Below, one piece after another: positions 1 to 64,000 of a stretch of DNA of 64,000 nt. The notes under the pieces were generated by a model that made no database searches, was not told where the DNA came from, and saw nothing but the letters and a program-made list of their open reading frames with translations. Position numbers and translations under genes: made by a program. Position 1 is the stretch's first letter. Each line of letters opens with the position of its first letter. Source of the stretch: Phenylobacterium montanum (lineage in GTDB: Bacteria; Pseudomonadota; Alphaproteobacteria; Caulobacterales; Caulobacteraceae); contig NZ_CP073078.1 in NCBI RefSeq assembly GCF_018135625.1, forward strand, positions 1 to 64,000, given 5' to 3'.

Positions 1-1881
1 CAGGGCGGTGAGCACAGCGTCGGCGGAGTCCTCGGGCGAGGCCACGGCCGTGTCCAGGTGGATCTCCGGACTTTCCGGAGCCTCGTAGGGGCTGTCGACG
101 CCGGTGAAGTGCTTGAGTTCGCCGGCTCTGGCCTTCTTGTAGAGGCCCTTGACGTCACGGCGCTCGGCCTCGGCCAGGCTGGTGTCGACGAACACCTCGA
201 AGAACTCGCCAGGGGGCAAGAGGCTGCGGGCCATGTCGCGCTCGGCCTTGAACGGCGAGATGAAGGAGACGATCACGATCAGGCCGGCGTCGGCCATCAG
301 CCTGGCCACCTCGGCGACGCGGCGGATGTTTTCCACCCGGTCGGCGTCGGTGAAGCCGAGGTCCTTGTTCAGGCCGTGGCGGACATTGTCGCCGTCCAGC
401 AGGTAGGTGTGCTTGCCCAGAGCGAACAGCTTCTTCTCCAGCACGTTAGCGATGGTCGACTTGCCGGCGCCGGAGAGGCCCGTGAACCACAAGACGGCGG
501 GCTTCTGCCCCTTGGCCCCGGCCCGGGCGGTGCGGGTCACGTCCAGGGCTTGCCAGTGGATGTTGTGGCTGCGGCGCAGGGCGAAGCGGATCATGCCGGC
601 TGCGACCGTGGCGTTGGTCATGCGGTCGATCAGGATGAAGCCGCCAAGGTCTTTGTCGTCCTCGTAGGGATCGAAGGCGATCGCCTGGTCGAGGGCGAGG
701 TTGCAGACGGCGATCTCGTTCAGGGCCAGGGTCTTCGCCGCCGCGTGCTCCAGGGTGTTGACGTTGATCTTGTACTTCAGGTCGGTGACCTGGGCCGAAA
801 CCGTCTTGGTTCCGAGCTTCAGCCAATAGGGGCGGCCGGGCAGAAGCTCCTCGTCGGCCATCCAGACCAGGGTGGTCTCGAACTGGTCGGCGACCTCGGG
901 CGGCGAGGCGGCTGCGGCCAGGACGTCGCCGCGTGAGACGTCGATCTCGTCCGCCAGGGTCAGGGTCACCGATTGGCCGGCGACGGCGGCGGCAAGGTCG
1001 CCGTCCCGGGTGACGATGCGCTCGACGGTCGAGGTGCGGCCGGAGGGCAGGGCGCGGACCTTGTCGCCCGGCCGGACCGCGCCGGAGGCGATCAGGCCGC
1101 AGAAGCCGCGGAAGTCGAGATTGGGCCGGTTGACCCACTGCACCGGCATGCGGAATGGCCGGGCCTTCAACCGGTCCTCGTCGATCTCGACGCTCTCCAG
1201 GTGCTGCATCAGCGTCGGCCCGCCGTACCAGGGCGTGGCGGCGCTGGTCGACGCAATGTTGTCGCCGTTCAGGCCCGAGATCGGGATGGCGGTGATGTCC
1301 TTGAGCCCGATCGCGTCGGCGAAGGCCAGGTAATCGGAGACGATCTCGTGGAACCGATCCTTCGACCAGTCCACGAGGTCCATCTTGTTCACCGCCAGAA
1401 CCACCTGGCGGATGCCGATCAGCGCGACCAGAAAGCTGTGGCGGCGGGTCTGGGTCAGTACGCCCTTGCGCGCGTCGATCAGGATCACGGCCAGGTCCGC
1501 CGTCGAGGCGCCGGTGACCATGTTGCGGGTGTACTGCTCGTGACCCGGTGTGTCGGCGACAATGAACTTGCGCTTGTCGGTGGAGAAGAAGCGATAGGCG
1601 ACGTCGATGGTGATGCCCTGCTCGCGCTCTGCGGCGAGGCCATCGACCAGGAGGGCGAAGTCGATCTCGCCGCCCTGGGTGCCGACCTTCTTCGAGTCCG
1701 CCTCGAGGGCCGCCATCTGGTCCTCGAAGATCATTTTCGAATCGTAGAGCAGCCGTCCGATCAGGGTCGACTTGCCATCGTCCACCGAGCCGCAGGTGAT
1801 GAAGCGCAGGAGGCTCTTGTGCTGGTGGGCCTCGAGATAGGCCTCGATATCGGTCTCGATCAGCTCGGAAATGTGGGCCAT
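1..1881 (-). CDS. cysNC: CysNC: sulfate adenylyltransferase subunit 1 / APS kinase fusion (3' end cut by window)
   Basis: Bifunctional sulfate activation: the N-terminal EF-Tu-like GTPase drives ATP sulfurylase together with CysD, and the C-terminal APS kinase makes PAPS. Reading from the ATG at 1881 there are 627 codons without a stop. The GTPase part has GSVDDGKST near the N-terminus, DTPGHEQY and NKMD. The kinase part has the P-loop GLSGAGKST at about residues 467-475 and the DGDNVRHGL motif. The start overlaps the cysD stop by one base (TGATG), showing translational coupling. Fused CysNC is common in alphaproteobacteria, and only a few C-terminal residues should be missing. Confidence 0.95.
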
Positions 1882-2813
1882 CAGAAATAGCCCTCCTGCT
1901 TCTTCTTCTCCATCGAGGCGGCCTGGTCGTGGTCGATCATCCGGCCCTGGCGCTCGGAGGTGGTGGTCAGCAGCATCTCCTGGATCACCGCGGTCAGGGT
2001 GTCGGCCTCGCTCTCCACCGCGCCGGAGAGGGGGTAGCAGCCGAGGGTGCGGAAGCGGACCTTCTTCATCTGCGGGACCTCGCCGGGACGCAGGCGCATG
2101 CGTTCGTCATCGACCATGATCCAGGTTCCGTCGCGCTCCACCACCGGCCGCAGGTCCGCGAAATAGAGCGGCACGATGGGGATGTTCTCCAGGTGGATGT
2201 ATTGCCAGACGTCGAGCTCGGTCCAATTCGAGATCGGGAACACCCGGATGGTCTCGCCCTTGTGCTTCTTGGCGTTGTAGAGCCGCCAGAGCTCCGGCCG
2301 CTGGTTCTTGGGGTCCCAGCGGTGGCCGGCGGAGCGGAAGGAGAAGATGCGCTCCTTGGCCCGGGACTTCTCCTCGTCGCGCCGCGCGCCGCCGAAGGCG
2401 GCGTCGAAGCCGTAGAGGTCCAGGGCCTGCTTCAGCCCCTGGGTCTTCCAGATGTCGGTGTGCACGGCCGAGCCGTGATCGAAGGGGTTGATCCCCTTCG
2501 CCACCGCCTCGGGGTTCTTGTGCACCAGCAGTTCGAAGCCGAGCTCGGCGGCCATGCGCTCGCGCATCTCGTACATGGCCCGGAACTTCCAGGTCGTGTC
2601 CACGTGCAGCAGCGGGAAGGGCGGCCGGGCCGGAAAGAAGGCCTTGGCCGCCAGGTGCAGCATCACCGCCGAGTCCTTGCCGATCGAGTAGAGCATCACC
2701 GGTTTTTCCGCCTCGGCCGCCACCTCGCGCAGGATGTGGATGGCTTCCGCCTCCAGGCGCTGCAGGTGGGTCAGGCGATCCGGTGCGAGGCTCTGGTCGA
2801 TCGTCGCGGTCAT
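1881..2813 (-). CDS. cysD: CysD: sulfate adenylyltransferase subunit 2
   Basis: Small catalytic subunit of ATP sulfurylase (310 aa, normal length) of the PAPS-reductase fold, making adenosine 5'-phosphosulfate from ATP and sulfate. The pyrophosphate-binding loop reads [10 protein letters not shown] near residues 43-52, and the C-terminal part has the family's [15 protein letters not shown] clear GAGGAG Shine-Dalgarno precedes the ATG. Only 19 bases separate it from the upstream amidohydrolase on the same strand, so the cys promoter must lie inside that gene or the genes are cotranscribed. Confidence 0.96.
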
Positions 2814-2832
2814 CGAAGCTCCTCTGCCGTCG

Positions 2833-4155
2833 TCAGTCGACCGGCTTGCCGCCCGACTTGTAGACCACCCCGCCCTTCATCACGAACTGGACGTGCTCCA
2901 GGGTGGTGACATCCTGCAGCGGATCGCCCTGGACCGCGACGATGTCGGCGAAACGGCCAGCCTGGACGGCGCCGATGTCGGGCGAGCCGATCAGGTCGGC
3001 GGCGTTGTGGGTCGCGGCCCAGATCGCCTCGGCCGGAGGCATGCCCGCGCGGACCATGATGGCGAACTCCTGGGCGTTCTCGCCGTGATTGCTCATGCCG
3101 AAGGTGTCGGTGCCGAAGGCGATCTTGACCCCGGCCTGGTAGGCGTCGTGCAGGTTCTTCTGCAGCATCGGCGCGACCGCCAGGGCCTTGGCCGCCGTGG
3201 AGGGGTTCAGATCCTCCGGATGGGTCTTGGCGTGCTCATAGACCCGCGCCCCCACCAGCATGGTCGGCACCAGATAGGTCCCGTGGGCCTTGAACAGCTT
3301 GTAGGAGGCGTCGTCGGCGTAGGAGCCGTGCTCGATCGAATCGACGCCCAGCTCGATGGTGTGGTTGATCGCGGCCTCGCCGTGGGCGTGGGCGGCGACC
3401 TTCATGCCCAGCGAATGAGCGGTGTCGATCACTGCCTTGATCTCGTCGTCGGTCATCAGTTGCAGCTTGGGGTCGTCGCCGATCGACATCACCCCGCCCG
3501 ACGGCATGATCTTGATCAGGTCGACGCCCTCGCGGCGCAGGGTCCGCACGATACGGCGGGCGGCTTCGGGGCTGTCCACCAGATTGTCGGTCCAGCCCGG
3601 ATGGCTCAGTTCCGGATCCAGGCCGTTGGCGGCGTCGCCGTGGCCGCCGGTCGGGCCGAGCGGCGAGCCTGAGACCCACATGCGTGGCCCCGGAATGGAC
3701 CCACCGGCGACGCCATGCTTGAGGGCCACGATCACCTCGGTGTCGGCGCCCACGTCGCGGATGGTGGTGAAGCCGGCCATCAGCTCGGCCTTGAGGTTGT
3801 TCACCCCGTCGATTTCGTCGTCGTAGTTGGTGCGGGTCACCGCGTTGCGGATCGGATCGCCGGGATGAAAGCTGGCGGTGATGTGGTCGTGGCAGTCGAT
3901 CAGGCCGGGCAGCACCGTGGCGTCCGAGAGGTCGATCACGGTCGCGCCGGCTTGGGTGACGAAGCCGGCCTGCACCCCGGTGATGCGGTCGTCGTGGATC
4001 AGGATCGAGACTTGGCTCTGTTCGGTCTTGCTGACGCCGTCGATCAGGCGGCCGGCGTGGATGACGACGTCCTTGGCGCTTGCGGCGGTCGCAGCGGCCG
4101 CCACGGCCGCGGCGAGGCCGAGGGTTCGGATCGCTGTCCGATGACGCTGTTGCAT
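2833..4155 (-). CDS. Secreted metal-dependent amidohydrolase (imidazolonepropionase/prolidase-like)
   Basis: 440-residue amidohydrolase-superfamily enzyme with a signal peptide (residues 1-27, alanine-rich, cleaved after ASA), so it probably acts in the periplasm. Metal-site residues are visible: H89 and H91 (DCHDH), K215, H256/H258 (AHAHG), H276 (EHG) and D350 (FGTD). Relatives hydrolyse Xaa-Pro dipeptides, acylated amino acids or cyclic amides, so the substrate is not predictable. It is divergent from the TonB receptor and shares the intergenic region holding an operator-like site found again beside the MarR gene. It may belong to the hydroxycinnamate regulon, for example by cleaving amide conjugates, but this is inference. 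Confidence 0.85.
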
Positions 4156-4245
4156 GTTGGCTCCCCTAGATCACGATTTCGTTGGCCTTGAGCTAGACCC
4201 CTTGCCGTCAAGGTCAAGCTCATGCGTCGCAGTCGCCAAAAATGT

Positions 4246-4271
4246 TTGATGTTATACAGAATAACTGTTAT
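4246..4271. promoter_or_regulatory. Operator-like palindrome, copy 1 (putative FerR/MarR site)
   Basis: The core GTTATACAGAATAAC (4251-4265) has inverted arms GTTAT/ATAAC, preceded by TTGAT and followed by TGTTAT. It matches the site at 8941-8966 at 23 of 26 positions; that second site lies beside the MarR gene. AT-rich 15-base palindromes are typical MarR targets. Confidence 0.65.
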
Positions 4272-4326
4272 CTCTCATAAAAATGGGGGGTGAAACATGC
4301 CGCCAGCTTTCACAGGCGATCTGCGT

Positions 4327-4351
4327 CCCGGCCCGGCCCGGCCCGGCCCGG
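4327..4351. repeat. Pentanucleotide tandem repeat (CCCGG)5
   Basis: Five perfect head-to-tail CCCGG units in the untranslated leader between the operator and the TonB receptor start. Tracts of this kind can change length by slippage. Whether this one varies is unknown. Confidence 0.8.
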
Positions 4352-4539
4352 CCAGCGCCGTGGCCACCAACTGAGCCCAACTAGCGGCTGGGCCTGAGCG
4401 CCAAAGGGCGGCTCGGACCTGAGCATCCGGAAAAGTCAGTAACGCGCACAACCTGCCCGGCGCCGGCCGGAGCCAAGGATCGCATGCGCCTGCGTCAAAC
4501 CAAGACCTGGCCCAGCCAGGCCACCAGGGAGGGGACCCG

Positions 4540-6750
4540 ATGAGGGAATCGAAGACTATTGCGGCCGCGCTCGGCTCGGTGTCGCTGCTGGCGCTGTCCC
4601 ATGCGGCGATGGCCCAGACAGAGGCGGCCGCCAGTGCGCCGGCGCAGCTGCAGGAGGTGGTGGTGACCGCGCAGAAGCGGTCCGAGAACGTGCAGACCGT
4701 GCCGATCTCGATGACCGCCCTGACCGGCAAGTCCTTGACCGAGAAATCGGTGACCACGCTGGCGGACCTGCAGTTCGCCGCGCCATCGCTCAGCGTCGAG
4801 AACGCGGGCCTGACCCAGAGCGTCAACATCCGCGGCATCGGCCTGGCCAGCGGCTCGCCCAACGCCGCCAACGGCGTGGCCACCTATGTCGACGGGGTGT
4901 TCCAGCCGCCGATCGTCTCGGCCGGCTCCTACTATGACCTGGCGGACGTGGAGGTGTTGCGCGGGCCGCAGGGCACCTTCGTCGGCTCCAACTCCACCGG
5001 CGGGGCGATCTTCATCAACTCCCAGAGCCCCAAGCTGGGCCGCCTGGAAGGCTATGGGATGCTCGGCGGCGGGACCTATGGCGCCTTGCTGGGCCAGGGC
5101 GCGGTCAACCTGCCGCTCGGCGACACCCTGGCGGTGCGGGTGGCGATCAACGACCAGCAGCACGACAGCTACTATACCGACCACGGCCCATATCACGACA
5201 AGCCGGGCCGGCTGGACGAACTGGACTACCGCCTCGGCATTCAGTGGAAGCCGGCCAGTTTCTATCAGGCCACCTTCAAGCTGGAGAGCATTCAGAGGGA
5301 GACCGGCGGCTACGCCTACCAGCCGGTCCCGGGCACGACCTACGGCTCGGACCTGCCGGCCGGCGCCGCGTGGCATGAACTCTACTACAACGCTCCGACC
5401 GCCAACAACGAGCGGGCGATCCAGGGCAGCCTGACCCAGCAGTTCCAGTTGCCGGGCGACATCACCCTGAAATCGATCACCGCCTACCAGAACAAGCAGA
5501 TCCACAATCTCTACGACGTTGACGCCGCCGAAGTCCCCGTGAGCGCCGCTGCGACAGCGAACGACACGGAAGACCAATTTGTACGTGAGAAGGTTTACAC
5601 CCAGGAATTCGACCTGCTGTCGCCGACCGAGCGCACCCTGTCCTGGATTGCGGGCGGCTATTTCCAGCGCAATCGGATCGACGTGATCATCGAGGACGGC
5701 GCCTTCCCGACCCACATCCTGGTGCAGAACAAGAAGACCACGCTCGGCGTGTTCGGCCAGGTCAGCTACCGGCTGTCGCCGACGCTCGTGGCGACGGTCG
5801 GCCTGCGCTACTCCAACTATTCCGTGGACGGCAGCGGCGACGTCCTGATCGGCGCGGGCATCCCCGGCTTCCCGCCGGGCGGCCTGGATGTCGCCAATAC
5901 CGGCGGCCATGAGGAAGACCACGCCCTGACGGGCAAGGCGAACATCGACTGGACCTTCGCGCCGCACAACCTGCTCTATGCGTTCGTGGCGCGCGGCTAC
6001 AAGTCCGGCGGGATCGAGACGCCGACGACCGGCTTCCTGAAGGAGACGGTCTGGAACTATGAGATCGGCTGGAAATCGACCCTGCTGGACGGTCACATGA
6101 AGACCCAGCTGGACGCGTTCTATAACGATTACAACAACTTTCAGTTCGACACGGTGGATACGGCCACAGGGCAGGGCGCAGTGCAGAACGTGCCCAGCGC
6201 CACGATCGCCGGCGTGGAGGCCCAGGCCCAGGTGCAGTACGGCGGCTTGCGTGGCGATGCGGCCGCCTCCTACGTCCACTCGCGCCTCGGCGACTACAAG
6301 GTGATCGACCAGAACGCTTTGCCGGCGGGACCCACCCAGCCGCAGTGCGCCACGGGGCAGACCGTCGGCTGCACGGACTATACGGCGCCGGGCGTCATCC
6401 GCGACATATCCGGCGCGCCAAACCTGTTTTCGCCCGAATTCACCTTCAACGCCGGGGCCGAGTACGCCTTCGATATCGCCGACGGCTTCGTGCTAACCCC
6501 CAGGATGAACTACTCCTACCAGTCGTCACAGGAATCTTCTCCGTCCCTGGACGCCTTCTACAAGATCCCCGGGCGCAGCCTGGTCTCGGCCCTGGTGTCG
6601 CTGGAGCACGGGCCCTGGCTGGCGCAACTGCGGGTCACCAACGCCCTGAACAAGATCTACGTCACCGGCTTCTCGGTGAATGGCGGCGCCGGCGACAGGT
6701 TCTACGGCGCGCCGCGGGAGGTCATGTTCGTGCTGCAGAGAAGCTTCTGA
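4540..6750 (+). CDS. TonB-dependent outer-membrane receptor
   Basis: 736-residue receptor with a signal peptide (about residues 1-25, cleaved after AMA), a TonB-box-like segment EVVVTAQKR (39-47), a plug domain with NIRGIG and VLRGPQGT motifs, and a beta-barrel ending in phenylalanine (LQRSF). The Shine-Dalgarno AGGGAGGGG sits just upstream. The hydrolase gene follows 20 bases after the stop and is probably cotranscribed. In Caulobacterales and sphingomonads such receptors import plant-derived oligomers. The context suggests uptake of hydroxycinnamate esters or aromatic conjugates; the ligand is inferred. Confidence 0.93.
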   Translation: MRESKTIAAALGSVSLLALSHAAMAQTEAAASAPAQLQEVVVTAQKRSENVQTVPISMTALTGKSLTEKSVTTLADLQFAAPSLSVENAGLTQSVNIRGIGLASGSPNAANGVATYVDGVFQPPIVSAGSYYDLADVEVLRGPQGTFVGSNSTGGAIFINSQSPKLGRLEGYGMLGGGTYGALLGQGAVNLPLGDTLAVRVAINDQQHDSYYTDHGPYHDKPGRLDELDYRLGIQWKPASFYQATFKLESIQRETGGYAYQPVPGTTYGSDLPAGAAWHELYYNAPTANNERAIQGSLTQQFQLPGDITLKSITAYQNKQIHNLYDVDAAEVPVSAAATANDTEDQFVREKVYTQEFDLLSPTERTLSWIAGGYFQRNRIDVIIEDGAFPTHILVQNKKTTLGVFGQVSYRLSPTLVATVGLRYSNYSVDGSGDVLIGAGIPGFPPGGLDVANTGGHEEDHALTGKANIDWTFAPHNLLYAFVARGYKSGGIETPTTGFLKETVWNYEIGWKSTLLDGHMKTQLDAFYNDYNNFQFDTVDTATGQGAVQNVPSATIAGVEAQAQVQYGGLRGDAAASYVHSRLGDYKVIDQNALPAGPTQPQCATGQTVGCTDYTAPGVIRDISGAPNLFSPEFTFNAGAEYAFDIADGFVLTPRMNYSYQSSQESSPSLDAFYKIPGRSLVSALVSLEHGPWLAQLRVTNALNKIYVTGFSVNGGAGDRFYGAPREVMFVLQRSF

Positions 6751-6770
6751 TCCGCCTGGAGGGCCGACCT

Positions 6771-8372
6771 TTGAACACCCCCTTGCGTTCTGCGCTTTGG
6801 GCTGCGCTGCTCGGCGCGCCCGCCCTGGCCCTGGCTCCTTCGGCGGCCTCGGCCGCGGCCTTCGACTGTGCCGCCCTGAGAGGGGCGCACGAGGACGGGG
6901 TCGTGGTCGAGGCCGCCGAGGCCCTGCCGGCCGGCCCGGTTTCGTTACCGGGCATGGGCGGGCCTCCCGTCACCCTGCAATCGCCGGCGGTCTGCAAGGT
7001 CACCGGGGTGATCGAGCCGAGGAAGGCGCCGGACGGGACCGCCTACGGTGTCCGCTTCGAGCTGAGGCTGCCTGCCCCCTGGAACGGGCGCTTCCTGTTC
7101 CAGGGCGGCGGCGGGCTGGACGGCTCCGTCCTGCCGGCGGTCGGCGCGGCCGGCTCGGGCGCCCCGGCCCTGGCGCGAGGCTATGCGGTGCTATCCATGG
7201 ATGGCGGGCACGAGGGGCGCGATGCGAGCTTCGCCGCCGATCAGCAGGCGCGGCTGGACTACGCCTATCAGGCGGTGGGCAAGGCCACGGCCGCGGCCAA
7301 GGCCCTGATCCGGGCCTACTACAATCGCGGGCCGCAGCGGTCCTACTTCATGGGCTGCTCCAACGGCGGGCGCGAGGCGATGATGGCGGTCCAGCGCTAT
7401 CCGCTGGAGTTCGATGGGGCGGTGGCCGGCGCGCCGGGCTATCGCCTGTCGCGCGCCGCGATCCAGGAAGCCTTCGCCAACCGGACCCTGGCTGCGATCG
7501 CCCCGCGCGACGCTCAGGGGCGGCCGGATCTGGCGCGGGCGCTGAGCGATGCGGACCTGAAGCTGGTGTCCGAGGCGGTGCTCAAGGCCTGCGACGCCCA
7601 GGACGGCCTGGCCGACGGCCTTGTCTCCCATCCGGCGGCCTGCGCCTTCAGCCCGAGATCGCTGGCCTGCAAACCCGGCCAGGCCAGCGGCTGCGTGGCC
7701 CCTGACAAGATCGCCGCCCTGGAGGCTGTGGTCGGCGGGGCCAAGGACAGCCAGGGGCGTGCTCTCTACAGCCGCTACTACTGGGACAGCGGGATATCCG
7801 AGCTGGGTTGGCGAATGTGGATGCTGGGCGTTCCGGGACAGATGCCGGCCCTGAACGTGGTCCTGGGCGGGGACGCTATGTCGCGGTATTTCATGACCCC
7901 GGCGCAGCCGGGACGCAGCCCGTTCGACATCGATCTCGACCAGGCTTTGGTTGAGACCGCCCAGACGGCGGCGATCAACGACGCGACCTCGACCTTCCTG
8001 AACAGCTTCTCCGGCCATGGCGGCAAGCTGATCCTGTATCATGGCGTATCCGACCCGGTGTTCTCCGCCGCCGATACGGTCGGCTGGTACGAGGATGTGC
8101 AGCATAACGATCCGGCGAGCGCGGCGGGCGTGCGCCTGTTTTTGGTTCCGGCGATGAACCATTGCGGCGGCGGGCGGGCGACCGACCAGTTCGACATGCT
8201 GTCGGCGATCGAGGCCTGGGTCGAGGAGGGCAGGGCGCCGGAGTCCGTGCTGGCCAAGGGCGGTCCCGAACTACCCGGCGTCTCGCGGCCGTTGTGCGCC
8301 TATCCCGCCTATCCGCGCTACACGGGCGGCGACCCCAAGGCGGCCGATGGTTTCGTCTGCGAGAAGCCCTAG
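6771..8372 (+). CDS. Tannase/feruloyl-esterase-family secreted hydrolase
   Basis: 533-residue serine esterase of the tannase/feruloyl esterase family (Pfam Tannase), expected to release ferulate or related acids from sugar or polysaccharide esters. The start is a TTG at 6771 with GGAGGG eight bases upstream. The signal peptide covers about residues 1-29. The family CS-D-HC triad is complete: Cys196-Ser197 in MGCSNGGR, Asp428 in GVSDPV and His464-Cys465 in MNHCGG, with the two cysteines expected to form the disulfide next to the active site. It sits directly after the TonB receptor, and its stop overlaps the stop of the convergent MarR gene by a few bases. Confidence 0.9.
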   Translation: MNTPLRSALWAALLGAPALALAPSAASAAAFDCAALRGAHEDGVVVEAAEALPAGPVSLPGMGGPPVTLQSPAVCKVTGVIEPRKAPDGTAYGVRFELRLPAPWNGRFLFQGGGGLDGSVLPAVGAAGSGAPALARGYAVLSMDGGHEGRDASFAADQQARLDYAYQAVGKATAAAKALIRAYYNRGPQRSYFMGCSNGGREAMMAVQRYPLEFDGAVAGAPGYRLSRAAIQEAFANRTLAAIAPRDAQGRPDLARALSDADLKLVSEAVLKACDAQDGLADGLVSHPAACAFSPRSLACKPGQASGCVAPDKIAALEAVVGGAKDSQGRALYSRYYWDSGISELGWRMWMLGVPGQMPALNVVLGGDAMSRYFMTPAQPGRSPFDIDLDQALVETAQTAAINDATSTFLNSFSGHGGKLILYHGVSDPVFSAADTVGWYEDVQHNDPASAAGVRLFLVPAMNHCGGGRATDQFDMLSAIEAWVEEGRAPESVLAKGGPELPGVSRPLCAYPAYPRYTGGDPKAADGFVCEKP

Positions 8373-8851
8373 TCGCCGTCGCTGAGTTGGGAGAGGCGGG
8401 CCAGGGCGTCGAGGAAGGCCGCTTTGTCGATCGGTCCCAGCGCCGCGTCGACATCCGCCTCGTGGCGGGCCTGGGCCTCGTTGGCCCGGGCCAGCAGGGC
8501 CGAACCTTCGGGTGTCAGGGTCAGGGCGTAGGAGCGCCGGTCGCCCGGGACCGAGCCGCGCTTGACCAGGCCGCGGCGCTCCAGGGCGTCCATGATCGAG
8601 ACCAGGTTGGGCCGCTGGATGCGCAGGGCCTCGCCCAGGCTCTGCTGCTTCAGTTCGGGATTGGCCTCGATCACCAACAGGGCGGAATAGTCGGTGAGGC
8701 GCAGGTCGAACGGCTCCAGGGCGGCGATCAGGTGCTTGAACACCGAGACCTGGGCCAGGCGCAGCAAGAACCCGACCTGATTCTCCAGGTCGCCCAGGCC
8801 GATGTCGCCGCCGAGGGATCGCCTGGTCGCCATCGCCTGCTCATCGTCCAT
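8369..8851 (-). CDS. MarR-family transcriptional regulator (FerR-like)
   Basis: 160-residue winged-helix regulator: DYSALLVIEANP, then the recognition region QSLGEALRIQRPNLVSIMDALERRGLVKR and the wing VPGDRRSYALTLTPEG. It is divergent from the aldehyde dehydrogenase operon, with an operator-like palindrome between them and a second copy upstream of the receptor/esterase genes. Known MarR repressors of hydroxycinnamate pathways (FerR of Sphingobium SYK-6, CouR, HcaR) sense the CoA-thioester intermediate, so the same logic is likely here. The start could instead be the ATG at 8833; longer forms up to 8917 lack a ribosome site. Confidence 0.88.
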   Translation of the reverse strand: MDDEQAMATRRSLGGDIGLGDLENQVGFLLRLAQVSVFKHLIAALEPFDLRLTDYSALLVIEANPELKQQSLGEALRIQRPNLVSIMDALERRGLVKRGSVPGDRRSYALTLTPEGSALLARANEAQARHEADVDAALGPIDKAAFLDALARLSQLSDGD

Positions 8852-8940
8852 CAATCGTCCCGCCCCGTGCTTGCGCCGTCTGTGACGAGGTCTGCGCAGA
8901 ATTGGGCCTGATAGCAAGGCCCGGCGGGCTAAGCGACCGC

Positions 8941-8966
8941 TTGATGTTATATAGTATAACTATTAT
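8941..8966. promoter_or_regulatory. Operator-like palindrome, copy 2 (putative FerR/MarR site)
   Basis: The core GTTATATAGTATAAC (8946-8960) has perfect 6-base arms GTTATA/TATAAC around TAG, with TTGAT before and TATTAT after. It lies between the divergent MarR gene and the aldehyde dehydrogenase start, where it could control both. It is almost identical to 4246-4271. Confidence 0.7.
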
Positions 8967-8992
8967 AGTGTGCCGACAAATTGGGAGGAAGC

Positions 8993-10444
8993 ATGTCGCA
9001 AGCTGTCGTGGACCTGATCGTGGGCGGGGCGCCGCGGGCCGCCGCAGCGCAATTCGAGCGCCGTGATCCCATCACTGGCGAGGTCGCCACTCGCGCCGCG
9101 GCGGCGACCGCCGCCGAGGCGTCCCTGGCGGCCGACGCAGCGGCCGAGGCCTTCGCCGCCTGGTCCCAGACCGGGCCAAACGCGCGGAGAGCTTTGCTGA
9201 CCGCCGCGGCTGCGGCGTTGGAGGCCCGCGCCGAGGCCTTCGTCGAGGCGATGAAGACCGAGATCGGGGCCACCGAGGGCTGGGCACGGTTCAACCTGAT
9301 GCTGGCGGCCGGCATGGTGCGCGAGGCCGCCGCCCTCACCACCCAGATCCAGGGCGAGGTGATCCCCTCCGATAAGCCCGGCTGCCTGGCCATGGCCCTG
9401 CGCGAGCCGGCCGGGGTGGTCCTTGGGATCGCCCCCTGGAACGCGCCGATCATCCTGGGCGTGCGCGCGATCGCAACGCCCCTGGCCTGCGGAAACACCG
9501 TGGTGCTGAAGGCCTCGGAGATCTGTCCGAAGACCCACGCCCTGATCGTCGAGGCCTTCGTGGCCGCCGGTTTCCCGCCGGGCGTGATCAACCTGGTCAC
9601 CAACGCGCCGGCCGATGCGGGTGAGGTGGTGGGCGCCCTGATCGACCATCCGGCGGTGCGGCGGATCAACTTCACCGGCTCGACCGCGGTCGGCAAGATC
9701 ATCGCCCAGCGGGCGGCGGCGCATCTGAAGCCGGTGCTGCTGGAGCTGGGCGGCAAGGCGCCTCTGATCGTCCTGGAGGACGCCGACCTGGACGAGGCGG
9801 TCAAGGCCGCCGCCTTCGGCGCCTTCATGAACCAGGGCCAGATCTGCATGTCGACCGAGCGGATCATCGTGGTCGACGCGGTGGCCGACGCCTTCGTCGA
9901 GCGCTTCCAGGCCAAGGCGGCCAGCCTCGCGGTCGGCGATCCGCGCGAGGGCAAGACGCCGCTGGGCGCCGTGGTCGACCTGAAGACCGTGGGCCACGTG
10001 GAGCGGCTGGTGGCCGATGCGGTCTCGGCCGGCGCGCAGAAGATCAATGGCGGCGCCGCCGACGGGGTCTTGATGCCGGCCACGGTCGTGGATCGCGTGA
10101 CCCCGGCCATGCGCCTGTTCCGCGAGGAGAGCTTCGGGCCGGTGGTGGCGATCGTCCGCGCTCGCGACGAGGCCCATGCCATAGAGCTAGCCAACGACAC
10201 CGAATACGGCCTCTCGGCCTCGCTGTTCACCCGCGACATCGCCCGCGGCCTGAAGCTGGCGCGCCAGATCCAGTCGGGCATCTGCCACATCAACGGCCCG
10301 ACCGTGCATGACGAACCGCAGATGCCGTTCGGCGGGGTCAAGGCCTCGGGCTACGGCCGCTTCGGCGGCAAGGCCGGCATCGACGCTTTCACCGAGCTTC
10401 GCTGGGTCACTATCGAGACCCAGCCTGGCCACTTCCCGATCTGA
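8993..10444 (+). CDS. vdh: NAD(P)-dependent aldehyde dehydrogenase, probable vanillin dehydrogenase
   Basis: 483-residue aldehyde dehydrogenase with the family residues Asn150 (APWN), Glu251 (ELGGK) and the catalytic Cys285 (GQICMS). The ATG at 8993 has GGGAGGA upstream. It is the first gene of an operon with a hydroxycinnamoyl-CoA hydratase-lyase and an acyl-CoA synthetase. In that pathway the lyase releases vanillin, 4-hydroxybenzaldehyde or protocatechualdehyde, which this enzyme would oxidise to the acid. Substrate specificity is inferred from context; the family assignment is firm. No vanillate demethylase is visible in this window. Confidence 0.9.
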   Translation: MSQAVVDLIVGGAPRAAAAQFERRDPITGEVATRAAAATAAEASLAADAAAEAFAAWSQTGPNARRALLTAAAAALEARAEAFVEAMKTEIGATEGWARFNLMLAAGMVREAAALTTQIQGEVIPSDKPGCLAMALREPAGVVLGIAPWNAPIILGVRAIATPLACGNTVVLKASEICPKTHALIVEAFVAAGFPPGVINLVTNAPADAGEVVGALIDHPAVRRINFTGSTAVGKIIAQRAAAHLKPVLLELGGKAPLIVLEDADLDEAVKAAAFGAFMNQGQICMSTERIIVVDAVADAFVERFQAKAASLAVGDPREGKTPLGAVVDLKTVGHVERLVADAVSAGAQKINGGAADGVLMPATVVDRVTPAMRLFREESFGPVVAIVRARDEAHAIELANDTEYGLSASLFTRDIARGLKLARQIQSGICHINGPTVHDEPQMPFGGVKASGYGRFGGKAGIDAFTELRWVTIETQPGHFPI

Positions 10445-10473
10445 TTTCTGATTTTTGAAAGGCAGCGCCAGAC

Positions 10474-11307
10474 ATGGCTGACGATCCGACCGTCGCGACC
10501 TATCGCATCGAAGACGGCATCGCCTGGGTGAGCTTCAACCGCCCGGACAAGCGCAACTGCATGAGCCCGAACCTGAACCGGCGCATGGGCGAGATCCTCG
10601 ACGAGATCGAGTTCCGCGACGATTTCAGCGTGCTGGTGCTGAAGGGCGAAGGCTCGGCCTGGTCCGCGGGGATGGACCTGAAGGAGTATTTCCGCGAGAC
10701 CGAGGCGCAAGGCCTGGGCGCCACCCGCAAGGCCCAGCGGGAGTCCTATGGCTGGTGGCGGCGGCTGCGCTGGTACCAGAAGCCGACCATCGCCATGGTC
10801 AACGGCTGGTGCTTCGGCGGCGGCTACGGCCCGCTCTACGCCTGCGACCTGGCCATCGCGGCGGACGAAGCCCAGTTCGCCCTGTCGGAGATCAATTGGG
10901 GTATTCTGCCGGGCGGCGGCGCGACCAAGGTGGTGGTCGACCTGATGCCGCTGCGCGATGCGATGTACCACGCCATGACCGGCGAACTGATCGGCGGCCA
11001 GAAGGCGGCCGAGTGGCGCCTGGTCAACGAGAGCGTGCCTCTGGCGCGGCTGGAGGCCCGGGTCACCGAACTGGCCAAGGTGCTGCAGGGCAAGAACCCG
11101 GTGGCGCTGAAGGCGACCAAGGACGCCATCCGGCGGGTCAAGGAGATGACCTACGACAACGCCGAGGACTATCTGGTCCGGGCCCAGGAGGCCGCCAACT
11201 CGTTCGATAACGAAGGCCGCAAGGAAGGCATCAAGCAGTTCATCGACGACAAGACCTACAAGCCGGGTCTCGGCGCCTACGACAAGTCCAAGCAGGTCGA
11301 TGCCTGA
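10474..11307 (+). CDS. ech: p-Hydroxycinnamoyl-CoA (feruloyl-CoA) hydratase/lyase
   Basis: 277-residue crotonase-fold enzyme converting feruloyl-CoA to vanillin plus acetyl-CoA by hydration and retro-aldol cleavage. It carries the signature of the dedicated lyase group rather than beta-oxidation hydratases: SAGMDLKEYFRE (oxyanion region, with Tyr72), KPTIAMVNGWCFGGGYGPL and ALSEINWGILPGG, where Glu139 matches the catalytic glutamate of Pseudomonas HCHL. AAAGG precedes the ATG. Its 3' end overlaps the synthetase start by 8 bases, indicating tight operon coupling. Confidence 0.95.
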   Translation: MADDPTVATYRIEDGIAWVSFNRPDKRNCMSPNLNRRMGEILDEIEFRDDFSVLVLKGEGSAWSAGMDLKEYFRETEAQGLGATRKAQRESYGWWRRLRWYQKPTIAMVNGWCFGGGYGPLYACDLAIAADEAQFALSEINWGILPGGGATKVVVDLMPLRDAMYHAMTGELIGGQKAAEWRLVNESVPLARLEARVTELAKVLQGKNPVALKATKDAIRRVKEMTYDNAEDYLVRAQEAANSFDNEGRKEGIKQFIDDKTYKPGLGAYDKSKQVDA

Positions 11308-12823
11308 CAGCCATTCCCAGGACCCGGTCGATCACGTCGGTGTCCACGCCCGGCTGCAGCCGGACTGGCTGGCGGCGGTCGACCTGACCTCCGGCCGGCG
11401 GCTGACCTATGCCGAGCTGGACCGCGAGGCGCAGGCCTGCGCCGGTCTGCTGGTCGGCGAGTGGGGCTGCGGCCCGGGCGACCGGGTCGCCTGCCTGTCG
11501 AAGAACCGGCTGGAGATGATCGTTCTGCACCTTGCCTGCGCCCGGGCGGGACTGATCTTTGCGCCGCTGAACTGGCGGCTCAGCCGGACCGAACTGGTCG
11601 ATATCCTGGCCGACGCCGAGCCGCGGCTGGTGGTCGGCGACGATCAGCTGGCCGAGCATGGTATCGAGGGGGCGGCGTTCGACGACTGGTGGCCCGACTT
11701 GGCTGCCCGAGAACCCCGCGGCCTGCCGCGGCCCGACCCCGACGCCGCCAGCCTGATCCTCTACACCTCCGGCACGTCGGGCCGGCCCAAGGGGGTGATG
11801 CTGTCGGCGCGGAACCTGGACGAGACGGCGCAGAACTTCTCGCTGCTCGGTCGGGTCACGCCGCAGTCGGTGTTCCTGGTGGATTCGCCGATGTTCCATG
11901 TCATCGGCCTGATCGCTTCGGTGCGGCCGGCCTTCCTGCAAGGCGCGGCCATCCTGGTCTCGGACGGCTTCCAGCCGGCGCGGACCCTGAGCCGGCTGGC
12001 CGATCCGGCGTTGGGCGTCACCCACTATTTCTGCGTGCCGCAGATGGCCTCGCGGCTGCGGCGCGAGCCGGGCTTCGACCCGGACGCCCTGCGGCGGCTG
12101 ACGGCTGTGTTCACCGGCGGCGCCCCGCATCCGGCGGACGAAATCCGGGCCTGGCTGACGGATCGGATCCCGGTCGTCGATGGCTACGGCATGAGCGAGG
12201 CCGGCACCGTGTTCGGCATGCCGCCCGACGTGACCCAGATCGCGCGCAAGGCCGGATCGGTGGGTGTGCCCACGCCGGGTGTGCGGGTGCGGATTGTCGG
12301 CGAAGACGACCAGCCGGTAGCTCCCGGCGAGGCCGGGGAATTGCAGCTCCAAGGCCGCAACCTGTTCCAGGGCTATTGGCGCCGTCCGGCCGAGACCGCC
12401 GCCGCCTTCACGGCCGATGGCTGGTTCCGGACCGGCGACATCGCGGTGCGCGACGAAGACGGCTTCTACCGCCTGGTCGATCGCAAGAAGGACATGTTCA
12501 TCTCGGGCGGCGAGAACGTCTATCCGGCCGAGGTCGAGGCCATCCTGGCCGGGCATCCGGACCTGGTCGAGGTCGCGGTGATCGGCCATCCGGATCCAAG
12601 CTGGGGCGAGATCGGGGTCTGCTTCTACGTGGCGGTTTCGGGGCGGTCGCCCGAGGGCGAGGCTCTGAGGGCCCATGTCGCTGCGGCCCTGGCCCGCTAC
12701 AAGGTCCCCAAGCATTTCCTGGCCTTGCCGAACCTGCCGCGCAACGGCGCCGGCAAGGTGCTGAAGCCGGCGCTGCGCGAGCTCGCGGTCCAGGCCGGCC
12801 TCAGCGGGCCGCCTCGCTCCTGA
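11300..12823 (+). CDS. fcs: Feruloyl-CoA synthetase-like acyl-CoA ligase (ANL superfamily)
   Basis: 507-residue adenylate-forming ligase. The ATP loop YTSGTSGRPKG is at residues 155-165, with YGMSEAG, the hinge region GWFRTGDIA...DRKKDMFISGGENVYP and the C-terminal catalytic lysine in NGAGKVLKP. It overlaps the hydratase-lyase gene by 8 bases. The pairing and the order vdh-ech-fcs argue that it activates ferulate, caffeate or p-coumarate with CoA, the first cytoplasmic step of the pathway. It converges with, and overlaps by 23 bases, the aminotransferase gene on the other strand. Confidence 0.9.
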   Translation: MPDSHSQDPVDHVGVHARLQPDWLAAVDLTSGRRLTYAELDREAQACAGLLVGEWGCGPGDRVACLSKNRLEMIVLHLACARAGLIFAPLNWRLSRTELVDILADAEPRLVVGDDQLAEHGIEGAAFDDWWPDLAAREPRGLPRPDPDAASLILYTSGTSGRPKGVMLSARNLDETAQNFSLLGRVTPQSVFLVDSPMFHVIGLIASVRPAFLQGAAILVSDGFQPARTLSRLADPALGVTHYFCVPQMASRLRREPGFDPDALRRLTAVFTGGAPHPADEIRAWLTDRIPVVDGYGMSEAGTVFGMPPDVTQIARKAGSVGVPTPGVRVRIVGEDDQPVAPGEAGELQLQGRNLFQGYWRRPAETAAAFTADGWFRTGDIAVRDEDGFYRLVDRKKDMFISGGENVYPAEVEAILAGHPDLVEVAVIGHPDPSWGEIGVCFYVAVSGRSPEGEALRAHVAAALARYKVPKHFLALPNLPRNGAGKVLKPALRELAVQAGLSGPPRS

Positions 12824-14021
12824 GCAGCCGGCCCAGCCGGGCCACGCCTTCCTCGATGGTGGCCGGGTCGCTGAGCGAGAAGGCCAGGCGCAGGCTGTTG
12901 CGCCGGGGTTCTGTGGCGAAGAAGGCGCCGCCGGGCACGAAGGCCACCCGCTCGGTCTCGATGGCCCGCTGCAAGAGCGCAGCGCCGTCCTGACCTTCGG
13001 GCAGGTCGACCCAGACGAACATCCCGCCCTTGGGCCGCGACCAGGAGACGCCGGGCGGCATGTGCCGGTCCAGGGCCGCCAGCATGGCGTCGCGGCGCTC
13101 GCCGTAGGCCGCGCGCAGGGCCTGGATATGGCCGGGGCCCAGGTGATCTAGCACGTCGGCGAGGACGATCTGGGCCAGGGAGCTGGTGTGCAGGTCCGCC
13201 GCCTGTTTCAACAGCACCAGTTTGCGGATCACCGGCCGCGGCGCGACGATCCAGCCGACCCGCAGGCCCGGGACGATGGTCTTGGAGAAGGTGCCGCAGT
13301 GGATCACCCGGCCCGGGTCCACAGACCCCTTGGCGGCGGCCTCCAGGGCCAGCAGCGAAGGCGGCGGCTCGCCGTCGTAGCTCAGGCTGACATAGGCGCC
13401 GTCCTCGACCACGGTCACGCCGCGGGCCTCGGCGTCGGCCAGGAGGGCGCTGCGCTGGTTCATGCCCATGGTCTCGCCGGTGGGATTGGCGAAGTCGGGC
13501 ATGACATAGGCCAGCTTGGCCTTCGGGCCTGTGGCCAGGTCAGCCAGGTCGCCGTGGCGCGGGGCGGCGGCGTTGAAAGCCTGCAGCGCGCCCAGGTAGG
13601 TCGGCCGGGCGCTGAGCACGACATCGCCCGGATCGAGGAACAGCCGGCCGATCAGGTCCAACGCCTGCTGCGAGCCGTTGGTGATCAGGATGTTGTCCGC
13701 ATCCAGCTCGACGCCCTGGTCGCGCCAGGTCTGAGCCAGGCGATCGCGGAGGGGGCGATAGCCTTCGCTGACCGAATATTGCAGCGCCGCCTGGGCGAGG
13801 GCGGGGTCGGCGAACACGCGGGCGTGGGCCTCTGCGAGGATCTCCAGAGGAAACAGGGCCGGGTCGGGGATGCCGCCGGCGAAGGAGATGATGCCCGGCT
13901 GGTCCAGCAGCTTGAGCAGTTCGCGGATCTCGGAGGCGGTGGCGCGGCGGCCGTAGCTGGAAAAGGCGGCGGCCCAGTCGATGGCGTCGGCGATGTGTTC
14001 GGAAGAGGAGAGGGCGTTCAT
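12801..14021 (-). CDS. PLP-dependent aminotransferase, class I/II (2-aminoadipate/MocR-domain type)
   Basis: 406-residue fold-type I aminotransferase. Visible motifs are ITNGSQQALDL, YVMPDFANPTGETM, EDGAYVSLSYDG and the PLP lysine K247 in CGTFSKTIVPGLRVGW. It resembles the LysN/2-aminoadipate aminotransferase branch, which is often promiscuous toward aromatic and branched amino acids. The ATG at 14021 is chosen because homologous sequence starts there; upstream in-frame residues are low-complexity. It is divergent from the acyl-CoA synthetase at 14134. The true amino donor cannot be read from the sequence. Confidence 0.88.
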   Translation of the reverse strand: MNALSSSEHIADAIDWAAAFSSYGRRATASEIRELLKLLDQPGIISFAGGIPDPALFPLEILAEAHARVFADPALAQAALQYSVSEGYRPLRDRLAQTWRDQGVELDADNILITNGSQQALDLIGRLFLDPGDVVLSARPTYLGALQAFNAAAPRHGDLADLATGPKAKLAYVMPDFANPTGETMGMNQRSALLADAEARGVTVVEDGAYVSLSYDGEPPPSLLALEAAAKGSVDPGRVIHCGTFSKTIVPGLRVGWIVAPRPVIRKLVLLKQAADLHTSSLAQIVLADVLDHLGPGHIQALRAAYGERRDAMLAALDRHMPPGVSWSRPKGGMFVWVDLPEGQDGAALLQRAIETERVAFVPGGAFFATEPRRNSLRLAFSLSDPATIEEGVARLGRLLRSEAAR

Positions 14022-14133
14022 GGTCGCCAAAAGCCCCGTTTCGGCGGCGCTGGCAAGGCTCGACCTCGCTTGACGGCTGGGACGTGGAGCGGCCAAGGTC
14101 GGACACCGGCGTTCTATGGGGCGAGGGCGCGCC

Positions 14134-15750
14134 ATGTATCGGGTCTTGCTCGAGAAATCCTATTTCCCGGCGGTTTCGGACGGGCCGGTCGAGGCGATTT
14201 CGATCGGCGAGCTGCTGCGTCGGCGGGCGCAGGCCATGGGCGACGCGCCGGCGCTGAAGGCATTGGGCTACGACGGTCAGATTGGCCGAACCTGGACCTT
14301 CGGCCAGCTCCTGGCCGACGCGGAAAGGCTCGGGCGGGCTCTGGCCAGCCGGCATGCGCCGGGCGCGCGCATCGCGGTCTACGCCAACAACGTGCCGGAA
14401 TGGGTGCTGCTGGAGTTCGGCGCGGCCCTGGCCGGGATGGTGCTGGTCACCGTCAATCCGGCCTTTCAGAAGCGCGAGCTGAAGTACGTGCTGGAGCAGT
14501 CCAGGGCCGAGGCGATCTACTATGTCGAGGCGTTTCGCGGCAATCCGATGCGGGCGATCGCAGACGAGGCCTGCGACGAGGTTCCGGCGGTGGGCCACCG
14601 CATCCTGATGACCGATCACGCGGCCTTGTTCGCCGGCCACGAGGCGGGCGTCCTGCCGCAGGTCTCGCCGCACGACGTCGCCCAGATCCAATACACCTCC
14701 GGCACCACCGGCTTTCCCAAGGGCGCGCTCCTGCACCATCACGGCCTGGTGCGGAATGCGGCCGCCCTCGCGGCGCGCATGGACCTGAAACCGGGCGACA
14801 TCGCTGTGCACAACATGCCGCTGTTCCACACCAGCGGCTGCGGCATCCTGGTGCTCGGGTGCGTCGGGGTCGGGGCGACCATGCTGCTGGCGCCGGCCTT
14901 CGACCCCGGCATGATCGTCGAGGTGATCGAGCGGGAGCGCCCACGCTTTGTCCTCGGCGTGCCGACCATGCTGGTCGCCCTGACCGACGAGGCCGAGCGC
15001 AGCGGGCGCGATGTTTCTTCGGTCGAGCGGATGATGTCGGGCGGCTCGATGGTGGCGCCGGATCTGGCGCGAAGGGCCCAGGCGGTGTTCGGCGCCGTGG
15101 TGCAGATCGTCTACGGCCAGACCGAGGCCTCGCCGGGGATCACTCTGGGCTGGCATGACGACACGCTGGAGGATCTGACCGAGACCATCGGCCAACCCCT
15201 GCCGGACATGGAGGTGGCGATCCTGCATCCACGCACCGGCGAGGTGCTGCCGGTCGGCGAGCAGGGCGAGATCTGCACCCGCGGCTACCATGTGATGACC
15301 GGCTACAACAACAATCCCGAGGCCACCGCCCAGGCGATCGACCGGGACGGCTGGCTGCACACCGGCGATCTCGGCCGGATGGACGCGCGCGGCTATCTCA
15401 GCGTCACCGGGCGGGTGAAGGAGATGATCATCCGAGGCGGTGAAAACCTGTTCCCGGCCGAGATCGAGAACGCGCTTCTGGAGCACGCCGACATCGGCGA
15501 GGTCGCTGCGGTGGGCGTGCCGGATCCGGTGTACGGCGAGCAGGTCGCCTGTTTCATGCGCGCCAGCGGGGAGCGCAGGCCGGAGGCCCGGGAACTGAAG
15601 GCCTTCATCCGCGAGCGCCTGTCGCCGCAGAAGACCCCGCACTACTGGATCTGGGTCGAAGCCTGGCCCCTGACCGGCTCAGGCAAGATCCAGAAGTTCG
15701 TGCTCGCCGAGCAGTTCGGCCGCGGCGAGCACGAAACCTTCCAGGCCTGA
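14134..15750 (+). CDS. Acyl-CoA synthetase (AMP-binding, medium/long-chain type)
   Basis: 538-residue ANL ligase with the ATP loop YTSGTTGFPKGA, the LFHTSG motif, YGQTEAS, the GWLHTGDLGRMD hinge, GRVKEMIIRGGENLFP and the C-terminal lysine in TGSGKIQKF. The sequence type matches fatty-acyl or short-chain acyl-CoA synthetases of the FadD/AcsF-like groups. A second ATG exists at 14116, but GCGAGGG lies only before 14134. It is not part of the ferulate operon and has no adjoining beta-oxidation genes, so the acid it activates is unknown. Confidence 0.88.
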   Translation: MYRVLLEKSYFPAVSDGPVEAISIGELLRRRAQAMGDAPALKALGYDGQIGRTWTFGQLLADAERLGRALASRHAPGARIAVYANNVPEWVLLEFGAALAGMVLVTVNPAFQKRELKYVLEQSRAEAIYYVEAFRGNPMRAIADEACDEVPAVGHRILMTDHAALFAGHEAGVLPQVSPHDVAQIQYTSGTTGFPKGALLHHHGLVRNAAALAARMDLKPGDIAVHNMPLFHTSGCGILVLGCVGVGATMLLAPAFDPGMIVEVIERERPRFVLGVPTMLVALTDEAERSGRDVSSVERMMSGGSMVAPDLARRAQAVFGAVVQIVYGQTEASPGITLGWHDDTLEDLTETIGQPLPDMEVAILHPRTGEVLPVGEQGEICTRGYHVMTGYNNNPEATAQAIDRDGWLHTGDLGRMDARGYLSVTGRVKEMIIRGGENLFPAEIENALLEHADIGEVAAVGVPDPVYGEQVACFMRASGERRPEARELKAFIRERLSPQKTPHYWIWVEAWPLTGSGKIQKFVLAEQFGRGEHETFQA

Positions 15751-16701
15751 TCAGAACCGCTCGCCCACCAGTTCCTCGCTCTTGGCCCAGAGGGCGGCAG
15801 CGTTGGCGGGGTCGAGGGCGTAGGGGCGGACGCCGGCGCGGGCCAGGTTGTCGGAATCGACCACTTCGGCGACGTGGCAATCCTCGCAGTAGCGTCCGCC
15901 GACGGCGTCGGCCTCAGCTACGACGGCGGCCCAGACCGAAGTCGCCGCGCCTTGGGGAATGGTCTTCCAGGTGAAGGCGTTCTCGCCGGCGGGCATGGAG
16001 TCGAGCAGCGCCTTGATGGTCTCCGGCGTCATGTGCCGGCCAAGCTCGGTCTGGATGCCGCCGGGATGGACGGCGGTGGCGCGGATACCTGCGGCCTTGT
16101 GGCGGCGGTCGAATTCCACCGCGAACAGCACATTGGCGGTCTTGGAGCGGCCATAGGCGCCGAAGGGGGTGTATTCGGTGCGCTCGAAGCCGGGGTCGTC
16201 CAGGTTCACATCGGAGAAGCGGTGGCCGGAGGAGGCGAGGGACACCACGCGCGAACCGGACCTCAAGAGGCCGGCGATGCGGTTGACCAGCACGAAATGG
16301 CCCAGGTGGTTGGTGCCGAACTGGGTCTCGAACCCGTCGGCGGTGTGGCCGAATGGGGTGGCCATGACCCCGGCGTTGTCGATGACCACGTCGAAGGGCT
16401 TGCCGGCCTTGACCAGGGCATCGGCGCAGGCCCGAACGCTGGCGAGGTTGGCTAGGTCCAGTTCGATCAGTTCGAGCCCGCCGCCGTTGGCGGCCTGGGC
16501 GCGCACTTGTTCGGTGGCGCCGCGAGCCTTGTCCAGGTCGCGGGCGGCGCCGACTACATGCGCGCCATGGGCCGCCAGGGCCCGGGCCGTCTCCACGCCG
16601 AGGCCGGCCGAGACGCCGGTGACCAGGATGCGCTTGCCGGAGAGATCGGCGCCATCCAGCACGTCGTCGGTGGTCGAGTTGAAGCCGAAGGGTCCGCTCA
16701 T
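15751..16701 (-). CDS. Short-chain dehydrogenase/reductase (retinol-dehydrogenase-like)
   Basis: 316-residue SDR with the cofactor motif TGVSAGLG (28-35), DNAGVM (109-113), the catalytic serine in SLASSGH (S157/S158) and YGRSK (Y183, K187). NADP preference is suggested by the arginine after the second strand (GAARD). GAGGAG lies upstream of the ATG at 16701. Divergently transcribed from a TetR gene with two inverted-repeat operators between them, so it is very likely that regulator's target. The substrate is unknown; this branch often reduces lipophilic carbonyls. Confidence 0.9.
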   Translation of the reverse strand: MSGPFGFNSTTDDVLDGADLSGKRILVTGVSAGLGVETARALAAHGAHVVGAARDLDKARGATEQVRAQAANGGGLELIELDLANLASVRACADALVKAGKPFDVVIDNAGVMATPFGHTADGFETQFGTNHLGHFVLVNRIAGLLRSGSRVVSLASSGHRFSDVNLDDPGFERTEYTPFGAYGRSKTANVLFAVEFDRRHKAAGIRATAVHPGGIQTELGRHMTPETIKALLDSMPAGENAFTWKTIPQGAATSVWAAVVAEADAVGGRYCEDCHVAEVVDSDNLARAGVRPYALDPANAAALWAKSEELVGERF

Positions 16702-16756
16702 GGGGCGCTCCTCAAAAGGGCGATGATTGTCAGCCGGCGCTGCGCATTGTATGAAA

Positions 16757-16794
16757 CGGAGGCAGGCTCCGGTTATAATCGGAGGTCGCCTCCG
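16757..16794. promoter_or_regulatory. Twin TetR-type operators flanking a TATAAT
   Basis: Two inverted repeats lie between the divergent SDR and TetR genes: CGGAGGCAGGCTCCG (16757-16771) and CGGAGGTCGCCTCCG (16780-16794). Their centres are 23 bases apart, about two helical turns. A perfect TATAAT (16774-16779) lies between them and could be the -10 of the TetR promoter, giving autorepression. Confidence 0.75.
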
Positions 16795-16809
16795 CTTTTT
16801 CAAGAGGGC

Positions 16810-17382
16810 ATGGTGGACGCCGAGCAAAATTCTTTGCGCAAGCCGCGGGCCGACAGCCTGCGCAATCGCGAACAACTCCTGGCGGCGGCCAAGGCTGTGT
16901 TCACCGAGGCCGGGGCCGAGGCGCCGCTGGAGGAGATCGCGCGGCGGGCGGGGCTGGGCGTCGGCACCCTCTATCGGCACTTTCCGACCCGCGATGCAGT
17001 GCTGACCGCGGTCTATCAGCGGGAGGTCGAGCAGCTCTGCGCCGCCGCCGACGACCTGCTGGCGTCCCGGCCGGCGTTTGTGGCGCTGGAGGCTTGGCTG
17101 AATCTGCTGGTTGACTACATGGCGACGAAACGCGTGGTGGCGCCGGCGTTGCGGGCGGGGGCGGGGCCTCAGGTCTATGCCGCGTCGGGGCCGGCCATCA
17201 CCGGGGCGCTGCAACGCCTGATCGCGGCGGCCAGGGCCTCGGGCGCCGTGCGCGAGGACCTGACCATCGACGATCTCAACCGGCTGATGATCGGCTTCAG
17301 CCACGGCTACGACCAGCCGGGCTGGGAGGCCAGCGCCCGGCGGCTAATCAAGATCATCGTCGCCGGGATGGGCGCCGCCTGA
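16810..17382 (+). CDS. TetR/AcrR-family transcriptional regulator
   Basis: 190-residue regulator with an N-terminal helix-turn-helix (NREQLLAAAKAVFTEAGAEAPLEEIARRAGLGVGTLYRHFPTR region, about residues 19-60) and a C-terminal ligand domain of the type found next to SDR genes. The start is at 16810; the GAGGG just before it is very close, so the GTG at 16813 is possible. Divergent from the SDR, with twin operators in the intergenic region. The inducer is unknown. Confidence 0.9.
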   Translation: MVDAEQNSLRKPRADSLRNREQLLAAAKAVFTEAGAEAPLEEIARRAGLGVGTLYRHFPTRDAVLTAVYQREVEQLCAAADDLLASRPAFVALEAWLNLLVDYMATKRVVAPALRAGAGPQVYAASGPAITGALQRLIAAARASGAVREDLTIDDLNRLMIGFSHGYDQPGWEASARRLIKIIVAGMGAA

Positions 17383-17459
17383 ACGCCTCGATCTCGACAC
17401 TCGGCCATTAATATCATAACTGGATATAAATGGCCGCGAGCGTAAAGAATGAGGCGCAA

Positions 17460-18026
17460 ATGACCGGGGTTGGCAGGTTTCTGCGTGTGGCGGCAGCCTG
17501 TACGGTCATAGCTTGGACCGGCGCCAGCGCCGTGCGGGCCGCGCCGGGCCCGGCGTCTCCCACCGTCACCGCCTACCGGCTCGGTGTCGCAGACCGGCTG
17601 AGGATCACTGTGTTCAATGAGCCGGATTTGACCGGCGAATTCGTCGTCAACGCCAATGGCTCCATCGCCTTTCCGCTGGTCGGCCAGGTGAAGGCTGTGG
17701 GGCGCACGAAGGAACAGGTCGGCGCCGAACTGACCCGCAAGCTTGCCGACGGCTATCTGCGCCAGCCGCAGGTCAGCATCGACGTAGTCGGCTTTCGCCC
17801 CTTCTACATCATGGGCGAGGTCAACAAGCCGGGCGAGTATCCCTATGAGCCGGGACTGACAGTGCTGGACGCGGTCGCCGCGGCCCAGGGCTTCACCTAC
17901 CGGGCCGACAAGCAGCACGTCTTCGTGCGGCATGAGCGCCAGACGGCCGAGGCGCGGGACCCGCTGAAGTCGGGCATGGCGGTGCGGCCGGGCGATACGC
18001 TGCGCATCGGCGAGCGTTATTTCTAG
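17460..18026 (+). CDS. Periplasmic/outer-membrane polysaccharide export protein (Wza-type, single SLBB)
   Basis: 188 residues: signal peptide (about 1-29), a Poly_export domain (YRLGVADRLRITVFNEPDLTGEFVVNANGSIAFPLVGQV region) and an SLBB domain (YIMGEVNKPGEYPYEPGLTVLDAVAAAQGF region). It is half the length of E. coli Wza and lacks the C-terminal transmembrane helix, like the short exporters of Caulobacter holdfast or capsule systems. The ATG at 17460 is preferred over 17430 because GAGG lies upstream and the signal peptide starts there. No glycosyltransferase or chain-length gene adjoins, so the polymer is unknown. Confidence 0.88.
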   Translation: MTGVGRFLRVAAACTVIAWTGASAVRAAPGPASPTVTAYRLGVADRLRITVFNEPDLTGEFVVNANGSIAFPLVGQVKAVGRTKEQVGAELTRKLADGYLRQPQVSIDVVGFRPFYIMGEVNKPGEYPYEPGLTVLDAVAAAQGFTYRADKQHVFVRHERQTAEARDPLKSGMAVRPGDTLRIGERYF

Positions 18027-18122
18027 AGCAGTCTATCTGTCGAATTCAAATTGCGACGTGCTTCCGCGCCAAGTCCTTTGTGGAGTGGAAGAAACGGCGG
18101 ATTGATTGATAGGCATTAACTA

Positions 18123-18156
18123 TAGATCGCGACATTCTGACCTTTGTCGCGATCTA
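18123..18156. promoter_or_regulatory. 12-bp inverted repeat before cheW
   Basis: TAGATCGCGACA (18123-18134) is perfectly complementary to TGTCGCGATCTA (18145-18156) across a 10-base spacer. No T-run follows, so it is not a standard terminator. It may be an operator or an mRNA hairpin in the 193-base gap between the export gene and cheW. Confidence 0.6.
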
Positions 18157-18219
18157 ATCTCAAATTAACACAACGGCCTTAGTCTGCGCTTCGACTTGCT
18201 CACCAGAAGGGCCACGGGC

Positions 18220-18711
18220 ATGAAGCCAGCAGGCGAAGGCGTTCGACAATTGATCTCGTTCTGCGTGGGCGAGCAGGAATTCTGCGTCGACGTGACCACC
18301 GTGCGCGAGATCCGCGGCTGGACCCCCGCAACGCCCATTCCGCAATCCCCGGACTATCTGCGCGGGGTGATCAACCTGCGTGGGGCGATCATGCCGGTGG
18401 TCGATCTGCGCAATCGCCTGGGCTATGGCCGCACCGAGCCGGAGGCGCGCCATGTGATCATTGTCGTTGAATGCGCGGATCGCCTGGCGGGCGTCCTGGT
18501 GGACGCGGTCTGCGACACCATGACGGTCGATGAGGCCCAGATCCAGGCCGCCCCCCAGACCGGCCATCCGGACCAGGCCTTCGTGCGCGGCATCATCCCG
18601 ATGGAAAACCGCCTGATCACCTATCTGTCGATGGAAGACATCTTCCCCCGCCGCCTCGGCGACGCCGCCGCCGACTTGATGGCCCAGGCTGGGGTCGACC
18701 AGGCGGCCTGA
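18220..18711 (+). CDS. cheW: CheW chemotaxis coupling protein
   Basis: 163-residue stand-alone CheW domain that links chemoreceptors to CheA. Typical segments are LISFCVGEQEFCVDVTTVREIRGW, PDYLRGVINLRGAIMPVVDLR and the RGIIPMENRLITYLSMEDIF end. AGAAGG lies nine bases before the ATG. No cheA, receptor or flagellar gene is nearby, so this is an orphan adaptor that probably serves a cluster elsewhere. It converges with the GH16-like gene. Confidence 0.93.
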   Translation: MKPAGEGVRQLISFCVGEQEFCVDVTTVREIRGWTPATPIPQSPDYLRGVINLRGAIMPVVDLRNRLGYGRTEPEARHVIIVVECADRLAGVLVDAVCDTMTVDEAQIQAAPQTGHPDQAFVRGIIPMENRLITYLSMEDIFPRRLGDAAADLMAQAGVDQAA

Positions 18712-18712
18712 G

Positions 18713-19441
18713 TTAAGCCTTCAGGGCGTAGGCCTTCACGCCCTCGACCAACAGCCGCGCCGGAAACGCCCGCGGGTCGGGCGCGCCGGCCCAATTGCCG
18801 CCGACGCCCAGGTTTATGATCAGGCTCATCGGCGCGTGCTGCGCTGCGTGGGTCGGGGTCGAGGCGACCAACTGATCGTTCTGAAACCAGCTGATGGTCT
18901 TGTCGGTCCATAAGAGGCCGTGGGTGGTCATGCCGGCCCCGGCGTCGAACACGCGCGCGGTCTGGCTGACATAGTCCTTGGCGCCGCTACCGAAGTGCAG
19001 GGTCAAAAAGGCGCCGCGGGTGTCGTCGCCGATGGTCTCGATCACGTCGATCTCGTCCTCGATCGCCGGATTGGGATTGCGATAGAGCGCGATGCCGGGA
19101 TGCAGGCCGCGGCCGCGCGGGAACTGGGCGCGCACCTCGAAATAGCCGTAGGTCTGCTTGAAGAACGGGAAAGACGAGATCAGGCCGCTGACATAGGGCA
19201 TGTCCCAGGCCGCATCCCCGTCCTTGGCTTCGCTGGGCCGGGCGGTCAGGCAGAGGACGCCCTTCTGCGTGGTCACCTGGCTGGGCGCATAGGCGCAGAG
19301 CGAGCCGTCGTCGCCGATCGTCCAGGCCCCCTTGCCCTGGCCGCCCCAGGGCCAGCGGCGCGCCCACCGGCTCCAGTCGCCGCCATGACCCGGCGCGGAA
19401 AACGTCAGATGGCCCAGTCGCGATCGGTCGAGTTGCGTCAT
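18713..19441 (-). CDS. GH16-family glycoside hydrolase-like protein
   Basis: 242 residues with the GH16 beta-sandwich signature: the catalytic segment EIDVIE (Glu130, Asp132, Glu135), a preceding GYFEVRAQFPRGRG strand and a C-terminal HGLLWTDKTISWFQNDQLV strand. All three active-site acids are present, so activity on a beta-glucan or related polymer is possible. No signal peptide is visible from the ATG at 19441 or in the open frame upstream, which is unusual for this family. The substrate-cleft motif usually reading GLWPAFW is GLHPGIA here. It is divergent from the S53-like gene. Confidence 0.8.
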   Translation of the reverse strand: MTQLDRSRLGHLTFSAPGHGGDWSRWARRWPWGGQGKGAWTIGDDGSLCAYAPSQVTTQKGVLCLTARPSEAKDGDAAWDMPYVSGLISSFPFFKQTYGYFEVRAQFPRGRGLHPGIALYRNPNPAIEDEIDVIETIGDDTRGAFLTLHFGSGAKDYVSQTARVFDAGAGMTTHGLLWTDKTISWFQNDQLVASTPTHAAQHAPMSLIINLGVGGNWAGAPDPRAFPARLLVEGVKAYALKA

Positions 19442-19620
19442 GCCCCATGCTCGCGCAGTTGCGCCATTCCGCCAAGTGCGCCAGCTTGGCTTTCGGCGCT
19501 CGCGCACCTTTGCGCCCTCTGTGTCCCGTGTCACCCCCCGCCGCCGCCGCGCCGGCTAGAGTCCGATCCTTGGCGTATGCCCGGCCGCGTCCTGGCCGCA
19601 CGAACTTGAAGAGAGGTCCG

Positions 19621-20709
19621 ATGGCGAACACCGACACGGTGGTCCTGGCGAACAGCGCATTTTCCATCCCTCCCGGTGCGCGCGCGGTCCGCAGGACCGA
19701 TCCCAATCGCTGGATCGAACTGACCGTCGGCGTGCGCCGCAAGGCGGCCCTCATGGCGCTCTCGGCCTGGGAAGAAATCCCGCCCAGCCAGCGGATGCCG
19801 CTCAGCCGCGCCGACCTCGCCCGGCATCACGGCCCGGACTCGGCCGCGCTCGAGACCGTCACCAACTGGGCCGAGGCCCGCGGCCTCCTGGTCACCCGCG
19901 AGGACAAGGTCGGATCTCACATCGGCCTTGCTGGTACGGCCGCGAGCCTGGCCGAAGCCTTCGAGGTGGAACTGTTCGATTTCGAGCACCCTGAGCTCGG
20001 CGAATTCCATGCCCGCACCGGCATGCTGCACGCGCCGCCGGCGGTCGCCCGTTGCATCACCGGCGTGTTCGGCTTCAACAACCACGCGATCCTGAAGCCG
20101 CCAGCGGAGGAAGTGGGCGTCGCTGGACCCTGGTCGGCGCCCGCGGCCCTGGCGCGGATTCATAGCTGCCCGGCGGCCAATGTGCCCGGGCGGACCATCG
20201 GCCTTGTGGCCTTCGGCTCCGCCAGCCAGACTGCGGACGTCGCCGCCTATCTCAGCCGCCTCGGCCTGGCTCGCCCGAACGTACAGGTGGTGCCGGGTTC
20301 GTCAGCTTCCGGCGGGGCGGCGGCGCGGCCCAAGCTGGTGGTCTATTTCTCGACCTATGACGAGAAGGGGCTGGTGGACGTGCTGTCGACCGTGATCGGC
20401 GACGCCGCCAACGACCCGTCGGTGCTGTCGATCGGCTGGGGCGAGCGGGTCGCGCCGGCCTTCGCGGGGTCCCCAGCCTGGGCGCCGCCCCTGATTGAGC
20501 ACATCGCCGAGAGCTTCCTGGTGGCCGCGCACCTGGGTGTTTCGATTATCGCCGGCGGGGGTGGAACCGGCCTCGCGACGGAGACCCGCGCCGACCGCGC
20601 CCCAGCCGGGCCACTGCTGAACACCCTGATCGCGCGACTGAAGTCAATGCTTTATCTCGACCGGGTGGCGGGCGGCGACACCGCCGATCTCCTGGCCGCC
20701 TTCCGCTGA
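19621..20709 (+). CDS. S53 (sedolisin/kumamolisin) family protein lacking catalytic residues
   Basis: 362 residues. Residues about 10-165 match the activation prodomain of kumamolisin-type peptidases (WIELTVGVRRKAAL, GLLVTREDKVGSHIGLAGTAASLAEAFEVEL, ending at ITGVFGFNN). The rest follows the S53 catalytic fold (LVVYFSTYDEKGLVDVL, DPSVLSIGWGE, VSIIAGGGG) but lacks the Glu-x-x-x-Asp helix before that strand. The oxyanion GDSG is GGGGTG, and the protein ends before the SGTS catalytic serine. No signal peptide. It looks like a pseudopeptidase retained as a full gene with a good GAGAGG ribosome site, not a decayed fragment. Confidence 0.75.
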   Translation: MANTDTVVLANSAFSIPPGARAVRRTDPNRWIELTVGVRRKAALMALSAWEEIPPSQRMPLSRADLARHHGPDSAALETVTNWAEARGLLVTREDKVGSHIGLAGTAASLAEAFEVELFDFEHPELGEFHARTGMLHAPPAVARCITGVFGFNNHAILKPPAEEVGVAGPWSAPAALARIHSCPAANVPGRTIGLVAFGSASQTADVAAYLSRLGLARPNVQVVPGSSASGGAAARPKLVVYFSTYDEKGLVDVLSTVIGDAANDPSVLSIGWGERVAPAFAGSPAWAPPLIEHIAESFLVAAHLGVSIIAGGGGTGLATETRADRAPAGPLLNTLIARLKSMLYLDRVAGGDTADLLAAFR

Positions 20710-20743
20710 GACCTGTCGAATCCAGATTGCTCCGAATTTTCAA

Positions 20744-20868
20744 CCGCTCTTCCCGGCGAATGCCGGGATCCAGATTCTATGGCGCAGGCTTGTGGTCTGT
20801 ATTCACGAGGAACTAGCCGCCGCTCGGAGTCCTATGATCTGGCTCCCGGCATTCGCCGGGAATAGCGG
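20744..20868. repeat. Palindromic intergenic repeat, family A copy 1
   Basis: Outward arms 20744-20775 and 20837-20868 are near-complementary 32-mers containing CCCGGCGAATGCCGGGA. The copies at 49630-49756 and 63301-63422 share the same arms. This is a REP/MITE-like element with no coding capacity; this copy is the most diverged of the three. Confidence 0.8.
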
Positions 20869-20916
20869 ATTTGGGAATAGCGGGTCAGACAAATCCCAAC
20901 CCGCTCCAAGGCACGC

Positions 20917-21975
20917 CTATTCGAACAGGCGCACCCCGGCGAGGTGATGGCTTCCGACGGTCATGAAGGCCGGGGCGATCTCGTTCTGGCGGGCGGCGGT
21001 GCGGCGCTCCGACGGACTCACCCCGGCCATGGCCTTGAACTGGCGTGAGAAGTGGGCGCAGTCGGCGAAGCCGGCTTCCAGAGCGATGTCGGTCACCGAG
21101 CGGTCGGTGTGGTCCAAGAGCCAGCGGGCGTAGCGCAGACGAAGCTCGCGATAGAAAATCGCCGGCCTGACGCCTACGGCGTCGCGGAACAGCCGCTCCA
21201 GGTGCCTGGTCGAGAGCCTGAGCCGATCGGCGATCTCGGTGATCGGCATGGGGTTGGTCAGGTGCTGCTCCATCATCAAGAGCGCCCGGCGCACGCGCGG
21301 ATCCTCCACCCCCTTGGGCGCGGCGGTCGAGATCGGCGGGTGCGGCTGGGCGTCGTTCCCGTGACGGGCGCGGTCGAGCAGCAAGACGTGCCGCGCCTTC
21401 TGCGCCGTGGCCGCGCCCAGGCGCTTTTCGATCAGCCACGAGGCCAGGTCCGCCGCCCCGCCGCCGCCGGAGCAGGTAATGCGGTCGCCGTCGACCACGA
21501 ACATGCGGTCGGCCACCGGCAGGTGGTCGGGGAACTCGTCGATGAAGTCCTGGCGGTGATACCAGCTGACGCAGCAGCGGCGGCCATGCATCAGCCCCGC
21601 GCGGGCCAGGATGAAACTGCCGGTGCAGATGCCGATCAGCGGCACGTGCGCCGCCGCAGCCTGCTTCAGGTAGGCGATGGTCGCCTGATCGACCTGCTTG
21701 CCGGCGTGCAACAGGCCGCCGACCACGGCGATGTAGTCGAACTGGGTCGGGTCGGAGAGCGGGCTGGTGCCGCCGACCTTGACCCCGCAACTGGCCTTCA
21801 CCCCGTCCGGGTCGCTGGCCATGGTCTTCCAGGAGCAGAGGATCGGCCGCGACAGGTCGCCCTCGTCCGCCGCCAGCCGAAGCTGGTCGACGAACAGGGA
21901 GAAGGCCGAGAGGGTGAAATTCTCGGCCAGGATGACGCCGATCGACAGGGCCTTGCCGGGTTCGGGGCGGGTCAT
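20917..21975 (-). CDS. GlxA-type transcriptional regulator (GATase1-like + AraC HTH)
   Basis: 352 residues: an N-terminal DJ-1/PfpI-like domain (about 10-190, with GICTGSFILARAG around the nucleophile position) and a C-terminal AraC domain (about 225-330, DRLRLSTRHLERLFRDAVGVRP and ALEAGFADCAHFSRQFKAMAGVSPSE). Regulators of this architecture include GbdR and CdhR, which control glycine betaine and carnitine catabolism in Pseudomonas. It lies 49 bases downstream of the carnitine dehydrogenase gene on the same strand and may end that operon. Confidence 0.9.
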   Translation of the reverse strand: MTRPEPGKALSIGVILAENFTLSAFSLFVDQLRLAADEGDLSRPILCSWKTMASDPDGVKASCGVKVGGTSPLSDPTQFDYIAVVGGLLHAGKQVDQATIAYLKQAAAAHVPLIGICTGSFILARAGLMHGRRCCVSWYHRQDFIDEFPDHLPVADRMFVVDGDRITCSGGGGAADLASWLIEKRLGAATAQKARHVLLLDRARHGNDAQPHPPISTAAPKGVEDPRVRRALLMMEQHLTNPMPITEIADRLRLSTRHLERLFRDAVGVRPAIFYRELRLRYARWLLDHTDRSVTDIALEAGFADCAHFSRQFKAMAGVSPSERRTAARQNEIAPAFMTVGSHHLAGVRLFE

Positions 21976-22024
21976 GTCTGTCTCTCCCTCTCTCTATTGG
22001 GTCAGGGCGATCTGGCGTCGCCTT

Positions 22025-23515
22025 CTATTTCGGGGCGGGCATGGCGATCTGGCGGCCCGCGCCGTCAGGCGGCGAAAGCCCGGACTGGGCGGCGGCGAGG
22101 CGGGTCACGGCCGCCAGCACCTCGCCCTCGGCCGGGACCGAGCGGCGGGCCTCGGCGTCCACGTGCACAAGCATGTGCTCGCCGGTGGCCAGGAGGTGGC
22201 CGGTCTCGGCCTGGTAGAGCGAGTGGAACAGGTGCAGGCGCTTGGCGTCGGCGCCCAGCACCTGGCTGACGGCCTTCAGCGGCTCGCCCTCACGGCATTC
22301 ACCGAGGTGGCGGATGTGCGTCTCGACCGTGAAGTAGCTGCGACCCTGGGCGACATAGGCCGGGCCGGCGCCGAAATAGGCCAGGACCGCGTCGGTGGCG
22401 TCGCCGAACACCTGCAGGTATCGGCTCTCGGTCATGTGGCCGTTGTAGTCGATCCAGTCGGGCAGGACGGTCGCGGTGTGCAGGGCCAGAGCTTGGGTCT
22501 CATCGACCTTGGCCGGCGTGGACGCCTTGGCCGCGGCCAGGCCCTCGCCATAGAGGCGCAGCGTCTCGCCGGCGCCGTAGTCGGCCCGGCGCAGGGCCGA
22601 CAGCACCTGGATCAGGCAGTCGTCGCGGCGCTTTTCCAGCTCGCGGATCGAGACGCCGTGGGCCTGGTCGTCGGACTGGGCGGCGATGCGGTCGGCCAAT
22701 TCGTCGGTCAGCTCGGGGGCTTCCAGCTTGGTCCAGGGCAGCTTCAGGGCCGGGCCGAACTGGCTGAGGAAGTGGCGCATGCCCGCCTCGCCCCCGGCCA
22801 TGCGGTAGATCAGGAAGGTGCCCATGAACGACCATCTGAGCCCCGCGCCGAAGCGGATGGCGTCGTCGATCTCTTCGGTGGTGGCGATGCCGTCATTGAC
22901 CAGCCACAGGGCCTCGCGCCAGACGGCTTCCAAGAGGCGATCGGCGATGAAGCCGTCGATCTCCTTGCGTACGTGCAGCGGTCTCATGCCGATGGCGCGG
23001 TAGAAGACCGCCGCGCGCTCTTTGGCTTCGTCCGAGGTCTTCTCGCCGCCGCAAATCTCCACCAGCGGCAAGAGGTACACGGGGTTGAACGGGTGGCCGA
23101 CGACGAAGCGCTCGGGGTGGGCCATTTCCGACTGAAGGCGGGTGGGCAGAAGGCCCGAGGTGGAGGAGCCGATCAGGACCTCCGGTCGCGTCGCCCGGTC
23201 GATGTCGGCCAGGACGCGGATCTTCAGGTCCTCGCGCTCGGGTAGGCTCTCCTGCACGAAGTCGGCGCCTGTGACCGCCTCGGCGACCGAGGCGGCGAAG
23301 GACAGATTGCCCTCGGGGGGCAGGGCGCCGGGCAGCAGGCGCGCCATGGCCCGGCGGGCGTTGTCGAGGACCAGGCCCATCTTGCGTTCGATCTCGGGGT
23401 CCGGATCGAACAGGGCCACGTCGATGCCGTTCAAGAGCAGGCGGGCGGCCCAGCCGGCGCCGATCACACCGCCGCCGACCACCCCGGCCTTTCGTACTTG
23501 ATGCGTTGCGCTCAT
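22025..23515 (-). CDS. lcdH: L-carnitine dehydrogenase / betainyl-CoA thioesterase fusion
   Basis: 496 residues. Residues 1-320 are a 3-hydroxyacyl-CoA-dehydrogenase-type NAD domain (VVGGGVIGAGWA at 12-23, ESLPEREDLKI, SSTSGLLPT, GHPFNPVYLLPLVE). Residues about 340-480 are a hot-dog thioesterase (LPDWIDYNGHMTESRYLQVFGDATDAV). This fusion is known in rhizobia, where the first part oxidises L-carnitine to 3-dehydrocarnitine and the second hydrolyses betainyl-CoA to glycine betaine. It starts 8 bases after the beta-keto acid cleavage gene that supplies the step between them. Confidence 0.92.
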   Translation of the reverse strand: MSATHQVRKAGVVGGGVIGAGWAARLLLNGIDVALFDPDPEIERKMGLVLDNARRAMARLLPGALPPEGNLSFAASVAEAVTGADFVQESLPEREDLKIRVLADIDRATRPEVLIGSSTSGLLPTRLQSEMAHPERFVVGHPFNPVYLLPLVEICGGEKTSDEAKERAAVFYRAIGMRPLHVRKEIDGFIADRLLEAVWREALWLVNDGIATTEEIDDAIRFGAGLRWSFMGTFLIYRMAGGEAGMRHFLSQFGPALKLPWTKLEAPELTDELADRIAAQSDDQAHGVSIRELEKRRDDCLIQVLSALRRADYGAGETLRLYGEGLAAAKASTPAKVDETQALALHTATVLPDWIDYNGHMTESRYLQVFGDATDAVLAYFGAGPAYVAQGRSYFTVETHIRHLGECREGEPLKAVSQVLGADAKRLHLFHSLYQAETGHLLATGEHMLVHVDAEARRSVPAEGEVLAAVTRLAAAQSGLSPPDGAGRQIAMPAPK

Positions 23516-23523
23516 CGGACGGG

Positions 23524-24417
23524 TCACCAGCGCTTGGTCAGTTGCAGGCGCTCGCGCACCTCGGCGGGACCCAGCACCCGGGCGCCCATGGTCTCGACGA
23601 TGGTCTTGGCGCGCGCCACAAGCTGGCCGTTGGAGGCGAACTCGCCGCGGCCGAGATAGAGGTTGTCCTCCAGGCCGACCCGGACGTTGCCGCCGGCGAA
23701 GGCCGCGACAGCCGCGTAGGGCAGCTGATGCCGGCCGAGGGAGAAGGCGCTGAAGGTCGAGCCCGCCGGCAGCTGATGCACCATCGACATCAGGGTCAGC
23801 ATGTCGTCCGGCGCGCCATAGGCCACGCCCATGCACAGCTGGATCATCACCGGATCGTCCAGCAGGCCTTCCTTGATCAGCTGCTTGACGAAGACCAGGT
23901 GGCCCGTGTCGAACACTTCCAGCTCGGGCCGCACGCCCAGTTCCTGGACCCGCGCGGCCATGGCGCGCAGGGTCGAGGGGGTGTTGGTCATCACATAGTC
24001 TCCGGCCGAGAAGTTCATCGTGCCGCAGTCGAGGGTGCAGATCTCAGGGCGCAGTTCCTCGACATGGACCAGCCGCTCCAGCGGGCCGACCATGTCGGTG
24101 CCGGCGGGGTCGAGGGGTAGGGGGGTCTCGCCCGGGCCGAACACGATGTCGCCGCCCATGCCGGCGGTCAGGTTGATGACGATGTCGACCTTGGAGTCGC
24201 GGATGCGCTCGACCACCTCGCGATAAAGGGCCGGATCGCGCGATCCCTTGCCGGTCTCCGGATCGCGCACGTGGATGTGGGCGATGGCGGCGCCGGCCTG
24301 GGCGGCCTCGATCGACGCGTTGGCGATCTGCTCCGGCGTCACCGGAATGGCCGGATGCTTGTCGACGGTTTCGCCGGACCCGGTCACGGCGCAGGTGATG
24401 AAGACTTCGGCGTTCAT
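23524..24417 (-). CDS. Beta-keto acid cleavage enzyme (probable dehydrocarnitine cleavage, CdhC-like)
   Basis: 297-residue BKACE (formerly DUF849) enzyme. It condenses a beta-keto acid with acetyl-CoA to give acetoacetate and a new CoA ester. Metal ligands H47 and H49 ([11 protein letters not shown]) and the [11 protein letters not shown] motif are present. Placement directly before the carnitine dehydrogenase/thioesterase fusion indicates dehydrocarnitine as substrate, giving betainyl-CoA plus acetoacetate. The ATG at 24417 is used; the frame extends upstream to 24474 but without family sequence. Divergent from a CdhR-like regulator. Confidence 0.92.
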
Positions 24418-24572
24418 GGCGTTCCCGGACAGCGTCGTTGTGGTTTTGGACGAGGGTGCGAGCCCCCATCGCACGAGACGATGGTGCGGAGCATTCGCGG
24501 GATCGTGTTGACAGTCACCGACGTTTGCTTGGCATTATCCGACATCGCTCGCAGCCCCCCGGACCAAGGTCG
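24418..24572. promoter_or_regulatory. Divergent carnitine-operon control region
   Basis: 155 bases between the BKACE operon and the CdhR-like gene. It contains the inverted repeat CCATCG/CGATGG (24466-24484) overlapping GTGCGA/TCGCAC pairs, a plausible AraC-type binding area. A TTGACA at 24508-24513 faces the regulator, with CATTAT at 24533-24538; the 19-base spacing is wide, so the promoter call is weak. Confidence 0.4.
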
Positions 24573-25544
24573 ATGACGGACGATGCAGAGACCCAGGTGA
24601 TCGGCTTCCTGCTGGTCCCCGGCTTTTCGGCCATGGCCTTCTTTTCGGCCCTGGAGCCCCTGCGCGTGGCCAACCGGCTGTCGGGGCGGCCGCTCTATCG
24701 CTGGCGGGTCTATTCCGAGGACGGGGAGGCGGTGGAGGCCTCCAACGGCATGCGGATCGTGGTCGATGCGGTGTTCGGGGCGGATTCGCCGCCGACCCTG
24801 ATCGTCTGCGCTGGATTCGAGCCGGCCCGGTCGGAGAGTCGGCGCACCCTGGCCATCCTGCGCCAACTGGCGCGGGCTGGCGTGGTGCTGGGGGCGCTGG
24901 ACACCGGCGCCCATGTCCTGGCCAAGGCGGGGTTGCTCACAGGTGTGCGGGTCTCGCTGCACTGGGAGGCCGAGCCGGCCTTTCGTGAGGAGTTTCCGGG
25001 GATCGAGGTCACCGAGGAGCTGTTCGAGGTGGACGGGCGCATCTTCACCTGCGCCGGCGGCACCGCGGCCCTGGACCTGATGCTGGACGCCATCGGGCGC
25101 CGGCACGGGCCGGCCCTGGCCGCGGCGGTGTCCGAGCAGTTCATCCACGACCGCATCCGCTCCAGCCACGACCACCAGCGCATGGAGCTCTCGGCCCGCC
25201 TGAAGGTGACCAACGCCAAGGTGCTCAGCGTCGTGCGGCTGATGGAGCGCAACCTGGAACAGCCGCTCGGCCCCGAGGCCTTGGCCCGCCAGGTCGGCGT
25301 CACCCCGCGCCAGCTGGAGCGGCTGTTCGCCGCCGAGCTGGGCGTCTCGCCGCAACGCTATTATCGCGAGCTGCGCCTGACCCGCGCCCGGCATCTCCTG
25401 CGCCAGACCGACATGCCGGTGATCGACGTAGCCATGGCCACCGGCTTCTCCTCGGTCTCTGCCCTCTCGCGCCGCTACGCCGCACACTTCGGCGAGCCGC
25501 CCAGCCGCGACCGGCGCGAGGACGTCGCCTCGGCGGTTTCCTGA
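24573..25544 (+). CDS. CdhR-like transcriptional regulator (GATase1-like + AraC HTH)
   Basis: 323 residues with the same two-domain layout as Pseudomonas CdhR, the carnitine-responsive activator: a DJ-1/PfpI-like sensor domain (about 8-190, GALDTGAHVLAKAGLL) and an AraC domain (about 215-310, ARQVGVTPRQLERLFAAELGVSPQRYYRELRL, ATGFSSVSALSRRYAAHFGEPP). Divergent from the carnitine cleavage operon, which it most likely activates. Followed by the PLP dehydratase 49 bases downstream on the same strand. Confidence 0.9.
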   Translation: MTDDAETQVIGFLLVPGFSAMAFFSALEPLRVANRLSGRPLYRWRVYSEDGEAVEASNGMRIVVDAVFGADSPPTLIVCAGFEPARSESRRTLAILRQLARAGVVLGALDTGAHVLAKAGLLTGVRVSLHWEAEPAFREEFPGIEVTEELFEVDGRIFTCAGGTAALDLMLDAIGRRHGPALAAAVSEQFIHDRIRSSHDHQRMELSARLKVTNAKVLSVVRLMERNLEQPLGPEALARQVGVTPRQLERLFAAELGVSPQRYYRELRLTRARHLLRQTDMPVIDVAMATGFSSVSALSRRYAAHFGEPPSRDRREDVASAVS

Positions 25545-25593
25545 TGTGGGGTGCGCCAGCTAGGGTGGCTTGGCCAAGTTTCGGAGGTCCGCC

Positions 25594-26592
25594 TTGTCTG
25601 CACCCCTGACTCTCGATCACGTCCGCGCGGTCGCCGCGCAGATTCGCGACCACGTCAACCTGACGCCGATCCACAGCTGGCGCGGGCCCGAGGTCGCCGC
25701 TCGCACGGGGCCGGGCACCGAGGCGGTGCTGAAGCTGGAGCTGTTCCAGCGCACCGGCACCTTCAAGGCCCGCGGCGCCATCAACAACCTGGCCCAGCTG
25801 GACGAGGCGGCCCGCGCACGGGGGATCATCGCCGTCAGCGCCGGCAACCACGCCATCGCCGCCGCCTGGGCCGCCCAGACTCTGGGGACCTCGGCCAAGG
25901 TGGTCATGATCGCCAGCGCCAATCCCGCCCGCGTCGCCCGCTGCAAGGCCTATGGCGCCGAGGTGATCATGGCCCCGCACGGCGCCGCCGCCTTCGCTCT
26001 GGCGAACGAGATCGCCGAGAAGGAGGGGCGGGTGATGATCCATCCCTTCGAAGGGCCGAACGTTGCGGCGGGCACGGCGACCCTGGGCCTCGAGTTCCAT
26101 GAGCAGGCCGGGCCGATGGACGCGGTGATCGTGCCGATCGGCGGCGGCGGCCTCTGCGCCGGGGTCAGCTGGGCGATCAAGCAGTTGCAGCCCACCTGCA
26201 AGGTCTATGGCGTCGAGCCGGTGGGCGCCGACAGCATGACCCGCAGCTTCGCCGCCGGCCGGCCGGTGGACGCCCTGCCGGTGACCACCATCGCCGACAG
26301 CCTGGGGCCGCCCTATTCGCTGCCCTACAGCTACCAGCTCTGCCGGGAGAACGTGGACCGGATCGTGCTGGTGGACGACGACCAGCTGATGGACGCCATG
26401 GCGGTGCTGTTCCGCGAGATGAAGCTGGCGGTCGAACCCGCCGGTGCGGCCACCACCGCGGCCCTGTTCGGCCCCTTGAAGAACGAGCTGGCCGGCAAGC
26501 GGGTCGGCCTGATCGTCTGCGGCGCTAATATCGACCTGGAGACCTTCAGTCGCCAGATCGCGCGGGGTAACGAGATTTCGGGGCGGGTCTAG
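25594..26592 (+). CDS. Threonine/serine dehydratase-like PLP enzyme (fold type II)
   Basis: 332 residues of the threonine dehydratase/serine racemase family. The PLP lysine is K58 in RTGTFKARGA, followed by SAGNHAIAAAWAA and the phosphate loop GGGGLCAG. There is no C-terminal ACT domain, so it is the catabolic or racemase type without isoleucine feedback. The start is the TTG at 25594, six bases after CGGAGG; the TTG at 25570 lacks a ribosome site. A role in the carnitine/betaine island, for example deaminating serine made from glycine betaine, is inference from position. Confidence 0.88.
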   Translation: MSAPLTLDHVRAVAAQIRDHVNLTPIHSWRGPEVAARTGPGTEAVLKLELFQRTGTFKARGAINNLAQLDEAARARGIIAVSAGNHAIAAAWAAQTLGTSAKVVMIASANPARVARCKAYGAEVIMAPHGAAAFALANEIAEKEGRVMIHPFEGPNVAAGTATLGLEFHEQAGPMDAVIVPIGGGGLCAGVSWAIKQLQPTCKVYGVEPVGADSMTRSFAAGRPVDALPVTTIADSLGPPYSLPYSYQLCRENVDRIVLVDDDQLMDAMAVLFREMKLAVEPAGAATTAALFGPLKNELAGKRVGLIVCGANIDLETFSRQIARGNEISGRV

Positions 26593-26594
26593 CC

Positions 26595-26778
26595 CCCTTC
26601 TCCCCCTGCGGGAGAAGGAGGGGCCCGTTGCGAAGCAATGGGAGGATGAGGGGGCGCACCGGCTCATCCGACGAGGTTTCGCGGCGGCGAGAAGTTGATT
26701 GGAAAGGTCAGCGCGACCCCTCATCCTCCCACCCGCTACGCGGTCAGGCCCCTCCTTCCCCCGCAAGGGGGGAAGGGA
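26595..26778. repeat. Intergenic repeat pair, family B (inverted copies)
   Basis: A roughly 60-base unit rich in GGAGGATGAGGGG and GAAGGAGGGGCC occurs at 26595-26654 and, inverted, at 26715-26778. The arms can fold into one long hairpin. It occupies most of the 291-base gap before the permease gene. No coding capacity is apparent. Confidence 0.75.
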
Positions 26779-26883
26779 GTTTTTGTCGCCTTCGTACAGT
26801 TCCCGGAGCGATTCCCGGCTGGCCTAGGCGCCGGACGCGCATCAGGGTCATATCGGCGCCACAAGACTCGCCAGGGAGAAACC

Positions 26884-28341
26884 GTGTCCACAGGTCCGCT
26901 GATCGAGGCCCGCTCGATCGACTACGTCCCCTTGCGCGAGCGCCACGGCAAGGTCTGGCATCTGTGGCCGGTCTGGTTCACGGGCGACGCGCACTTGGCG
27001 ACCTTGGCCACCGGCGCGCTCTCCATCGCCATGGGCATGAACCTCGCCTGGACGGCCTTGGCGATCCTGCTGGGCTGCGGGCTCGGCACCTTCTTCATGG
27101 CCTTCCACTCGACCCAGGGGCCGCAGCTTGGCCTGCCGCAGATGATCCAGTCGCGGCCGCAGTTCGGCTATTACGGCGCGATCCTGGTCTGGGGTGTGGC
27201 CCTGGTGACCTATGTCGGCTTCAACGCCTTCAACCAGCTCTTGGTCGGCGACACGCTGAAGCAACTGGCCCACGCGCCGAAGGGGCCGAGCATCCTGGGT
27301 TTCACCCTGGTGGCGCTGCTTCTGTCGGTGGTCGGTTATCGCTGGATCCACGTCGCCCAGCGGGTGATGGCCTATGTGATGATCGCCGCGCTCCTGGCCT
27401 TCACCCTCGGCGCCGGCGCGCTGCACCTGCCGATCGGCCATCTCGATGCGGCGAGCTTTCGCACTGTGCCGTTCCTGACCGAGTTCTTCGCCGCCGCCGC
27501 CTACCAGCTCAGCTGGTCGATCTATGTCTCGGACTATTCCCGCTACCTGCCGCGGAACGTCGGTGTCGCGGCCTCGTTCTGGTGGACCTTCACCGGCGCC
27601 CTGATCGGCGGGGCCTGGATGATGCTGGTGGGCGCCGCAGCCGCCTCGCTGCTGCCCAGCCTCGACATCGTCGCCGCAGTCCAGGTCGCCGGCGACCGCA
27701 TCTGGCCCGGCTTCGGCCTTCTGCTGCTCGGCGTCTCTTGCCTGGGCCTGGTCACGGTGACGGCGCTGAACTTCTACGGCGGCTCGCTGACCCTACTCTC
27801 GATCGCCAATTCGGTTGGGATCAGCCCTTCGCGCAACCGGCGGATCGTGAGCCTGGGGATCCTGGCGGTGACCGCCTCCAGCCTGGCCTTCCTGTCGCCG
27901 CCAAACCTGATGCAGCAGTACCAGAACTTGCTCTCGCTCTTGCTCTACCTGTTCACCCCCTGGACGGCGATCAACCTGGTGGACTTCTACGTGGTCCGCA
28001 AAGGCCACTATTCGGTGCGCGAGATCTTCAATCCGAACGGTCTCTACCGCCGCTGGAACGCCCATGGCCTGGCGGCCTATGCGATCGGTTTCGCCAGCAT
28101 GATCCCGTTCTTCTCCACCGAGGTGTTCAAGGGGCCGGTGGCCCAGGCCCTGGGCGGGGCCGACATCTCGATGGTGGTCGGCCTGCCGGTCTCGGCGGTG
28201 GCCTATCTGATCCTGTTGCGCGGTTTCGACGCCGCCCGCGACGCTGAACTGGCGCTGGCGGCCGACGTCGGGCTAGAGGACGAGCCGCACCCGGCGGGCG
28301 CCGAGATCCTCGACGGGGCGCTGCCGGTGACGGTGGAGTAG
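26884..28341 (+). CDS. NCS1-family nucleobase/cation-type permease
   Basis: 485 residues with about 12 hydrophobic segments and an N-terminal motif typical of NCS1 symporters (IDYVPLRERHGKVWHLWPVWFTGDAHLATLATG). Known members carry cytosine, allantoin, hydantoin or thiamine precursors. The substrate here is unknown. Its place between carnitine-pathway genes makes a quaternary amine or pathway-linked solute conceivable. The start is the GTG at 26884, preceded by AGGGAGA; the open frame extends upstream into the repeat, which is unlikely to be translated. Confidence 0.87.
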   Translation: MSTGPLIEARSIDYVPLRERHGKVWHLWPVWFTGDAHLATLATGALSIAMGMNLAWTALAILLGCGLGTFFMAFHSTQGPQLGLPQMIQSRPQFGYYGAILVWGVALVTYVGFNAFNQLLVGDTLKQLAHAPKGPSILGFTLVALLLSVVGYRWIHVAQRVMAYVMIAALLAFTLGAGALHLPIGHLDAASFRTVPFLTEFFAAAAYQLSWSIYVSDYSRYLPRNVGVAASFWWTFTGALIGGAWMMLVGAAAASLLPSLDIVAAVQVAGDRIWPGFGLLLLGVSCLGLVTVTALNFYGGSLTLLSIANSVGISPSRNRRIVSLGILAVTASSLAFLSPPNLMQQYQNLLSLLLYLFTPWTAINLVDFYVVRKGHYSVREIFNPNGLYRRWNAHGLAAYAIGFASMIPFFSTEVFKGPVAQALGGADISMVVGLPVSAVAYLILLRGFDAARDAELALAADVGLEDEPHPAGAEILDGALPVTVE

Positions 28342-28351
28342 GGCGGGGGGA

Positions 28352-29527
28352 TCAGTTCCCCAGTTCGCGTTCCAAGACGCGGATGCGCGAGATCAGTTCG
28401 TCGCGGTCGACATAGCAGCCTTGCAGGTGACGACGGCCGCTGGCCGGGTCGAATTCGGTGCGGGCATGCAGCACCCGGCGATTGTCGAACACCCAGGCGT
28501 CGCCCGGCTCCAGCCGGCGCACCAGGCGTAAGGCGGGATCGCGACTGAAGGCCAAAAAGCGCCTCAAGGCCCGATAGATGGCGGCCATGGCCTCGGGCTC
28601 CGCGTCGATCGGCCCGCGCAGGAAGTTGGCGAACCGCGCCTCGCAGACCCGCCCGGTATCGTCCAGGGCCAGCAGCGGCGCATTCCAGCGATAGTCGGTG
28701 ACCGTGTCCTTGTTCCAGAAGGCCATGGGCGTGGTGGTCAGGACGTGGAAGTCGTCCGGATGCTGCTGGCGCATGGCCGCGGCGATCGCAAAGCCGTCGA
28801 CGAAGATGCTGTCGCCGCCGATCGCCTGGTTGGCCAGGCAGTGCAGGAACTGCAGACCCGGTTGCAGCTCGCGGGTCGGCAAGTCGGTGTGCGGGGGCAG
28901 GTTGACGCCGGTATAGGCGGCGCTGTCGGGATTGGGCTTGGACTCGACGTCGAACAGCACGCCGAAATTGGTCTGGCGGATGAACGCCACGCGCCGGGCC
29001 AGGGTCATCACCGCCTCGCGCTCGACCGGCACGTTTTTGACCAGGGTCAGGCCGGCGTCGCGCAGGGCCGTGAGCCAGGCCAGCAGGTCAGGCCCATCCT
29101 CGGCCAGGGCGGCGAAGTCGAAGGTGGGCAGGGGGTCGCCCGCGCCCCACAGCACCTGTGGCGGCGGCGTGCGGCGCTCGGCCCGGCTCTCCGCGTCATA
29201 GGCGTTGGCGCGCAGCCAGCCAGGCTCAAAGCGGCTCTGGTGGCCGTCACGCCAGGCCAGGCCCAAACCGCCGTCTGGCTCCGGCCAAGCCTCGGACGGG
29301 GCTAGGCCCTCGGGCGCATCGATGATCTCGAACACCTGCTCGCGGGTCTGGCCGTGCACGCACTGGCGGCAGGGGCAGTTGTCGCGCAGCCAGTCGAAAT
29401 GGAACGGGCTGATGCGCCCGTCGCTCCAGGTGACGGCCACCAGGCCGCCCGCGATTTCGGCGCGAGCTATGCGGTGGCGAGTGGGGAAGCGGCGCCAGTC
29501 GGAGATGATGTCCAGGGTTTGGGACAC
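28352..29527 (-). CDS. Gamma-butyrobetaine dioxygenase (2-oxoglutarate/Fe(II)-dependent)
   Basis: 391 residues. An N-terminal zinc-binding DUF971-like domain (C51, C53, C56, H58 in NCPCRQCVHG) precedes a TauD/BBOX domain with the iron triad H213-x-D215 (PHTDLPTRE) and H354 (VLHARTEF). This layout is that of gamma-butyrobetaine hydroxylases, which make L-carnitine. It would feed the carnitine dehydrogenase pathway next door. The GTG at 29527 with GGAG upstream is preferred; an in-frame ATG at 29554 lies inside an intergenic repeat. A related trimethyllysine dioxygenase function is less likely. Confidence 0.9.
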   Translation of the reverse strand: MSQTLDIISDWRRFPTRHRIARAEIAGGLVAVTWSDGRISPFHFDWLRDNCPCRQCVHGQTREQVFEIIDAPEGLAPSEAWPEPDGGLGLAWRDGHQSRFEPGWLRANAYDAESRAERRTPPPQVLWGAGDPLPTFDFAALAEDGPDLLAWLTALRDAGLTLVKNVPVEREAVMTLARRVAFIRQTNFGVLFDVESKPNPDSAAYTGVNLPPHTDLPTRELQPGLQFLHCLANQAIGGDSIFVDGFAIAAAMRQQHPDDFHVLTTTPMAFWNKDTVTDYRWNAPLLALDDTGRVCEARFANFLRGPIDAEPEAMAAIYRALRRFLAFSRDPALRLVRRLEPGDAWVFDNRRVLHARTEFDPASGRRHLQGCYVDRDELISRIRVLERELGN

Positions 29528-29548
29528 GATGGCCGCTCCACTAAAATT

Positions 29549-29654
29549 CCTCATCCTGAGGTGCTCGTCGCGCAGCGATGAGCCTCGAAGGACGCATTCA
29601 CGGCGCCGCCGCTGCGTCCTTCGAGGCCCGCTGCGCGGGCGCCTCAGGATGAGG
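29549..29654. repeat. Palindromic intergenic repeat, family C
   Basis: Nested inverted repeats: outer CCTCATCCTGAGG (29549-29561) with CCTCAGGATGAGG (29642-29654), and inner GCCTCGAAGGACGCA (29582-29596) with TGCGTCCTTCGAGGC (29613-29627). The whole forms a cruciform-capable element between the dioxygenase start and the TonB receptor stop. Elements of this look are widespread in alphaproteobacterial intergenic DNA. Confidence 0.8.
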
Positions 29655-29686
29655 GCCTGAGAGGGCGCCGCGCGGCTCTAATCGCC

Positions 29687-32098
29687 TCAGAACGTCCGCT
29701 TGTACTGCACCGTCACTGTCATCGGCTGCAAGGTGGCCACCTGCGGGATGACGCTGCCGGTCACGGTGCTGAACTGGGCGTAGCCGACATAGCCGATGTC
29801 GCCGAGATTCGGCTTGGCGTTGGTCAGGTTCTTCAGATTGACCGCGACTTCCTGGTTGTCCCAGCGGACGCCGAAGCGGCCGTTGACCAGGGAATAGGCC
29901 GGGCGGGTCGATTCCGAGCCGCTGCCGCCGTTCAGGAGCGAGACGCTGTTGCCGGTGTAGCTGTAGTCGGCCGAGGCGAAGCCTTCATAGTCGCCAAACA
30001 GGGTGTGGGTGTAGGCCGCGCCCACCGTCACGCTCCATTCCGGCGTGCCGAGGATGCGCGAGCCGGCCTTGATGTTGACGTCGGCCAAGGCCCCCGGATT
30101 GGTGATGTCGGTGCTTTCATAGCCCAGGCCGAAACGCACCGTCAGGTCGTGGGTCAGCCGGCCCGAGGCTTCGATCTCGCCGCCGTTGACGGTCGCGGAC
30201 TTGCCGTTGATGTCGAAATAGTAGCCGCAGGGCAGGGCCACCTGCTGCTGGATATCCTTCCAGTCGATGTGGAAGCCGGCCGCCGAGATCAGGATGCCGG
30301 GATTGCGCAGCTGCACCTTGGTCCCGGCCTCGTAGGACCACAGGCTGTCAGAGCGCAGGTTGGTGATGTCGGTGACGCTGATGTTCGGCGCGCTGCAGAA
30401 CGGGGCGAAGGCCTGCGAGCCGCCGGCGCGGAAACCCTTGGACGCCGAGGCGTAGAGCATGGCGTCATCGGTCGCCTGGTAGGCCAGGCCGATCTTGGGG
30501 TCGAAGCCCGACTGGCTGTTGTGCTGCGGGGCGCTGGGCGTCGCGCCGAAGTTCATGAAGCCATCGGCGGTGAAGTCGGCGGTCTGGCGCAGGACGTATT
30601 CGCGCCCGCCCAGCGTCAGGGTGAACTTGTCGAGGAACTTGTAATAGAGCTCGCCGAAGACCGAGAAGTCTTCCTGGGTCCCCGGGTTCTGCTGTTCCCA
30701 GATCAGCTCATTGGGCCAGGGGCCGACCACCTCGTTCCCCGCCGTCGCCGCCACCAGGCCCTTGGCGAAGGTGTTCGGGATCGAGAAGCGCACGTTGGTG
30801 TGCGAATAGAAGATGCCGAAGGTGCCGCTGATGTTGTGCACCGGGTCGAACGAGATGCGGAACTCGTTGGTGTATTCCCGCTGGCTGTGCTTGCCGATCC
30901 AGACGTAGGGCTGGTTCGGGAGGCTGGAGACGCCGTAGTTGAACTCCTGGTTCGGGTACGGGAGGATGCCGAACACTTCCTCGGTGCCGTAGGTCGAGTC
31001 CTCGTGGTCCGCCGTCTGGCGGTAGAAGTAGCTGGTCGAGTTGATCACGGTGAAGCCGTCGCCGTGATAGGTGATGTCCAGCGAGGGCAGGGCCCAGACG
31101 TCGGACGCGCGGGGCTGCACGTTCCAGGCGCGGTCGATGGTGTACTGGGGCTGGAAGCCGGGCAGGGGCGCGAAGGTCGCCTGGAAGCCGTGCTGGATCT
31201 CGTCCTGGCCCATGATGCGCAGGCGCACGTCGACCTTGTCGGTCATCTTCAGAAGGGCGGTGACCGAGCCGCCATAGCTGGTGACCGCGCCCTGGTCGCC
31301 GACCGATGTGCGCGGGACCTTCAGGGTGGGATCGGTGACGCCGGGGCTGTTCGGGTCGGTGGGATAGGTGCGGGTCAGGTAGCCGGCGTCGTGGTTGTAG
31401 AAGGCCACGGCGCGGATCGCGAGCACGTCCGGCTTGACCACGTAGTTGCCGACGGCGCTGGCGCCGCCGTCGGGGCTGCCGCCGTGTGAGGTCAGGCCCG
31501 CCTCGCCCTGCAGCACCAGGCTATTGCCGCTGAAGCTGGGCTTCTTGGTGATCAGGCGCACATTGCCGCCCAGCGAGCTTTCACCGAACAGGGTGCCCTG
31601 CGGCCCCTTCAGCACTTCCACATTGTCGACGTCCAGCACACGCGGGTCGACCGAGCCGGGCAGGGGGGTGTCGTCGATGTAGAAGCCGGTGGCGCCGGCG
31701 GTGCCCACCAGGTTCTGGCCGGTGATGCCGCGGATGGCCACGGTCCGGGCCTGGGAGATGCCGGTCGGGCCGCCGCCGTAGGAGAAGGACAGGTTCGGGG
31801 CCTTGGTGGCGTAGTCGTTGAACGACTGGATGTGGAAAGTCTGCAGGGCCTGGCTGGAGAAGGCGGTGATCGAGGCCGGGACCTTGCTAATCGCCTCGTC
31901 GCGCTTGCGGGCGGTGACGATGACCACGTCCATGTTGCCGCCGGCCGCAGCGCCCTGGGCGGCCGGCTGGGCGGTCTGGGCCTGGGCCTGGGGCGCCAAG
32001 GCCGTGATGGCGGCGATCGAAACGCCGGCCAGGAGCGCGCCTGTCATCGTGCGGTTCGCCCGGCGTCCCCCGCCGTCTGCAATCTTGGTCTGTCCCAT
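29687..32098 (-). CDS. TonB-dependent outer-membrane receptor
   Basis: 803-residue receptor: signal peptide cleaved near residue 40 (after AQA), TonB-box-like DVVIVTARKR (57-66), plug domain with VAIRGITGQ and VEVLKGPQGTLFGESSLGGNV, and a barrel ending VQYKRTF. It is the second gene of a probable operon with a secreted alpha/beta hydrolase 56 bases upstream. The ligand is unknown. Its closeness to the carnitine island may be chance, since soluble betaines normally cross general porins. Confidence 0.93.
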   Translation of the reverse strand: MGQTKIADGGGRRANRTMTGALLAGVSIAAITALAPQAQAQTAQPAAQGAAAGGNMDVVIVTARKRDEAISKVPASITAFSSQALQTFHIQSFNDYATKAPNLSFSYGGGPTGISQARTVAIRGITGQNLVGTAGATGFYIDDTPLPGSVDPRVLDVDNVEVLKGPQGTLFGESSLGGNVRLITKKPSFSGNSLVLQGEAGLTSHGGSPDGGASAVGNYVVKPDVLAIRAVAFYNHDAGYLTRTYPTDPNSPGVTDPTLKVPRTSVGDQGAVTSYGGSVTALLKMTDKVDVRLRIMGQDEIQHGFQATFAPLPGFQPQYTIDRAWNVQPRASDVWALPSLDITYHGDGFTVINSTSYFYRQTADHEDSTYGTEEVFGILPYPNQEFNYGVSSLPNQPYVWIGKHSQREYTNEFRISFDPVHNISGTFGIFYSHTNVRFSIPNTFAKGLVAATAGNEVVGPWPNELIWEQQNPGTQEDFSVFGELYYKFLDKFTLTLGGREYVLRQTADFTADGFMNFGATPSAPQHNSQSGFDPKIGLAYQATDDAMLYASASKGFRAGGSQAFAPFCSAPNISVTDITNLRSDSLWSYEAGTKVQLRNPGILISAAGFHIDWKDIQQQVALPCGYYFDINGKSATVNGGEIEASGRLTHDLTVRFGLGYESTDITNPGALADVNIKAGSRILGTPEWSVTVGAAYTHTLFGDYEGFASADYSYTGNSVSLLNGGSGSESTRPAYSLVNGRFGVRWDNQEVAVNLKNLTNAKPNLGDIGYVGYAQFSTVTGSVIPQVATLQPMTVTVQYKRTF

Positions 32099-32154
32099 GT
32101 CACGCCACCCCTTTTTGACTTGTTTGTTGCTTGTGTCCGGGCGTCACGGCGTCT

Positions 32155-33102
32155 TCAGCCGCCGTCGTCCAGGAATCCGTTGACCGCGCCGGCGACCCCT
32201 TGCGGGTCCTCCCAGAACGGGTTGTGGCCGAGGCCCGGAAAGATCTTCACCTTGGCCTGGGGCAGGGCGTCGATCAGGGTCTGCCGCACCTCAGGCGCCA
32301 TGATCGGATCGGCCGAACCCCAGATCAGAAGGGTCGGCGCCTTCAGCCGTGGCAGGGTCGCCTGCAGGTCGGCGCCGGTCAGGCCCTGGTCCAGCACCGC
32401 CAGCCAGACCCGCAGCGGAATCTGGGCCGCGTCCTTGCGCTGGCGCCTGATGAAGTCGGGATCCACCGGGGTCGGCGAATCCCACCAGGCGATCATGAAC
32501 GGGGAGTCCGGATCGATCGGCTCTTTCAGCTTCTTGATCTCGGCTGCGTAGTCGAGCTGCGGCTTGACCTGGGGCGCGCCGGGCTTGGGGCCGCCGGTGG
32601 AGGCGACCAGCACCACCTTGCGGGTCCGCTCGGGCCAGTATTCGGCGAAGGTCTGGGTGATGATGCTGCCCAGGGAATGGCCAACGATATCGGCCTTGTC
32701 GACCCTCAGGGCGTCGAGCAGCAGCTTGATGTCGTAGGCGAAGTCGAGCCGGGTGTAGCAACAGTCGGGTTTGCTCGACCGGCCGTGGCCGCGGATGTCG
32801 ACCACGATCAGCCGGTCGGACTTCGACAGGTAGGGGATCAGCGGGACCCAGTCGCGGGCGTTGTCGGTATAGCCGTGGATCAGCACCACCGGCTTGCCGG
32901 CGGGATCGCCCATCTCGACATAGGCCAGGGTCTCGCCGTTCGGCAGGGCGACCGCTTTCTTGGCCGCGTCGAAGGCGTCGAGGTCGATCTTCAGTGGCGG
33001 CGGGGCGGGGGCGGCGAAGGTCGGGGAGGCCAGCGCACAGGCCGCGAACGCAAGCGCCAGGGCTGCGCCTAGCCGCCTCGTCCGCAAGTCGCCATGACCC
33101 AT
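32155..33102 (-). CDS. Secreted alpha/beta-fold hydrolase
   Basis: 315 residues: signal peptide (about 1-30, ending TFA), oxyanion motif HGYTDNARDW, nucleophile S143 in GHSLGS, acid Asp in WGSADPI and His in GLGHNPFW. The fold resembles epoxide-hydrolase, haloperoxidase and lactonase enzymes, and the substrate is unknown. An upstream ATG-less extension to 33216 lacks a ribosome site; the ATG at 33102 starts the signal peptide. It precedes the TonB receptor on the same strand, suggesting cleavage of the receptor's cargo in the periplasm. Confidence 0.85.
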   Translation of the reverse strand: MGHGDLRTRRLGAALALAFAACALASPTFAAPAPPPLKIDLDAFDAAKKAVALPNGETLAYVEMGDPAGKPVVLIHGYTDNARDWVPLIPYLSKSDRLIVVDIRGHGRSSKPDCCYTRLDFAYDIKLLLDALRVDKADIVGHSLGSIITQTFAEYWPERTRKVVLVASTGGPKPGAPQVKPQLDYAAEIKKLKEPIDPDSPFMIAWWDSPTPVDPDFIRRQRKDAAQIPLRVWLAVLDQGLTGADLQATLPRLKAPTLLIWGSADPIMAPEVRQTLIDALPQAKVKIFPGLGHNPFWEDPQGVAGAVNGFLDDGG

Positions 33103-33250
33103 CGCTCGCCGCCCTCGAAACCGTTTCGGCGCAACGGGTTGCAGCGCCGGAATTGTGACGAGTTCGACATTTCGCACCCCGCCAATGATTGTATGGAACC
33201 GCCCTTGGGGCGCCACAGACCCGACAAGCGCCCCGGGGCGGGGTAAGGGC

Positions 33251-35335
33251 TCAGGCGGCGCCGGCCGCGGCGGCTATCACCTCGAACAGCCGCTCGATGT
33301 CGATCGGCTTGGCCAGGTGGCCGTCCATGCCGGCGTCCAGATAGAGCCGGGTCTGGTGGGCCATGGCGTTGGCGGTGAGGGCGATGATGGGGGTGGGGGC
33401 GCAGCCGGCCTCGGCCTCCAGGGTGCGGATGCGGCGCGCGGCCTCGACCCCGTCCATCACCGGCATCTGCACGTCCATCAGGATCAGGTCCCAGGCGCCG
33501 GGGCGGAAGGCCTCGACCGCCGCCAGGCCGTCCCCGACCAGGGTCGGCGCGATGCCGACCTGTCCCAGGAGGGTCTTCAGCACCAGCTGGTTGACCGGGT
33601 TGTCCTCGGCGGCAAGCACCCTCAGGCCCTCTGCGCCGGGCGCTTCGTCGGCCGCCTCGTCGGGGACGGCGTAAGCTGTGGCTCCAGCCCTCTGCAACGG
33701 CAGATCGACGATGAAGGCGCTGCCCGAACCTAGCTGGCTCTCGACCCTGATGCGTCCGTCCATCGCCTCGCAGAGTTCGCGGCAGATGGCCAGGCCCAGA
33801 CCCGTGCCGCCGAAGCGGCGGGTAGTTGAGCTGTCGGCCTGGACGAACTTGTCGAACAGGTGCTCGGCCTGCTCCGGGGCTATGCCGATGCCGGTGTCGC
33901 GCACGGTGATGCGCACGCCATCCGCCCCGCTGTCGATGGTCAGCTTGACTGCCCCGGCGTCGGTGAACTTCAGGCCGTTGGCCACCAGATTGTAGATCAC
34001 CTGGCGCACACGGACCGGATCGCCGCGCCAGAGGCCGCGCGCCGCCCCCGTAACCTCGGCTTCGAGCGCCACGCCCTTGCCGGCGGCTACGGCGCCGAAG
34101 GCGGCCTTGGCGCTCTGGGCGATGGCGGCGAGGTCGAAATCGACCTCCTCCAGGCTCATCATGCCGGCCTCGATCTTGGACAGGTCGAGGACGTTGTTGA
34201 GGATCTCGAGCAGGGCCGAGCCCGACTGGCGGATCACCCCGATCCGCTCGCGCTGGGCCTCGGACAGGGGATCGCGCTCCATCGCCTGGGCCATGCCGAG
34301 GACGCCGTTCAGGGGGGTGCGGATCTCATGGCTGATCATGGCCAGGAAGGCGCTCTTGGCGTCGGAGGCCTGGCGGGCGTGGCGCATGGCCACCAGCAGG
34401 ATCTGGTTGCGCCGCCGCTCGCGCCGCACCATCAGCGCGCCGACGCCGGCCAGCATCAACAGCGTGACGGTCAGGAAAGGGCCGATAATGCCCAGGAGGT
34501 GGGTGATTGGGCTGTAGGGCCGCCAGGCCAGCCGCGCGGCGCCGGCCCCCGGCTCCAGCGGCGCGCTGGCGAGGCCGCGCGGGATAGCCTGGCCGGGGGG
34601 GATCAGCCGCAGGTCCTGCAGCAGATAGCGACGGGTGAGGGCGGTCAGAAAGGCGCGGTCGACCGCCGCCGCCACCACCACGATCGGCGCCCGGCGGCTG
34701 GGGACCACGCCGCTGGAATGGTCGGTCTGCACCAGGCTCGCGGCCAGGACATGGTCGCCGCCGCCGACCCGGACGATGGCGCCGGCGTCGATCGGCTTGG
34801 GGTTGGTGTCGGTGGGCGGGGGCGGACCGCGGGCGGTCTCAGCGGCGCGGACCTTGGCGACCAGAGGCGCCACATCGGCCGCGAAGGGAGCGAAGCGCTC
34901 GACCGGGACCGGAACGCCCTTGACCGCGGCGAACAGCGGCCGGCCCCGGGCGTCCAGCACGAACACCAGCGGATAGCCGTTGGTGCGCCAATAGTATTCG
35001 GCGATGAAGCCCTGGGCCCAGACGGGGTCGAAGCGGACGTCGAGGTGCGAGACCGCCTCGTCCCAGACGGTGTTCGGCGTCAGGCTGGCGCGGGTCTGCT
35101 CGACGGCGAGGTCGAGGCCATTGGCGATCACCTGCTCTTCGCGGGCGCGGGCCTGGGCGTCGACGCGCGAGGCTACGGCGTAGATCCCGGCGATCACCAG
35201 CAGGATGACGGCCACCACCCCGGCCAGGATGGCGGGCGCGGCGCGCTGCGGCGCGGCGATCTCCAGGTCTTCGTTCAAGCTGGCCGTGGTCTGTTCCCCC
35301 AAGGAAGCTTTCGAGTGATGCGTCCCCAAAGACAA
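33251..35335 (-). CDS. Hybrid sensor histidine kinase with periplasmic CHASE4-like sensor and receiver
   Basis: 694 residues. TM1 is at about 35-54; a periplasmic CHASE4-type domain spans about 60-278 (WDEAVSHLDVRFDPVWAQGF); TM2 is at about 281-303. HisKA has H336 (MISHEIRTPLNGV), HATPase ends near 545 (DTGIGIAPEQ, GGTGLGLAI), and a C-terminal receiver has D621 (LILMDVQMPVMDG). The start appears to be TTG at 35335. No histidine phosphotransfer or output regulator gene adjoins, so the partner must be elsewhere. Divergent from gabT. Confidence 0.9.
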   Translation of the reverse strand: MSLGTHHSKASLGEQTTASLNEDLEIAAPQRAAPAILAGVVAVILLVIAGIYAVASRVDAQARAREEQVIANGLDLAVEQTRASLTPNTVWDEAVSHLDVRFDPVWAQGFIAEYYWRTNGYPLVFVLDARGRPLFAAVKGVPVPVERFAPFAADVAPLVAKVRAAETARGPPPPTDTNPKPIDAGAIVRVGGGDHVLAASLVQTDHSSGVVPSRRAPIVVVAAAVDRAFLTALTRRYLLQDLRLIPPGQAIPRGLASAPLEPGAGAARLAWRPYSPITHLLGIIGPFLTVTLLMLAGVGALMVRRERRRNQILLVAMRHARQASDAKSAFLAMISHEIRTPLNGVLGMAQAMERDPLSEAQRERIGVIRQSGSALLEILNNVLDLSKIEAGMMSLEEVDFDLAAIAQSAKAAFGAVAAGKGVALEAEVTGAARGLWRGDPVRVRQVIYNLVANGLKFTDAGAVKLTIDSGADGVRITVRDTGIGIAPEQAEHLFDKFVQADSSTTRRFGGTGLGLAICRELCEAMDGRIRVESQLGSGSAFIVDLPLQRAGATAYAVPDEAADEAPGAEGLRVLAAEDNPVNQLVLKTLLGQVGIAPTLVGDGLAAVEAFRPGAWDLILMDVQMPVMDGVEAARRIRTLEAEAGCAPTPIIALTANAMAHQTRLYLDAGMDGHLAKPIDIERLFEVIAAAAGAA

Positions 35336-35534
35336 CCCGAAATGGCCTTTAGCGACAGAAGGCCGCGGAAGCTGAGCCCGCCGTCACCTGCGATGCCACA
35401 AGCCGTCAGGATCGCCGCCAAACGCTGCCGCTTGAACGCAGCCTGAGCGCCGATCTGAGATCACACTGTTGAATTCCTTGGCCGGCCGGCGTATCCCCGG
35501 CCTCGCTCTGAAACCTCGCCGGAAGCGCCCGACC

Positions 35535-36809
35535 ATGACCGACAACGCCCGACTGCTCGACCGCCGCACCGCCGCCGTGCCGCGCGGGGTCTCGACCGCC
35601 ACCGCGGTCTATATCGACCGGGCCGAAAACGCCGAAATCTGGGACGTCGAGGGCCGCCGCTATATCGACTTCGCCGGCGGCATCGCCGTGCTCAACACCG
35701 GCCACCGCCATCCCAAGGTGATGGCCGCGGTGCAGGACCAGCTGAACCGCTTCACCCACGCCTGTTTCCAGGTCACCGCCTATGAGCCCTATGTCGAGCT
35801 GGCCGAGCGGCTGAACGCGCTGGCGCCCTTCGCCGGCCCGGCCAAGACCATCTTCTTCACCACCGGCGCCGAGGCCGTGGAGAACGCGGTCAAGATCGCC
35901 CGCGCCGCCACCGGCCGCCCCGGCGTGATCGCTTTCACCGGCGGCTTCCACGGCCGGACCATGATGACCATGGCCATGACCGGCAAGGTGCTGCCCTACA
36001 AGCGCAAGTTCGGCCCGCTGCCCGCCGAGACCTTCCACGTGCCGTTCCCGATCGAGGCCTATGGCGTCACCGTCGAGGACAGCCTCCGCGCGCTGGAATT
36101 CCTGTTCAAGGCCGACATCGAGCCCGACCGGGTCGCGGCCATCGTCATCGAGTCGGTGCAGGGCGAGGGCGGCTTCCACGCCGCGCCGACGGCCTTGATG
36201 CAGGCCCTGCGCTCGATCTGCGACAAGCACGGCATCCTTCTGATCGCCGACGAGGTCCAGGCCGGGTTCGGCCGCACGGGCAAGATGTTCGGGGTGCAGC
36301 ACTCCGGCGTCGAGCCGGACCTGGTCACGGTGGCCAAGTCCCTGGCTGGCGGCTTCCCGCTGTCCGGGGTGATCGGTCGCGCGGCGCTGATGGACGCGGC
36401 GGAGCCGGGCGGCCTGGGCGGCACCTATGCCGGCTCGCCGGTGGCCTGCGCCGCCGCGCTCGCCGTGCTGGATGTGATCGCCGAAGAGAAGCTGCTGGAG
36501 CGCGCCGACGCTCTTGGCGCCCGCGCCAAGGCCCGGCTGGAGGCCCTGGCCCAGCGCAACGACGTGCAGCCGATCGCCGGCGTGCGCGGCCATGGCTCGA
36601 TGATCGGCTTCGACCTCGTCCAGTCCCGCGGCGGGCGCGAGCCGCGCGGCGAGGCCGGCAAGCTGGCGGCCAAGGCGCTGGAGCACGGCCTGCTCTTGCT
36701 GTCCTGCGGCATCCACGGCGAGACCGTGCGCCTGCTCTATCCGCTGACCATTTCCGAGGCGTTGCTGGACGAGGGGCTGGACAAGCTGGAGGCTGCGCTG
36801 AAGGTCTGA
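35535..36809 (+). CDS. gabT: 4-Aminobutyrate aminotransferase (class III PLP)
   Basis: 424-residue omega-aminotransferase with DFAGGIAVLNTGHRHP, TTGAEAVENAVKIAR, ESVQGEGGF, D239 in ADEVQAGFGRTG and the PLP lysine K268 in VAKSLAGGFPLS. These are close to classical GabT, which converts GABA and 2-oxoglutarate to succinate semialdehyde. No gabD adjoins. Its last 73 bases overlap the coding end of the convergent histidine kinase. An APC amino-acid permease lies beyond and could supply substrate. Confidence 0.92.
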   Translation: MTDNARLLDRRTAAVPRGVSTATAVYIDRAENAEIWDVEGRRYIDFAGGIAVLNTGHRHPKVMAAVQDQLNRFTHACFQVTAYEPYVELAERLNALAPFAGPAKTIFFTTGAEAVENAVKIARAATGRPGVIAFTGGFHGRTMMTMAMTGKVLPYKRKFGPLPAETFHVPFPIEAYGVTVEDSLRALEFLFKADIEPDRVAAIVIESVQGEGGFHAAPTALMQALRSICDKHGILLIADEVQAGFGRTGKMFGVQHSGVEPDLVTVAKSLAGGFPLSGVIGRAALMDAAEPGGLGGTYAGSPVACAAALAVLDVIAEEKLLERADALGARAKARLEALAQRNDVQPIAGVRGHGSMIGFDLVQSRGGREPRGEAGKLAAKALEHGLLLLSCGIHGETVRLLYPLTISEALLDEGLDKLEAALKV

Positions 36810-38269
36810 GGCGCAGGCTCGACCTCCGATCTCGACCATCGCGCGACCGCTTCCAAAAGGTCGCGCGGGGTGATCGGCTTGCCAAGATGAGCGTCCATGC
36901 CGGCGTCGAGGCAGCGAGCGACCTGCTCGGGCAGGACGTTTGCGGTCATGGCGATGATCGGCGGCCGGGGTCCGAGTTCGGCGCGGATCCGGCGTGTCGC
37001 GGTGAGGCCGTCCATCACCGGCATCTGCACGTCCATCAAGATCAGGTCGTATGCGCTCGTGGCGGCCGCCTCGACGGCGGCCAAGCCGTTCTCTGCCGTC
37101 TCGATCTCGACCCCGAACGGGCTCAAAAGGCTCGCGACAAGCTCGCGATTGACGGCGTTGTCGTCGACCAGCAGGAGACGCACGGACCCCTCCGGCGCCG
37201 GAGCGGCCGCTTCCGGCTCGTTCGTCGCCCGGCCGTCGGCCAGAGGCAGGCTGACCTCGCACCAGAAGATCGAGCCAGCGCCGCCAGCGCTATCGACGCC
37301 GATGGCGCCGCCCATGGCCTCGATGATCCGCCGGCAGATCGCCAGCCCCAGGCCGGTCCCGCCATATTGCCGCGACACCGACGCATCGGCCTGGGTGAAA
37401 CGTTCGAAAATCTGACCGCTGAGTTCGGCGGGCACCCCGATACCGGTGTCGCGCACGGCCAGTCGCAATCGCCGCCCGGCATAGCCGTCCCGCTGCGAGA
37501 CCTTGATTTCGACCTCGCCGCTGGGCGTGAACTTGACGGCGTTGGAGGCCAGGTTCAGCAGCACCTGGCCTAGGCGACCGCCATCGCCGACCAGCAGATC
37601 TCTCGGCCCTTCGACCGTGACGGACAAGGCCAGTCCTTTGGCCTCGGCCTGCTGGGCCAGGAGCGCCATCACAGAATCGGCCAAGGCGTGAGGATCGAAG
37701 GGGTCGTGTTCGAGTTCGATCGCGCCCGCGTCGAGCTTGGAGAAGTCCAGCACGTCGTTGACCACCCGCAACAGAGCCTCGCTGGCGTCGGCGATCAGGG
37801 TGACCTTGCGGGCGTCCTCCGGCGAGAGCGCCGTCGAGTGCTTCAAGAGACCGGAGAAGCCGACGATGGCGTTGAGCGGCGTGCGCAGCTCATGGGTCAT
37901 GTTGGCCAGGAAATCGGCCTTCACCGCCGCCGCGCGCTTGGCCTCTTCGAGGGCCGCCTCCTTTTCTGCGACGCTCCGGGCCAGGAGTTCTTTGGCTCCT
38001 TCGATGTCGATGCGCTGGCTGATCAGAGCGAAGGACATCGGCACGCCGACGATGAGGCCGATCAGCAGGGAGACCAGCGGCGTGAAGCTCTCCGGATGGC
38101 GGAACAGCACCACGTTGAAGAGGTAGTCGCCGCCGATCGCGCTCGTGGCGATAACCGTGGCGGCCCCCAGGGTCAGGCCGAGTTTTCGGCGTCGACGCGC
38201 CGAGGCGCCGCTGTCTCGTGTTGATCGGTCGAGGGGCACGCTGGCGTTCGGCTCTGGCGTCGGCTCCAT
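36737..38269 (-). CDS. Hybrid sensor histidine kinase with receiver domain
   Basis: 510 residues: two predicted membrane helices (about 30-55 and 64-85) with a very short periplasmic loop, a coiled-coil linker (90-118), HisKA with H126 (MTHELRTPLNAIVGFSG), HATPase (RDTGIGVPAEL, GGTGLGLAICRRI) and a C-terminal receiver with D413 (LILMDVQMPVMDG). The small loop suggests it senses a membrane or cytoplasmic cue. The start is uncertain: ATGs at 38269, 38296 and 38338 all lack a good ribosome site. The 3' end overlaps gabT by 73 bases. Confidence 0.88.
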   Translation of the reverse strand: MEPTPEPNASVPLDRSTRDSGASARRRRKLGLTLGAATVIATSAIGGDYLFNVVLFRHPESFTPLVSLLIGLIVGVPMSFALISQRIDIEGAKELLARSVAEKEAALEEAKRAAAVKADFLANMTHELRTPLNAIVGFSGLLKHSTALSPEDARKVTLIADASEALLRVVNDVLDFSKLDAGAIELEHDPFDPHALADSVMALLAQQAEAKGLALSVTVEGPRDLLVGDGGRLGQVLLNLASNAVKFTPSGEVEIKVSQRDGYAGRRLRLAVRDTGIGVPAELSGQIFERFTQADASVSRQYGGTGLGLAICRRIIEAMGGAIGVDSAGGAGSIFWCEVSLPLADGRATNEPEAAAPAPEGSVRLLLVDDNAVNRELVASLLSPFGVEIETAENGLAAVEAAATSAYDLILMDVQMPVMDGLTATRRIRAELGPRPPIIAMTANVLPEQVARCLDAGMDAHLGKPITPRDLLEAVARWSRSEVEPAPQTFSAASSLSSPSSSNASEMVSG

Positions 38270-38428
38270 GGATGGGCGCGAGCTTAGCCAAGCCATGCTG
38301 ACGAAGTCGCTAAGCTGACGGCCCCGGCCCCGCGGCATCGCGTCACGGGCGCCGCTTGCGCTTCCGCCCCAGCGTGGCAAAGCTCCCTTGTCGCGCCGCA
38401 AACGGACGGCGCCGAGGGGAGCGGGCGG

Positions 38429-39781
38429 ATGAAAAGCGAAGAGGCCGGCGTGCGCGGCCATCTGCTGCGAGTTTTCGGCCTGGGCTTCGGCCTCGCTGTG
38501 GTGATTGGCGGGGTGATCGGTTCGGGGATCATGCGCAACCCCGGCATCGTCGCGGCAGGTTTTCCGGATCCAAAATGGGTGCTCCTGGCCTGGCTGGCCG
38601 GCGGTGTGGTGGTGATGATCGACGCCATGCCCACGGTCGAGTTGGGCGCGGCGATCCCCCTGGCCGGCGGCCCCTATTCCCTGGCGGCGCGGGCGTTCGG
38701 GCCGCTGACCGGCTTCCTGGTCGGCTGGGCCGACTGGCTGCAGAACGCCGTCTCCACCGGCTTCATCACCGTGGCCTTCGGCGAATTCGTCCAGCGCATG
38801 GGCCTCTTCACCAGCCTGACCACCGGCGAGATCGCCATCGGCCTGGTGCTGGCCTGCGGGCTGATCAACTGGATCGGCACCCGGGTCGGGGGGGCTTCGC
38901 AGAACATCGGCAGCGCCTTGAAGGCGGTGGGGCTGACGATCCTGGTCGCGGCCCTGTTCCTGGCCCATGGCAAGGGCGTCGCTCCGCCCGCGCCGCCGCC
39001 GGCGGCTTTCTTCTGGGGGGCGCCGGCCATACTGGCGATCCAGGCGATCTATGGCGCCTATGGCGGCTGGCACGCGGCGGTCTATTTCTCCGAGGAGGTG
39101 CACCAGCCCGAGCGCAACGTGGCGCGGGCGACCTTCGGCGGCATCGTGTTGGTCACGGGGCTCTATCTGCTGGTCAACGCCGCGGTGCTGAAGGTGCTGC
39201 CGATTGGAGTCCTCGCCCAGTCCAAGCTCGCCGTGGCCGACGCGGCCATGGCCGTGCTCGGACCGATCAGCGGCAAGATCGTCACCGGCCTCGCCATCAT
39301 CTCGGTGGCCACCATCGCCAACCTGCAGATCATGGAGTACGTGCGCACGGGCTTCGCCATGGCCAGGAACGGGGTCATGCCGCCGAGCCTGGCGCGGGTC
39401 TCCAAAAGCGGGACGCCGCGGGTGAGCCTGGCGGTGGTTCTGGTCGTGACGATCGCCATCATCCTCTGCGCCGACCTGATCAAGGGGCAGCTCTACCAGA
39501 TCCTTTTGGAGATCTACGCGCCGTTCGTGATGCTGGTGTTCCTGGTGCTGGCGCTGGCCTCGATCCGCCTGCGCCTGGCCGAGCCGGACCTGCCGCGCCC
39601 CTGGAAGATGCCGCTGTTCCCGCTGCCGGCGCTGATGTCGGCGGCCATCAATGTGGTCCTGCTGGTGGCGTTCTTCCTGCGTAACGATTGGAAGACCAGC
39701 GCCAGTTCGGTCGGCCTGCTGGCTGGGGGAATGCTGATCTACCTGGTCGGCCGCTCGCGCTGGAAGCCGCTGACGGACTGA
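38429..39781 (+). CDS. APC-family amino-acid permease
   Basis: 450 residues with about 12 hydrophobic segments and the APC signature near the N-terminus (VIGGVIGSGIMRNPGIVAA), then PLAGGPYSLAARAFGPLTGFLVGWADWLQN. It resembles LAT/YjeH-type amino-acid transporters. The Shine-Dalgarno GAGGGGAGC precedes the ATG. The substrate is not readable; nearby gabT makes GABA or a related amine conceivable. Its 3' end overlaps convergent selU by 43 bases. Confidence 0.88.
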   Translation: MKSEEAGVRGHLLRVFGLGFGLAVVIGGVIGSGIMRNPGIVAAGFPDPKWVLLAWLAGGVVVMIDAMPTVELGAAIPLAGGPYSLAARAFGPLTGFLVGWADWLQNAVSTGFITVAFGEFVQRMGLFTSLTTGEIAIGLVLACGLINWIGTRVGGASQNIGSALKAVGLTILVAALFLAHGKGVAPPAPPPAAFFWGAPAILAIQAIYGAYGGWHAAVYFSEEVHQPERNVARATFGGIVLVTGLYLLVNAAVLKVLPIGVLAQSKLAVADAAMAVLGPISGKIVTGLAIISVATIANLQIMEYVRTGFAMARNGVMPPSLARVSKSGTPRVSLAVVLVVTIAIILCADLIKGQLYQILLEIYAPFVMLVFLVLALASIRLRLAEPDLPRPWKMPLFPLPALMSAAINVVLLVAFFLRNDWKTSASSVGLLAGGMLIYLVGRSRWKPLTD

Positions 39782-40815
39782 GCCACGGCCTCCGCCGCGG
39801 CCTCCAGTCCGGCCTCGTCGAGCCGGTCGATCGCCACCTGGGCCAGGGGCTCGACGCCGTGCTTGCGCCGGCCGCGGGCGTAGGCCGGGTCATAGTGCAA
39901 TTCCATCAGCGCCTCGGCGAGGGGGACATAGTCGCCGGCGGCGATCCATTTGCGCCACTCGATCAGCCGCTTTTGCGCCGGATAGACCGGCAGGCGGCGG
40001 AAGGCCTCCTCCAGCGCCGCGGCGTCGGCGATGATGTCGCCATAGGCCTCGGTCAGATAGCGGGCGCGCTCGGCCCTGGGGACCACCAACTCGATCCGCG
40101 GCGCGGTCTGCATGGCTTGCCATAGGGCGGGCGGGACCATGCGGTCGCCGACCTTGCTGGACTCGGCCTCGATCACCACCGGCAGCGCCGGGTCCAGCCG
40201 CTCCAGCGCCTGCAGCAGGCAGGATTCGAACAGCTTCTGGCTGGGTTGGGGATCGGCCATGGCGCCGAACAGCGAGCCGCGATGGCAGGCCAGGCCTTCC
40301 AGGTCGATTACCTGCAGCCCGCGCGCCGCCAGCTGCGCCAGCACCTCGGTCTTGCCGGAGCCGGTGTTGCCGTCCAGCAGGACAGGCTTCAGCGGCCGGG
40401 GGCGGTCGTACAGTTCCTCGCGCACCCGCCGGCGATAGGTCTTGTAGCCGCCGACCAGCACCGCCGTGCGCCAGCCCACCCGCGAGAGGATGGTGGCCAT
40501 GGAATTGGAGCGCTGCCCGCCGCGCCAGCAATAGACCAGGATCTTCGTTTCCGGCGGGGTGTCGGCCAGGGCCGTCTCCAGGTGGCGGGCGATGTTGCGC
40601 GCCACATAGGCCGCGCCGATGCGGTTGGCGCGGAAGCGGCTCTCCTGGACGTAGATGGTCCCGACCTCGGCGCGCTCCTCGTTGGTCAGAACGGGCAGGC
40701 TGACGGCGCCGGGAACATGGTCCTCGGCGTATTCGGCCGGGCTGCGCACGTCGACGATCAGGTCGAACGCCGCCAGGGCCTCGCCGTCCGCCTTGTCCAG
40801 CTGTTTGATCTGCAA
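39739..40815 (-). CDS. selU: tRNA 2-selenouridine synthase (SelU/MnmH)
   Basis: 358 residues: an N-terminal rhodanese domain (about 10-130) with catalytic Cys96 (YCWRGGQRS) and a C-terminal P-loop domain (GNTGSGKT, 149-156). The enzyme geranylates and then selenates 2-thiouridine at the wobble position of Lys, Glu and Gln tRNAs using selenophosphate. It is divergent from selD, which makes that donor, with 101 bases between them. No selA or selB is in the window. Confidence 0.95.
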   Translation of the reverse strand: MQIKQLDKADGEALAAFDLIVDVRSPAEYAEDHVPGAVSLPVLTNEERAEVGTIYVQESRFRANRIGAAYVARNIARHLETALADTPPETKILVYCWRGGQRSNSMATILSRVGWRTAVLVGGYKTYRRRVREELYDRPRPLKPVLLDGNTGSGKTEVLAQLAARGLQVIDLEGLACHRGSLFGAMADPQPSQKLFESCLLQALERLDPALPVVIEAESSKVGDRMVPPALWQAMQTAPRIELVVPRAERARYLTEAYGDIIADAAALEEAFRRLPVYPAQKRLIEWRKWIAAGDYVPLAEALMELHYDPAYARGRRKHGVEPLAQVAIDRLDEAGLEAAAEAVAQSVSGFQRERPTR

Positions 40816-40916
40816 GGGCCGCTATCCTTCGCCGCCCTTATGCGGTGGCCTCGAGGGGCTTGGCAATGGCGCCGCGGGGAGGGATGAAGGCTCGATCCTA
40901 GCCCCCGGAGCCGGCC

Positions 40917-41972
40917 ATGACCGAGACCCTGCGACTGACCAGCCTGGCCCATGGCGGCGGCTGTGGCTGCAAGCTTTCGCCAGGCGTGCTGCGCGAAATC
41001 CTGGCCAAGACCCCGGCGGCCGGAATGTTTCCCGACCTGATGGTCGGGACCGAGACCTCGGACGACGCTGCGGTGTGGCGGCTGAACGACAGCCAGGCCC
41101 TGGTGGCGACCACCGACTTCTTCATGCCGGTGGTGGACGATCCCTTCGACTTCGGCTGCATCGCCGCGACCAACGCCCTTTCCGACGTCTACGCGATGGG
41201 GGCGAAGCCGATCTTCGCCCTGGCCGTCGTCGGCATGCCGGTCGGTCGGATGCCGGTGGAGATGATCCAGCAGATCCTGGCCGGCGGCGCCTCGGTCTGC
41301 GCGGCGGCGGGGATACCGATCGCCGGGGGCCACTCGATCGACAGCGCCGAGCCGATCTATGGCCTGGTGGCCCTGGGCCTGGTCCATCCGGACCGGGTGC
41401 TGACCAACCGCGGCGGGCAGGACGGCGACGCCCTGATCCTGACCAAGCCCCTGGGCGTGGGCGTGCTCAGCGCCGCCTTCAAGCAGGAGCGGATGCCGCC
41501 GGGCGGCTACGAGGCCCTGGTCGCGACCACCACCCAGCTGAATACGGTCGGCTCGGCCCTGGCCGAGGCCGCGGGGGTGCACGCCGTCACCGACGTCACC
41601 GGTTTCGGCCTTTTGGGCCATGGCTTGGAGATGGCGCGCGGGGCGGGGCTGACGGCCGAAATCTTCGCCGATGCGCCTACGCTGCTCCCGGGCGTCGAGG
41701 CCCTGGCGCGCGAGGGGGTGCGCACGGGCGCCGCGAGCCGCAATTGGGCGAGCTATGGCGAGGCGATTCGCTTGCCGGCGGGGTTCGAGGCCTGGCGCCA
41801 GGACCTGCTGTCCGATCCGCAGACCAGCGGCGGCCTCCTGATCGCCGTCGCCCCATCGGAGGCCGACCCCGTGCTGGACCAGGTCAAGGCGGCCGGGTTC
41901 GCCGGCGCGCGTATCGTTGGACGGCTGAAAGCGGGGCCGCCGCTGGTCGAGGTGACGACGGCCGACGCCTGA
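40917..41972 (+). CDS. selD: Selenide, water dikinase (selenophosphate synthetase)
   Basis: 351 residues of the AIR-synthase-related kinase family, making selenophosphate from selenide and ATP. The glycine-rich N-terminal motif HGGGCGCKLSP carries Cys16 and Lys19, matching the essential Cys17 and Lys20 of E. coli SelD. The catalytic position is an ordinary cysteine codon, not an in-frame TGA. GGAG lies upstream. Paired divergently with selU, so the local role is tRNA selenation. Confidence 0.96.
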   Translation: MTETLRLTSLAHGGGCGCKLSPGVLREILAKTPAAGMFPDLMVGTETSDDAAVWRLNDSQALVATTDFFMPVVDDPFDFGCIAATNALSDVYAMGAKPIFALAVVGMPVGRMPVEMIQQILAGGASVCAAAGIPIAGGHSIDSAEPIYGLVALGLVHPDRVLTNRGGQDGDALILTKPLGVGVLSAAFKQERMPPGGYEALVATTTQLNTVGSALAEAAGVHAVTDVTGFGLLGHGLEMARGAGLTAEIFADAPTLLPGVEALAREGVRTGAASRNWASYGEAIRLPAGFEAWRQDLLSDPQTSGGLLIAVAPSEADPVLDQVKAAGFAGARIVGRLKAGPPLVEVTTADA

Positions 41973-41988
41973 GGCGCTGACCGGCGGC

Positions 41989-42756
41989 TCAGCTGTCGCC
42001 GCCCAGGAGGCTGCCCAGGATTCCGCCGACCACCCCGGCCGTGGCCACCCCGCCGAGGTTGCCGCCGCTGCGCTGTTGCTCGCCGCCGGGCAGATAGTGG
42101 GCGATCTCCTCAGCCAGGTTCATGATCGGCATGGACTGCAGGTGCACCTCGCCCGGCCCGGTCAGGCAGGCCAGGAACAGGCCCTCGCCGCCGAACAGGA
42201 TGTTGCGGAAGCCCGGCACCACCTGGATGTCGAACGAGACGGTGGGCTCATGGACGCCCACATGGCCGGCATGGACCAGCAGGCGTTCGCCGGGCGCCAG
42301 GCGCTTGGAGACCACCTCGCCCGACAGGTCCAGGAACACGGTCCCGGGACCGGTCACCTTCTGCAGGATGAAGCCGGCGCCGCCGAAGAAGCCCGAGCCG
42401 ATGCGCTGCTGCCAGGCCAGTTCCAGGGTCACCGACTTCTCGGCGCAGAGGAAGGTCTCCTTGCGGCAGATCAGGCTCTCATAGGGCTGCAGGGTGCGGG
42501 CCATGATGGTGCCGGGAAAGCGCGGGGCGAAGGCCACGTGGCCCGGCCCGCCCTCGGCGGTGAAATCGGTGATGAAGAAGCTGCCGCCGGTCAGGCTGCG
42601 CTTGAGACCTGCGAACAGGCCGCCGCCGGTGTTGGTGTGCATACGCATGCCCGCGGTCATCCAGGCCATGGTCGCGGTCTGGCTGTAGACCGTCTCGCCG
42701 GGCGCAAGGTCGAGGCCCACGGTCTGCATCACGGTTCCTGAGATGTCGTAGCGCAC
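41989..42756 (-). CDS. AIM24/TIGR00266-family protein
   Basis: 255 residues of the AIM24 family: all-beta, glycine-rich, with SLICRKETFLCAEKSVTLELAWQQRIGSGFFGGAGFILQKVTGPGTVFLD. The C-terminal 25 residues (GGVATAGVVGGILGSLLGG) form a glycine-rich hydrophobic tail that could associate with membrane. Bacterial members have no firm function; some are linked to membrane organisation. Convergent with selD, with 16 bases between. Confidence 0.85.
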   Translation of the reverse strand: MRYDISGTVMQTVGLDLAPGETVYSQTATMAWMTAGMRMHTNTGGGLFAGLKRSLTGGSFFITDFTAEGGPGHVAFAPRFPGTIMARTLQPYESLICRKETFLCAEKSVTLELAWQQRIGSGFFGGAGFILQKVTGPGTVFLDLSGEVVSKRLAPGERLLVHAGHVGVHEPTVSFDIQVVPGFRNILFGGEGLFLACLTGPGEVHLQSMPIMNLAEEIAHYLPGGEQQRSGGNLGGVATAGVVGGILGSLLGGDS

Positions 42757-42851
42757 GGCTTTCCCCTAGATAACGTTGGCATGCGAGCATACAGGCGAGC
42801 GGGCCTGCTAGGCGAGGGGGCCGGGCTTAATTCGGCGCAATGATCGCGAGT

Positions 42852-43130
42852 TCAGCTGTTGGCGATCCAGCGTTCGATGCCGAGCGAGAGGCTGAACGCT
42901 TCCTCCTTGATCCACTGCAGCATGGTCTCTTCGGCGTCGGGGCGCCGGTCGATCTCCGCCAGGCGCTGTTCGAGCACTTCCTTCTGGCGTTTCAGCACAG
43001 CGAGTTTGCCGGCGGCGTGCATCCGCGCGCGATCGGGACCCTCCTTCATCAGAGCCTCGGCGTCGTCGATATGGATATTGGCCTGGGCCAGCATCAGGGC
43101 GACATCGCGGCGGATGGACGGCATGGACAT
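42852..43130 (-). CDS. Small coiled-coil protein of unknown function
   Basis: 92 residues, strongly helical with charged heptad-like repeats (KLAVLKRQKEVLEQRLAEIDRR). No signal peptide or membrane segment, and no domain I recognise. GAAAGG lies about nine bases upstream of the ATG at 43130. It lies between the AIM24-family gene and a MarR gene on the same strand. Confidence 0.7.
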   Translation of the reverse strand: MSMPSIRRDVALMLAQANIHIDDAEALMKEGPDRARMHAAGKLAVLKRQKEVLEQRLAEIDRRPDAEETMLQWIKEEAFSLSLGIERWIANS

Positions 43131-43243
43131 CAGAGCGCGCCTTTCGAGACTGGGCGTTGAACGCGAGCGCGACGCGGAGAGGCGGCTAGTCGCGCAATTT
43201 ATATCACTCTGAGATGCAAAATAGGCGGGACCGTGGCGGGCCG

Positions 43244-43654
43244 CTATATTTTCAGCCGCCGCAGGCGTTCCAGGGAGCGGGACAGCGATGGCTCCTGGCG
43301 CAGCATCGCTTCGAGGTGCTTTTCCGCCAGTTCGGCGAAAAGCCGATCTCCTTCCGGCGTCAGCGTCAGGCGCACGCTGCGACGGTCTTCCAGGGAGGGC
43401 TGTCGTACGGCGAGGCCCGCCTTGGCCAGTCGGTCGACCAACTGTACGGCGGCGTGGTGGGTCAGAAGCAGCTGGTCGGCGAGATCCTTCATCGACATGG
43501 CCTCGCCGGGCCAGGCCTTGATGGCCAGCATGGCCTGGTACTGCTGCTGAGTGGTGCCGGCCTCGCGGTTGATCTGCTCGCTGGCGGCGACGAACTGGCG
43601 CAGGGCGAAGCGGAAGGCGGCCAGATCGGCGAAATGGTCCGGTTGGTCCGTCAT
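43244..43654 (-). CDS. MarR-family transcriptional regulator
   Basis: 136 residues with the winged helix MSMKDLADQLLLTHHAAVQLVDRLAKAGLAVRQ and the wing DRRSVRLTLTPEG. GGGGAGG precedes the ATG at 43654. A perfect 13-base palindrome at 43761-43773, about 107 bases upstream, is a likely own operator. It is divergent from the EF-Tu paralog leader, but the long distance and two terminators make direct control of that gene uncertain. Confidence 0.88.
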   Translation of the reverse strand: MTDQPDHFADLAAFRFALRQFVAASEQINREAGTTQQQYQAMLAIKAWPGEAMSMKDLADQLLLTHHAAVQLVDRLAKAGLAVRQPSLEDRRSVRLTLTPEGDRLFAELAEKHLEAMLRQEPSLSRSLERLRRLKI

Positions 43655-43760
43655 CGCGCCTCCCCAATCGCGCCGCCGTGAACCTATGTCTGCGGCCTGA
43701 TCCGGCAAAACGCAAACCGAAGGCCGCCAGATATTCCGCAAAGGGGGCTTTGTAAAATAT

Positions 43761-43773
43761 ATCATTAAATGAT
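43761..43773. promoter_or_regulatory. 13-bp palindrome, likely MarR operator
   Basis: ATCATTAAATGAT is perfectly palindromic around a central A, in an AT-rich stretch between the MarR gene and the leader of the EF-Tu paralog. It could control the MarR gene, the leader transcript, or both. Confidence 0.55.
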
Positions 43774-43960
43774 GAAAATCTTGCGCTTCGACCTGCTTGA
43801 GGTGTTGCGCAAGGAACGTGTCACTATCGGCCAGTGTCCCCAGGTCTTCGGCAGCGCGTTCAACTTTCTGCCCTTGGGCAAGTGCTGCGCCGCCGGCCCA
43901 CTTGCGCCGGCTTGAGAGCGATGTTATCTGCGCCCCTCGTTTTTGGAGAGCGTCAAGTCG

Positions 43961-44041
43961 ATGCAAGGTCTCGAACAGTTCGAGCAAGCGTTCCGTGCGG
44001 CGGTTGTCGCAGCGGATGCGCTCTATTGCGCGCAAGACTAG
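43961..44041 (+). CDS. Putative leader peptide 1 (26 aa)
   Basis: Short frame MQGLEQFEQAFRAAVVAADA followed by six more residues and TAG, with GGAGAG about 10 bases upstream. It is enclosed by the 12-base complementary arms 43930-43941 and 44056-44067, and its stop lies just before the hairpin and terminator 1. Position suggests a ribosome-sensing leader; a stand-alone small protein is possible. Confidence 0.45.
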   Translation: MQGLEQFEQAFRAAVVAADALYCAQD

Positions 44042-44058
44042 ACAGCCTTTCGTAGAAC

Positions 44059-44076
44059 GAGGGGCGCTGGCCCCTC
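44059..44076 (+). promoter_or_regulatory. Tetraloop hairpin before terminator 1
   Basis: GAGGGGC pairs with GCCCCTC around the loop GCTG. Its left arm is also part of the segment able to pair with 43930-43941, so the two structures exclude one another. Confidence 0.6.
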
Positions 44077-44088
44077 CAAACGGTTCGA

Positions 44089-44121
44089 AACCCTGGAAGG
44101 CCGGCGCCTCCGGGGTTTTTT
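44089..44121 (+). terminator. Intrinsic terminator 1 in EF-Tu paralog leader
   Basis: A 12-pair stem with one bulged A (44089-44101 with 44106-44117), a CGGC tetraloop, then a run of six T that begins within the stem end. It lies 48 bases after the first short frame and more than 350 bases before the EF-Tu-like gene. Confidence 0.85.
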
Positions 44122-44167
44122 ATTGGCCTGTCGCCCCGCCAGGCTGAGCCCGTGAAGGACACCGCCG

Positions 44168-44254
44168 ATGACGCCGGCGTTTGTGATCGCGACCACCGAA
44201 GACGCCCGCACCCTGTCGTGCGGCGAGGCGGCCGCTTGGCGATCGCACCCTTAA
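44168..44254 (+). CDS. Putative leader peptide 2 (28 aa)
   Basis: Short frame starting MTPAFVIATTEDAR and ending WRSHP-TAA, with a strong AAGGA eight bases upstream. It ends seven bases before the first of two competing stems that precede terminator 2, the classic geometry of a ribosome-controlled attenuator. No run of a single regulatory codon is obvious, so amino-acid sensing as in trp or his leaders is not indicated. Confidence 0.5.
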   Translation: MTPAFVIATTEDARTLSCGEAAAWRSHP

Positions 44255-44317
44255 AGCCTTCCCCAGTCCATCGCCCTGGGGAGCCGTTGCGGACCTCCAG
44301 GGCCACCCGAGATGCGG

Positions 44318-44349
44318 GCCCGCTGATCCGGACGGTCAGCGGGCTTTTT
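44318..44349 (+). terminator. Intrinsic terminator 2 in EF-Tu paralog leader
   Basis: GCCCGCTGA (44318-44326) pairs perfectly with TCAGCGGGC (44336-44344), followed by TTTTT. The upstream GGGCC at 44300-44304 can pair with part of its left arm, giving an alternative fold. It lies 127 bases before the EF-Tu-like start. Confidence 0.85.
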
Positions 44350-44392
44350 CCATTCCGGCCCAGCTCCGCGTCGAGGGGCGGGTCCGACCGAG

Positions 44393-44408
44393 ATTGGCGC
44401 GCGCCAAT
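44393..44408. promoter_or_regulatory. 16-bp perfect palindrome before the EF-Tu paralog
   Basis: ATTGGCGCGCGCCAAT is self-complementary over all 16 bases and lies between terminator 2 and the start codon. It could be a protein-binding site or an mRNA hairpin affecting translation. Confidence 0.5.
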
Positions 44409-44476
44409 ACCATGCCGTCCGGGCCGGGCCCGGCCAGTCCGACCCGGGCGGCGCTTGCAACAGGCTGGAGATCCCA

Positions 44477-45682
44477 ATGCCTATCAACACCCCCATGGAG
44501 GGCAAAATCCATGTGAACGTCGGCACCATCGGGCATGTCGACCACGGCAAGACCACACTGACCTCGGCCCTGACCCAGGTCCAGGCGATGCGGCTGGGCG
44601 GCCAGGCCCTGTCGTTCGACCAGATCGACCGGGCGCCGGAGGAAAAAGCCCGCGGCATCACCATCAACACGGCCCATGTGGAATACGAGTCTGAGACCCG
44701 GCACTACGCCCACATCGACTGTCCCGGTCACGCCGACTACGTGAAGAACATGATCACGGGCGCCTCCCAGATGGACGGGGCGATCCTGCTGGTCGACGCC
44801 ACCAAGGGCGCGGCCAAGCAGACCATCGAGCACGTCCTGCTCGCCCGCCAGGTCAATGTCCGGCACATGGTCGTCTATGTGAACAAGATGGACGCCTTGG
44901 ACCCGTCCGAGCGGGCGGACATGCGCGAGCTGATCCAGCTCGAGATCGGCGCCCTTCTGGCCTCGCAGGGCTATCCGGAGGCGGTGTTCGTGTTCGGCAG
45001 CGCGCTGAACGCGATCGAGGCCGTGCGCCGGGGCGACCTGGCCGATCCGGACCTTGTGAGCGTGGTCGAGCTGGTGGCGGCGCTGGACGCGGCCATTCCC
45101 GATCCCGTGCGCGACTTCGACAGCCCGTTCCTGATGCCGATCGAAGGGGTGCACACCATTCCCGGGCGCGGCACGGTGGTCTCGGGCCGGGTCGAGCGCG
45201 GGGTGGTCAAGGTCGGCCAGGCGGTCGAGATCGTCGGCCTGGACAATGACGGGGCCGAGGTCGTGGTGACGGGCACGCAGGCCTTCCGGAAGAACATTCC
45301 GGAGGCGCGGGCGGGCATGAACGTCGGCCTGTTGCTGCGCGGGCTCAAGCGCGACGACGTCCAGCGCGGCCAGGTTTTGAGCGCGCCGGGCTCCATTCGC
45401 GCCCGCACCCGCGGCAAGGCTCAGATCTTCGTGCTGACGGCCGAGGAAGGCGGGCGGCACACGCCGTTCGCCAGCGGCTATCGCCCGCAGCTGTTCTTCG
45501 GGGTCACCGACGTCACCGGCGTGATCCAGGTGGACAGCGGGGCCGGCGTGCATCCCGGCGACCAGGCTGAAATCAGCTTCGAGCTGACCAAGCCGGTCGG
45601 CGTCGAGCCAGGCGTCCGCTTCGCCATCCGCGAAGGCGGCAAGACCGTCGGCGCGGGTCTCGTCACCGAGGTGAGCGACTAG
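44477..45682 (+). CDS. EF-Tu paralog (translation elongation factor Tu-like GTPase)
   Basis: 401 residues, collinear with EF-Tu over all three domains. G1 is GHVDHGKT (19-26), switch [12 protein letters not shown]3 DCPGH with His85, G4 NKMD (136-139), then [20 protein letters not shown] and a normal RFAIREGG C-terminal region. It is too divergent to be the housekeeping copy and stands alone, away from str/rpl genes. Where EF-Tu has Arg333-Thr334 (E. coli numbering, in YFRTTDVTG) this protein has Gly342-Val343. The ATG at 44477 follows GGCTGGAGA. A long attenuator-like leader precedes it. A stress or antibiotic-tolerant EF-Tu is a reasonable hypothesis. Confidence 0.9.
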
Positions 45683-45691
45683 GTCTAGGGG

Positions 45692-45729
45692 CCGCTCCCG
45701 CCCTTGGCGCAGGCCAGGGGCGGGAGCGG
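45692..45729. terminator. Intrinsic terminator between the EF-Tu paralog and BKACE gene
   Basis: CCGCTCCCGCCC (45692-45703) pairs perfectly with GGGCGGGAGCGG (45718-45729), followed by TTT. Lying between convergent genes, it may serve both strands. Confidence 0.75.
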
Positions 45730-45739
45730 TTTGCCGGCG

Positions 45740-46792
45740 TCACGCCGCCAGCTGGGTGAAGCCTTGCTGGCCGGCGCGGCGGTTGGGCGCCCAGCCGACC
45801 TTGGCCAGGGTCTCGTCGGTGGTCGAATAGAACTCGCCGATCCTGCAGATGCGGCGGGCCTCCTGGCCGCTGGCGATCTCGCGGTAGAGCTCGCGGGAGA
45901 TGCGCACCAGCTGCTCGATCTGCTGCACGCTGGTCAGGCGTTCGCCCTTGCGGCCCCAGAGGTTGTCCTCGATCCCGCAGCGCACGTGCAGGCCCATGGC
46001 GATGGCCATGGTGTTCAGCGGCAGGCAGCTGCGCATCATGGATTCGATGGTCAGCACCGCCCCGTCGGGGCAGCGGCGGACGAATTCCATCATGTTGTAG
46101 GGGCTGGGGCCGTCCGCCCCGCCGCCGATGCCGACCCAGTTCAGCACCAGGGGCCCGGTATAGATCCCCCGCCGATAGAGCCGCTCGACGCTTTCCAGCT
46201 GGCCCGGATCGCCCAGCATGAACATGGCCTGAACGCCGTTCTTCTGCAGCCGGCGCAGGTGTTCCTCGACGAAGTCGGGGCCGGAGGGGATCCACATTTC
46301 GCGATAGGCGTGGTGATAGGCAGGCAGGGCGAGCGAGGTGCCGGCGACGTCGTCCGCGCTCATCAGCTCGGTGACGTTCATCTGGTTGGTGTTGATGGCG
46401 ATGGTCACCTGGTCCGGCTTTGGGTCCAGCTCGGCCAGCATGTGCCGGGTGTCGTCGCCGAGCCACTTGGCGGATTCGCCTTCGCCCTCGGGGGCGAACG
46501 AGATCGAGCCGCCGACCTGTAGCACCATCTGGGGCACGGCGTCGCGCAGGCGGGACAAGAGCTCGTTGAACATGGACAGGCGCTTGGAGCCCGACCCGTC
46601 CGCCTCGCGGCAGTGGACGTGCAGCACAGTGGCGCCGGCGTTCCAGCAGTCGACCGCCTTCTGCACCTGCTCGTCCATGCTGACCGGGATGTCGTCGGAG
46701 TCGCTGGGCAGGAATTCGGGGCCGTAGGGCGCGGCGGTGATCACCAGCGGCTGCTGATGCTCGGGGAACAGGGCGTCGTCGAGAAAATGCAT
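45740..46792 (-). CDS. Beta-keto acid cleavage enzyme (BKACE), substrate unknown
   Basis: 350-residue BKACE-family enzyme, clearly distinct from the carnitine one at 23524. Metal-site H58 and H60 (VLHVHCREADGSG), NWVGIGGG and CGIEDNLWGRKGERL are present. Insertions make it about 50 residues longer than the first copy. GGAGGA precedes the ATG. The next gene, 22 bases upstream, encodes a carboxymuconolactone-decarboxylase-like protein, and an AraC regulator is divergent. The beta-keto acid is unknown. Confidence 0.9.
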   Translation of the reverse strand: MHFLDDALFPEHQQPLVITAAPYGPEFLPSDSDDIPVSMDEQVQKAVDCWNAGATVLHVHCREADGSGSKRLSMFNELLSRLRDAVPQMVLQVGGSISFAPEGEGESAKWLGDDTRHMLAELDPKPDQVTIAINTNQMNVTELMSADDVAGTSLALPAYHHAYREMWIPSGPDFVEEHLRRLQKNGVQAMFMLGDPGQLESVERLYRRGIYTGPLVLNWVGIGGGADGPSPYNMMEFVRRCPDGAVLTIESMMRSCLPLNTMAIAMGLHVRCGIEDNLWGRKGERLTSVQQIEQLVRISRELYREIASGQEARRICRIGEFYSTTDETLAKVGWAPNRRAGQQGFTQLAA

Positions 46793-46814
46793 GGTTTCCT
46801 CCGGGGTTGATCGG

Positions 46815-47192
46815 TTATTCGGCCGCGGCGCGGGCGGCGGCCATTTCTTCGGCCAGGATCGGAAAGCCCAGGGCGCAGCTGTGGATGCCGAGCACGGCGA
46901 CCCCTTCCAGCACCGCCATGATCTCTTCGGGCCGGGCGCCGAGCTCTAGCGCCTTGCGGATATGGCGCCGCACGCCGGGGGCGTAGAGGTGGGTGCACGA
47001 GGCATCGACCGCGATGGCGATCAGTTCCCACGTCTTGGGATCGAGGGCGCCGGCGAAGCGGGGCTTGAGCCCCATGGCCAGGAAGGATTCCAGCCAGGCC
47101 GGATCCATGTCCGCGATCGTGTCCCAGGCGGAATTGAATTCGCCCTGGGCGCGCAGGCGGTTGGTAAGCGGGGTCGGCGGAGAAGCGGTCAC
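46815..47192 (-). CDS. Carboxymuconolactone decarboxylase / AhpD-like protein
   Basis: 125 residues, all-helical CMD family. Cys66 and His68 (DASCTHLY) and His77 (RRHIRKALELGA) occupy the active-site segment. The second cysteine of the AhpD CxxC is absent, so peroxidase-type thiol cycling is unlikely and a decarboxylase or lactonase-like role is more plausible. GTG start with GGAG upstream. Operon with the BKACE gene. Confidence 0.85.
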   Translation of the reverse strand: MTASPPTPLTNRLRAQGEFNSAWDTIADMDPAWLESFLAMGLKPRFAGALDPKTWELIAIAVDASCTHLYAPGVRRHIRKALELGARPEEIMAVLEGVAVLGIHSCALGFPILAEEMAAARAAAE

Positions 47193-47343
47193 AGCGGGCT
47201 CCGGACATTTGCGTGGTGTGACCTGGGTCTAGCCCTCCGATGGCGGCTGTGATTGAAATACGGGGACACACGTTTGTTAATTTGGGACACGCGCCCTGAC
47301 CCGCCTCACCCGCAGCGCCAGCCTGACCGGCTTTGCAGACCTG

Positions 47344-48315
47344 GTGCGATCGCTGGGGCTGGATCCGGCGCGACTGGCGGCTGAGACCGGAATCCCGCTC
47401 GAGGCCCTGTCCGATCCGGATCTCAAGGTCCCCGCAGAACGGGTAGGGCGCCTGCTGGAGCTGGCGGCGACACGCGCCGCCGCCCCCGACTTCGGCCTGC
47501 GGCTGGCCGAGACCCGGCGTCTGTCCAATCTGGGTCCGGTCGGCCTGATCGCCCGCGACCAGCCCTCCCTGCGCAAGGCGCTGGAGGTGATGCGGCAGTA
47601 TCAATGGCTGCATAACGAGGCCATCGCTCTGAGCGTGGACGAGACGGAGGACATCGCCGTGCTGCGCCTGGACTTCGCCGGCGGGCCGGCGGCCCAGGCG
47701 GCGGAGCTGTCGGTCGGCGTGCTCTGCGGAAACCTCAGGGCGCTGATGGGGCCGCGCTGGCGGCCGGAGGCGGTGATGTTCCGCCACCTGGCGCCGCCGG
47801 ATCTGGCGCGTCATCGCCGCCTGTTCGGCGTGGCGCCCGAGTTCGGCCACGACTTCGACGGCCTGGTGATCGCCCGGCGAGACCTGGATGCGCCCCTGGC
47901 CTCGGCCGATCCGGGCATGGCGAACCAGGTGCAGCGCTATGTCGAGCAGCTGGCCGCCGGTCGCCGCCGGGCCTGGCGGGAGACGGTGGGCGACCTGATC
48001 GTGCTGCTGCTGCCGACCGGCGCCTGCTCGGCCGACCGGGTGGCCGAACACCTGGGCTTCGACCGCCGCACCCTGCACCGGCGTCTGGCGGCGGAAGGCT
48101 GCTCTTTTCGGGACCTGATGACCGAGCGGCGCGCGGAACTAGCTGCGTCGCTGGTCGCCGAGGGGCGGGGGCTGAGCGAGGTCGCGGACCTGACCGGCTT
48201 TGCTTCGCTCAGCGCTTTTTCGCACTGGTTCCGCGCCCATTTTGGCCGCTCCGCGAGCGCCTTCAGAGCGATGCGCGGCGGGCAGGGGGGGCTCGCCCAA
48301 CGCGTGCGGGGCTGA
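47344..48315 (+). CDS. AraC-family regulator with arabinose-binding-like N-terminal domain (OruR/ArgR-type)
   Basis: 323 residues from the GTG at 47344. The N-terminal AraC-binding domain (about 1-180) is followed by an AraC HTH (about 225-315: VAEHLGFDRRTLHRRLAAEG, DLTGFASLSAFSHWFRAHFGRSASAFR). Divergent from the CMD-BKACE pair, so it probably controls it. The frame is open back to 47281, and the typical family opening SASLTGFADL is encoded upstream of the first ATG/GTG/TTG, so the real start may be a CTG at 47296. Confidence 0.87.
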   Translation: MRSLGLDPARLAAETGIPLEALSDPDLKVPAERVGRLLELAATRAAAPDFGLRLAETRRLSNLGPVGLIARDQPSLRKALEVMRQYQWLHNEAIALSVDETEDIAVLRLDFAGGPAAQAAELSVGVLCGNLRALMGPRWRPEAVMFRHLAPPDLARHRRLFGVAPEFGHDFDGLVIARRDLDAPLASADPGMANQVQRYVEQLAAGRRRAWRETVGDLIVLLLPTGACSADRVAEHLGFDRRTLHRRLAAEGCSFRDLMTERRAELAASLVAEGRGLSEVADLTGFASLSAFSHWFRAHFGRSASAFRAMRGGQGGLAQRVRG

Positions 48316-48472
48316 TCCGAGCAGTCCGATTTCACAGCCGGTCAGCGATTTTTAATGCCCAATTTTCGAGAAATTGCGGCATCAACGCCACGCAATGCCC
48401 TTCGGTCTGGGCTAAAAGAGCGTCGGGCGCGGGCCGGTCCCGCCCCGTTGCGATCGATGAGTTGGACGAGCC

Positions 48473-49573
48473 ATGAACCACATCCGCGTCGAGACCTCCC
48501 TGCGCTTCGAGCAGAACCCCAACCCCACGCCGGCCACCGAGCGTGAGGCCCTGCTGCAGAACCCCGGTTTCGGGCGCGTATTCACCGACTACATGGTGAC
48601 CATTCGATACGCCGAGGGCCGCGGCTGGCACGACGCCAAGATCGCCGCTCGCGGGCCGTTCCAGCACGATCCGGCTTGCGTGGTGCTGCACTACGCCCAG
48701 GAGATCTTCGAGGGGCTGAAGGCCTATCGCCTGCCGGATGGCGGGGCGACCCTGTTCCGGCCCGAAGCCAACGCCCGCCGCTTCGTCAATTCGGCCACCC
48801 GGTTGGCCATGGCGCCGCTGCCGGAGGAGCTGTTCCTGGAATCGGTGCGCGAGCTGGTGCGGGTCGAGCGGGACTGGATCCCGTCGGCCGACGGGGCCTC
48901 GCTCTATCTGCGGCCGTTCATGTTCGCCACCGAGGTGGGCCTGGGGGTGCGGCCGTCGTCCGAATACCTCTATTGCGTCACCGCCTCGCCGGTTGGGGCC
49001 TATTTCAAGGGCGGCGCGTCGGCGGTGACCATCTGGGTGTCCGAGACCTATACCCGCGCTGCGCCCGGCGGCACCGGCGACGCCAAGTGCGGCGGCAACT
49101 ATGCCGCCAGCCTGGCCGCCCAGGCGGAGGCGATCCGCGAGGGCTGCGAGCAGGTGGTGTTCCTGGACGCGGTCGAGCGCCGCTGGGTCGAGGAACTGGG
49201 CGGCATGAACGTGTTCTTCGTGTTCGACGATGGCTCGCTGCAGACCCCGCCGCTGGGCGGCACCATTCTGCCGGGGGTGACGCGGGACTCGCTGATCACC
49301 TTGGCCCGCGACCTCGGACTGACCGTGCGCGAGGAGCCCTACGCCATCGACCAGTGGCGGGCGGACGCGGCGAGCGGGCGGCTGACCGAAGCCTTCGCCT
49401 GCGGCACGGCGGCGGTGGTCAGCCCGATCGGCCAGGTCAAGGGCCGCGAGCACAGCTTCACCATCGGCGATGGCGGGGCCGGCCCGGTGGCCAGCCGGCT
49501 GAAGGCGGCGCTGCTGGACATCCAGAACGGCCGTGCGCCGGACAAGCGCGGCTGGCTGGACCGGTTGTTCTGA
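48473..49573 (+). CDS. ilvE: Branched-chain amino-acid aminotransferase
   Basis: 366-residue fold-type IV aminotransferase, type II (eukaryote-like length). Motifs are LHYAQEIFEGLKAYR, RPEANARRF, the PLP lysine in GGTGDAKCGGNYAAS, EELGGMNVFFV and CGTAAVVSPIG. It performs the last step of valine, leucine and isoleucine synthesis. Preceded by a 157-base gap in which I see no other feature. Confidence 0.94.
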   Translation: MNHIRVETSLRFEQNPNPTPATEREALLQNPGFGRVFTDYMVTIRYAEGRGWHDAKIAARGPFQHDPACVVLHYAQEIFEGLKAYRLPDGGATLFRPEANARRFVNSATRLAMAPLPEELFLESVRELVRVERDWIPSADGASLYLRPFMFATEVGLGVRPSSEYLYCVTASPVGAYFKGGASAVTIWVSETYTRAAPGGTGDAKCGGNYAASLAAQAEAIREGCEQVVFLDAVERRWVEELGGMNVFFVFDDGSLQTPPLGGTILPGVTRDSLITLARDLGLTVREEPYAIDQWRADAASGRLTEAFACGTAAVVSPIGQVKGREHSFTIGDGGAGPVASRLKAALLDIQNGRAPDKRGWLDRLF

Positions 49574-49629
49574 AGGGCGGCGCGCCGGGTATCGAGTGCG
49601 CTGAATTCGGCTTGATCTGGATTTTTCAA

Positions 49630-49756
49630 CCGCTCATCCCGGCGAATGCCGGGACCCAGATCATAAGGCTCGGACCGTCGAGACGTATCCCACTGCTATA
49701 CTTGAATGCAGCCGGTTCCATAGGATCTGGGTCCCGGCATTCGCCGGGATGAGCGG
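49630..49756. repeat. Palindromic intergenic repeat, family A copy 2
   Basis: The 32-base arms 49630-49661 and 49725-49756 are perfect inverted repeats around a 63-base loop. It fills the gap between ilvE and the convergent GFA gene and could act as a bidirectional terminator. It shares arms with 20744-20868 and 63301-63422. Confidence 0.85.
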
Positions 49757-49778
49757 ATTTTAGGGATCAGCGCAGGGT

Positions 49779-50180
49779 TCACCCCGGCAAGCGCTCGAAG
49801 GTCTTGAGGCCCTCGGGTATGCGGTGGAAGGCCTGGGCGTCGCAGGTGTAGATGGCGAGGGCCGGCTTGAAGACGCTGGGGTCGTCGAGGCCGCCAACCT
49901 TGACGATCACCGCCGGGAATCCCGGCGCGCGGGTCACTAGGTGGGTCCCGCAATTGGGGCAGAACTCGCGGGTGACGGCGTTGGGGATGTCGTCGCGCTT
50001 GAAGCCCTTGGGCTGGCCTTTCACATAGGAAAACCCGGCGATCGGCATAGCGATGAACAGGTTCGGCGAGCCGCCGGTGATGTGCTGGCATTCGCGGCAG
50101 TGGCACTGGGCCTGCATCATCGGCTCGCCCTCGGCCACATAGCGCACCTGGCCGCAATAGCAGCCGCCTTCGAGTTTCAT
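49779..50180 (-). CDS. GFA-family (glutathione-dependent formaldehyde-activating) zinc protein
   Basis: 133 residues with the CENP-V/GFA zinc-binding pattern: C7 and C9 (GGCYCGQVRY), C26, C28, C31 (CHCRECQ) and C74, C77 (CPNCGTHL). Most family members have no proven activity, and formaldehyde-glutathione chemistry has been questioned. No formaldehyde pathway gene is nearby. Confidence 0.9.
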   Translation of the reverse strand: MKLEGGCYCGQVRYVAEGEPMMQAQCHCRECQHITGGSPNLFIAMPIAGFSYVKGQPKGFKRDDIPNAVTREFCPNCGTHLVTRAPGFPAVIVKVGGLDDPSVFKPALAIYTCDAQAFHRIPEGLKTFERLPG

Positions 50181-50261
50181 GGCGTTTCTCCCCTGGAGCC
50201 GGCGCCGATCCTGGCACAGGCCGCCGCGGGTCGCATCAACGACGGAACGGAAGGGGAGCGG

Positions 50262-50945
50262 TCAGAACTCGCCGCTGAGGACGCGCGGGTCCAGGCCCTG
50301 ATGGAAGGGGAACCATTGCAGAAAAGGCTTGGCCTCGCGGATGGTCCGCTGAACAGACGGCCGCAGCAGCAGCCGGTCGAAATAGGCGGCCAGTTCCGTC
50401 TGGCCAGGCTCGAACGGCCGGATCGCTCGGGCATAGACTAATGCGGGGACGGCTGCGCAGTCGGCCAGGGTGAAACCATCCCTCGCCCCTTGAGCCGCCA
50501 CGCCGGTTTCCAGGAATTCATAGGCGACGCCCAGCGCGGCGCGGGCGTCGGCGACACCGGCCGGGTCCCTGTCACCCTCGGGGCGTAGATAGTCGCTGAC
50601 GATCTTCTGCAGCGGCGACTGGACGTGCAGGTCGAACACCCGGTCCCACAGCCGCACGTCCAGCGCGCGGTCGGCGCTCTGTGGGATCAGGCGCGGGCCA
50701 TTGGGATAGAGGCTCTGGAGATATTCGACGATGATGCTGGCCTCGGGCACGACCTTGTCTTGCGCCGCGTCCTTCAGCACCGGCATCTTGGCCAGCGGCC
50801 ACATGGCCCGGAAGGCCGCGTCGTCGGCCGGCCGGCCCTGGAGCACCTCACATTCAAACTCTGCGCCGACTTCGTAGAGGGCGATCAACGCCTTCCAGCA
50901 GTAGGAGGACAGGGGGTGCATGTAGAGGGTCAGGGCGGCGGCCAT
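50262..50945 (-). CDS. Glutathione S-transferase family protein
   Basis: 227 residues: N-terminal thioredoxin-like domain (LYMHPLSSYCWKALIALYEVG, with VPEASIIVEYL for glutathione binding) and helical C-terminal domain. The Ser-x-Tyr-Cys region supplies the likely catalytic residue. The ATG at 50945 lies seven bases after GAGGAG; the ATG at 50951 is too close to it. A 12-base palindrome sits just upstream. Confidence 0.9.
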   Translation of the reverse strand: MAAALTLYMHPLSSYCWKALIALYEVGAEFECEVLQGRPADDAAFRAMWPLAKMPVLKDAAQDKVVPEASIIVEYLQSLYPNGPRLIPQSADRALDVRLWDRVFDLHVQSPLQKIVSDYLRPEGDRDPAGVADARAALGVAYEFLETGVAAQGARDGFTLADCAAVPALVYARAIRPFEPGQTELAAYFDRLLLRPSVQRTIREAKPFLQWFPFHQGLDPRVLSGEF

Positions 50946-50963
50946 GTCCATACTCCTCGAGCG

Positions 50964-50975
50964 AACCGATCGGTT
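50964..50975. promoter_or_regulatory. 12-bp palindrome before the GST gene
   Basis: AACCGATCGGTT is perfectly palindromic, 19 bases upstream of the GST start, with a second ATCGGTTTA half-site at about 50981-50989. It resembles TetR-type operators of the ACCGATCGGT class. Confidence 0.45.
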
Positions 50976-51034
50976 AAGTCATCGGTTTAGTATCAGCGCT
51001 TCAAAAGTTAGGCAATGACCTTAGTGATGGGCGC

Positions 51035-51913
51035 TCAGCCGCCACCCACCATCGCCGTATCCCGGCGGCGTCCGCGAGCCTGCAGGTGAGCGCGGACCGC
51101 GAAGGCAATCCCGACCAGCGCGCCGCCGATCAGGGCGATGGGGAGCAGCACCGAGCCCAGCGTCACCACAGCCGCCAAGATCGCGATGATGGTGTGGCCG
51201 GCGCCGACGGTAGCGTCGCGCAGGGGGCGAAGGGCGCCGCCTTGGGCCATCAGGCCGGTCACCTGGTAGTCGACGGTGAGCTTGGACATGGCGACGCGGG
51301 CCTTCATCACCGCCAGTTCGGAATTGGTGGCGTCGAGGTCGCCCTGGACCTTGGCAAGTTCGCGCTCCACGTCCATCACGTCGGCCAGCTTACCCGGGCG
51401 CTCGGCCAGCACCTTTTCGATGCGGTCGCGCAGGGTGGCCTGGGCGCGGGTCTGGGCCTCGGTGTCGACGATCGAGCGGCTGAGGTCCTCGCTGTCCACG
51501 GTGGCCGCCGCGATGTGGCCGCCGTCGGCCTTGGTCTGGCTTTCGATGCCGCTGCGGAAATGGGCGATGAAGTCGGGGACAGCGCGCAGCTCCAGATGGG
51601 CGCCGGCGACCCCTTCGCCCTCGCGGTCCAGGCGCGCGCCAACCAGCTGGCAGGCATAGGGGCCGGCCGCCGCGCAGGCCTGTTCGTCCCGATCGATGGC
51701 GGCCTGGATGCGGTCGCCCGGCAGGCTGAGCCGATAGGCGTAGGCATAGGCGAGTTGGGGGATGGAGATGGTCGGCGACTTGCCGTCGCCCGGCTTGGGC
51801 GGCGCAGCGGGGCTGGCCATGTCTGTCTTGCCGGCCAGATCGGCGCCGGCCGGCGCGACCTTGGCGCAGGCGGTCATTCCAACGAGCAGCAGCACCGGGA
51901 CCCATTTCCGCAT
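51035..51913 (-). CDS. DUF4349-family lipoprotein
   Basis: 292 residues. The lipobox VGMTAC places the lipidated Cys16. A DUF4349 region follows (LDREGEGVAGAHLELRAVPDFIAHF, then a coiled coil around ERELAKVQGDLDATNSELAVMKARV), then a C-terminal hydrophobic helix (about 235-275) and a basic tail. Function unknown; family members are envelope-associated. GGAGGA precedes the ATG and a 22-base palindrome lies just upstream. Confidence 0.85.
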   Translation of the reverse strand: MRKWVPVLLLVGMTACAKVAPAGADLAGKTDMASPAAPPKPGDGKSPTISIPQLAYAYAYRLSLPGDRIQAAIDRDEQACAAAGPYACQLVGARLDREGEGVAGAHLELRAVPDFIAHFRSGIESQTKADGGHIAAATVDSEDLSRSIVDTEAQTRAQATLRDRIEKVLAERPGKLADVMDVERELAKVQGDLDATNSELAVMKARVAMSKLTVDYQVTGLMAQGGALRPLRDATVGAGHTIIAILAAVVTLGSVLLPIALIGGALVGIAFAVRAHLQARGRRRDTAMVGGG

Positions 51914-51935
51914 GTCTTCCTCCAGCTCTCATCTT

Positions 51936-51957
51936 GTGATCACGAATTCGTGATCAC
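51936..51957. promoter_or_regulatory. 22-bp perfect palindrome upstream of the DUF4349 gene
   Basis: The site is GTGATCACGAA followed by its exact reverse complement TTCGTGATCAC, 23 bases before the start codon. A further GTGATCG half-site follows at 51964. Length and symmetry point to a strong dimeric-repressor operator overlapping the promoter. Confidence 0.7.
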
Positions 51958-52015
51958 GAGAATGTGATCGCCCGGACGAAGGCGGAATTGTGGCTGGCGA
52001 CGGTGGGGCTTCAGG

Positions 52016-52984
52016 TCAGGGATTGTTCCAGGGGAACCCGGTCTCGATGGTCATCTCGTGGTTCACCGGATAGCGGCGCGGGTAGAAGCCGGTGGCGTGG
52101 AGCTGGCCAGCCTGAAGGCGCGAGAGGGTCAGGTCCAGGTCGCGGACGTCGCGCATGCCGAGCCAGGGTGCGGCGATCCCTTCGCCCACGCGGCAGCAGT
52201 GGGCCGTCCAGAGGATGGTGTCGCCGGGCAGGTCGGCCAGCAGGCGCTTGGTGGTCGCGCGATAGGCCGAAAGGCTCGCCCCCGGCAGGAAGGCGTAGAG
52301 GGTGGTGGGATAGATAAAGTCGCCGATGAACAGGCGATGGGCGGCTGGCTCGTAGAGCGCCACCGAACTCGGCGTATGGCCGGGCGTGGAAAGCACCGCC
52401 AGCGAGCGGCCGCCGAGGTCGAGGCTTTCGCCGGGTTTCAGCCAGGCTTCGACCGTGGGCGAGGGGGTCGCCAAGCCATCCTCGAAGCCCATGAACTCGT
52501 AGCGCTTCGGATGGAGCCGGCCGTGATCGAAGTCGGCCCTGGTCTGCGGCAGATCGATCATGTCAAGCTTGCCGAAGGCTCCGATCCCGCCCAGGTGGTC
52601 GAAGTGCAGGTGCGAGACGATCACCGTCACCGGGAGGCGGGTGAGGCTACGCACCACCGGGCCGATGTCGCGCGTGCCCGAGCCGCTGTCGAACAGCACG
52701 GCGCGTTTCTGGCCGATGATCAGATAGGCGTAGTTCTGCTGGTAGTAGCGCGGCTCGCCGATGGCGAAGGTCGCCGGCCCGATCGGTTCGACCGCGAAAT
52801 AGTCGTCGACCATGTGGCCCTTGGCCAGCACGGCCGGTTGCGGGTCGGTGATGGCGTGCGGGTTCAGCGGCGCCATCAGCTCGGCATAGACGTAGGGGGC
52901 GAACAAGGCGGCCAGGCCCAACAGGCATATGACCACCACGGCGCCGATCGCGCCGCGTCTGACCCATCCACCCCTGGTCGCCAT
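52016..52984 (-). CDS. Metallo-beta-lactamase-fold hydrolase, membrane-anchored or secreted
   Basis: 322 residues: N-terminal hydrophobic segment (about 12-35) as signal or anchor, then an MBL fold with SHLHFDHLGG metal motif, STPGHTPSSVALYEP and GDFIYPTT. The family includes lactonases, glyoxalase II and phosphodiesterases, so the substrate is unknown. The ATG at 52984 follows GGGGGAG. Confidence 0.87.
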   Translation of the reverse strand: MATRGGWVRRGAIGAVVVICLLGLAALFAPYVYAELMAPLNPHAITDPQPAVLAKGHMVDDYFAVEPIGPATFAIGEPRYYQQNYAYLIIGQKRAVLFDSGSGTRDIGPVVRSLTRLPVTVIVSHLHFDHLGGIGAFGKLDMIDLPQTRADFDHGRLHPKRYEFMGFEDGLATPSPTVEAWLKPGESLDLGGRSLAVLSTPGHTPSSVALYEPAAHRLFIGDFIYPTTLYAFLPGASLSAYRATTKRLLADLPGDTILWTAHCCRVGEGIAAPWLGMRDVRDLDLTLSRLQAGQLHATGFYPRRYPVNHEMTIETGFPWNNP

Positions 52985-53018
52985 GTCTCCCCCCGCGCCC
53001 CTGTCGCGCGGCGGCGAC

Positions 53019-53540
53019 TCAGCGAAGCTCGATATCGATGTCCGAGTAGCGCGCGTCGAAGGCCACCGCACAATAGGCTTCGAGCAGGTAGCGGTTCAGG
53101 CTGTCGCGCTCCTCGACGAAGCGGATCTGCATCTTGTTGATCCGGGTCTTGGCCGCCTCGAAGGCGACGCCGAAGCCCTGATCCTTGAAGATGTCCTCCC
53201 ACCCGGTCTTGCGCGAGACCGGAACCGAAAAGCGGCTGTCGGCCAGCATGACCTTCAGCTTCAGGGCCGAGCGGTTGGTGTGGGCCGAGCCGCGGCAGTG
53301 GTTCATCAGCCGCTGGTAGAGCCGGCTGGTGCGCCCGACGAACAGGTGGTCGTCCCCTTCCGAGAACAGATAGACGCCTTGCTGCGGCCCCTGTTCCGAA
53401 AAGGCGCCGAAATGGCGGCCGGGCTGGGAGACGAGTTCTGCGGCCTGGGCCTGCAGGACATCGAGGGCGCGGACGAACCGCAGGTCCGCCACGCTGTGCC
53501 GCGCGCTCTTCAGGCGCGGGCTGCTCAGAAGTTCCCCCAT
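53019..53540 (-). CDS. GIY-YIG-like nuclease-domain protein
   Basis: 173 residues. The central part reads GVYLFSEGDDHLFVGRT followed by a basic RLYQRLMNH helix, matching the GIY-YIG strand-turn-strand and helix. A late EERDSLNRYLLEAY could supply the metal-binding glutamate. No recognisable DNA-binding domain is attached. The ATG at 53540 is preceded by GGGGGA; a TTG at 53666 would add 42 residues. Function unknown; DNA repair or a restriction-like role are possible. Confidence 0.7.
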   Translation of the reverse strand: MGELLSSPRLKSARHSVADLRFVRALDVLQAQAAELVSQPGRHFGAFSEQGPQQGVYLFSEGDDHLFVGRTSRLYQRLMNHCRGSAHTNRSALKLKVMLADSRFSVPVSRKTGWEDIFKDQGFGVAFEAAKTRINKMQIRFVEERDSLNRYLLEAYCAVAFDARYSDIDIELR

Positions 53541-53708
53541 GGATGCCAGTCCCCCAACTCCGTCCAGCCACACCGGCGCGGCCGCCTCAACCGGGAACTG
53601 CAAGGCCCGCGCCAGGTAAAGGCTCAAGGCATGCAAGAGGGCCGCCTGTTGCTGCGGCGCTCGCAAATCGAGCCCCAGAGTGGGGTGATGAGCGTAAACG
53701 CGGCCGGT

Positions 53709-56033
53709 TCAGTGCGCCGTCGACATGGAGAAGGGCCGGTCGGCGGGCCGGGTCGCCCAGGATTTGTTCGGCCGGGCCTGCATGACGAACTTCAGCTCGC
53801 CGCCGGCCATGATCTCGTCGTGGCGGAGGAAGCTGCGCGAGAGCGGGCGGCCGTTCAGCGTCACCTGGCCGACATAGCGGTTGGCGTCGCTCAGCCCCTC
53901 GGCGATCACGCTGAAGCGCTTGCCGTTCGGCAGGTTCAGGGTCGCGTGGTCCACGAACGGGCGGCCGATCACGTACTCGTTCGAGCCCGGCGCAACGGGG
54001 TAGAAGCCCAGAGCGGTGAACACCAGCCAGGCCGACATCTGGCCGAGGTCGTCATTGCCCACCAGGCCATCGGGCGCCGGCCGGTACTGGCTGTCCATGA
54101 TCTGCTTCAGCCGCTCCTGGGTGCGCCAGGGCTGGCCGGCGTAGTCGTAGAGATAGGCGACGTGGTGGCTGGGCTCGTTGCCGTGGATGTACTGGCCGAT
54201 CAGGCCGGCGATATCCTCGGCGCTGGAATAGTCGAGTTTCGAGTCATCGAAGTCGAACATGGCGTCCAGCTTGGCGACGAAGGCCTTGTCGCCGCCCATG
54301 CCCTTGACCAGGCCGGCCTCGTCCTGCGGGGCGAAGAACGTCCACTGCCAGGCGTTGCCCTCGGTGTAGTCGCTGCCGTACTTGATCGAGGTCGGGTCGA
54401 ACGGTTCGCGGAAGGCGCCATCGCTCTTCCTTGCCCGGATGAAAGTGGTCTTGGAGTCATAGACGTTGCGCCAGTTCCCGGCCCGCGCGGCGAAGGTCTT
54501 GGCTATATCGTCCCGGCCTATGGCGTGGGCGGCGCGGGCTATGGTCCAGTCGTCGAAGGCGTATTCGACGGTCTTGGAGGCGGCCTCCGGCTCCTTGTCG
54601 ATCGCGACCCAGCCCAGGCGCATGTAGTCGCCGAGGCCGCCATAGGGGGCGTAGGTGGCGCTGGCGACCATGGCCTTCAGCGCCGCCTCGCGGTCGAAGC
54701 CCTTGATGTCCTTCATGATCGCGTCGGCGATCTCGGGCACGGCGTGATAGCCGATCATGCACCAGGTCTCCTGGCCGGCGAACTGCCAGACCGGCAGGAT
54801 GCCGAACGGGCTCTCCTGCTGCGACGCCACCAGCGAGCTGACCACGTCGGCGGTGCGCTGCTCGGGCCGGATCAGGGTCATCAGCGGCTGTTCGGCGCGG
54901 AAGGTGTCCCAGAGCGAGAAGGTGGAGACGAAGGTGAAGCCATCCGCCTTGTGCACGGCATTGTCTGGACCGCGATATCGTCCGTCCACGTCCATATCCA
55001 GGCTGGGCGCCATCAGGGCGTGATAAAGAGCGGTATAGAGCGACTTGCGCATCGGCTCGGCGGCGTCGATCTCGACTGCGCCTAGGGCCTTGTCCCAGGC
55101 CGCGCGGGCGGCGGTGCGGGCGCCGTCGAAGTCCCAGCCGGGGGCCTCGGCCTTCAGGTTGGCGACGGCGTTGTCCTCGCTGACCGGGGAGATCGCGACC
55201 TTGACCAGCAGCGGACTGTCCAGCGGGCCGAAGTCGAACACGGCCTCCAGGCCCCGGCCGGCGATGGCGTCTAGGTCGGTCGCGCTCGTGCCTGGGCCCT
55301 TGAAGCCCTTGTATTCGTTGGGCGGCTCGCGGTCGTAGAGCTGGTGGCCGGTCAGAGGCTTGGAGAAGGCCACGGCGAAATAGAGCTGGCGGCCGGGCGC
55401 CCAGCCGCGGGTCTCGCGAAAGCCGGTGACGAGGCCGTCGGGACGGATCCGCAGGCGCGACCAGCTGACCTTGCCCGGATAGTTGTAGATCGAGGAACGC
55501 AGGTCCAGCAGCACATGCGCCGCCTGGCCGGCCGGGAAGCTGTAGCGGTGCAGGCCCACGCGCGGGGTCGTGGTCAGCTCGGCGCGGACGCCATAGTCGG
55601 CGAGGGTCACGGCGTAGTAGCCGGGCTGGGCGATCTCGCTGTCGTGGCTGAAACGGGAGCGGTAGCCGGACAGGGGCTTGTCGCTGTCGCCCGGCTCCAG
55701 CCGGACCTCGCCGGCGATCGGCTGGATCAGCACGTCGCCCAGGTCGGAATGGCCCGTGCCGGAGAAATGGGTGTGGGAGAAGCCGAGGATGGTGTGGTCC
55801 TCGTAGCGATAGCCCGCGGCCCACTTGTAGCTCTGCTTGAACGGTTTGATCTCGGTGTCGGGGCTCAGCTGCACCATGCCGAAGGGGACGGTGGCGCCCG
55901 GAAAGGTGTGGCCGTCCGGCCCCGTGCCGATGAAGGGATCCACCGTCTCGACCGGCGAGGCGGCGAAGGCGGCGCCGCAGGCCAGGCCCAGCACGCCGGC
56001 GGCCAAGCCGCCAGCCCAAAGCGAACGCCGCAT
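53709..56033 (-). CDS. GH92-family alpha-1,2-mannosidase
   Basis: 774 residues with a signal peptide (about 1-24, ending AFA) and the GH92 opening VDPFIGTGPDGHTFPGATVPFGMVQLSPDT, then GFSHTHFSGTGHSDLGD, DTFRAEQPLMTLI and GNDDLGQMSAWLVFTALGFYPVAPGS near the C-terminus. It is a calcium-dependent exo-mannosidase acting in the periplasm on mannan or N-glycan fragments. Strong GGGAGAG ribosome site. The porin upstream on the same strand may supply substrate, although the shared operon is not certain. Confidence 0.93.
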   Translation of the reverse strand: MRRSLWAGGLAAGVLGLACGAAFAASPVETVDPFIGTGPDGHTFPGATVPFGMVQLSPDTEIKPFKQSYKWAAGYRYEDHTILGFSHTHFSGTGHSDLGDVLIQPIAGEVRLEPGDSDKPLSGYRSRFSHDSEIAQPGYYAVTLADYGVRAELTTTPRVGLHRYSFPAGQAAHVLLDLRSSIYNYPGKVSWSRLRIRPDGLVTGFRETRGWAPGRQLYFAVAFSKPLTGHQLYDREPPNEYKGFKGPGTSATDLDAIAGRGLEAVFDFGPLDSPLLVKVAISPVSEDNAVANLKAEAPGWDFDGARTAARAAWDKALGAVEIDAAEPMRKSLYTALYHALMAPSLDMDVDGRYRGPDNAVHKADGFTFVSTFSLWDTFRAEQPLMTLIRPEQRTADVVSSLVASQQESPFGILPVWQFAGQETWCMIGYHAVPEIADAIMKDIKGFDREAALKAMVASATYAPYGGLGDYMRLGWVAIDKEPEAASKTVEYAFDDWTIARAAHAIGRDDIAKTFAARAGNWRNVYDSKTTFIRARKSDGAFREPFDPTSIKYGSDYTEGNAWQWTFFAPQDEAGLVKGMGGDKAFVAKLDAMFDFDDSKLDYSSAEDIAGLIGQYIHGNEPSHHVAYLYDYAGQPWRTQERLKQIMDSQYRPAPDGLVGNDDLGQMSAWLVFTALGFYPVAPGSNEYVIGRPFVDHATLNLPNGKRFSVIAEGLSDANRYVGQVTLNGRPLSRSFLRHDEIMAGGELKFVMQARPNKSWATRPADRPFSMSTAH

Positions 56034-56101
56034 CCTGCTCTCCCTCGAATCCGGGTGAGCCTAGCGCTGCGGCGGCGCCTGGGCCAGCGGCCGCTAGGCC
56101 G

Positions 56102-57565
56102 TCAGAAGCGGTACTGGGTGAAGATGCCGAACTCGTCGTAGGTCCCGCTGTTGAGCAGGCCGCCGGCCGGAATCCCGCCGATCAGGCCGCTGCCCTGCGG
56201 GGCCGCCGAGCCGGGCGCCGCGGCGCCGTTGGTGGTGGTCAAGAGCCCATTGCTGACGCTGTCGCGCTTGTAGACCAGGGCTAGGTCCACCGATTGCACG
56301 GGGCTGTAGTCGAGGCCGAGGTTGAAATACTCGTCGCGGGTCGCCGAATTGGCCTTGGCCGTAGAGGCCAGCACGTCCTGTTCCGGGTTCACCCAGTCGT
56401 AGCGGCCGAACACCGAGACCTTGGGCGTCACGCTGAACGAGCCGAACACGGAATAGCCCTCGCCGGTGGCCTTGACCGGCTTGGCCGCCTGGGTCCCGTC
56501 GGTGAAGTTGCGCACATAGACGTACTCGCCGCCGACCCGGAAGCGCGGATTGACGTAAGCGACCAGGGCGTCGAGGCGGTTGGCCGAGTGGTAGAAGGCC
56601 GAGCCGTTGACGTTCTTGCCGAGGTCGCCGGAATAACCGCCGACAGCCACGGTGAAATTGTCGACCGTGGCGTTGATGCGGCCTTCCACGTCCATCTGCT
56701 TGGAGCGGTTGAAGTTGCCGTCGCCGGGCGCCTTGAAGCCCGAGCCGTCCAGCAGCGAGACCGAATAGCCCAGGGTGACCGGGGCGACCGGGAAGGTCCC
56801 GTTGACGTTCAGGCTGGTGTCGGTGGTGGTGCCGTACTTGATCCGGTCGATCAGCATGTTCTCGACGAAGCGATAGCCGGCCAGGTTCTCGACGAACGGC
56901 ACCCAGGGCAGGTCCACGTCGCCCGCCCGGATCACCAGGGCGTCGGAATATTTGGCCTGCAGATAGGCCTTCTTGATGAACAGCTGGGTCGACTTGGTGG
57001 TGGCGTCGTAGGTGAAGTCGGTGGTGATGTTCGCCGAATAGATGTCGTTGAACTTGTGGTCGAAGGTCAGATAGGCCCGCTTGATGTCGAAGCCGTAGCC
57101 GTTCGACGAGGGGAAGCCGTTCTGGGTGTTGGTGCGCACCCCGTTCGACTTCTGGTCGATGTTGCTGACGTCGGCGAAGACGAGGCCGCCGACCTTGGTG
57201 TCGCCCCACCAGCCGGGCTTTGGCGTGTTGGCGACCACGGCCTGCTTCACCTCGCCGGGGAGGGTCTGGATCTGGGCGGCCAACTGGGCCTTCGCGGACG
57301 CGGCGTCGGCCTTGGCGGCGGAGGCCTCGGCCTGGGCGGCCTGGGCCTTGGCCTCGGTCTGCTCGCGGGCGATCTGTTCCTGGTCCAGGCGCGCCTTCAG
57401 CGACTCGATTTCGTCGGCCAGGGCCTTGACCTGCTCGGCCGTGGCGGCCGGCGGCGCGGCCGGATGGCGCTTGTGGTGCGGCTTGGCCTCGGCGGCGGCA
57501 GCGAAGGAAAGGGCGGCCAGCACGCCAAGCGCTGCCCCGCCCAACAGAGAAAATCTGTCGCGCAT
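56102..57565 (-). CDS. Outer-membrane porin with N-terminal coiled coil (OprO/P-like)
   Basis: 487 residues: signal peptide (about 1-27), a trimeric coiled-coil segment rich in Ala, Lys and Glu (about 43-95), then a beta-barrel of the phosphate-selective-porin type ending in phenylalanine (IFTQYRF). In the barrel, FDIKRAYLTFDHKFND and FIKKAYLQAKYSDALVIRAGDVDLPW are typical. The solute is not predictable. The ATG at 57565 begins the signal peptide. Confidence 0.85.
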   Translation of the reverse strand: MRDRFSLLGGAALGVLAALSFAAAAEAKPHHKRHPAAPPAATAEQVKALADEIESLKARLDQEQIAREQTEAKAQAAQAEASAAKADAASAKAQLAAQIQTLPGEVKQAVVANTPKPGWWGDTKVGGLVFADVSNIDQKSNGVRTNTQNGFPSSNGYGFDIKRAYLTFDHKFNDIYSANITTDFTYDATTKSTQLFIKKAYLQAKYSDALVIRAGDVDLPWVPFVENLAGYRFVENMLIDRIKYGTTTDTSLNVNGTFPVAPVTLGYSVSLLDGSGFKAPGDGNFNRSKQMDVEGRINATVDNFTVAVGGYSGDLGKNVNGSAFYHSANRLDALVAYVNPRFRVGGEYVYVRNFTDGTQAAKPVKATGEGYSVFGSFSVTPKVSVFGRYDWVNPEQDVLASTAKANSATRDEYFNLGLDYSPVQSVDLALVYKRDSVSNGLLTTTNGAAAPGSAAPQGSGLIGGIPAGGLLNSGTYDEFGIFTQYRF

Positions 57566-57658
57566 GAATTTGAACCCCAGATATCCGGCCCCAACCGGTT
57601 CAGAAAGACGGCGATGATCCGCTTGCTGATGGATCACCGTTATGTAGGCGCGGCTCAT

Positions 57659-57709
57659 ATCGTAGCCGCAGGCGTAGTGTCCATGATCTGTGGATCGTCC
57701 GGCTACGAT
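57659..57709. promoter_or_regulatory. 9-bp inverted repeat in porin promoter region
   Basis: ATCGTAGCC (57659-57667) and GGCTACGAT (57701-57709) are perfectly complementary, 33 bases apart, within the 260-base divergent gap between the porin and mtnB. It may be an operator pair or a hairpin. Confidence 0.45.
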
Positions 57710-57825
57710 TTAAACTACAAGCGGCGTCAGTCGAGATGAGGTATCGCCGCACCCTCGGCGGGCTTGGCCGGATGCGGCCGGCCGGCGTAACCTGGACGCC
57801 TGATTTGCACCCTGAGCGAGGTTTC

Positions 57826-58449
57826 ATGCATCTGGACGAGGCGAGGGGCGAACTGGTCGCGGTCGGTGCGACCTTCGACGCCAAGGGCTGGGTGCCGGCC
57901 ACCAGCGGCAACTTTTCCGCGCGGCTGGGCGACGGGACCATGGCCATCACCTCGTCGGGCAAGCACAAGGGCCGCCTGACGCCCGCCGACATCATGCATG
58001 CCGACGCCGAAGGGCGCTCGCTGGATGGCGGCAAGCCCTCGGCCGAGACCGGGCTGCATGTGCAGCTCTATCGCCTGTTTCCCGAGATCGGGGCTGTGCT
58101 GCACACCCACTCGCCGGGCGGCGTGGCGCTGAGCCGAGCGTTTCCGCAGGCTTCCGCCTGGGTCATCGAGGGGCATGAGCTGGTCAAGGCCCTGCCGGGG
58201 CAGACGTCCCATGAGGCGCGGGTCACCCTCCCGATCGTGGACAACGACCAGGACATGGCCCGCCTGGCCGAGGCGATCGCGCCGGCCCTGCTGGCCAAGC
58301 CCGCCCCGCCGGCCTATCTGATCCGGGGCCACGGCCTCTATGCCTGGGGCAAGGACGTGGCCGAGGCCGAGAAGGTGGTCGAGGCCCTGGAATGGCTGTT
58401 CGCCGCCGACCTGACCGAACGCCTTTATCGCGCAGGAGCACAATCATGA
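57826..58449 (+). CDS. mtnB: Methylthioribulose-1-phosphate dehydratase
   Basis: 207 residues of the class II aldolase/adducin family; methionine salvage step making the diketo phosphate from methylthioribulose-1-phosphate. Zinc ligands H93 and H95 (LHTHSPGG) and the catalytic Glu74 region (PSAETGLH) are present. The ATG at 57826 follows GAGG. Its stop overlaps mtnD by four bases (ATGA). Confidence 0.94.
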
Positions 58450-59015
58450 GCCGCCTGACCGTCTATCCCGACACCAGCGCCGACGCGCCGATCCTCGACA
58501 CCTGCGACGCCGCCGAGATCGCCAAGACCCTGGCCAAGATCGACGTGCAGTTCGAACGCTGGCCGGCCGAGGCCGTGCTGGCCGCCGACGCCGACGACGC
58601 GGCGGTGATGGCCGCGTATGCCGGGGCCATCGACCGGCTGAAGGCCGAGGGTGGCTATCAGGCCGTCGACGTGGTGCGCATGGCCCCGGACAATCCGCAG
58701 AAGGAGATGCTGCGGCGCAAGTTCCTGTCCGAGCATCGCCACGCCGAGGACGAGGTGCGCTTTTTCGTCGAGGGCGAGGGCCTGTTTTGCCTGCGCGAGG
58801 CGGGCAAGGTGCACATGGTGCTGTGCGAGGCAGGCGATTTGATCAGCGTGCCGGCGGGCATTCGTCACTGGTTCGACATGGGGCCGGCGCCGCGCTTCAC
58901 CGCCATCCGCCTGTTCACCAACCCCGAGGGCTGGGTGGCGCAATATACCGACGATCCGATCGCCGACGCCTATCCGCGGCTGGAACCGCAAAAACTCGAC
59001 CACATGACGGCATGA
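58446..59015 (+). CDS. mtnD: Acireductone dioxygenase
   Basis: 189-residue cupin. Metal ligands H97, H99, E103 ([12 protein letters not shown]) and H141 (GIRHWFD) match the Klebsiella enzyme. With iron it yields the methionine precursor 4-methylthio-2-oxobutanoate; with nickel, an off-pathway product. Overlaps mtnB and mtnC by ATGA at each end, so the three are translationally coupled. Confidence 0.95.
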
Positions 59016-59659
59016 CCACCCCGATCCGGGCGATCCTGACCGACATCGAGGGCACGACCAGCAGCATCGCCTTCGTCGCCGAGACCCTGTTTCCCTATGC
59101 GCGGGCGCACCTGCCGGCTTTCGTGGCGGCGCACCCGGAGCGCGTCGCGGGGCTGCTGGCGGAGGTTGCGGCCATGGAGCCGGGCGATCCGGTGGCGACC
59201 CTGCTGCGCTGGATCGACGAGGACCGGAAGGCCACGCCGCTGAAGACCCTGCAGGGCTGGATCTGGGCCGAGGGCTATGCGACCGGCGCCTATCAGGGCC
59301 ACGTCTATCCCGACGCGGCCGAGGCCTTGCGGGCGTGGAAGGCGGCGGGGCTGAGGCTGTTCGTCTATTCCTCGGGCTCGGTGGAGGCCCAGGAGCTGCT
59401 GTTCGGCCATAGCGACCAGGGCGACCTGACGCCGCTGTTCGAGGGCTATTTCGACACCACGAGCGGCGGCAAGCGCGAGGCGGGGTCCTACGTGCGGATC
59501 GCGGCGGCGATTGGCGAGGAGGCTGGGGCGGTGCTGTTCCTGTCGGACGTTCAGGCCGAGCTGGACGCGGCGGCGGCGGCGGGGATGCGGACGGTGCTGG
59601 TGGATCGCAGCGGCGGCGCCGCTGGGGTGGGGTCGTTTGAGGAGATCGGGGTGCGGTAG
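59012..59659 (+). CDS. mtnC: Enolase-phosphatase E1
   Basis: 215-residue HAD-superfamily enzyme that enolises and dephosphorylates the diketo intermediate to acireductone. Motif I is LTDIEGTTS (D11, E13), motif [11 protein letters not shown], then GGKREAGSY and [13 protein letters not shown]. Last gene of mtnBDC; mtnA and mtnK are not in the window. Confidence 0.95.
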
Positions 59660-59748
59660 GGGCGGCTGAGACGTCCGCTTAGGGCTCAGGCGCTGAGGCG
59701 AAAGAACGACCCCTAGCGGGCATTTGAGGTCCGTGAAATGCTGGTCAG

Positions 59749-60138
59749 ATGACGCGATTTTCACGTCCATCGCTCTACGCACCAACGGCGGCGTTATTTC
59801 TATTCGTTTGCTTGGGCATCGGAAGCTGCGCTCACCGCAGCCTCCCAAAATTGACGCGAGAGCAAGCGAAGCTTTGTGCGGCGCAAGGAGGATATGAAAG
59901 TCGCGGAGGTTTTGGCGAGCCATTCTGCCAGTTTCGCTATGCCGACGCAGGGAGGGTTTGCTCAAGCAAAACTGATTGCGAAGGTCAGTGCATAATTCAG
60001 CTTGGCCAGCCGTCAGACCCAAAGTTGGCGCCGGGCGATCCAGCAGAAGGCCGCTGTCAGGCAGAGAGAAGTACGTTCGGCTGTTACATTGTCATCGACG
60101 GCGGAAGAGTGACCAATGCCGGTGGCTGCTCTGACTGA
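59749..60138 (+). CDS. Small cysteine-rich putative lipoprotein
   Basis: 129 residues: N-terminal hydrophobic segment with a lipobox-like GIGSC, then ten more cysteines spread through the mature part (CSSKTDCEGQC, GRCQAERSTFGC), suggesting disulfides. No family recognised. Base composition is visibly less GC-rich than the neighbours, consistent with recent acquisition. Confidence 0.65.
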   Translation: MTRFSRPSLYAPTAALFLFVCLGIGSCAHRSLPKLTREQAKLCAAQGGYESRGGFGEPFCQFRYADAGRVCSSKTDCEGQCIIQLGQPSDPKLAPGDPAEGRCQAERSTFGCYIVIDGGRVTNAGGCSD

Positions 60139-60342
60139 AGGTATATCCGCAAACCACCCATCCGACTCGTTCGGAGAGTCCGCTTTCTGGCCGTCGGGCT
60201 CGCACCGGCGCGAACGGCAGCTTGTGGCACCCGAGCGAAGGGAACAGAACGACCCAACTCGGACATCGCGCTTACGTTTGCTGTGACCTTGAAGCCGACT
60301 TTGCACTTTCGCGCGACAGATGCAGAGCCGCCGAACCCATTT
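60139..60342. other. Gene-free stretch in AT-richer islet
   Basis: 204 bases between the lipoprotein and the convergent small membrane protein. I see no convincing ORF, repeat or terminator in it. Confidence 0.5.
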
Positions 60343-60567
60343 TCAGGAATATTGTAACGCGTGCATCACGCCGAACGTAAGTGCCCCGCCAGCGACTAAA
60401 GTTAGAAAACCGACGCGCCACCAATATGAAAATGGCTGATCTTCACGCTTGATAAATCGCGTTGAGCTGAGACCACTATTGAAATTCAGAATTTTGCCCG
60501 TAACAAGTGCGAAAGTAACCGCCGCAGCAGGCACTGCGGCGACGATCAGATAGTAGACGAACGTCAT
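60343..60567 (-). CDS. Small two-helix membrane protein
   Basis: 74 residues with two hydrophobic segments (about 3-24 and 50-70) around a polar loop. GGAG lies about 12 bases upstream of the ATG at 60567. No family recognised. It shares the lower-GC composition of the preceding lipoprotein gene. Confidence 0.6.
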   Translation of the reverse strand: MTFVYYLIVAAVPAAAVTFALVTGKILNFNSGLSSTRFIKREDQPFSYWWRVGFLTLVAGGALTFGVMHALQYS

Positions 60568-60832
60568 GTCTGCGCGATCTCCATATCGCCAATAGCCATT
60601 GAGCTTATGCTTGGGAATGGCAGATTGCCACCCAACTCTGCCGCTCATAGGTGCTGCTTTCCGGGGTGCTGGCCGAGCGACGGAATTCCGTCAAGTTCCC
60701 TGGCGCGGCCGTGGCGCCGTCCGGTCGGGCCGGGGATGAGCAGACCGCCAAGCGGATTTTGCGCGCAGGTTGGTCCGGCCGGCGGCCTTGGGCGTATGCA
60801 TAGGGGGCTGTTGCTGGCGAAGGCGTAGACGG

Positions 60833-61219
60833 ATGAAATCGGCTCTGTATGGCCTGGCCCTCGCGGCGTTGGGCGCTGTGGGACCGTCCTGGGCGGTGGA
60901 GCCGGCGCAATCGTGGCGGGTGGCGGGCAAGGTGGCGAGCTTTGCATTCACGCTGAACTGCGACTTCAGGCCGGCCGGAACGCGGCTCGGCGGGGTGTGT
61001 GTGGACGCTTCGACCAGCGATCCGACGATCAAGGGCGGTCGCGCGCACAAGATCACGCGCGGGCGGATCGACGGCGACACGGTCAGCTGGACCTATGTCT
61101 CAAGCTTCCTGCTGTCCAAGTTCGACGTGACCTTCGATGGGACGCGGCGGGGCCAGGATATGAGCGGCGTTATCCACGTCCAGGGCCATGACGGCGCGTT
61201 CACCGCGACGCGCCAATGA
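60833..61219 (+). CDS. Secreted small protein of unknown function
   Basis: 128 residues with a signal peptide (about 1-21, ending SWA) and a beta-rich mature part with two cysteines (LNCDF, GVCVD) that may pair. No known motif. Its stop overlaps the next gene by ATGA, so the two are probably translated together. Confidence 0.7.
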   Translation: MKSALYGLALAALGAVGPSWAVEPAQSWRVAGKVASFAFTLNCDFRPAGTRLGGVCVDASTSDPTIKGGRAHKITRGRIDGDTVSWTYVSSFLLSKFDVTFDGTRRGQDMSGVIHVQGHDGAFTATRQ

Positions 61220-61623
61220 CCAGGCGCGAGGCGCTGATCTACGCCGGTGTGGGCTTTTCGGTCTGGCTGAACGGCGCCGTGACCTTTCGGCTGGGCGGGC
61301 GGATGCTGTTCACCCATGGGCCGGCGGTGACGGCGGCGGTGGCGCTGGTCATCGCCGCGCTGGTCTGCCTGGCCCTGCGCGCGACCATGGCCTGGCGGAA
61401 GGCGGACGTGTCGCAATCGGTGGAGATCGCGGTGATCATGGCCTTGCCAGGCCTGTTCGGCGAGACGGCGCGGCTGGCTGTCTTTCCCTGGGCCACGGGC
61501 CTTCCTGAAAGCGCGGGGCCATCGTTCGCCGCCGTCATCTTCTTCGGCAACGCGGTGCTGCTGGCCTATGCTTATCTGCGCGCGCAGCAGCGGCATCGGC
61601 CTCCCGGCACGATCACGGACTAG
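61216..61623 (+). CDS. Four-helix membrane protein of unknown function
   Basis: 135 residues with about four hydrophobic segments (including VTAAVALVIAALVCLALRA and FAAVIFFGNAVLLAYAYLRA). No signature recognised. Overlaps the secreted protein gene by four bases. Confidence 0.7.
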   Translation: MTRREALIYAGVGFSVWLNGAVTFRLGGRMLFTHGPAVTAAVALVIAALVCLALRATMAWRKADVSQSVEIAVIMALPGLFGETARLAVFPWATGLPESAGPSFAAVIFFGNAVLLAYAYLRAQQRHRPPGTITD

Positions 61624-61682
61624 CCAATGGGAGATGGGCTGGCTTGACAAGCTTGCTGAAAAATGTTCCTATTTGTCACATC

Positions 61683-62345
61683 ATGCATCAGCCCGAGCCC
61701 TCCGACTTCGACGACGCCCCCGCGGCGGACCCCGTGTCCGCGGCGGCGTTGGCGCGTGGGGTGGCGGAGCGGCAGGTGGCGTTTCTGGATCGGCTGGCGG
61801 AAGCCGGGACAAGGATGGCCGAGGCCCTGGCGCAGAGGACCGTCGAGGAGGCGGCTGGCGGCGCGGATGTCGAGGGGCTGGACCGGGCGTTCCAGAAGGT
61901 CACCCGGGCGGTGCGGCTGACGCTCGCCTTGCAGACCAAGGCAGTCAAGGACCTGGCGGCGCTGGAGGCTGGGTGCGTTCGCGTCACGGAGGCGGCGCCG
62001 CAGGAAGACCCGCTTGACCAGCGTCGGCGTCGGATCGCGCGGATCGTGAACCGGGTGGTGGCGGACGACGAGGCCACAGCCTGGAAGGCCGAGCGCCTCT
62101 GCGGCCGGGTCTGGGAGCGGCTGAGTGATGAGGACATCTATGGCGATGTGCTCTCCAAGCCGATCGGCGTGGTGATCGAGATGATCTGCCGGGACCTGGA
62201 TATCCCGGTGAACTGGGTGCATCTGGCCCGGGAGGCCTGGGCGGTTCAGGAGATGGCCGGCGGCGACGAGACCTCGCCGTTCTTGGCGCCGGATGGGGCC
62301 TATTTGCGGTGGTTTCGGCCGCCGCCGCTGGCTGGGGCGCCTTGA
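61683..62345 (+). CDS. Hypothetical protein, mostly helical
   Basis: 220 residues, soluble and helical; the middle third (RRRIARIVNRVVADDEATAWKAERL region) is charged. Nothing assigns a function. A TTGACA at 61644-61649 with a weak -10 (TCCTAT, 61667-61672) would put transcription start within a few bases of the ATG, so the message may be leaderless, as many Caulobacter mRNAs are. Confidence 0.7.
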   Translation: MHQPEPSDFDDAPAADPVSAAALARGVAERQVAFLDRLAEAGTRMAEALAQRTVEEAAGGADVEGLDRAFQKVTRAVRLTLALQTKAVKDLAALEAGCVRVTEAAPQEDPLDQRRRRIARIVNRVVADDEATAWKAERLCGRVWERLSDEDIYGDVLSKPIGVVIEMICRDLDIPVNWVHLAREAWAVQEMAGGDETSPFLAPDGAYLRWFRPPPLAGAP

Positions 62346-62369
62346 TTTTCCACTCCCTACCCAAAACTT

Positions 62370-62506
62370 CGTCATCCCGGCCGGAGCGTAGCGCAGAGCC
62401 GGGACCCAGCCGCACTGGCCTCGACGCTGCATAGTAGCGCGTCTGGGGCGGGGGTGCTGGGTCCCGGCTCTCCAGCCCGCTGCGCGGGCCTCCGGCCGGG
62501 ATGACG
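62370..62506. repeat. Palindromic intergenic repeat, family D
   Basis: The ends CGTCATCCCGGCCGGA and TCCGGCCGGGATGACG are perfect inverted repeats, and the inner AGAGCCGGGACCCAG pairs with CTGGGTCCCGGCTCT. It lies between the hypothetical gene and rpiA. A REP-like element without coding capacity. Confidence 0.8.
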
Positions 62507-62573
62507 GGGTTGGGGGATGTGGGTGTGCTTGGGACCTATTCCCACAAACCCAGCCTTCGCCTATGTCACCCCT

Positions 62574-63257
62574 ATGACGGCAGACGAACAGAAGCGGGCC
62601 ACGGGCGAGGCTGCGGCGGCCCTGGTGGAAGACGGCATGGTCGTGGGGCTGGGCACCGGCTCGACCGCGGCCTGGTTCGTCAAGGCGCTGGCGGCGCGCA
62701 AGCTGGATATCCGCGGGGTGCCGACCTCGGTCGCCACGGCCGAGCTGGCGGCGAGCCTGGGGATGCGCCTGACCAGCCTGGACGAGGTGTCGTCTATCGA
62801 CCTCACCGTGGACGGCGCCGACGAGATCGGGCCGGGCCTGTCGCTGATCAAGGGCGGCGGGGCGGCGTTGCTGCGCGAAAAGCTGGTCTGGGAGGCGTCC
62901 AGGCGCTGCGTCTGCATCGCCGATGCGGGCAAGGTGGTCCGGACCCTGGGCGCCTTCGCCCTGCCGATCGAGGTGGTGGCCTTTGCGCACAAGACCACGG
63001 CGCTGCGGATCAGCGACGCCCTGGCGGACTGCGACATCGGCGTTCGCCCGCGCCTGCGCCTGAAAGACGGCGCGCCGGTGGCGACGGACGGCGGCAACCT
63101 TATCTATGACGCGGCCTGCGGCGCGATCCCCGATCCCGCCCGCCTCGCCGAAGCGCTGAAGGGCGTCACCGGCGTGGTCGACCACGGGCTGTTCCTGGAT
63201 CTCGCCGACGAGGCGCTGATCGGCCGGGAGACGGGCGTGGAGCGCCTGGTTCCGTAA
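62574..63257 (+). CDS. rpiA: Ribose-5-phosphate isomerase A
   Basis: 227 residues interconverting ribose-5-phosphate and ribulose-5-phosphate. Motifs GLGTGSTAAWFV (25-36), TVDGADEIGP (D80, D83, E84) and KGGGAALLREK (with the catalytic Glu102) are intact. The ATG at 62574 gives normal length. Followed by gor, separated by a family A repeat. Confidence 0.96.
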   Translation: MTADEQKRATGEAAAALVEDGMVVGLGTGSTAAWFVKALAARKLDIRGVPTSVATAELAASLGMRLTSLDEVSSIDLTVDGADEIGPGLSLIKGGGAALLREKLVWEASRRCVCIADAGKVVRTLGAFALPIEVVAFAHKTTALRISDALADCDIGVRPRLRLKDGAPVATDGGNLIYDAACGAIPDPARLAEALKGVTGVVDHGLFLDLADEALIGRETGVERLVP

Positions 63258-63300
63258 AGCGGGTTGGGATTTGTGGATTGGTGCGGATGGATTTTTATAT

Positions 63301-63422
63301 CCGCTCATCCCGGCGAATGCCGGGACCCAGATCGTAAGGCTCAGCCAGAGGGTATTGGCGCCTGAAAATTCCTGGGTCCGGCGCCATATGATTTGGGTCC
63401 CGGCATTCGCCGGGATGAGCGG
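63301..63422. repeat. Palindromic intergenic repeat, family A copy 3
   Basis: Arms 63301-63332 and 63391-63422 are 32-mers complementary except for one base, containing the same CCCGGCGAATGCCGGGA as copies 1 and 2, around a 58-base loop of different sequence. It lies between rpiA and gor. Confidence 0.85.
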
Positions 63423-63474
63423 GTTCGAGTGCGGCCCGCCGATCTCGGTTCGGTTCAGCTATTGAGGAGCCGCC

Positions 63475-64000
63475 ATGGCGGGCTACGACTACGATCTCTT
63501 CGTCATCGGCGCCGGTTCGGGCGGGGTGCGGGCGGCCAGGCTGGCGGCCATGAGCGGGGCCAGGGTGGCGGTGGCCGAGGAATACCGGGTCGGCGGCACC
63601 TGCGTGATCCGCGGCTGCGTGCCGAAGAAGTTCATGGTCTACGCCAGCGAGTTCACCCACGCCTTTGAGGAGGCGCGCGGCTTCGGCTGGGAGATCGAGG
63701 GCGCCAAATTCGACTGGCGCCGGTTCCTGATGGCCAAGGACGCCGAGATCAGCCGGCTGTCGGGCATCTATACCTCGAACCTGGAGAAGGCCGGCGTCGA
63801 CCTCTTGCTCGGGACCGCACGGTTCGTGGATGACCATACCCTGGAGCTGAAGGAAAAGTCGGGCGGCAAGCGGACCATCACCGCAGCCAAGGTGCTGATC
63901 GCCACCGGCGGCCGGCCGACCCTGCCGACCGACGTGCCCGGCATCGAGCACGTGATCACCTCGGAAGAAGCCTTCCACCTGCCCGAATTGCCCAAGCGGA
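63475..64000 (+). CDS. gor: Glutathione-disulfide reductase (5' part, cut by window)
   Basis: First 175 residues of a pyridine nucleotide-disulfide oxidoreductase: FAD motif FVIGAGSGGVRAAR and the redox pair C43/C48 in GGTCVIRGCVPKKFM, which is the glutathione reductase version. The next FAD-binding segment is VLIATGGRP. GAGGAG lies seven bases before the ATG. The remainder lies beyond the window. Confidence 0.94.
   Translation, partial: MAGYDYDLFVIGAGSGGVRAARLAAMSGARVAVAEEYRVGGTCVIRGCVPKKFMVYASEFTHAFEEARGFGWEIEGAKFDWRRFLMAKDAEISRLSGIYTSNLEKAGVDLLLGTARFVDDHTLELKEKSGGKRTITAAKVLIATGGRPTLPTDVPGIEHVITSEEAFHLPELPKR

Follow-up and report, generated by a model that had tools for sequence, protein, structure and literature searches.

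We propose that the divergent EF-Tu gene described here is held off by two ribosome-controlled transcription attenuators acting in series, with failure of EF-Tu as the most likely trigger of its release, and we assign this reading a probability of roughly 0.6. The gene lies in the window, i.e. the whole stretch of 64,000 nt on the forward strand of contig NZ_CP073078.1 (GCF_018135625.1) of Phenylobacterium montanum. Its leader is very probably an attenuator: the tandem, ribosome-controlled arrangement first suggested by a sequence-only reading of the locus is supported by conservation among orthologs, by helix-partner tests, by an aromatic codon at position -5 of the short upstream frames (uORFs), and by a promoter-like pair located upstream. 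The best reading of the sequence is that of an inducible, perhaps inhibitor-tolerant EF-Tu, which would be turned on when EF-Tu function fails. The following elements make up the locus:

43902–43930, plus strand: predicted promoter (TTGCGC at 43902–43907, 17-nt spacer, TATCTG at 43925–43930)
43961–44041, plus strand: uORF1, 26 codons, ending in ALYCAQD, with the Tyr codon TAT at -5 (44024–44026)
44045–44053, plus strand: segment S1, predicted to pair with S2 if not covered by a ribosome
44057–44065, plus strand: segment S2, partner of S1 or S3
44068–44077, plus strand: segment S3, partner of S2 or of S4 (antiterminator)
44091–44121, plus strand: terminator 1 (S4 at 44091–44103, S5 at 44105–44115, T run at 44116–44121)
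44168–44254, plus strand: uORF2, 28 codons, ending in AAAWRSHP, with the Trp codon TGG at -5 (44237–44239)
44261–44303, plus strand: mutually exclusive stems of unit 2 by folding, 44261–44281 versus 44273–44303
44316–44350, plus strand: terminator 2 with T run (44316–44346 in the pattern scan)
44393–44452, plus strand: third conserved element, a palindromic hairpin (44393–44408) and a long hairpin (44414–44452)
44477–45682, plus strand: EF-Tu paralog of 401 aa, distinct subfamily, altered aminoacyl/inhibitor site

By profile search, the frame at 44477–45682 encodes EF-Tu over its full length (NF000766, 541.4 bits at a cut-off of 449), falling just short of the cut-off of TIGR00485 (519.4 versus 522.4 bits). 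Two canonical EF-Tu copies, near 5.13 and 5.15 Mb of the same genome, share 58% identity with the paralog, and orthologs from other genomes are 75–85% identical to it. Including the window copy, 15 intact paralog genes were in hand, all of which keep the GTPase residues D80, G83, H84, K89 and N90. Ortholog-bearing genomes numbered 5/199 in the family sample (E 1e-140), 10/398 in the order sample and 2/385 in the class sample (both E 1e-150), and later samples gave 5/60, 1/5, 2/105 and 3/75; the samples overlap, and the family, order and class counts each include the window's own genome. The distribution of the subfamily is patchy. When placed in a tree with 28 canonical EF-Tus, the paralogs form a single clade with a support of 100, and the canonical copies of the window genome cluster with EF-Tus of a Rhodospirillaceae MAG and of Lichenicoccus, both of which we take to be alphaproteobacterial. 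Two paralogs (L012 and L013) adjoin three from another family (L123, L124 and L127); copies of one family are thus not all together in the tree, which suggests transfer or old paralogy. Matches listed in the contig profile scan were filled with canonical EF-Tus. A plasmid search matched 97 records, all with less than 60% identity, so that no copy of the subfamily was seen there; a Streptomyces plasmid EF-Tu (L135), which was not placed in the tree, is canonical at almost every site compared. In one relative (G224), the leader is retained and the paralog frame is truncated (L146, 1712–2056), which makes the gene look dispensable in this genome. The genes mnmH (tRNA 2-selenouridine synthase) and selD (selenophosphate synthase) lie 2.5–4.7 kb upstream of the paralog (39739–41972), and no tRNA or tmRNA gene was found in the window.

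Among 80 canonical EF-Tus, two of which come from the window genome, 173 alignment columns agree in at least 97% of the sequences, and 20 of these columns are replaced in at least 14 of the 15 paralogs, including positions 216, 228, 259, 260, 265, 266, 333 and 334. E259, D216 and R333 are invariant in all 80 canonical proteins and lost in every paralog (E259Q and R333G in 15/15), and T334 is kept in a single paralog. Three further positions, for which 73 canonical proteins were compared, show the same tendency: position 218 is His in 14 paralogs and Asn in one (canonical Phe in 68), position 272 is Met in all 15 (canonical Asp or Glu in 72), and position 160 is Gln in 11 and His in four (canonical Tyr in 70, Gln in one). 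We take R333 and T334 to be sites of pulvomycin resistance and Y160 to be a site of kirromycin resistance, and our list of aminoacyl-pocket residues, which includes D216, F218 and T228, is likewise an assumption. Positions 120, 124, 316, 329, 375 and 378, presumably kirromycin sites, are canonical in all 15 paralogs; 329 and 378 are also taken to be T-stem residues. In a published review, D216 and E259 appear among 12 contacts of GE2270A, and a salt bridge between R223 and E259 is described as a lock on this inhibitor (PMC8183687). Ten of the 12 listed contacts, G257 and G275 among them, are unchanged in the paralogs. Altered inhibitor-binding residues, the feature by which an inhibitor-resistant EF-Tu would be recognized, are found at E259 (E259Q), D216 and R333 (R333G), each in 15/15. 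The paralog is likely to be a functional EF-Tu whose aminoacyl/inhibitor site has been rebuilt; that it tolerates EF-Tu inhibitors is, to our mind, evenly balanced, and naming any given drug would be a guess. This bears on the feedback on EF-Tu levels that the sequence-only reading had envisaged: given that the drug and aminoacyl site of the paralog is altered, a replacement for blocked EF-Tu is suggested instead, and ribosome position is retained as the signal.

Similar leaders precede all 14 orthologs with enough upstream DNA, the window included. Another locus (L127) has just 184 nt upstream of the gene and was dropped from all unit-1 counts, and a model search added a leader without a gene in hand (L139) and the leader before the truncated gene (L146), bringing the total to 16. 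Loss of the frames and pairings at homologous loci had been named in advance as an argument against the proposal, and homologous loci keep both. In genome G402, L139 lies at a contig end, and the paralog L127 is preceded by 184 nt from the end of a leader; where they overlap, these upstream stretches differ in sequence, which makes them separate loci, and the genome may carry two copies or be a mixed assembly. A covariance model of unit 1 (R1, L128 left out) matched 51 of 299 genomes of the order at an E value of 0.01. Eight matches scored 60.9–78.8 bits and all fall in paralog-bearing genomes; seven of these eight leaders were part of the training set, that of G402 was not. The next scores were 34.8 bits and lower, and three of these weaker matches were read: one (33.1 bits) is the true leader before the truncated paralog, the other two (L144 and L145) are ordinary terminator stretches. 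Two other genomes of the order that bear the paralog (G487 and G492) are absent among the matches listed, and the sample of 299 genomes may not include them. DNA searches with the leader recovered only the window's own genome within the genus (1/5 genomes) and matched 27/199 genomes of the family, own genome included; these matches are mostly short terminator-like or other stretches, and those in G153 and G048 (L016 and L022) precede the ortholog. No Rfam family matched the window at gathering score, and a known Rfam leader or riboswitch was dropped as a candidate. Six sub-threshold Rfam matches fall within 43650–44490; a sub-threshold match of 44016–44121 on the minus strand to the Burkholderia sRNA Bp2_287 (27.7 bits, gathering score 70) probably reflects terminator likeness.

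Transcription is predicted to start near 43937. A TTGnnn-17-TAnnnn pair is located 6–30 nt before uORF1 in all 16 leaders, as judged by a promoter scan that gives credit for TTG and TA and accepts spacers of 16–18; a sigma-70 scan did not pick up the pair at 43902–43930. In five leaders (L012, L013, L123, L124 and L139), the ATG follows the -10 box by 6–9 nt, and uORF1 would thus start at or near the first base of the transcript. Both short frames reported by the sequence-only reading (26 and 28 aa) are present, each with a purine-rich ribosome site upstream, and by its sequence every leader (16/16) would give a transcript that opens with a translatable uORF behind a predicted promoter, as in a ribosome-mediated attenuator. 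A start site between the terminators and the gene had been considered fatal to the proposal; 14 of the 15 gene copies have no such TTG/TA pair within the last 170 nt before the gene, L134 being the exception. Transcripts of the gene should therefore pass the terminators.

Most of the uORFs share a type of codon at a fixed distance from the stems, as expected if it served for sensing. In the first set of leaders, Tyr or Trp occupies codon -5 in 10/14 uORF1 and 6/12 uORF2, and at any other position from -1 to -10 these residues never occur more than three times. Adding L139 and L146 gives 12/16 for uORF1, all of them Tyr, and 7/13 for uORF2, leaving six uORF2 with neither residue. Overall, 19 of 29 uORFs have Tyr or Trp at -5 against 1.95 expected (13/19 against 1.34 when near-copies are removed), an enrichment for which the P values are too small given that the leaders are related. 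Three of the 19 cases (uORF1 and uORF2 of L139, uORF1 of L146) come from leaders found after the pattern had been noted, and the model that found them begins at the stop codon, so that the -5 codon lies outside it. The exceptions in uORF1 are Arg (L121 and L122), Gln (L128) and Cys (L134). Where Tyr is present in uORF1, it closes a short conserved stretch, (E/A)(S/L/R)Y, before the last four codons. The peptides are otherwise unconserved in sequence and in length (9–27 residues), and a functional-peptide reading was dropped because of this scant conservation outside the end. Assuming a ribosome footprint that reaches roughly 15 nt past the P site, a ribosome waiting for codon -5 would reach only to the stop codon and leave S1 free, and a ribosome with the stop codon in its A site would cover S1.

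The working parts of unit 1 appear to be five segments past the stop codon, present in all 16 leaders, which offer the exclusive pairings S1:S2, S2:S3, S3:S4 (antiterminator) and S4:S5 (terminator). The switch as such had been anticipated, with a different list of parts: it also counted a far 12-base arm at 43930–43941, which is indeed perfectly complementary to 44056–44067. As an RNA structure, this arm had to be abandoned, since it overlaps the -10 box (43925–43930) and the predicted transcription start; five of the 16 leaders have no such arm because only 6–9 nt separate the -10 box from uORF1. The remaining stems proposed earlier (44059–44076, 44261–44281 and 44273–44303) can each form in folding. 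The region 43920–44125 folds far better than its shuffles (z -5.37, 0/200), and terminator 1, previously placed at 44089–44121, folds at -19.2 kcal/mol (44091–44121) and is missed by the terminator pattern scan. Two states were folded, ON with the RNA from just past the stop codon to just before S5, and OFF with 11 nt more hidden, to mimic a ribosome at the stop codon; the folds were judged by eye, the automatic S4 counter being poorly defined. The ON fold (S1:S2 plus S3:S4) was obtained in 13/14 leaders, L128 lacking the antiterminator, and the OFF fold (S2:S3) in 11/14, with L013, L125 and L126 favouring S3:S4; L139 and L146 give both folds, which brings the totals to 15/16 and 13/16, respectively. 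When the whole terminator is included, 25 of the 28 folds computed for both states contain it at equilibrium (by eye), and the switch must therefore be kinetic and chosen during transcription.

The pairings prefer their native partners. In partner-swap tests, expressed as the fraction of 5000 permutations between orthologs that pair as well as the native combination, segments taken from the folds gave 0.0000 for each of the four helices (n=14 leaders) and at most 0.0014 when near-copies were removed (L013, L134, L124 and L122, plus L139 for the count at -5), and the control pairings S1:S3, S2:S5 and S1:S4 gave 0.10–0.56. Given that segments chosen from predicted folds favour native partners, the test was repeated with fixed windows, which yielded 0.0002 for S1:S2, 0.0004 for S2:S3 and 0.0002 for S4:S5 (0.0020, 0.0014 and 0.0052 without near-copies), and 0.14–0.89 for six control pairings. 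Here, the antiterminator S3:S4 is borderline only (0.0236 for all 14 leaders, 0.0822 without near-copies), so that the exclusive stems of an attenuator, intrinsic terminator included, are found with this one helix borderline. Covariation analysis, proposed earlier as a check, gave a score of 0.242 for S1:S2 and S4:S5 in an alignment of 13 leaders (A1), against 0.170 in shuffles, none of 500 being as high. Weaker measures from A1 point the same way (seven pairs with changes on both sides versus 3.8, 20/500; 16 pair types versus 13.4, 50/500); in S1:S2, six of nine pairs change on both sides, and only 76% of the cells pair. Visual inspection also shows an exchange of C-G for G-C on two distinct gene-tree branches, at the pair that the opening base of S3 makes with a base close to the end of S4; this S4 base lies in the loop of the terminator.

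A second unit is present in many of the leaders, and that of the window folds poorly. Terminator 2, placed at 44318–44349 by the sequence-only reading, is matched by the pattern scan, which proves nothing by itself, since the scan found two sites where 2.2 are expected by chance. The region 44126–44355 does not beat its shuffles (z -1.15, 27/200), and the expected ON fold was not obtained for the window's own unit 2 (folding, by eye). A T run follows the uORF2 stop codon within 130 nt in 9 of the 12 leaders with a uORF2 that were examined, L121, L122 and L126 having a unit 2 without one; L125, L129 and L146 have no unit 2. In eight of the nine leaders with a T run, the ON window of unit 2 forms a first hairpin and a second downstream pairing (by eye), which takes the 5' arm of the terminator in seven and only touches the terminator edge in L123. 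Between terminator 2 and the gene, the palindromic hairpin at 44393–44408 has the sequence ATTGGCGCGCGCCAAT, and the stem of the long hairpin (44414–44452) changes in step across most orthologs and leaves the ribosome site uncovered.

We suggest the following course of events, the ON/OFF logic of which we hold to be probable, its direction being supported by structure. Transcription would begin just before uORF1. If uORF1 is promptly translated to its stop codon, the ribosome would cover S1, S2 would pair with S3, and the S4:S5 terminator would form and end the transcript. With a ribosome that has stopped no later than codon -5 (Tyr in the majority of uORF1, Trp in many uORF2), or with no ribosome present, S1 would pair with S2 and S3 with S4, no terminator would form, and RNA polymerase would read through; unit 2 would then repeat the same test. 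Read-through would yield the divergent EF-Tu with its rebuilt aminoacyl/inhibitor pocket. The likeliest trigger would be the loss of working EF-Tu, e.g. through inhibitors of the GE2270A, pulvomycin or kirromycin type, and codons read by scarce tRNAs, perhaps those for Tyr and Trp, would lose their ternary complex first. Trigger and resistance are both plausible, and we give even odds to EF-Tu failure being the main trigger. The stricter proposal that this alphaproteobacterial subfamily is an inducible inhibitor-resistance factor, with a leader dedicated to sensing shortage of ternary complex through a Tyr/Trp codon, often twice, is tentative and falls somewhat below an even chance. If true, it would provide a direct, cis-acting gauge of EF-Tu function in bacteria, explain the silence of a spare EF-Tu until it is needed, extend natural tolerance of EF-Tu inhibitors beyond the producers, and put to a sharp test the notion that particular codons are the first to starve when EF-Tu is short. 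To our knowledge, it would also be the first EF-Tu gene switched by ribosome position; no EF-Tu gene under ribosome-mediated attenuation was found among the matches listed in a search of titles and abstract openings of mainly open-access literature. In a published model with two tRNAs, the rarer one is left without ternary complex once EF-Tu drops below a threshold, and EF-Tu is then predicted to bind hardly any of a tRNA whose supply is low relative to its codon use (PMC6692046).

The leader might instead report translation stress in general, in which case any slow-down (tetracycline, chloramphenicol or starvation) would induce the gene, and the paralog would be an EF-Tu for stress conditions and not one for inhibitor resistance. 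The proposed logic would indeed switch the gene on in every case in which the stop codon is not reached; the E. coli uORF toiL reacts to five or more classes of antibiotics (PMC12121999), and Streptomyces tuf3 belongs to the WblC regulon for translation-targeting antibiotics (PMC7157823). However, a general sensor accounts neither for Tyr or Trp at a single fixed codon nor for the rebuilt aminoacyl/inhibitor site, and we consider it rather unlikely. Alternatively, the codon at -5 (19/29 uORFs) could monitor charged tRNA-Tyr and tRNA-Trp themselves, with a paralog that serves particular aminoacyl-tRNAs when these fail, as the replacement of positions 216, 218 and 228 in at least 14 of 15 paralogs might suggest. 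Yet biosynthetic leaders carry a run of codons, whereas here the codon is usually single and Tyr and Trp both serve; moreover, the target is neither a biosynthesis nor a synthetase gene, and the GTPase residues as well as 329 and 378 are kept, which makes this alternative unlikely. Less probable still is an arrest peptide that senses a drug, stalling together with a small molecule bound in the tunnel, in the manner of erm and ABC-F leaders: the conserved (E/A)(S/L/R)Y of the Tyr-bearing uORF1 would fit, but the remainder of the peptide varies in sequence and length. Finally, it is highly improbable that the leader is ordinary insulation, made of two fortuitous frames and of terminators that end upstream transcripts, the gene itself being expressed from another site, since, although strong terminators by themselves require no switch and the folding of the unit 2 region does not surpass that of shuffles, the promoter pair and frames are conserved, the exclusive helices prefer their native partners, and 14/15 copies have no such promoter pair past the last terminator.

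Tandem attenuation responding to EF-Tu failure, the reading we favour, has features in common with several known systems. The trp and his leaders are ribosome-mediated transcription attenuators, and in the trp leader an absent ribosome does not turn the gene on; unlike there, the five segments described here imply that absence of the ribosome should do so. The leader shares with those of trp/his, vmlR (PMC9226507) and wblC (PMC7157823) a short uORF, a choice of stems by ribosome position, and an intrinsic terminator before the gene. In contrast to these attenuators, the target is an EF-Tu gene, two units are arranged in series, and a usually lone Tyr or Trp codon at -5 takes the place of a codon run. 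Sensing of antibiotics through uORFs is already known (PMC12121999, PMC9226507, PMC12218461). The toiL uORF of E. coli topAI likewise senses translation stress, but there repression acts at the ribosome site, with Rho-dependent termination (PMC12121999), whereas the terminators here are intrinsic. Compared by its published description, the closest counterpart of the protein is Streptomyces EF-Tu3 (tuf3; actEF-Tu), also a divergent, conditional EF-Tu paralog, which is reported to be resistant to EF-Tu inhibitors and expressed under stress (PMC4342817, PMC12309360), and which appears in a 2015 survey as the only clearly distinct EF-Tu-like subfamily. WblC, the activator of tuf3, is itself encoded by a gene under uORF-dependent attenuation (PMC7157823). 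The subfamily presented here is found in alphaproteobacteria rather than in Streptomyces, and, in contrast to the WblC-dependent activation of tuf3, its control looks cis-acting.
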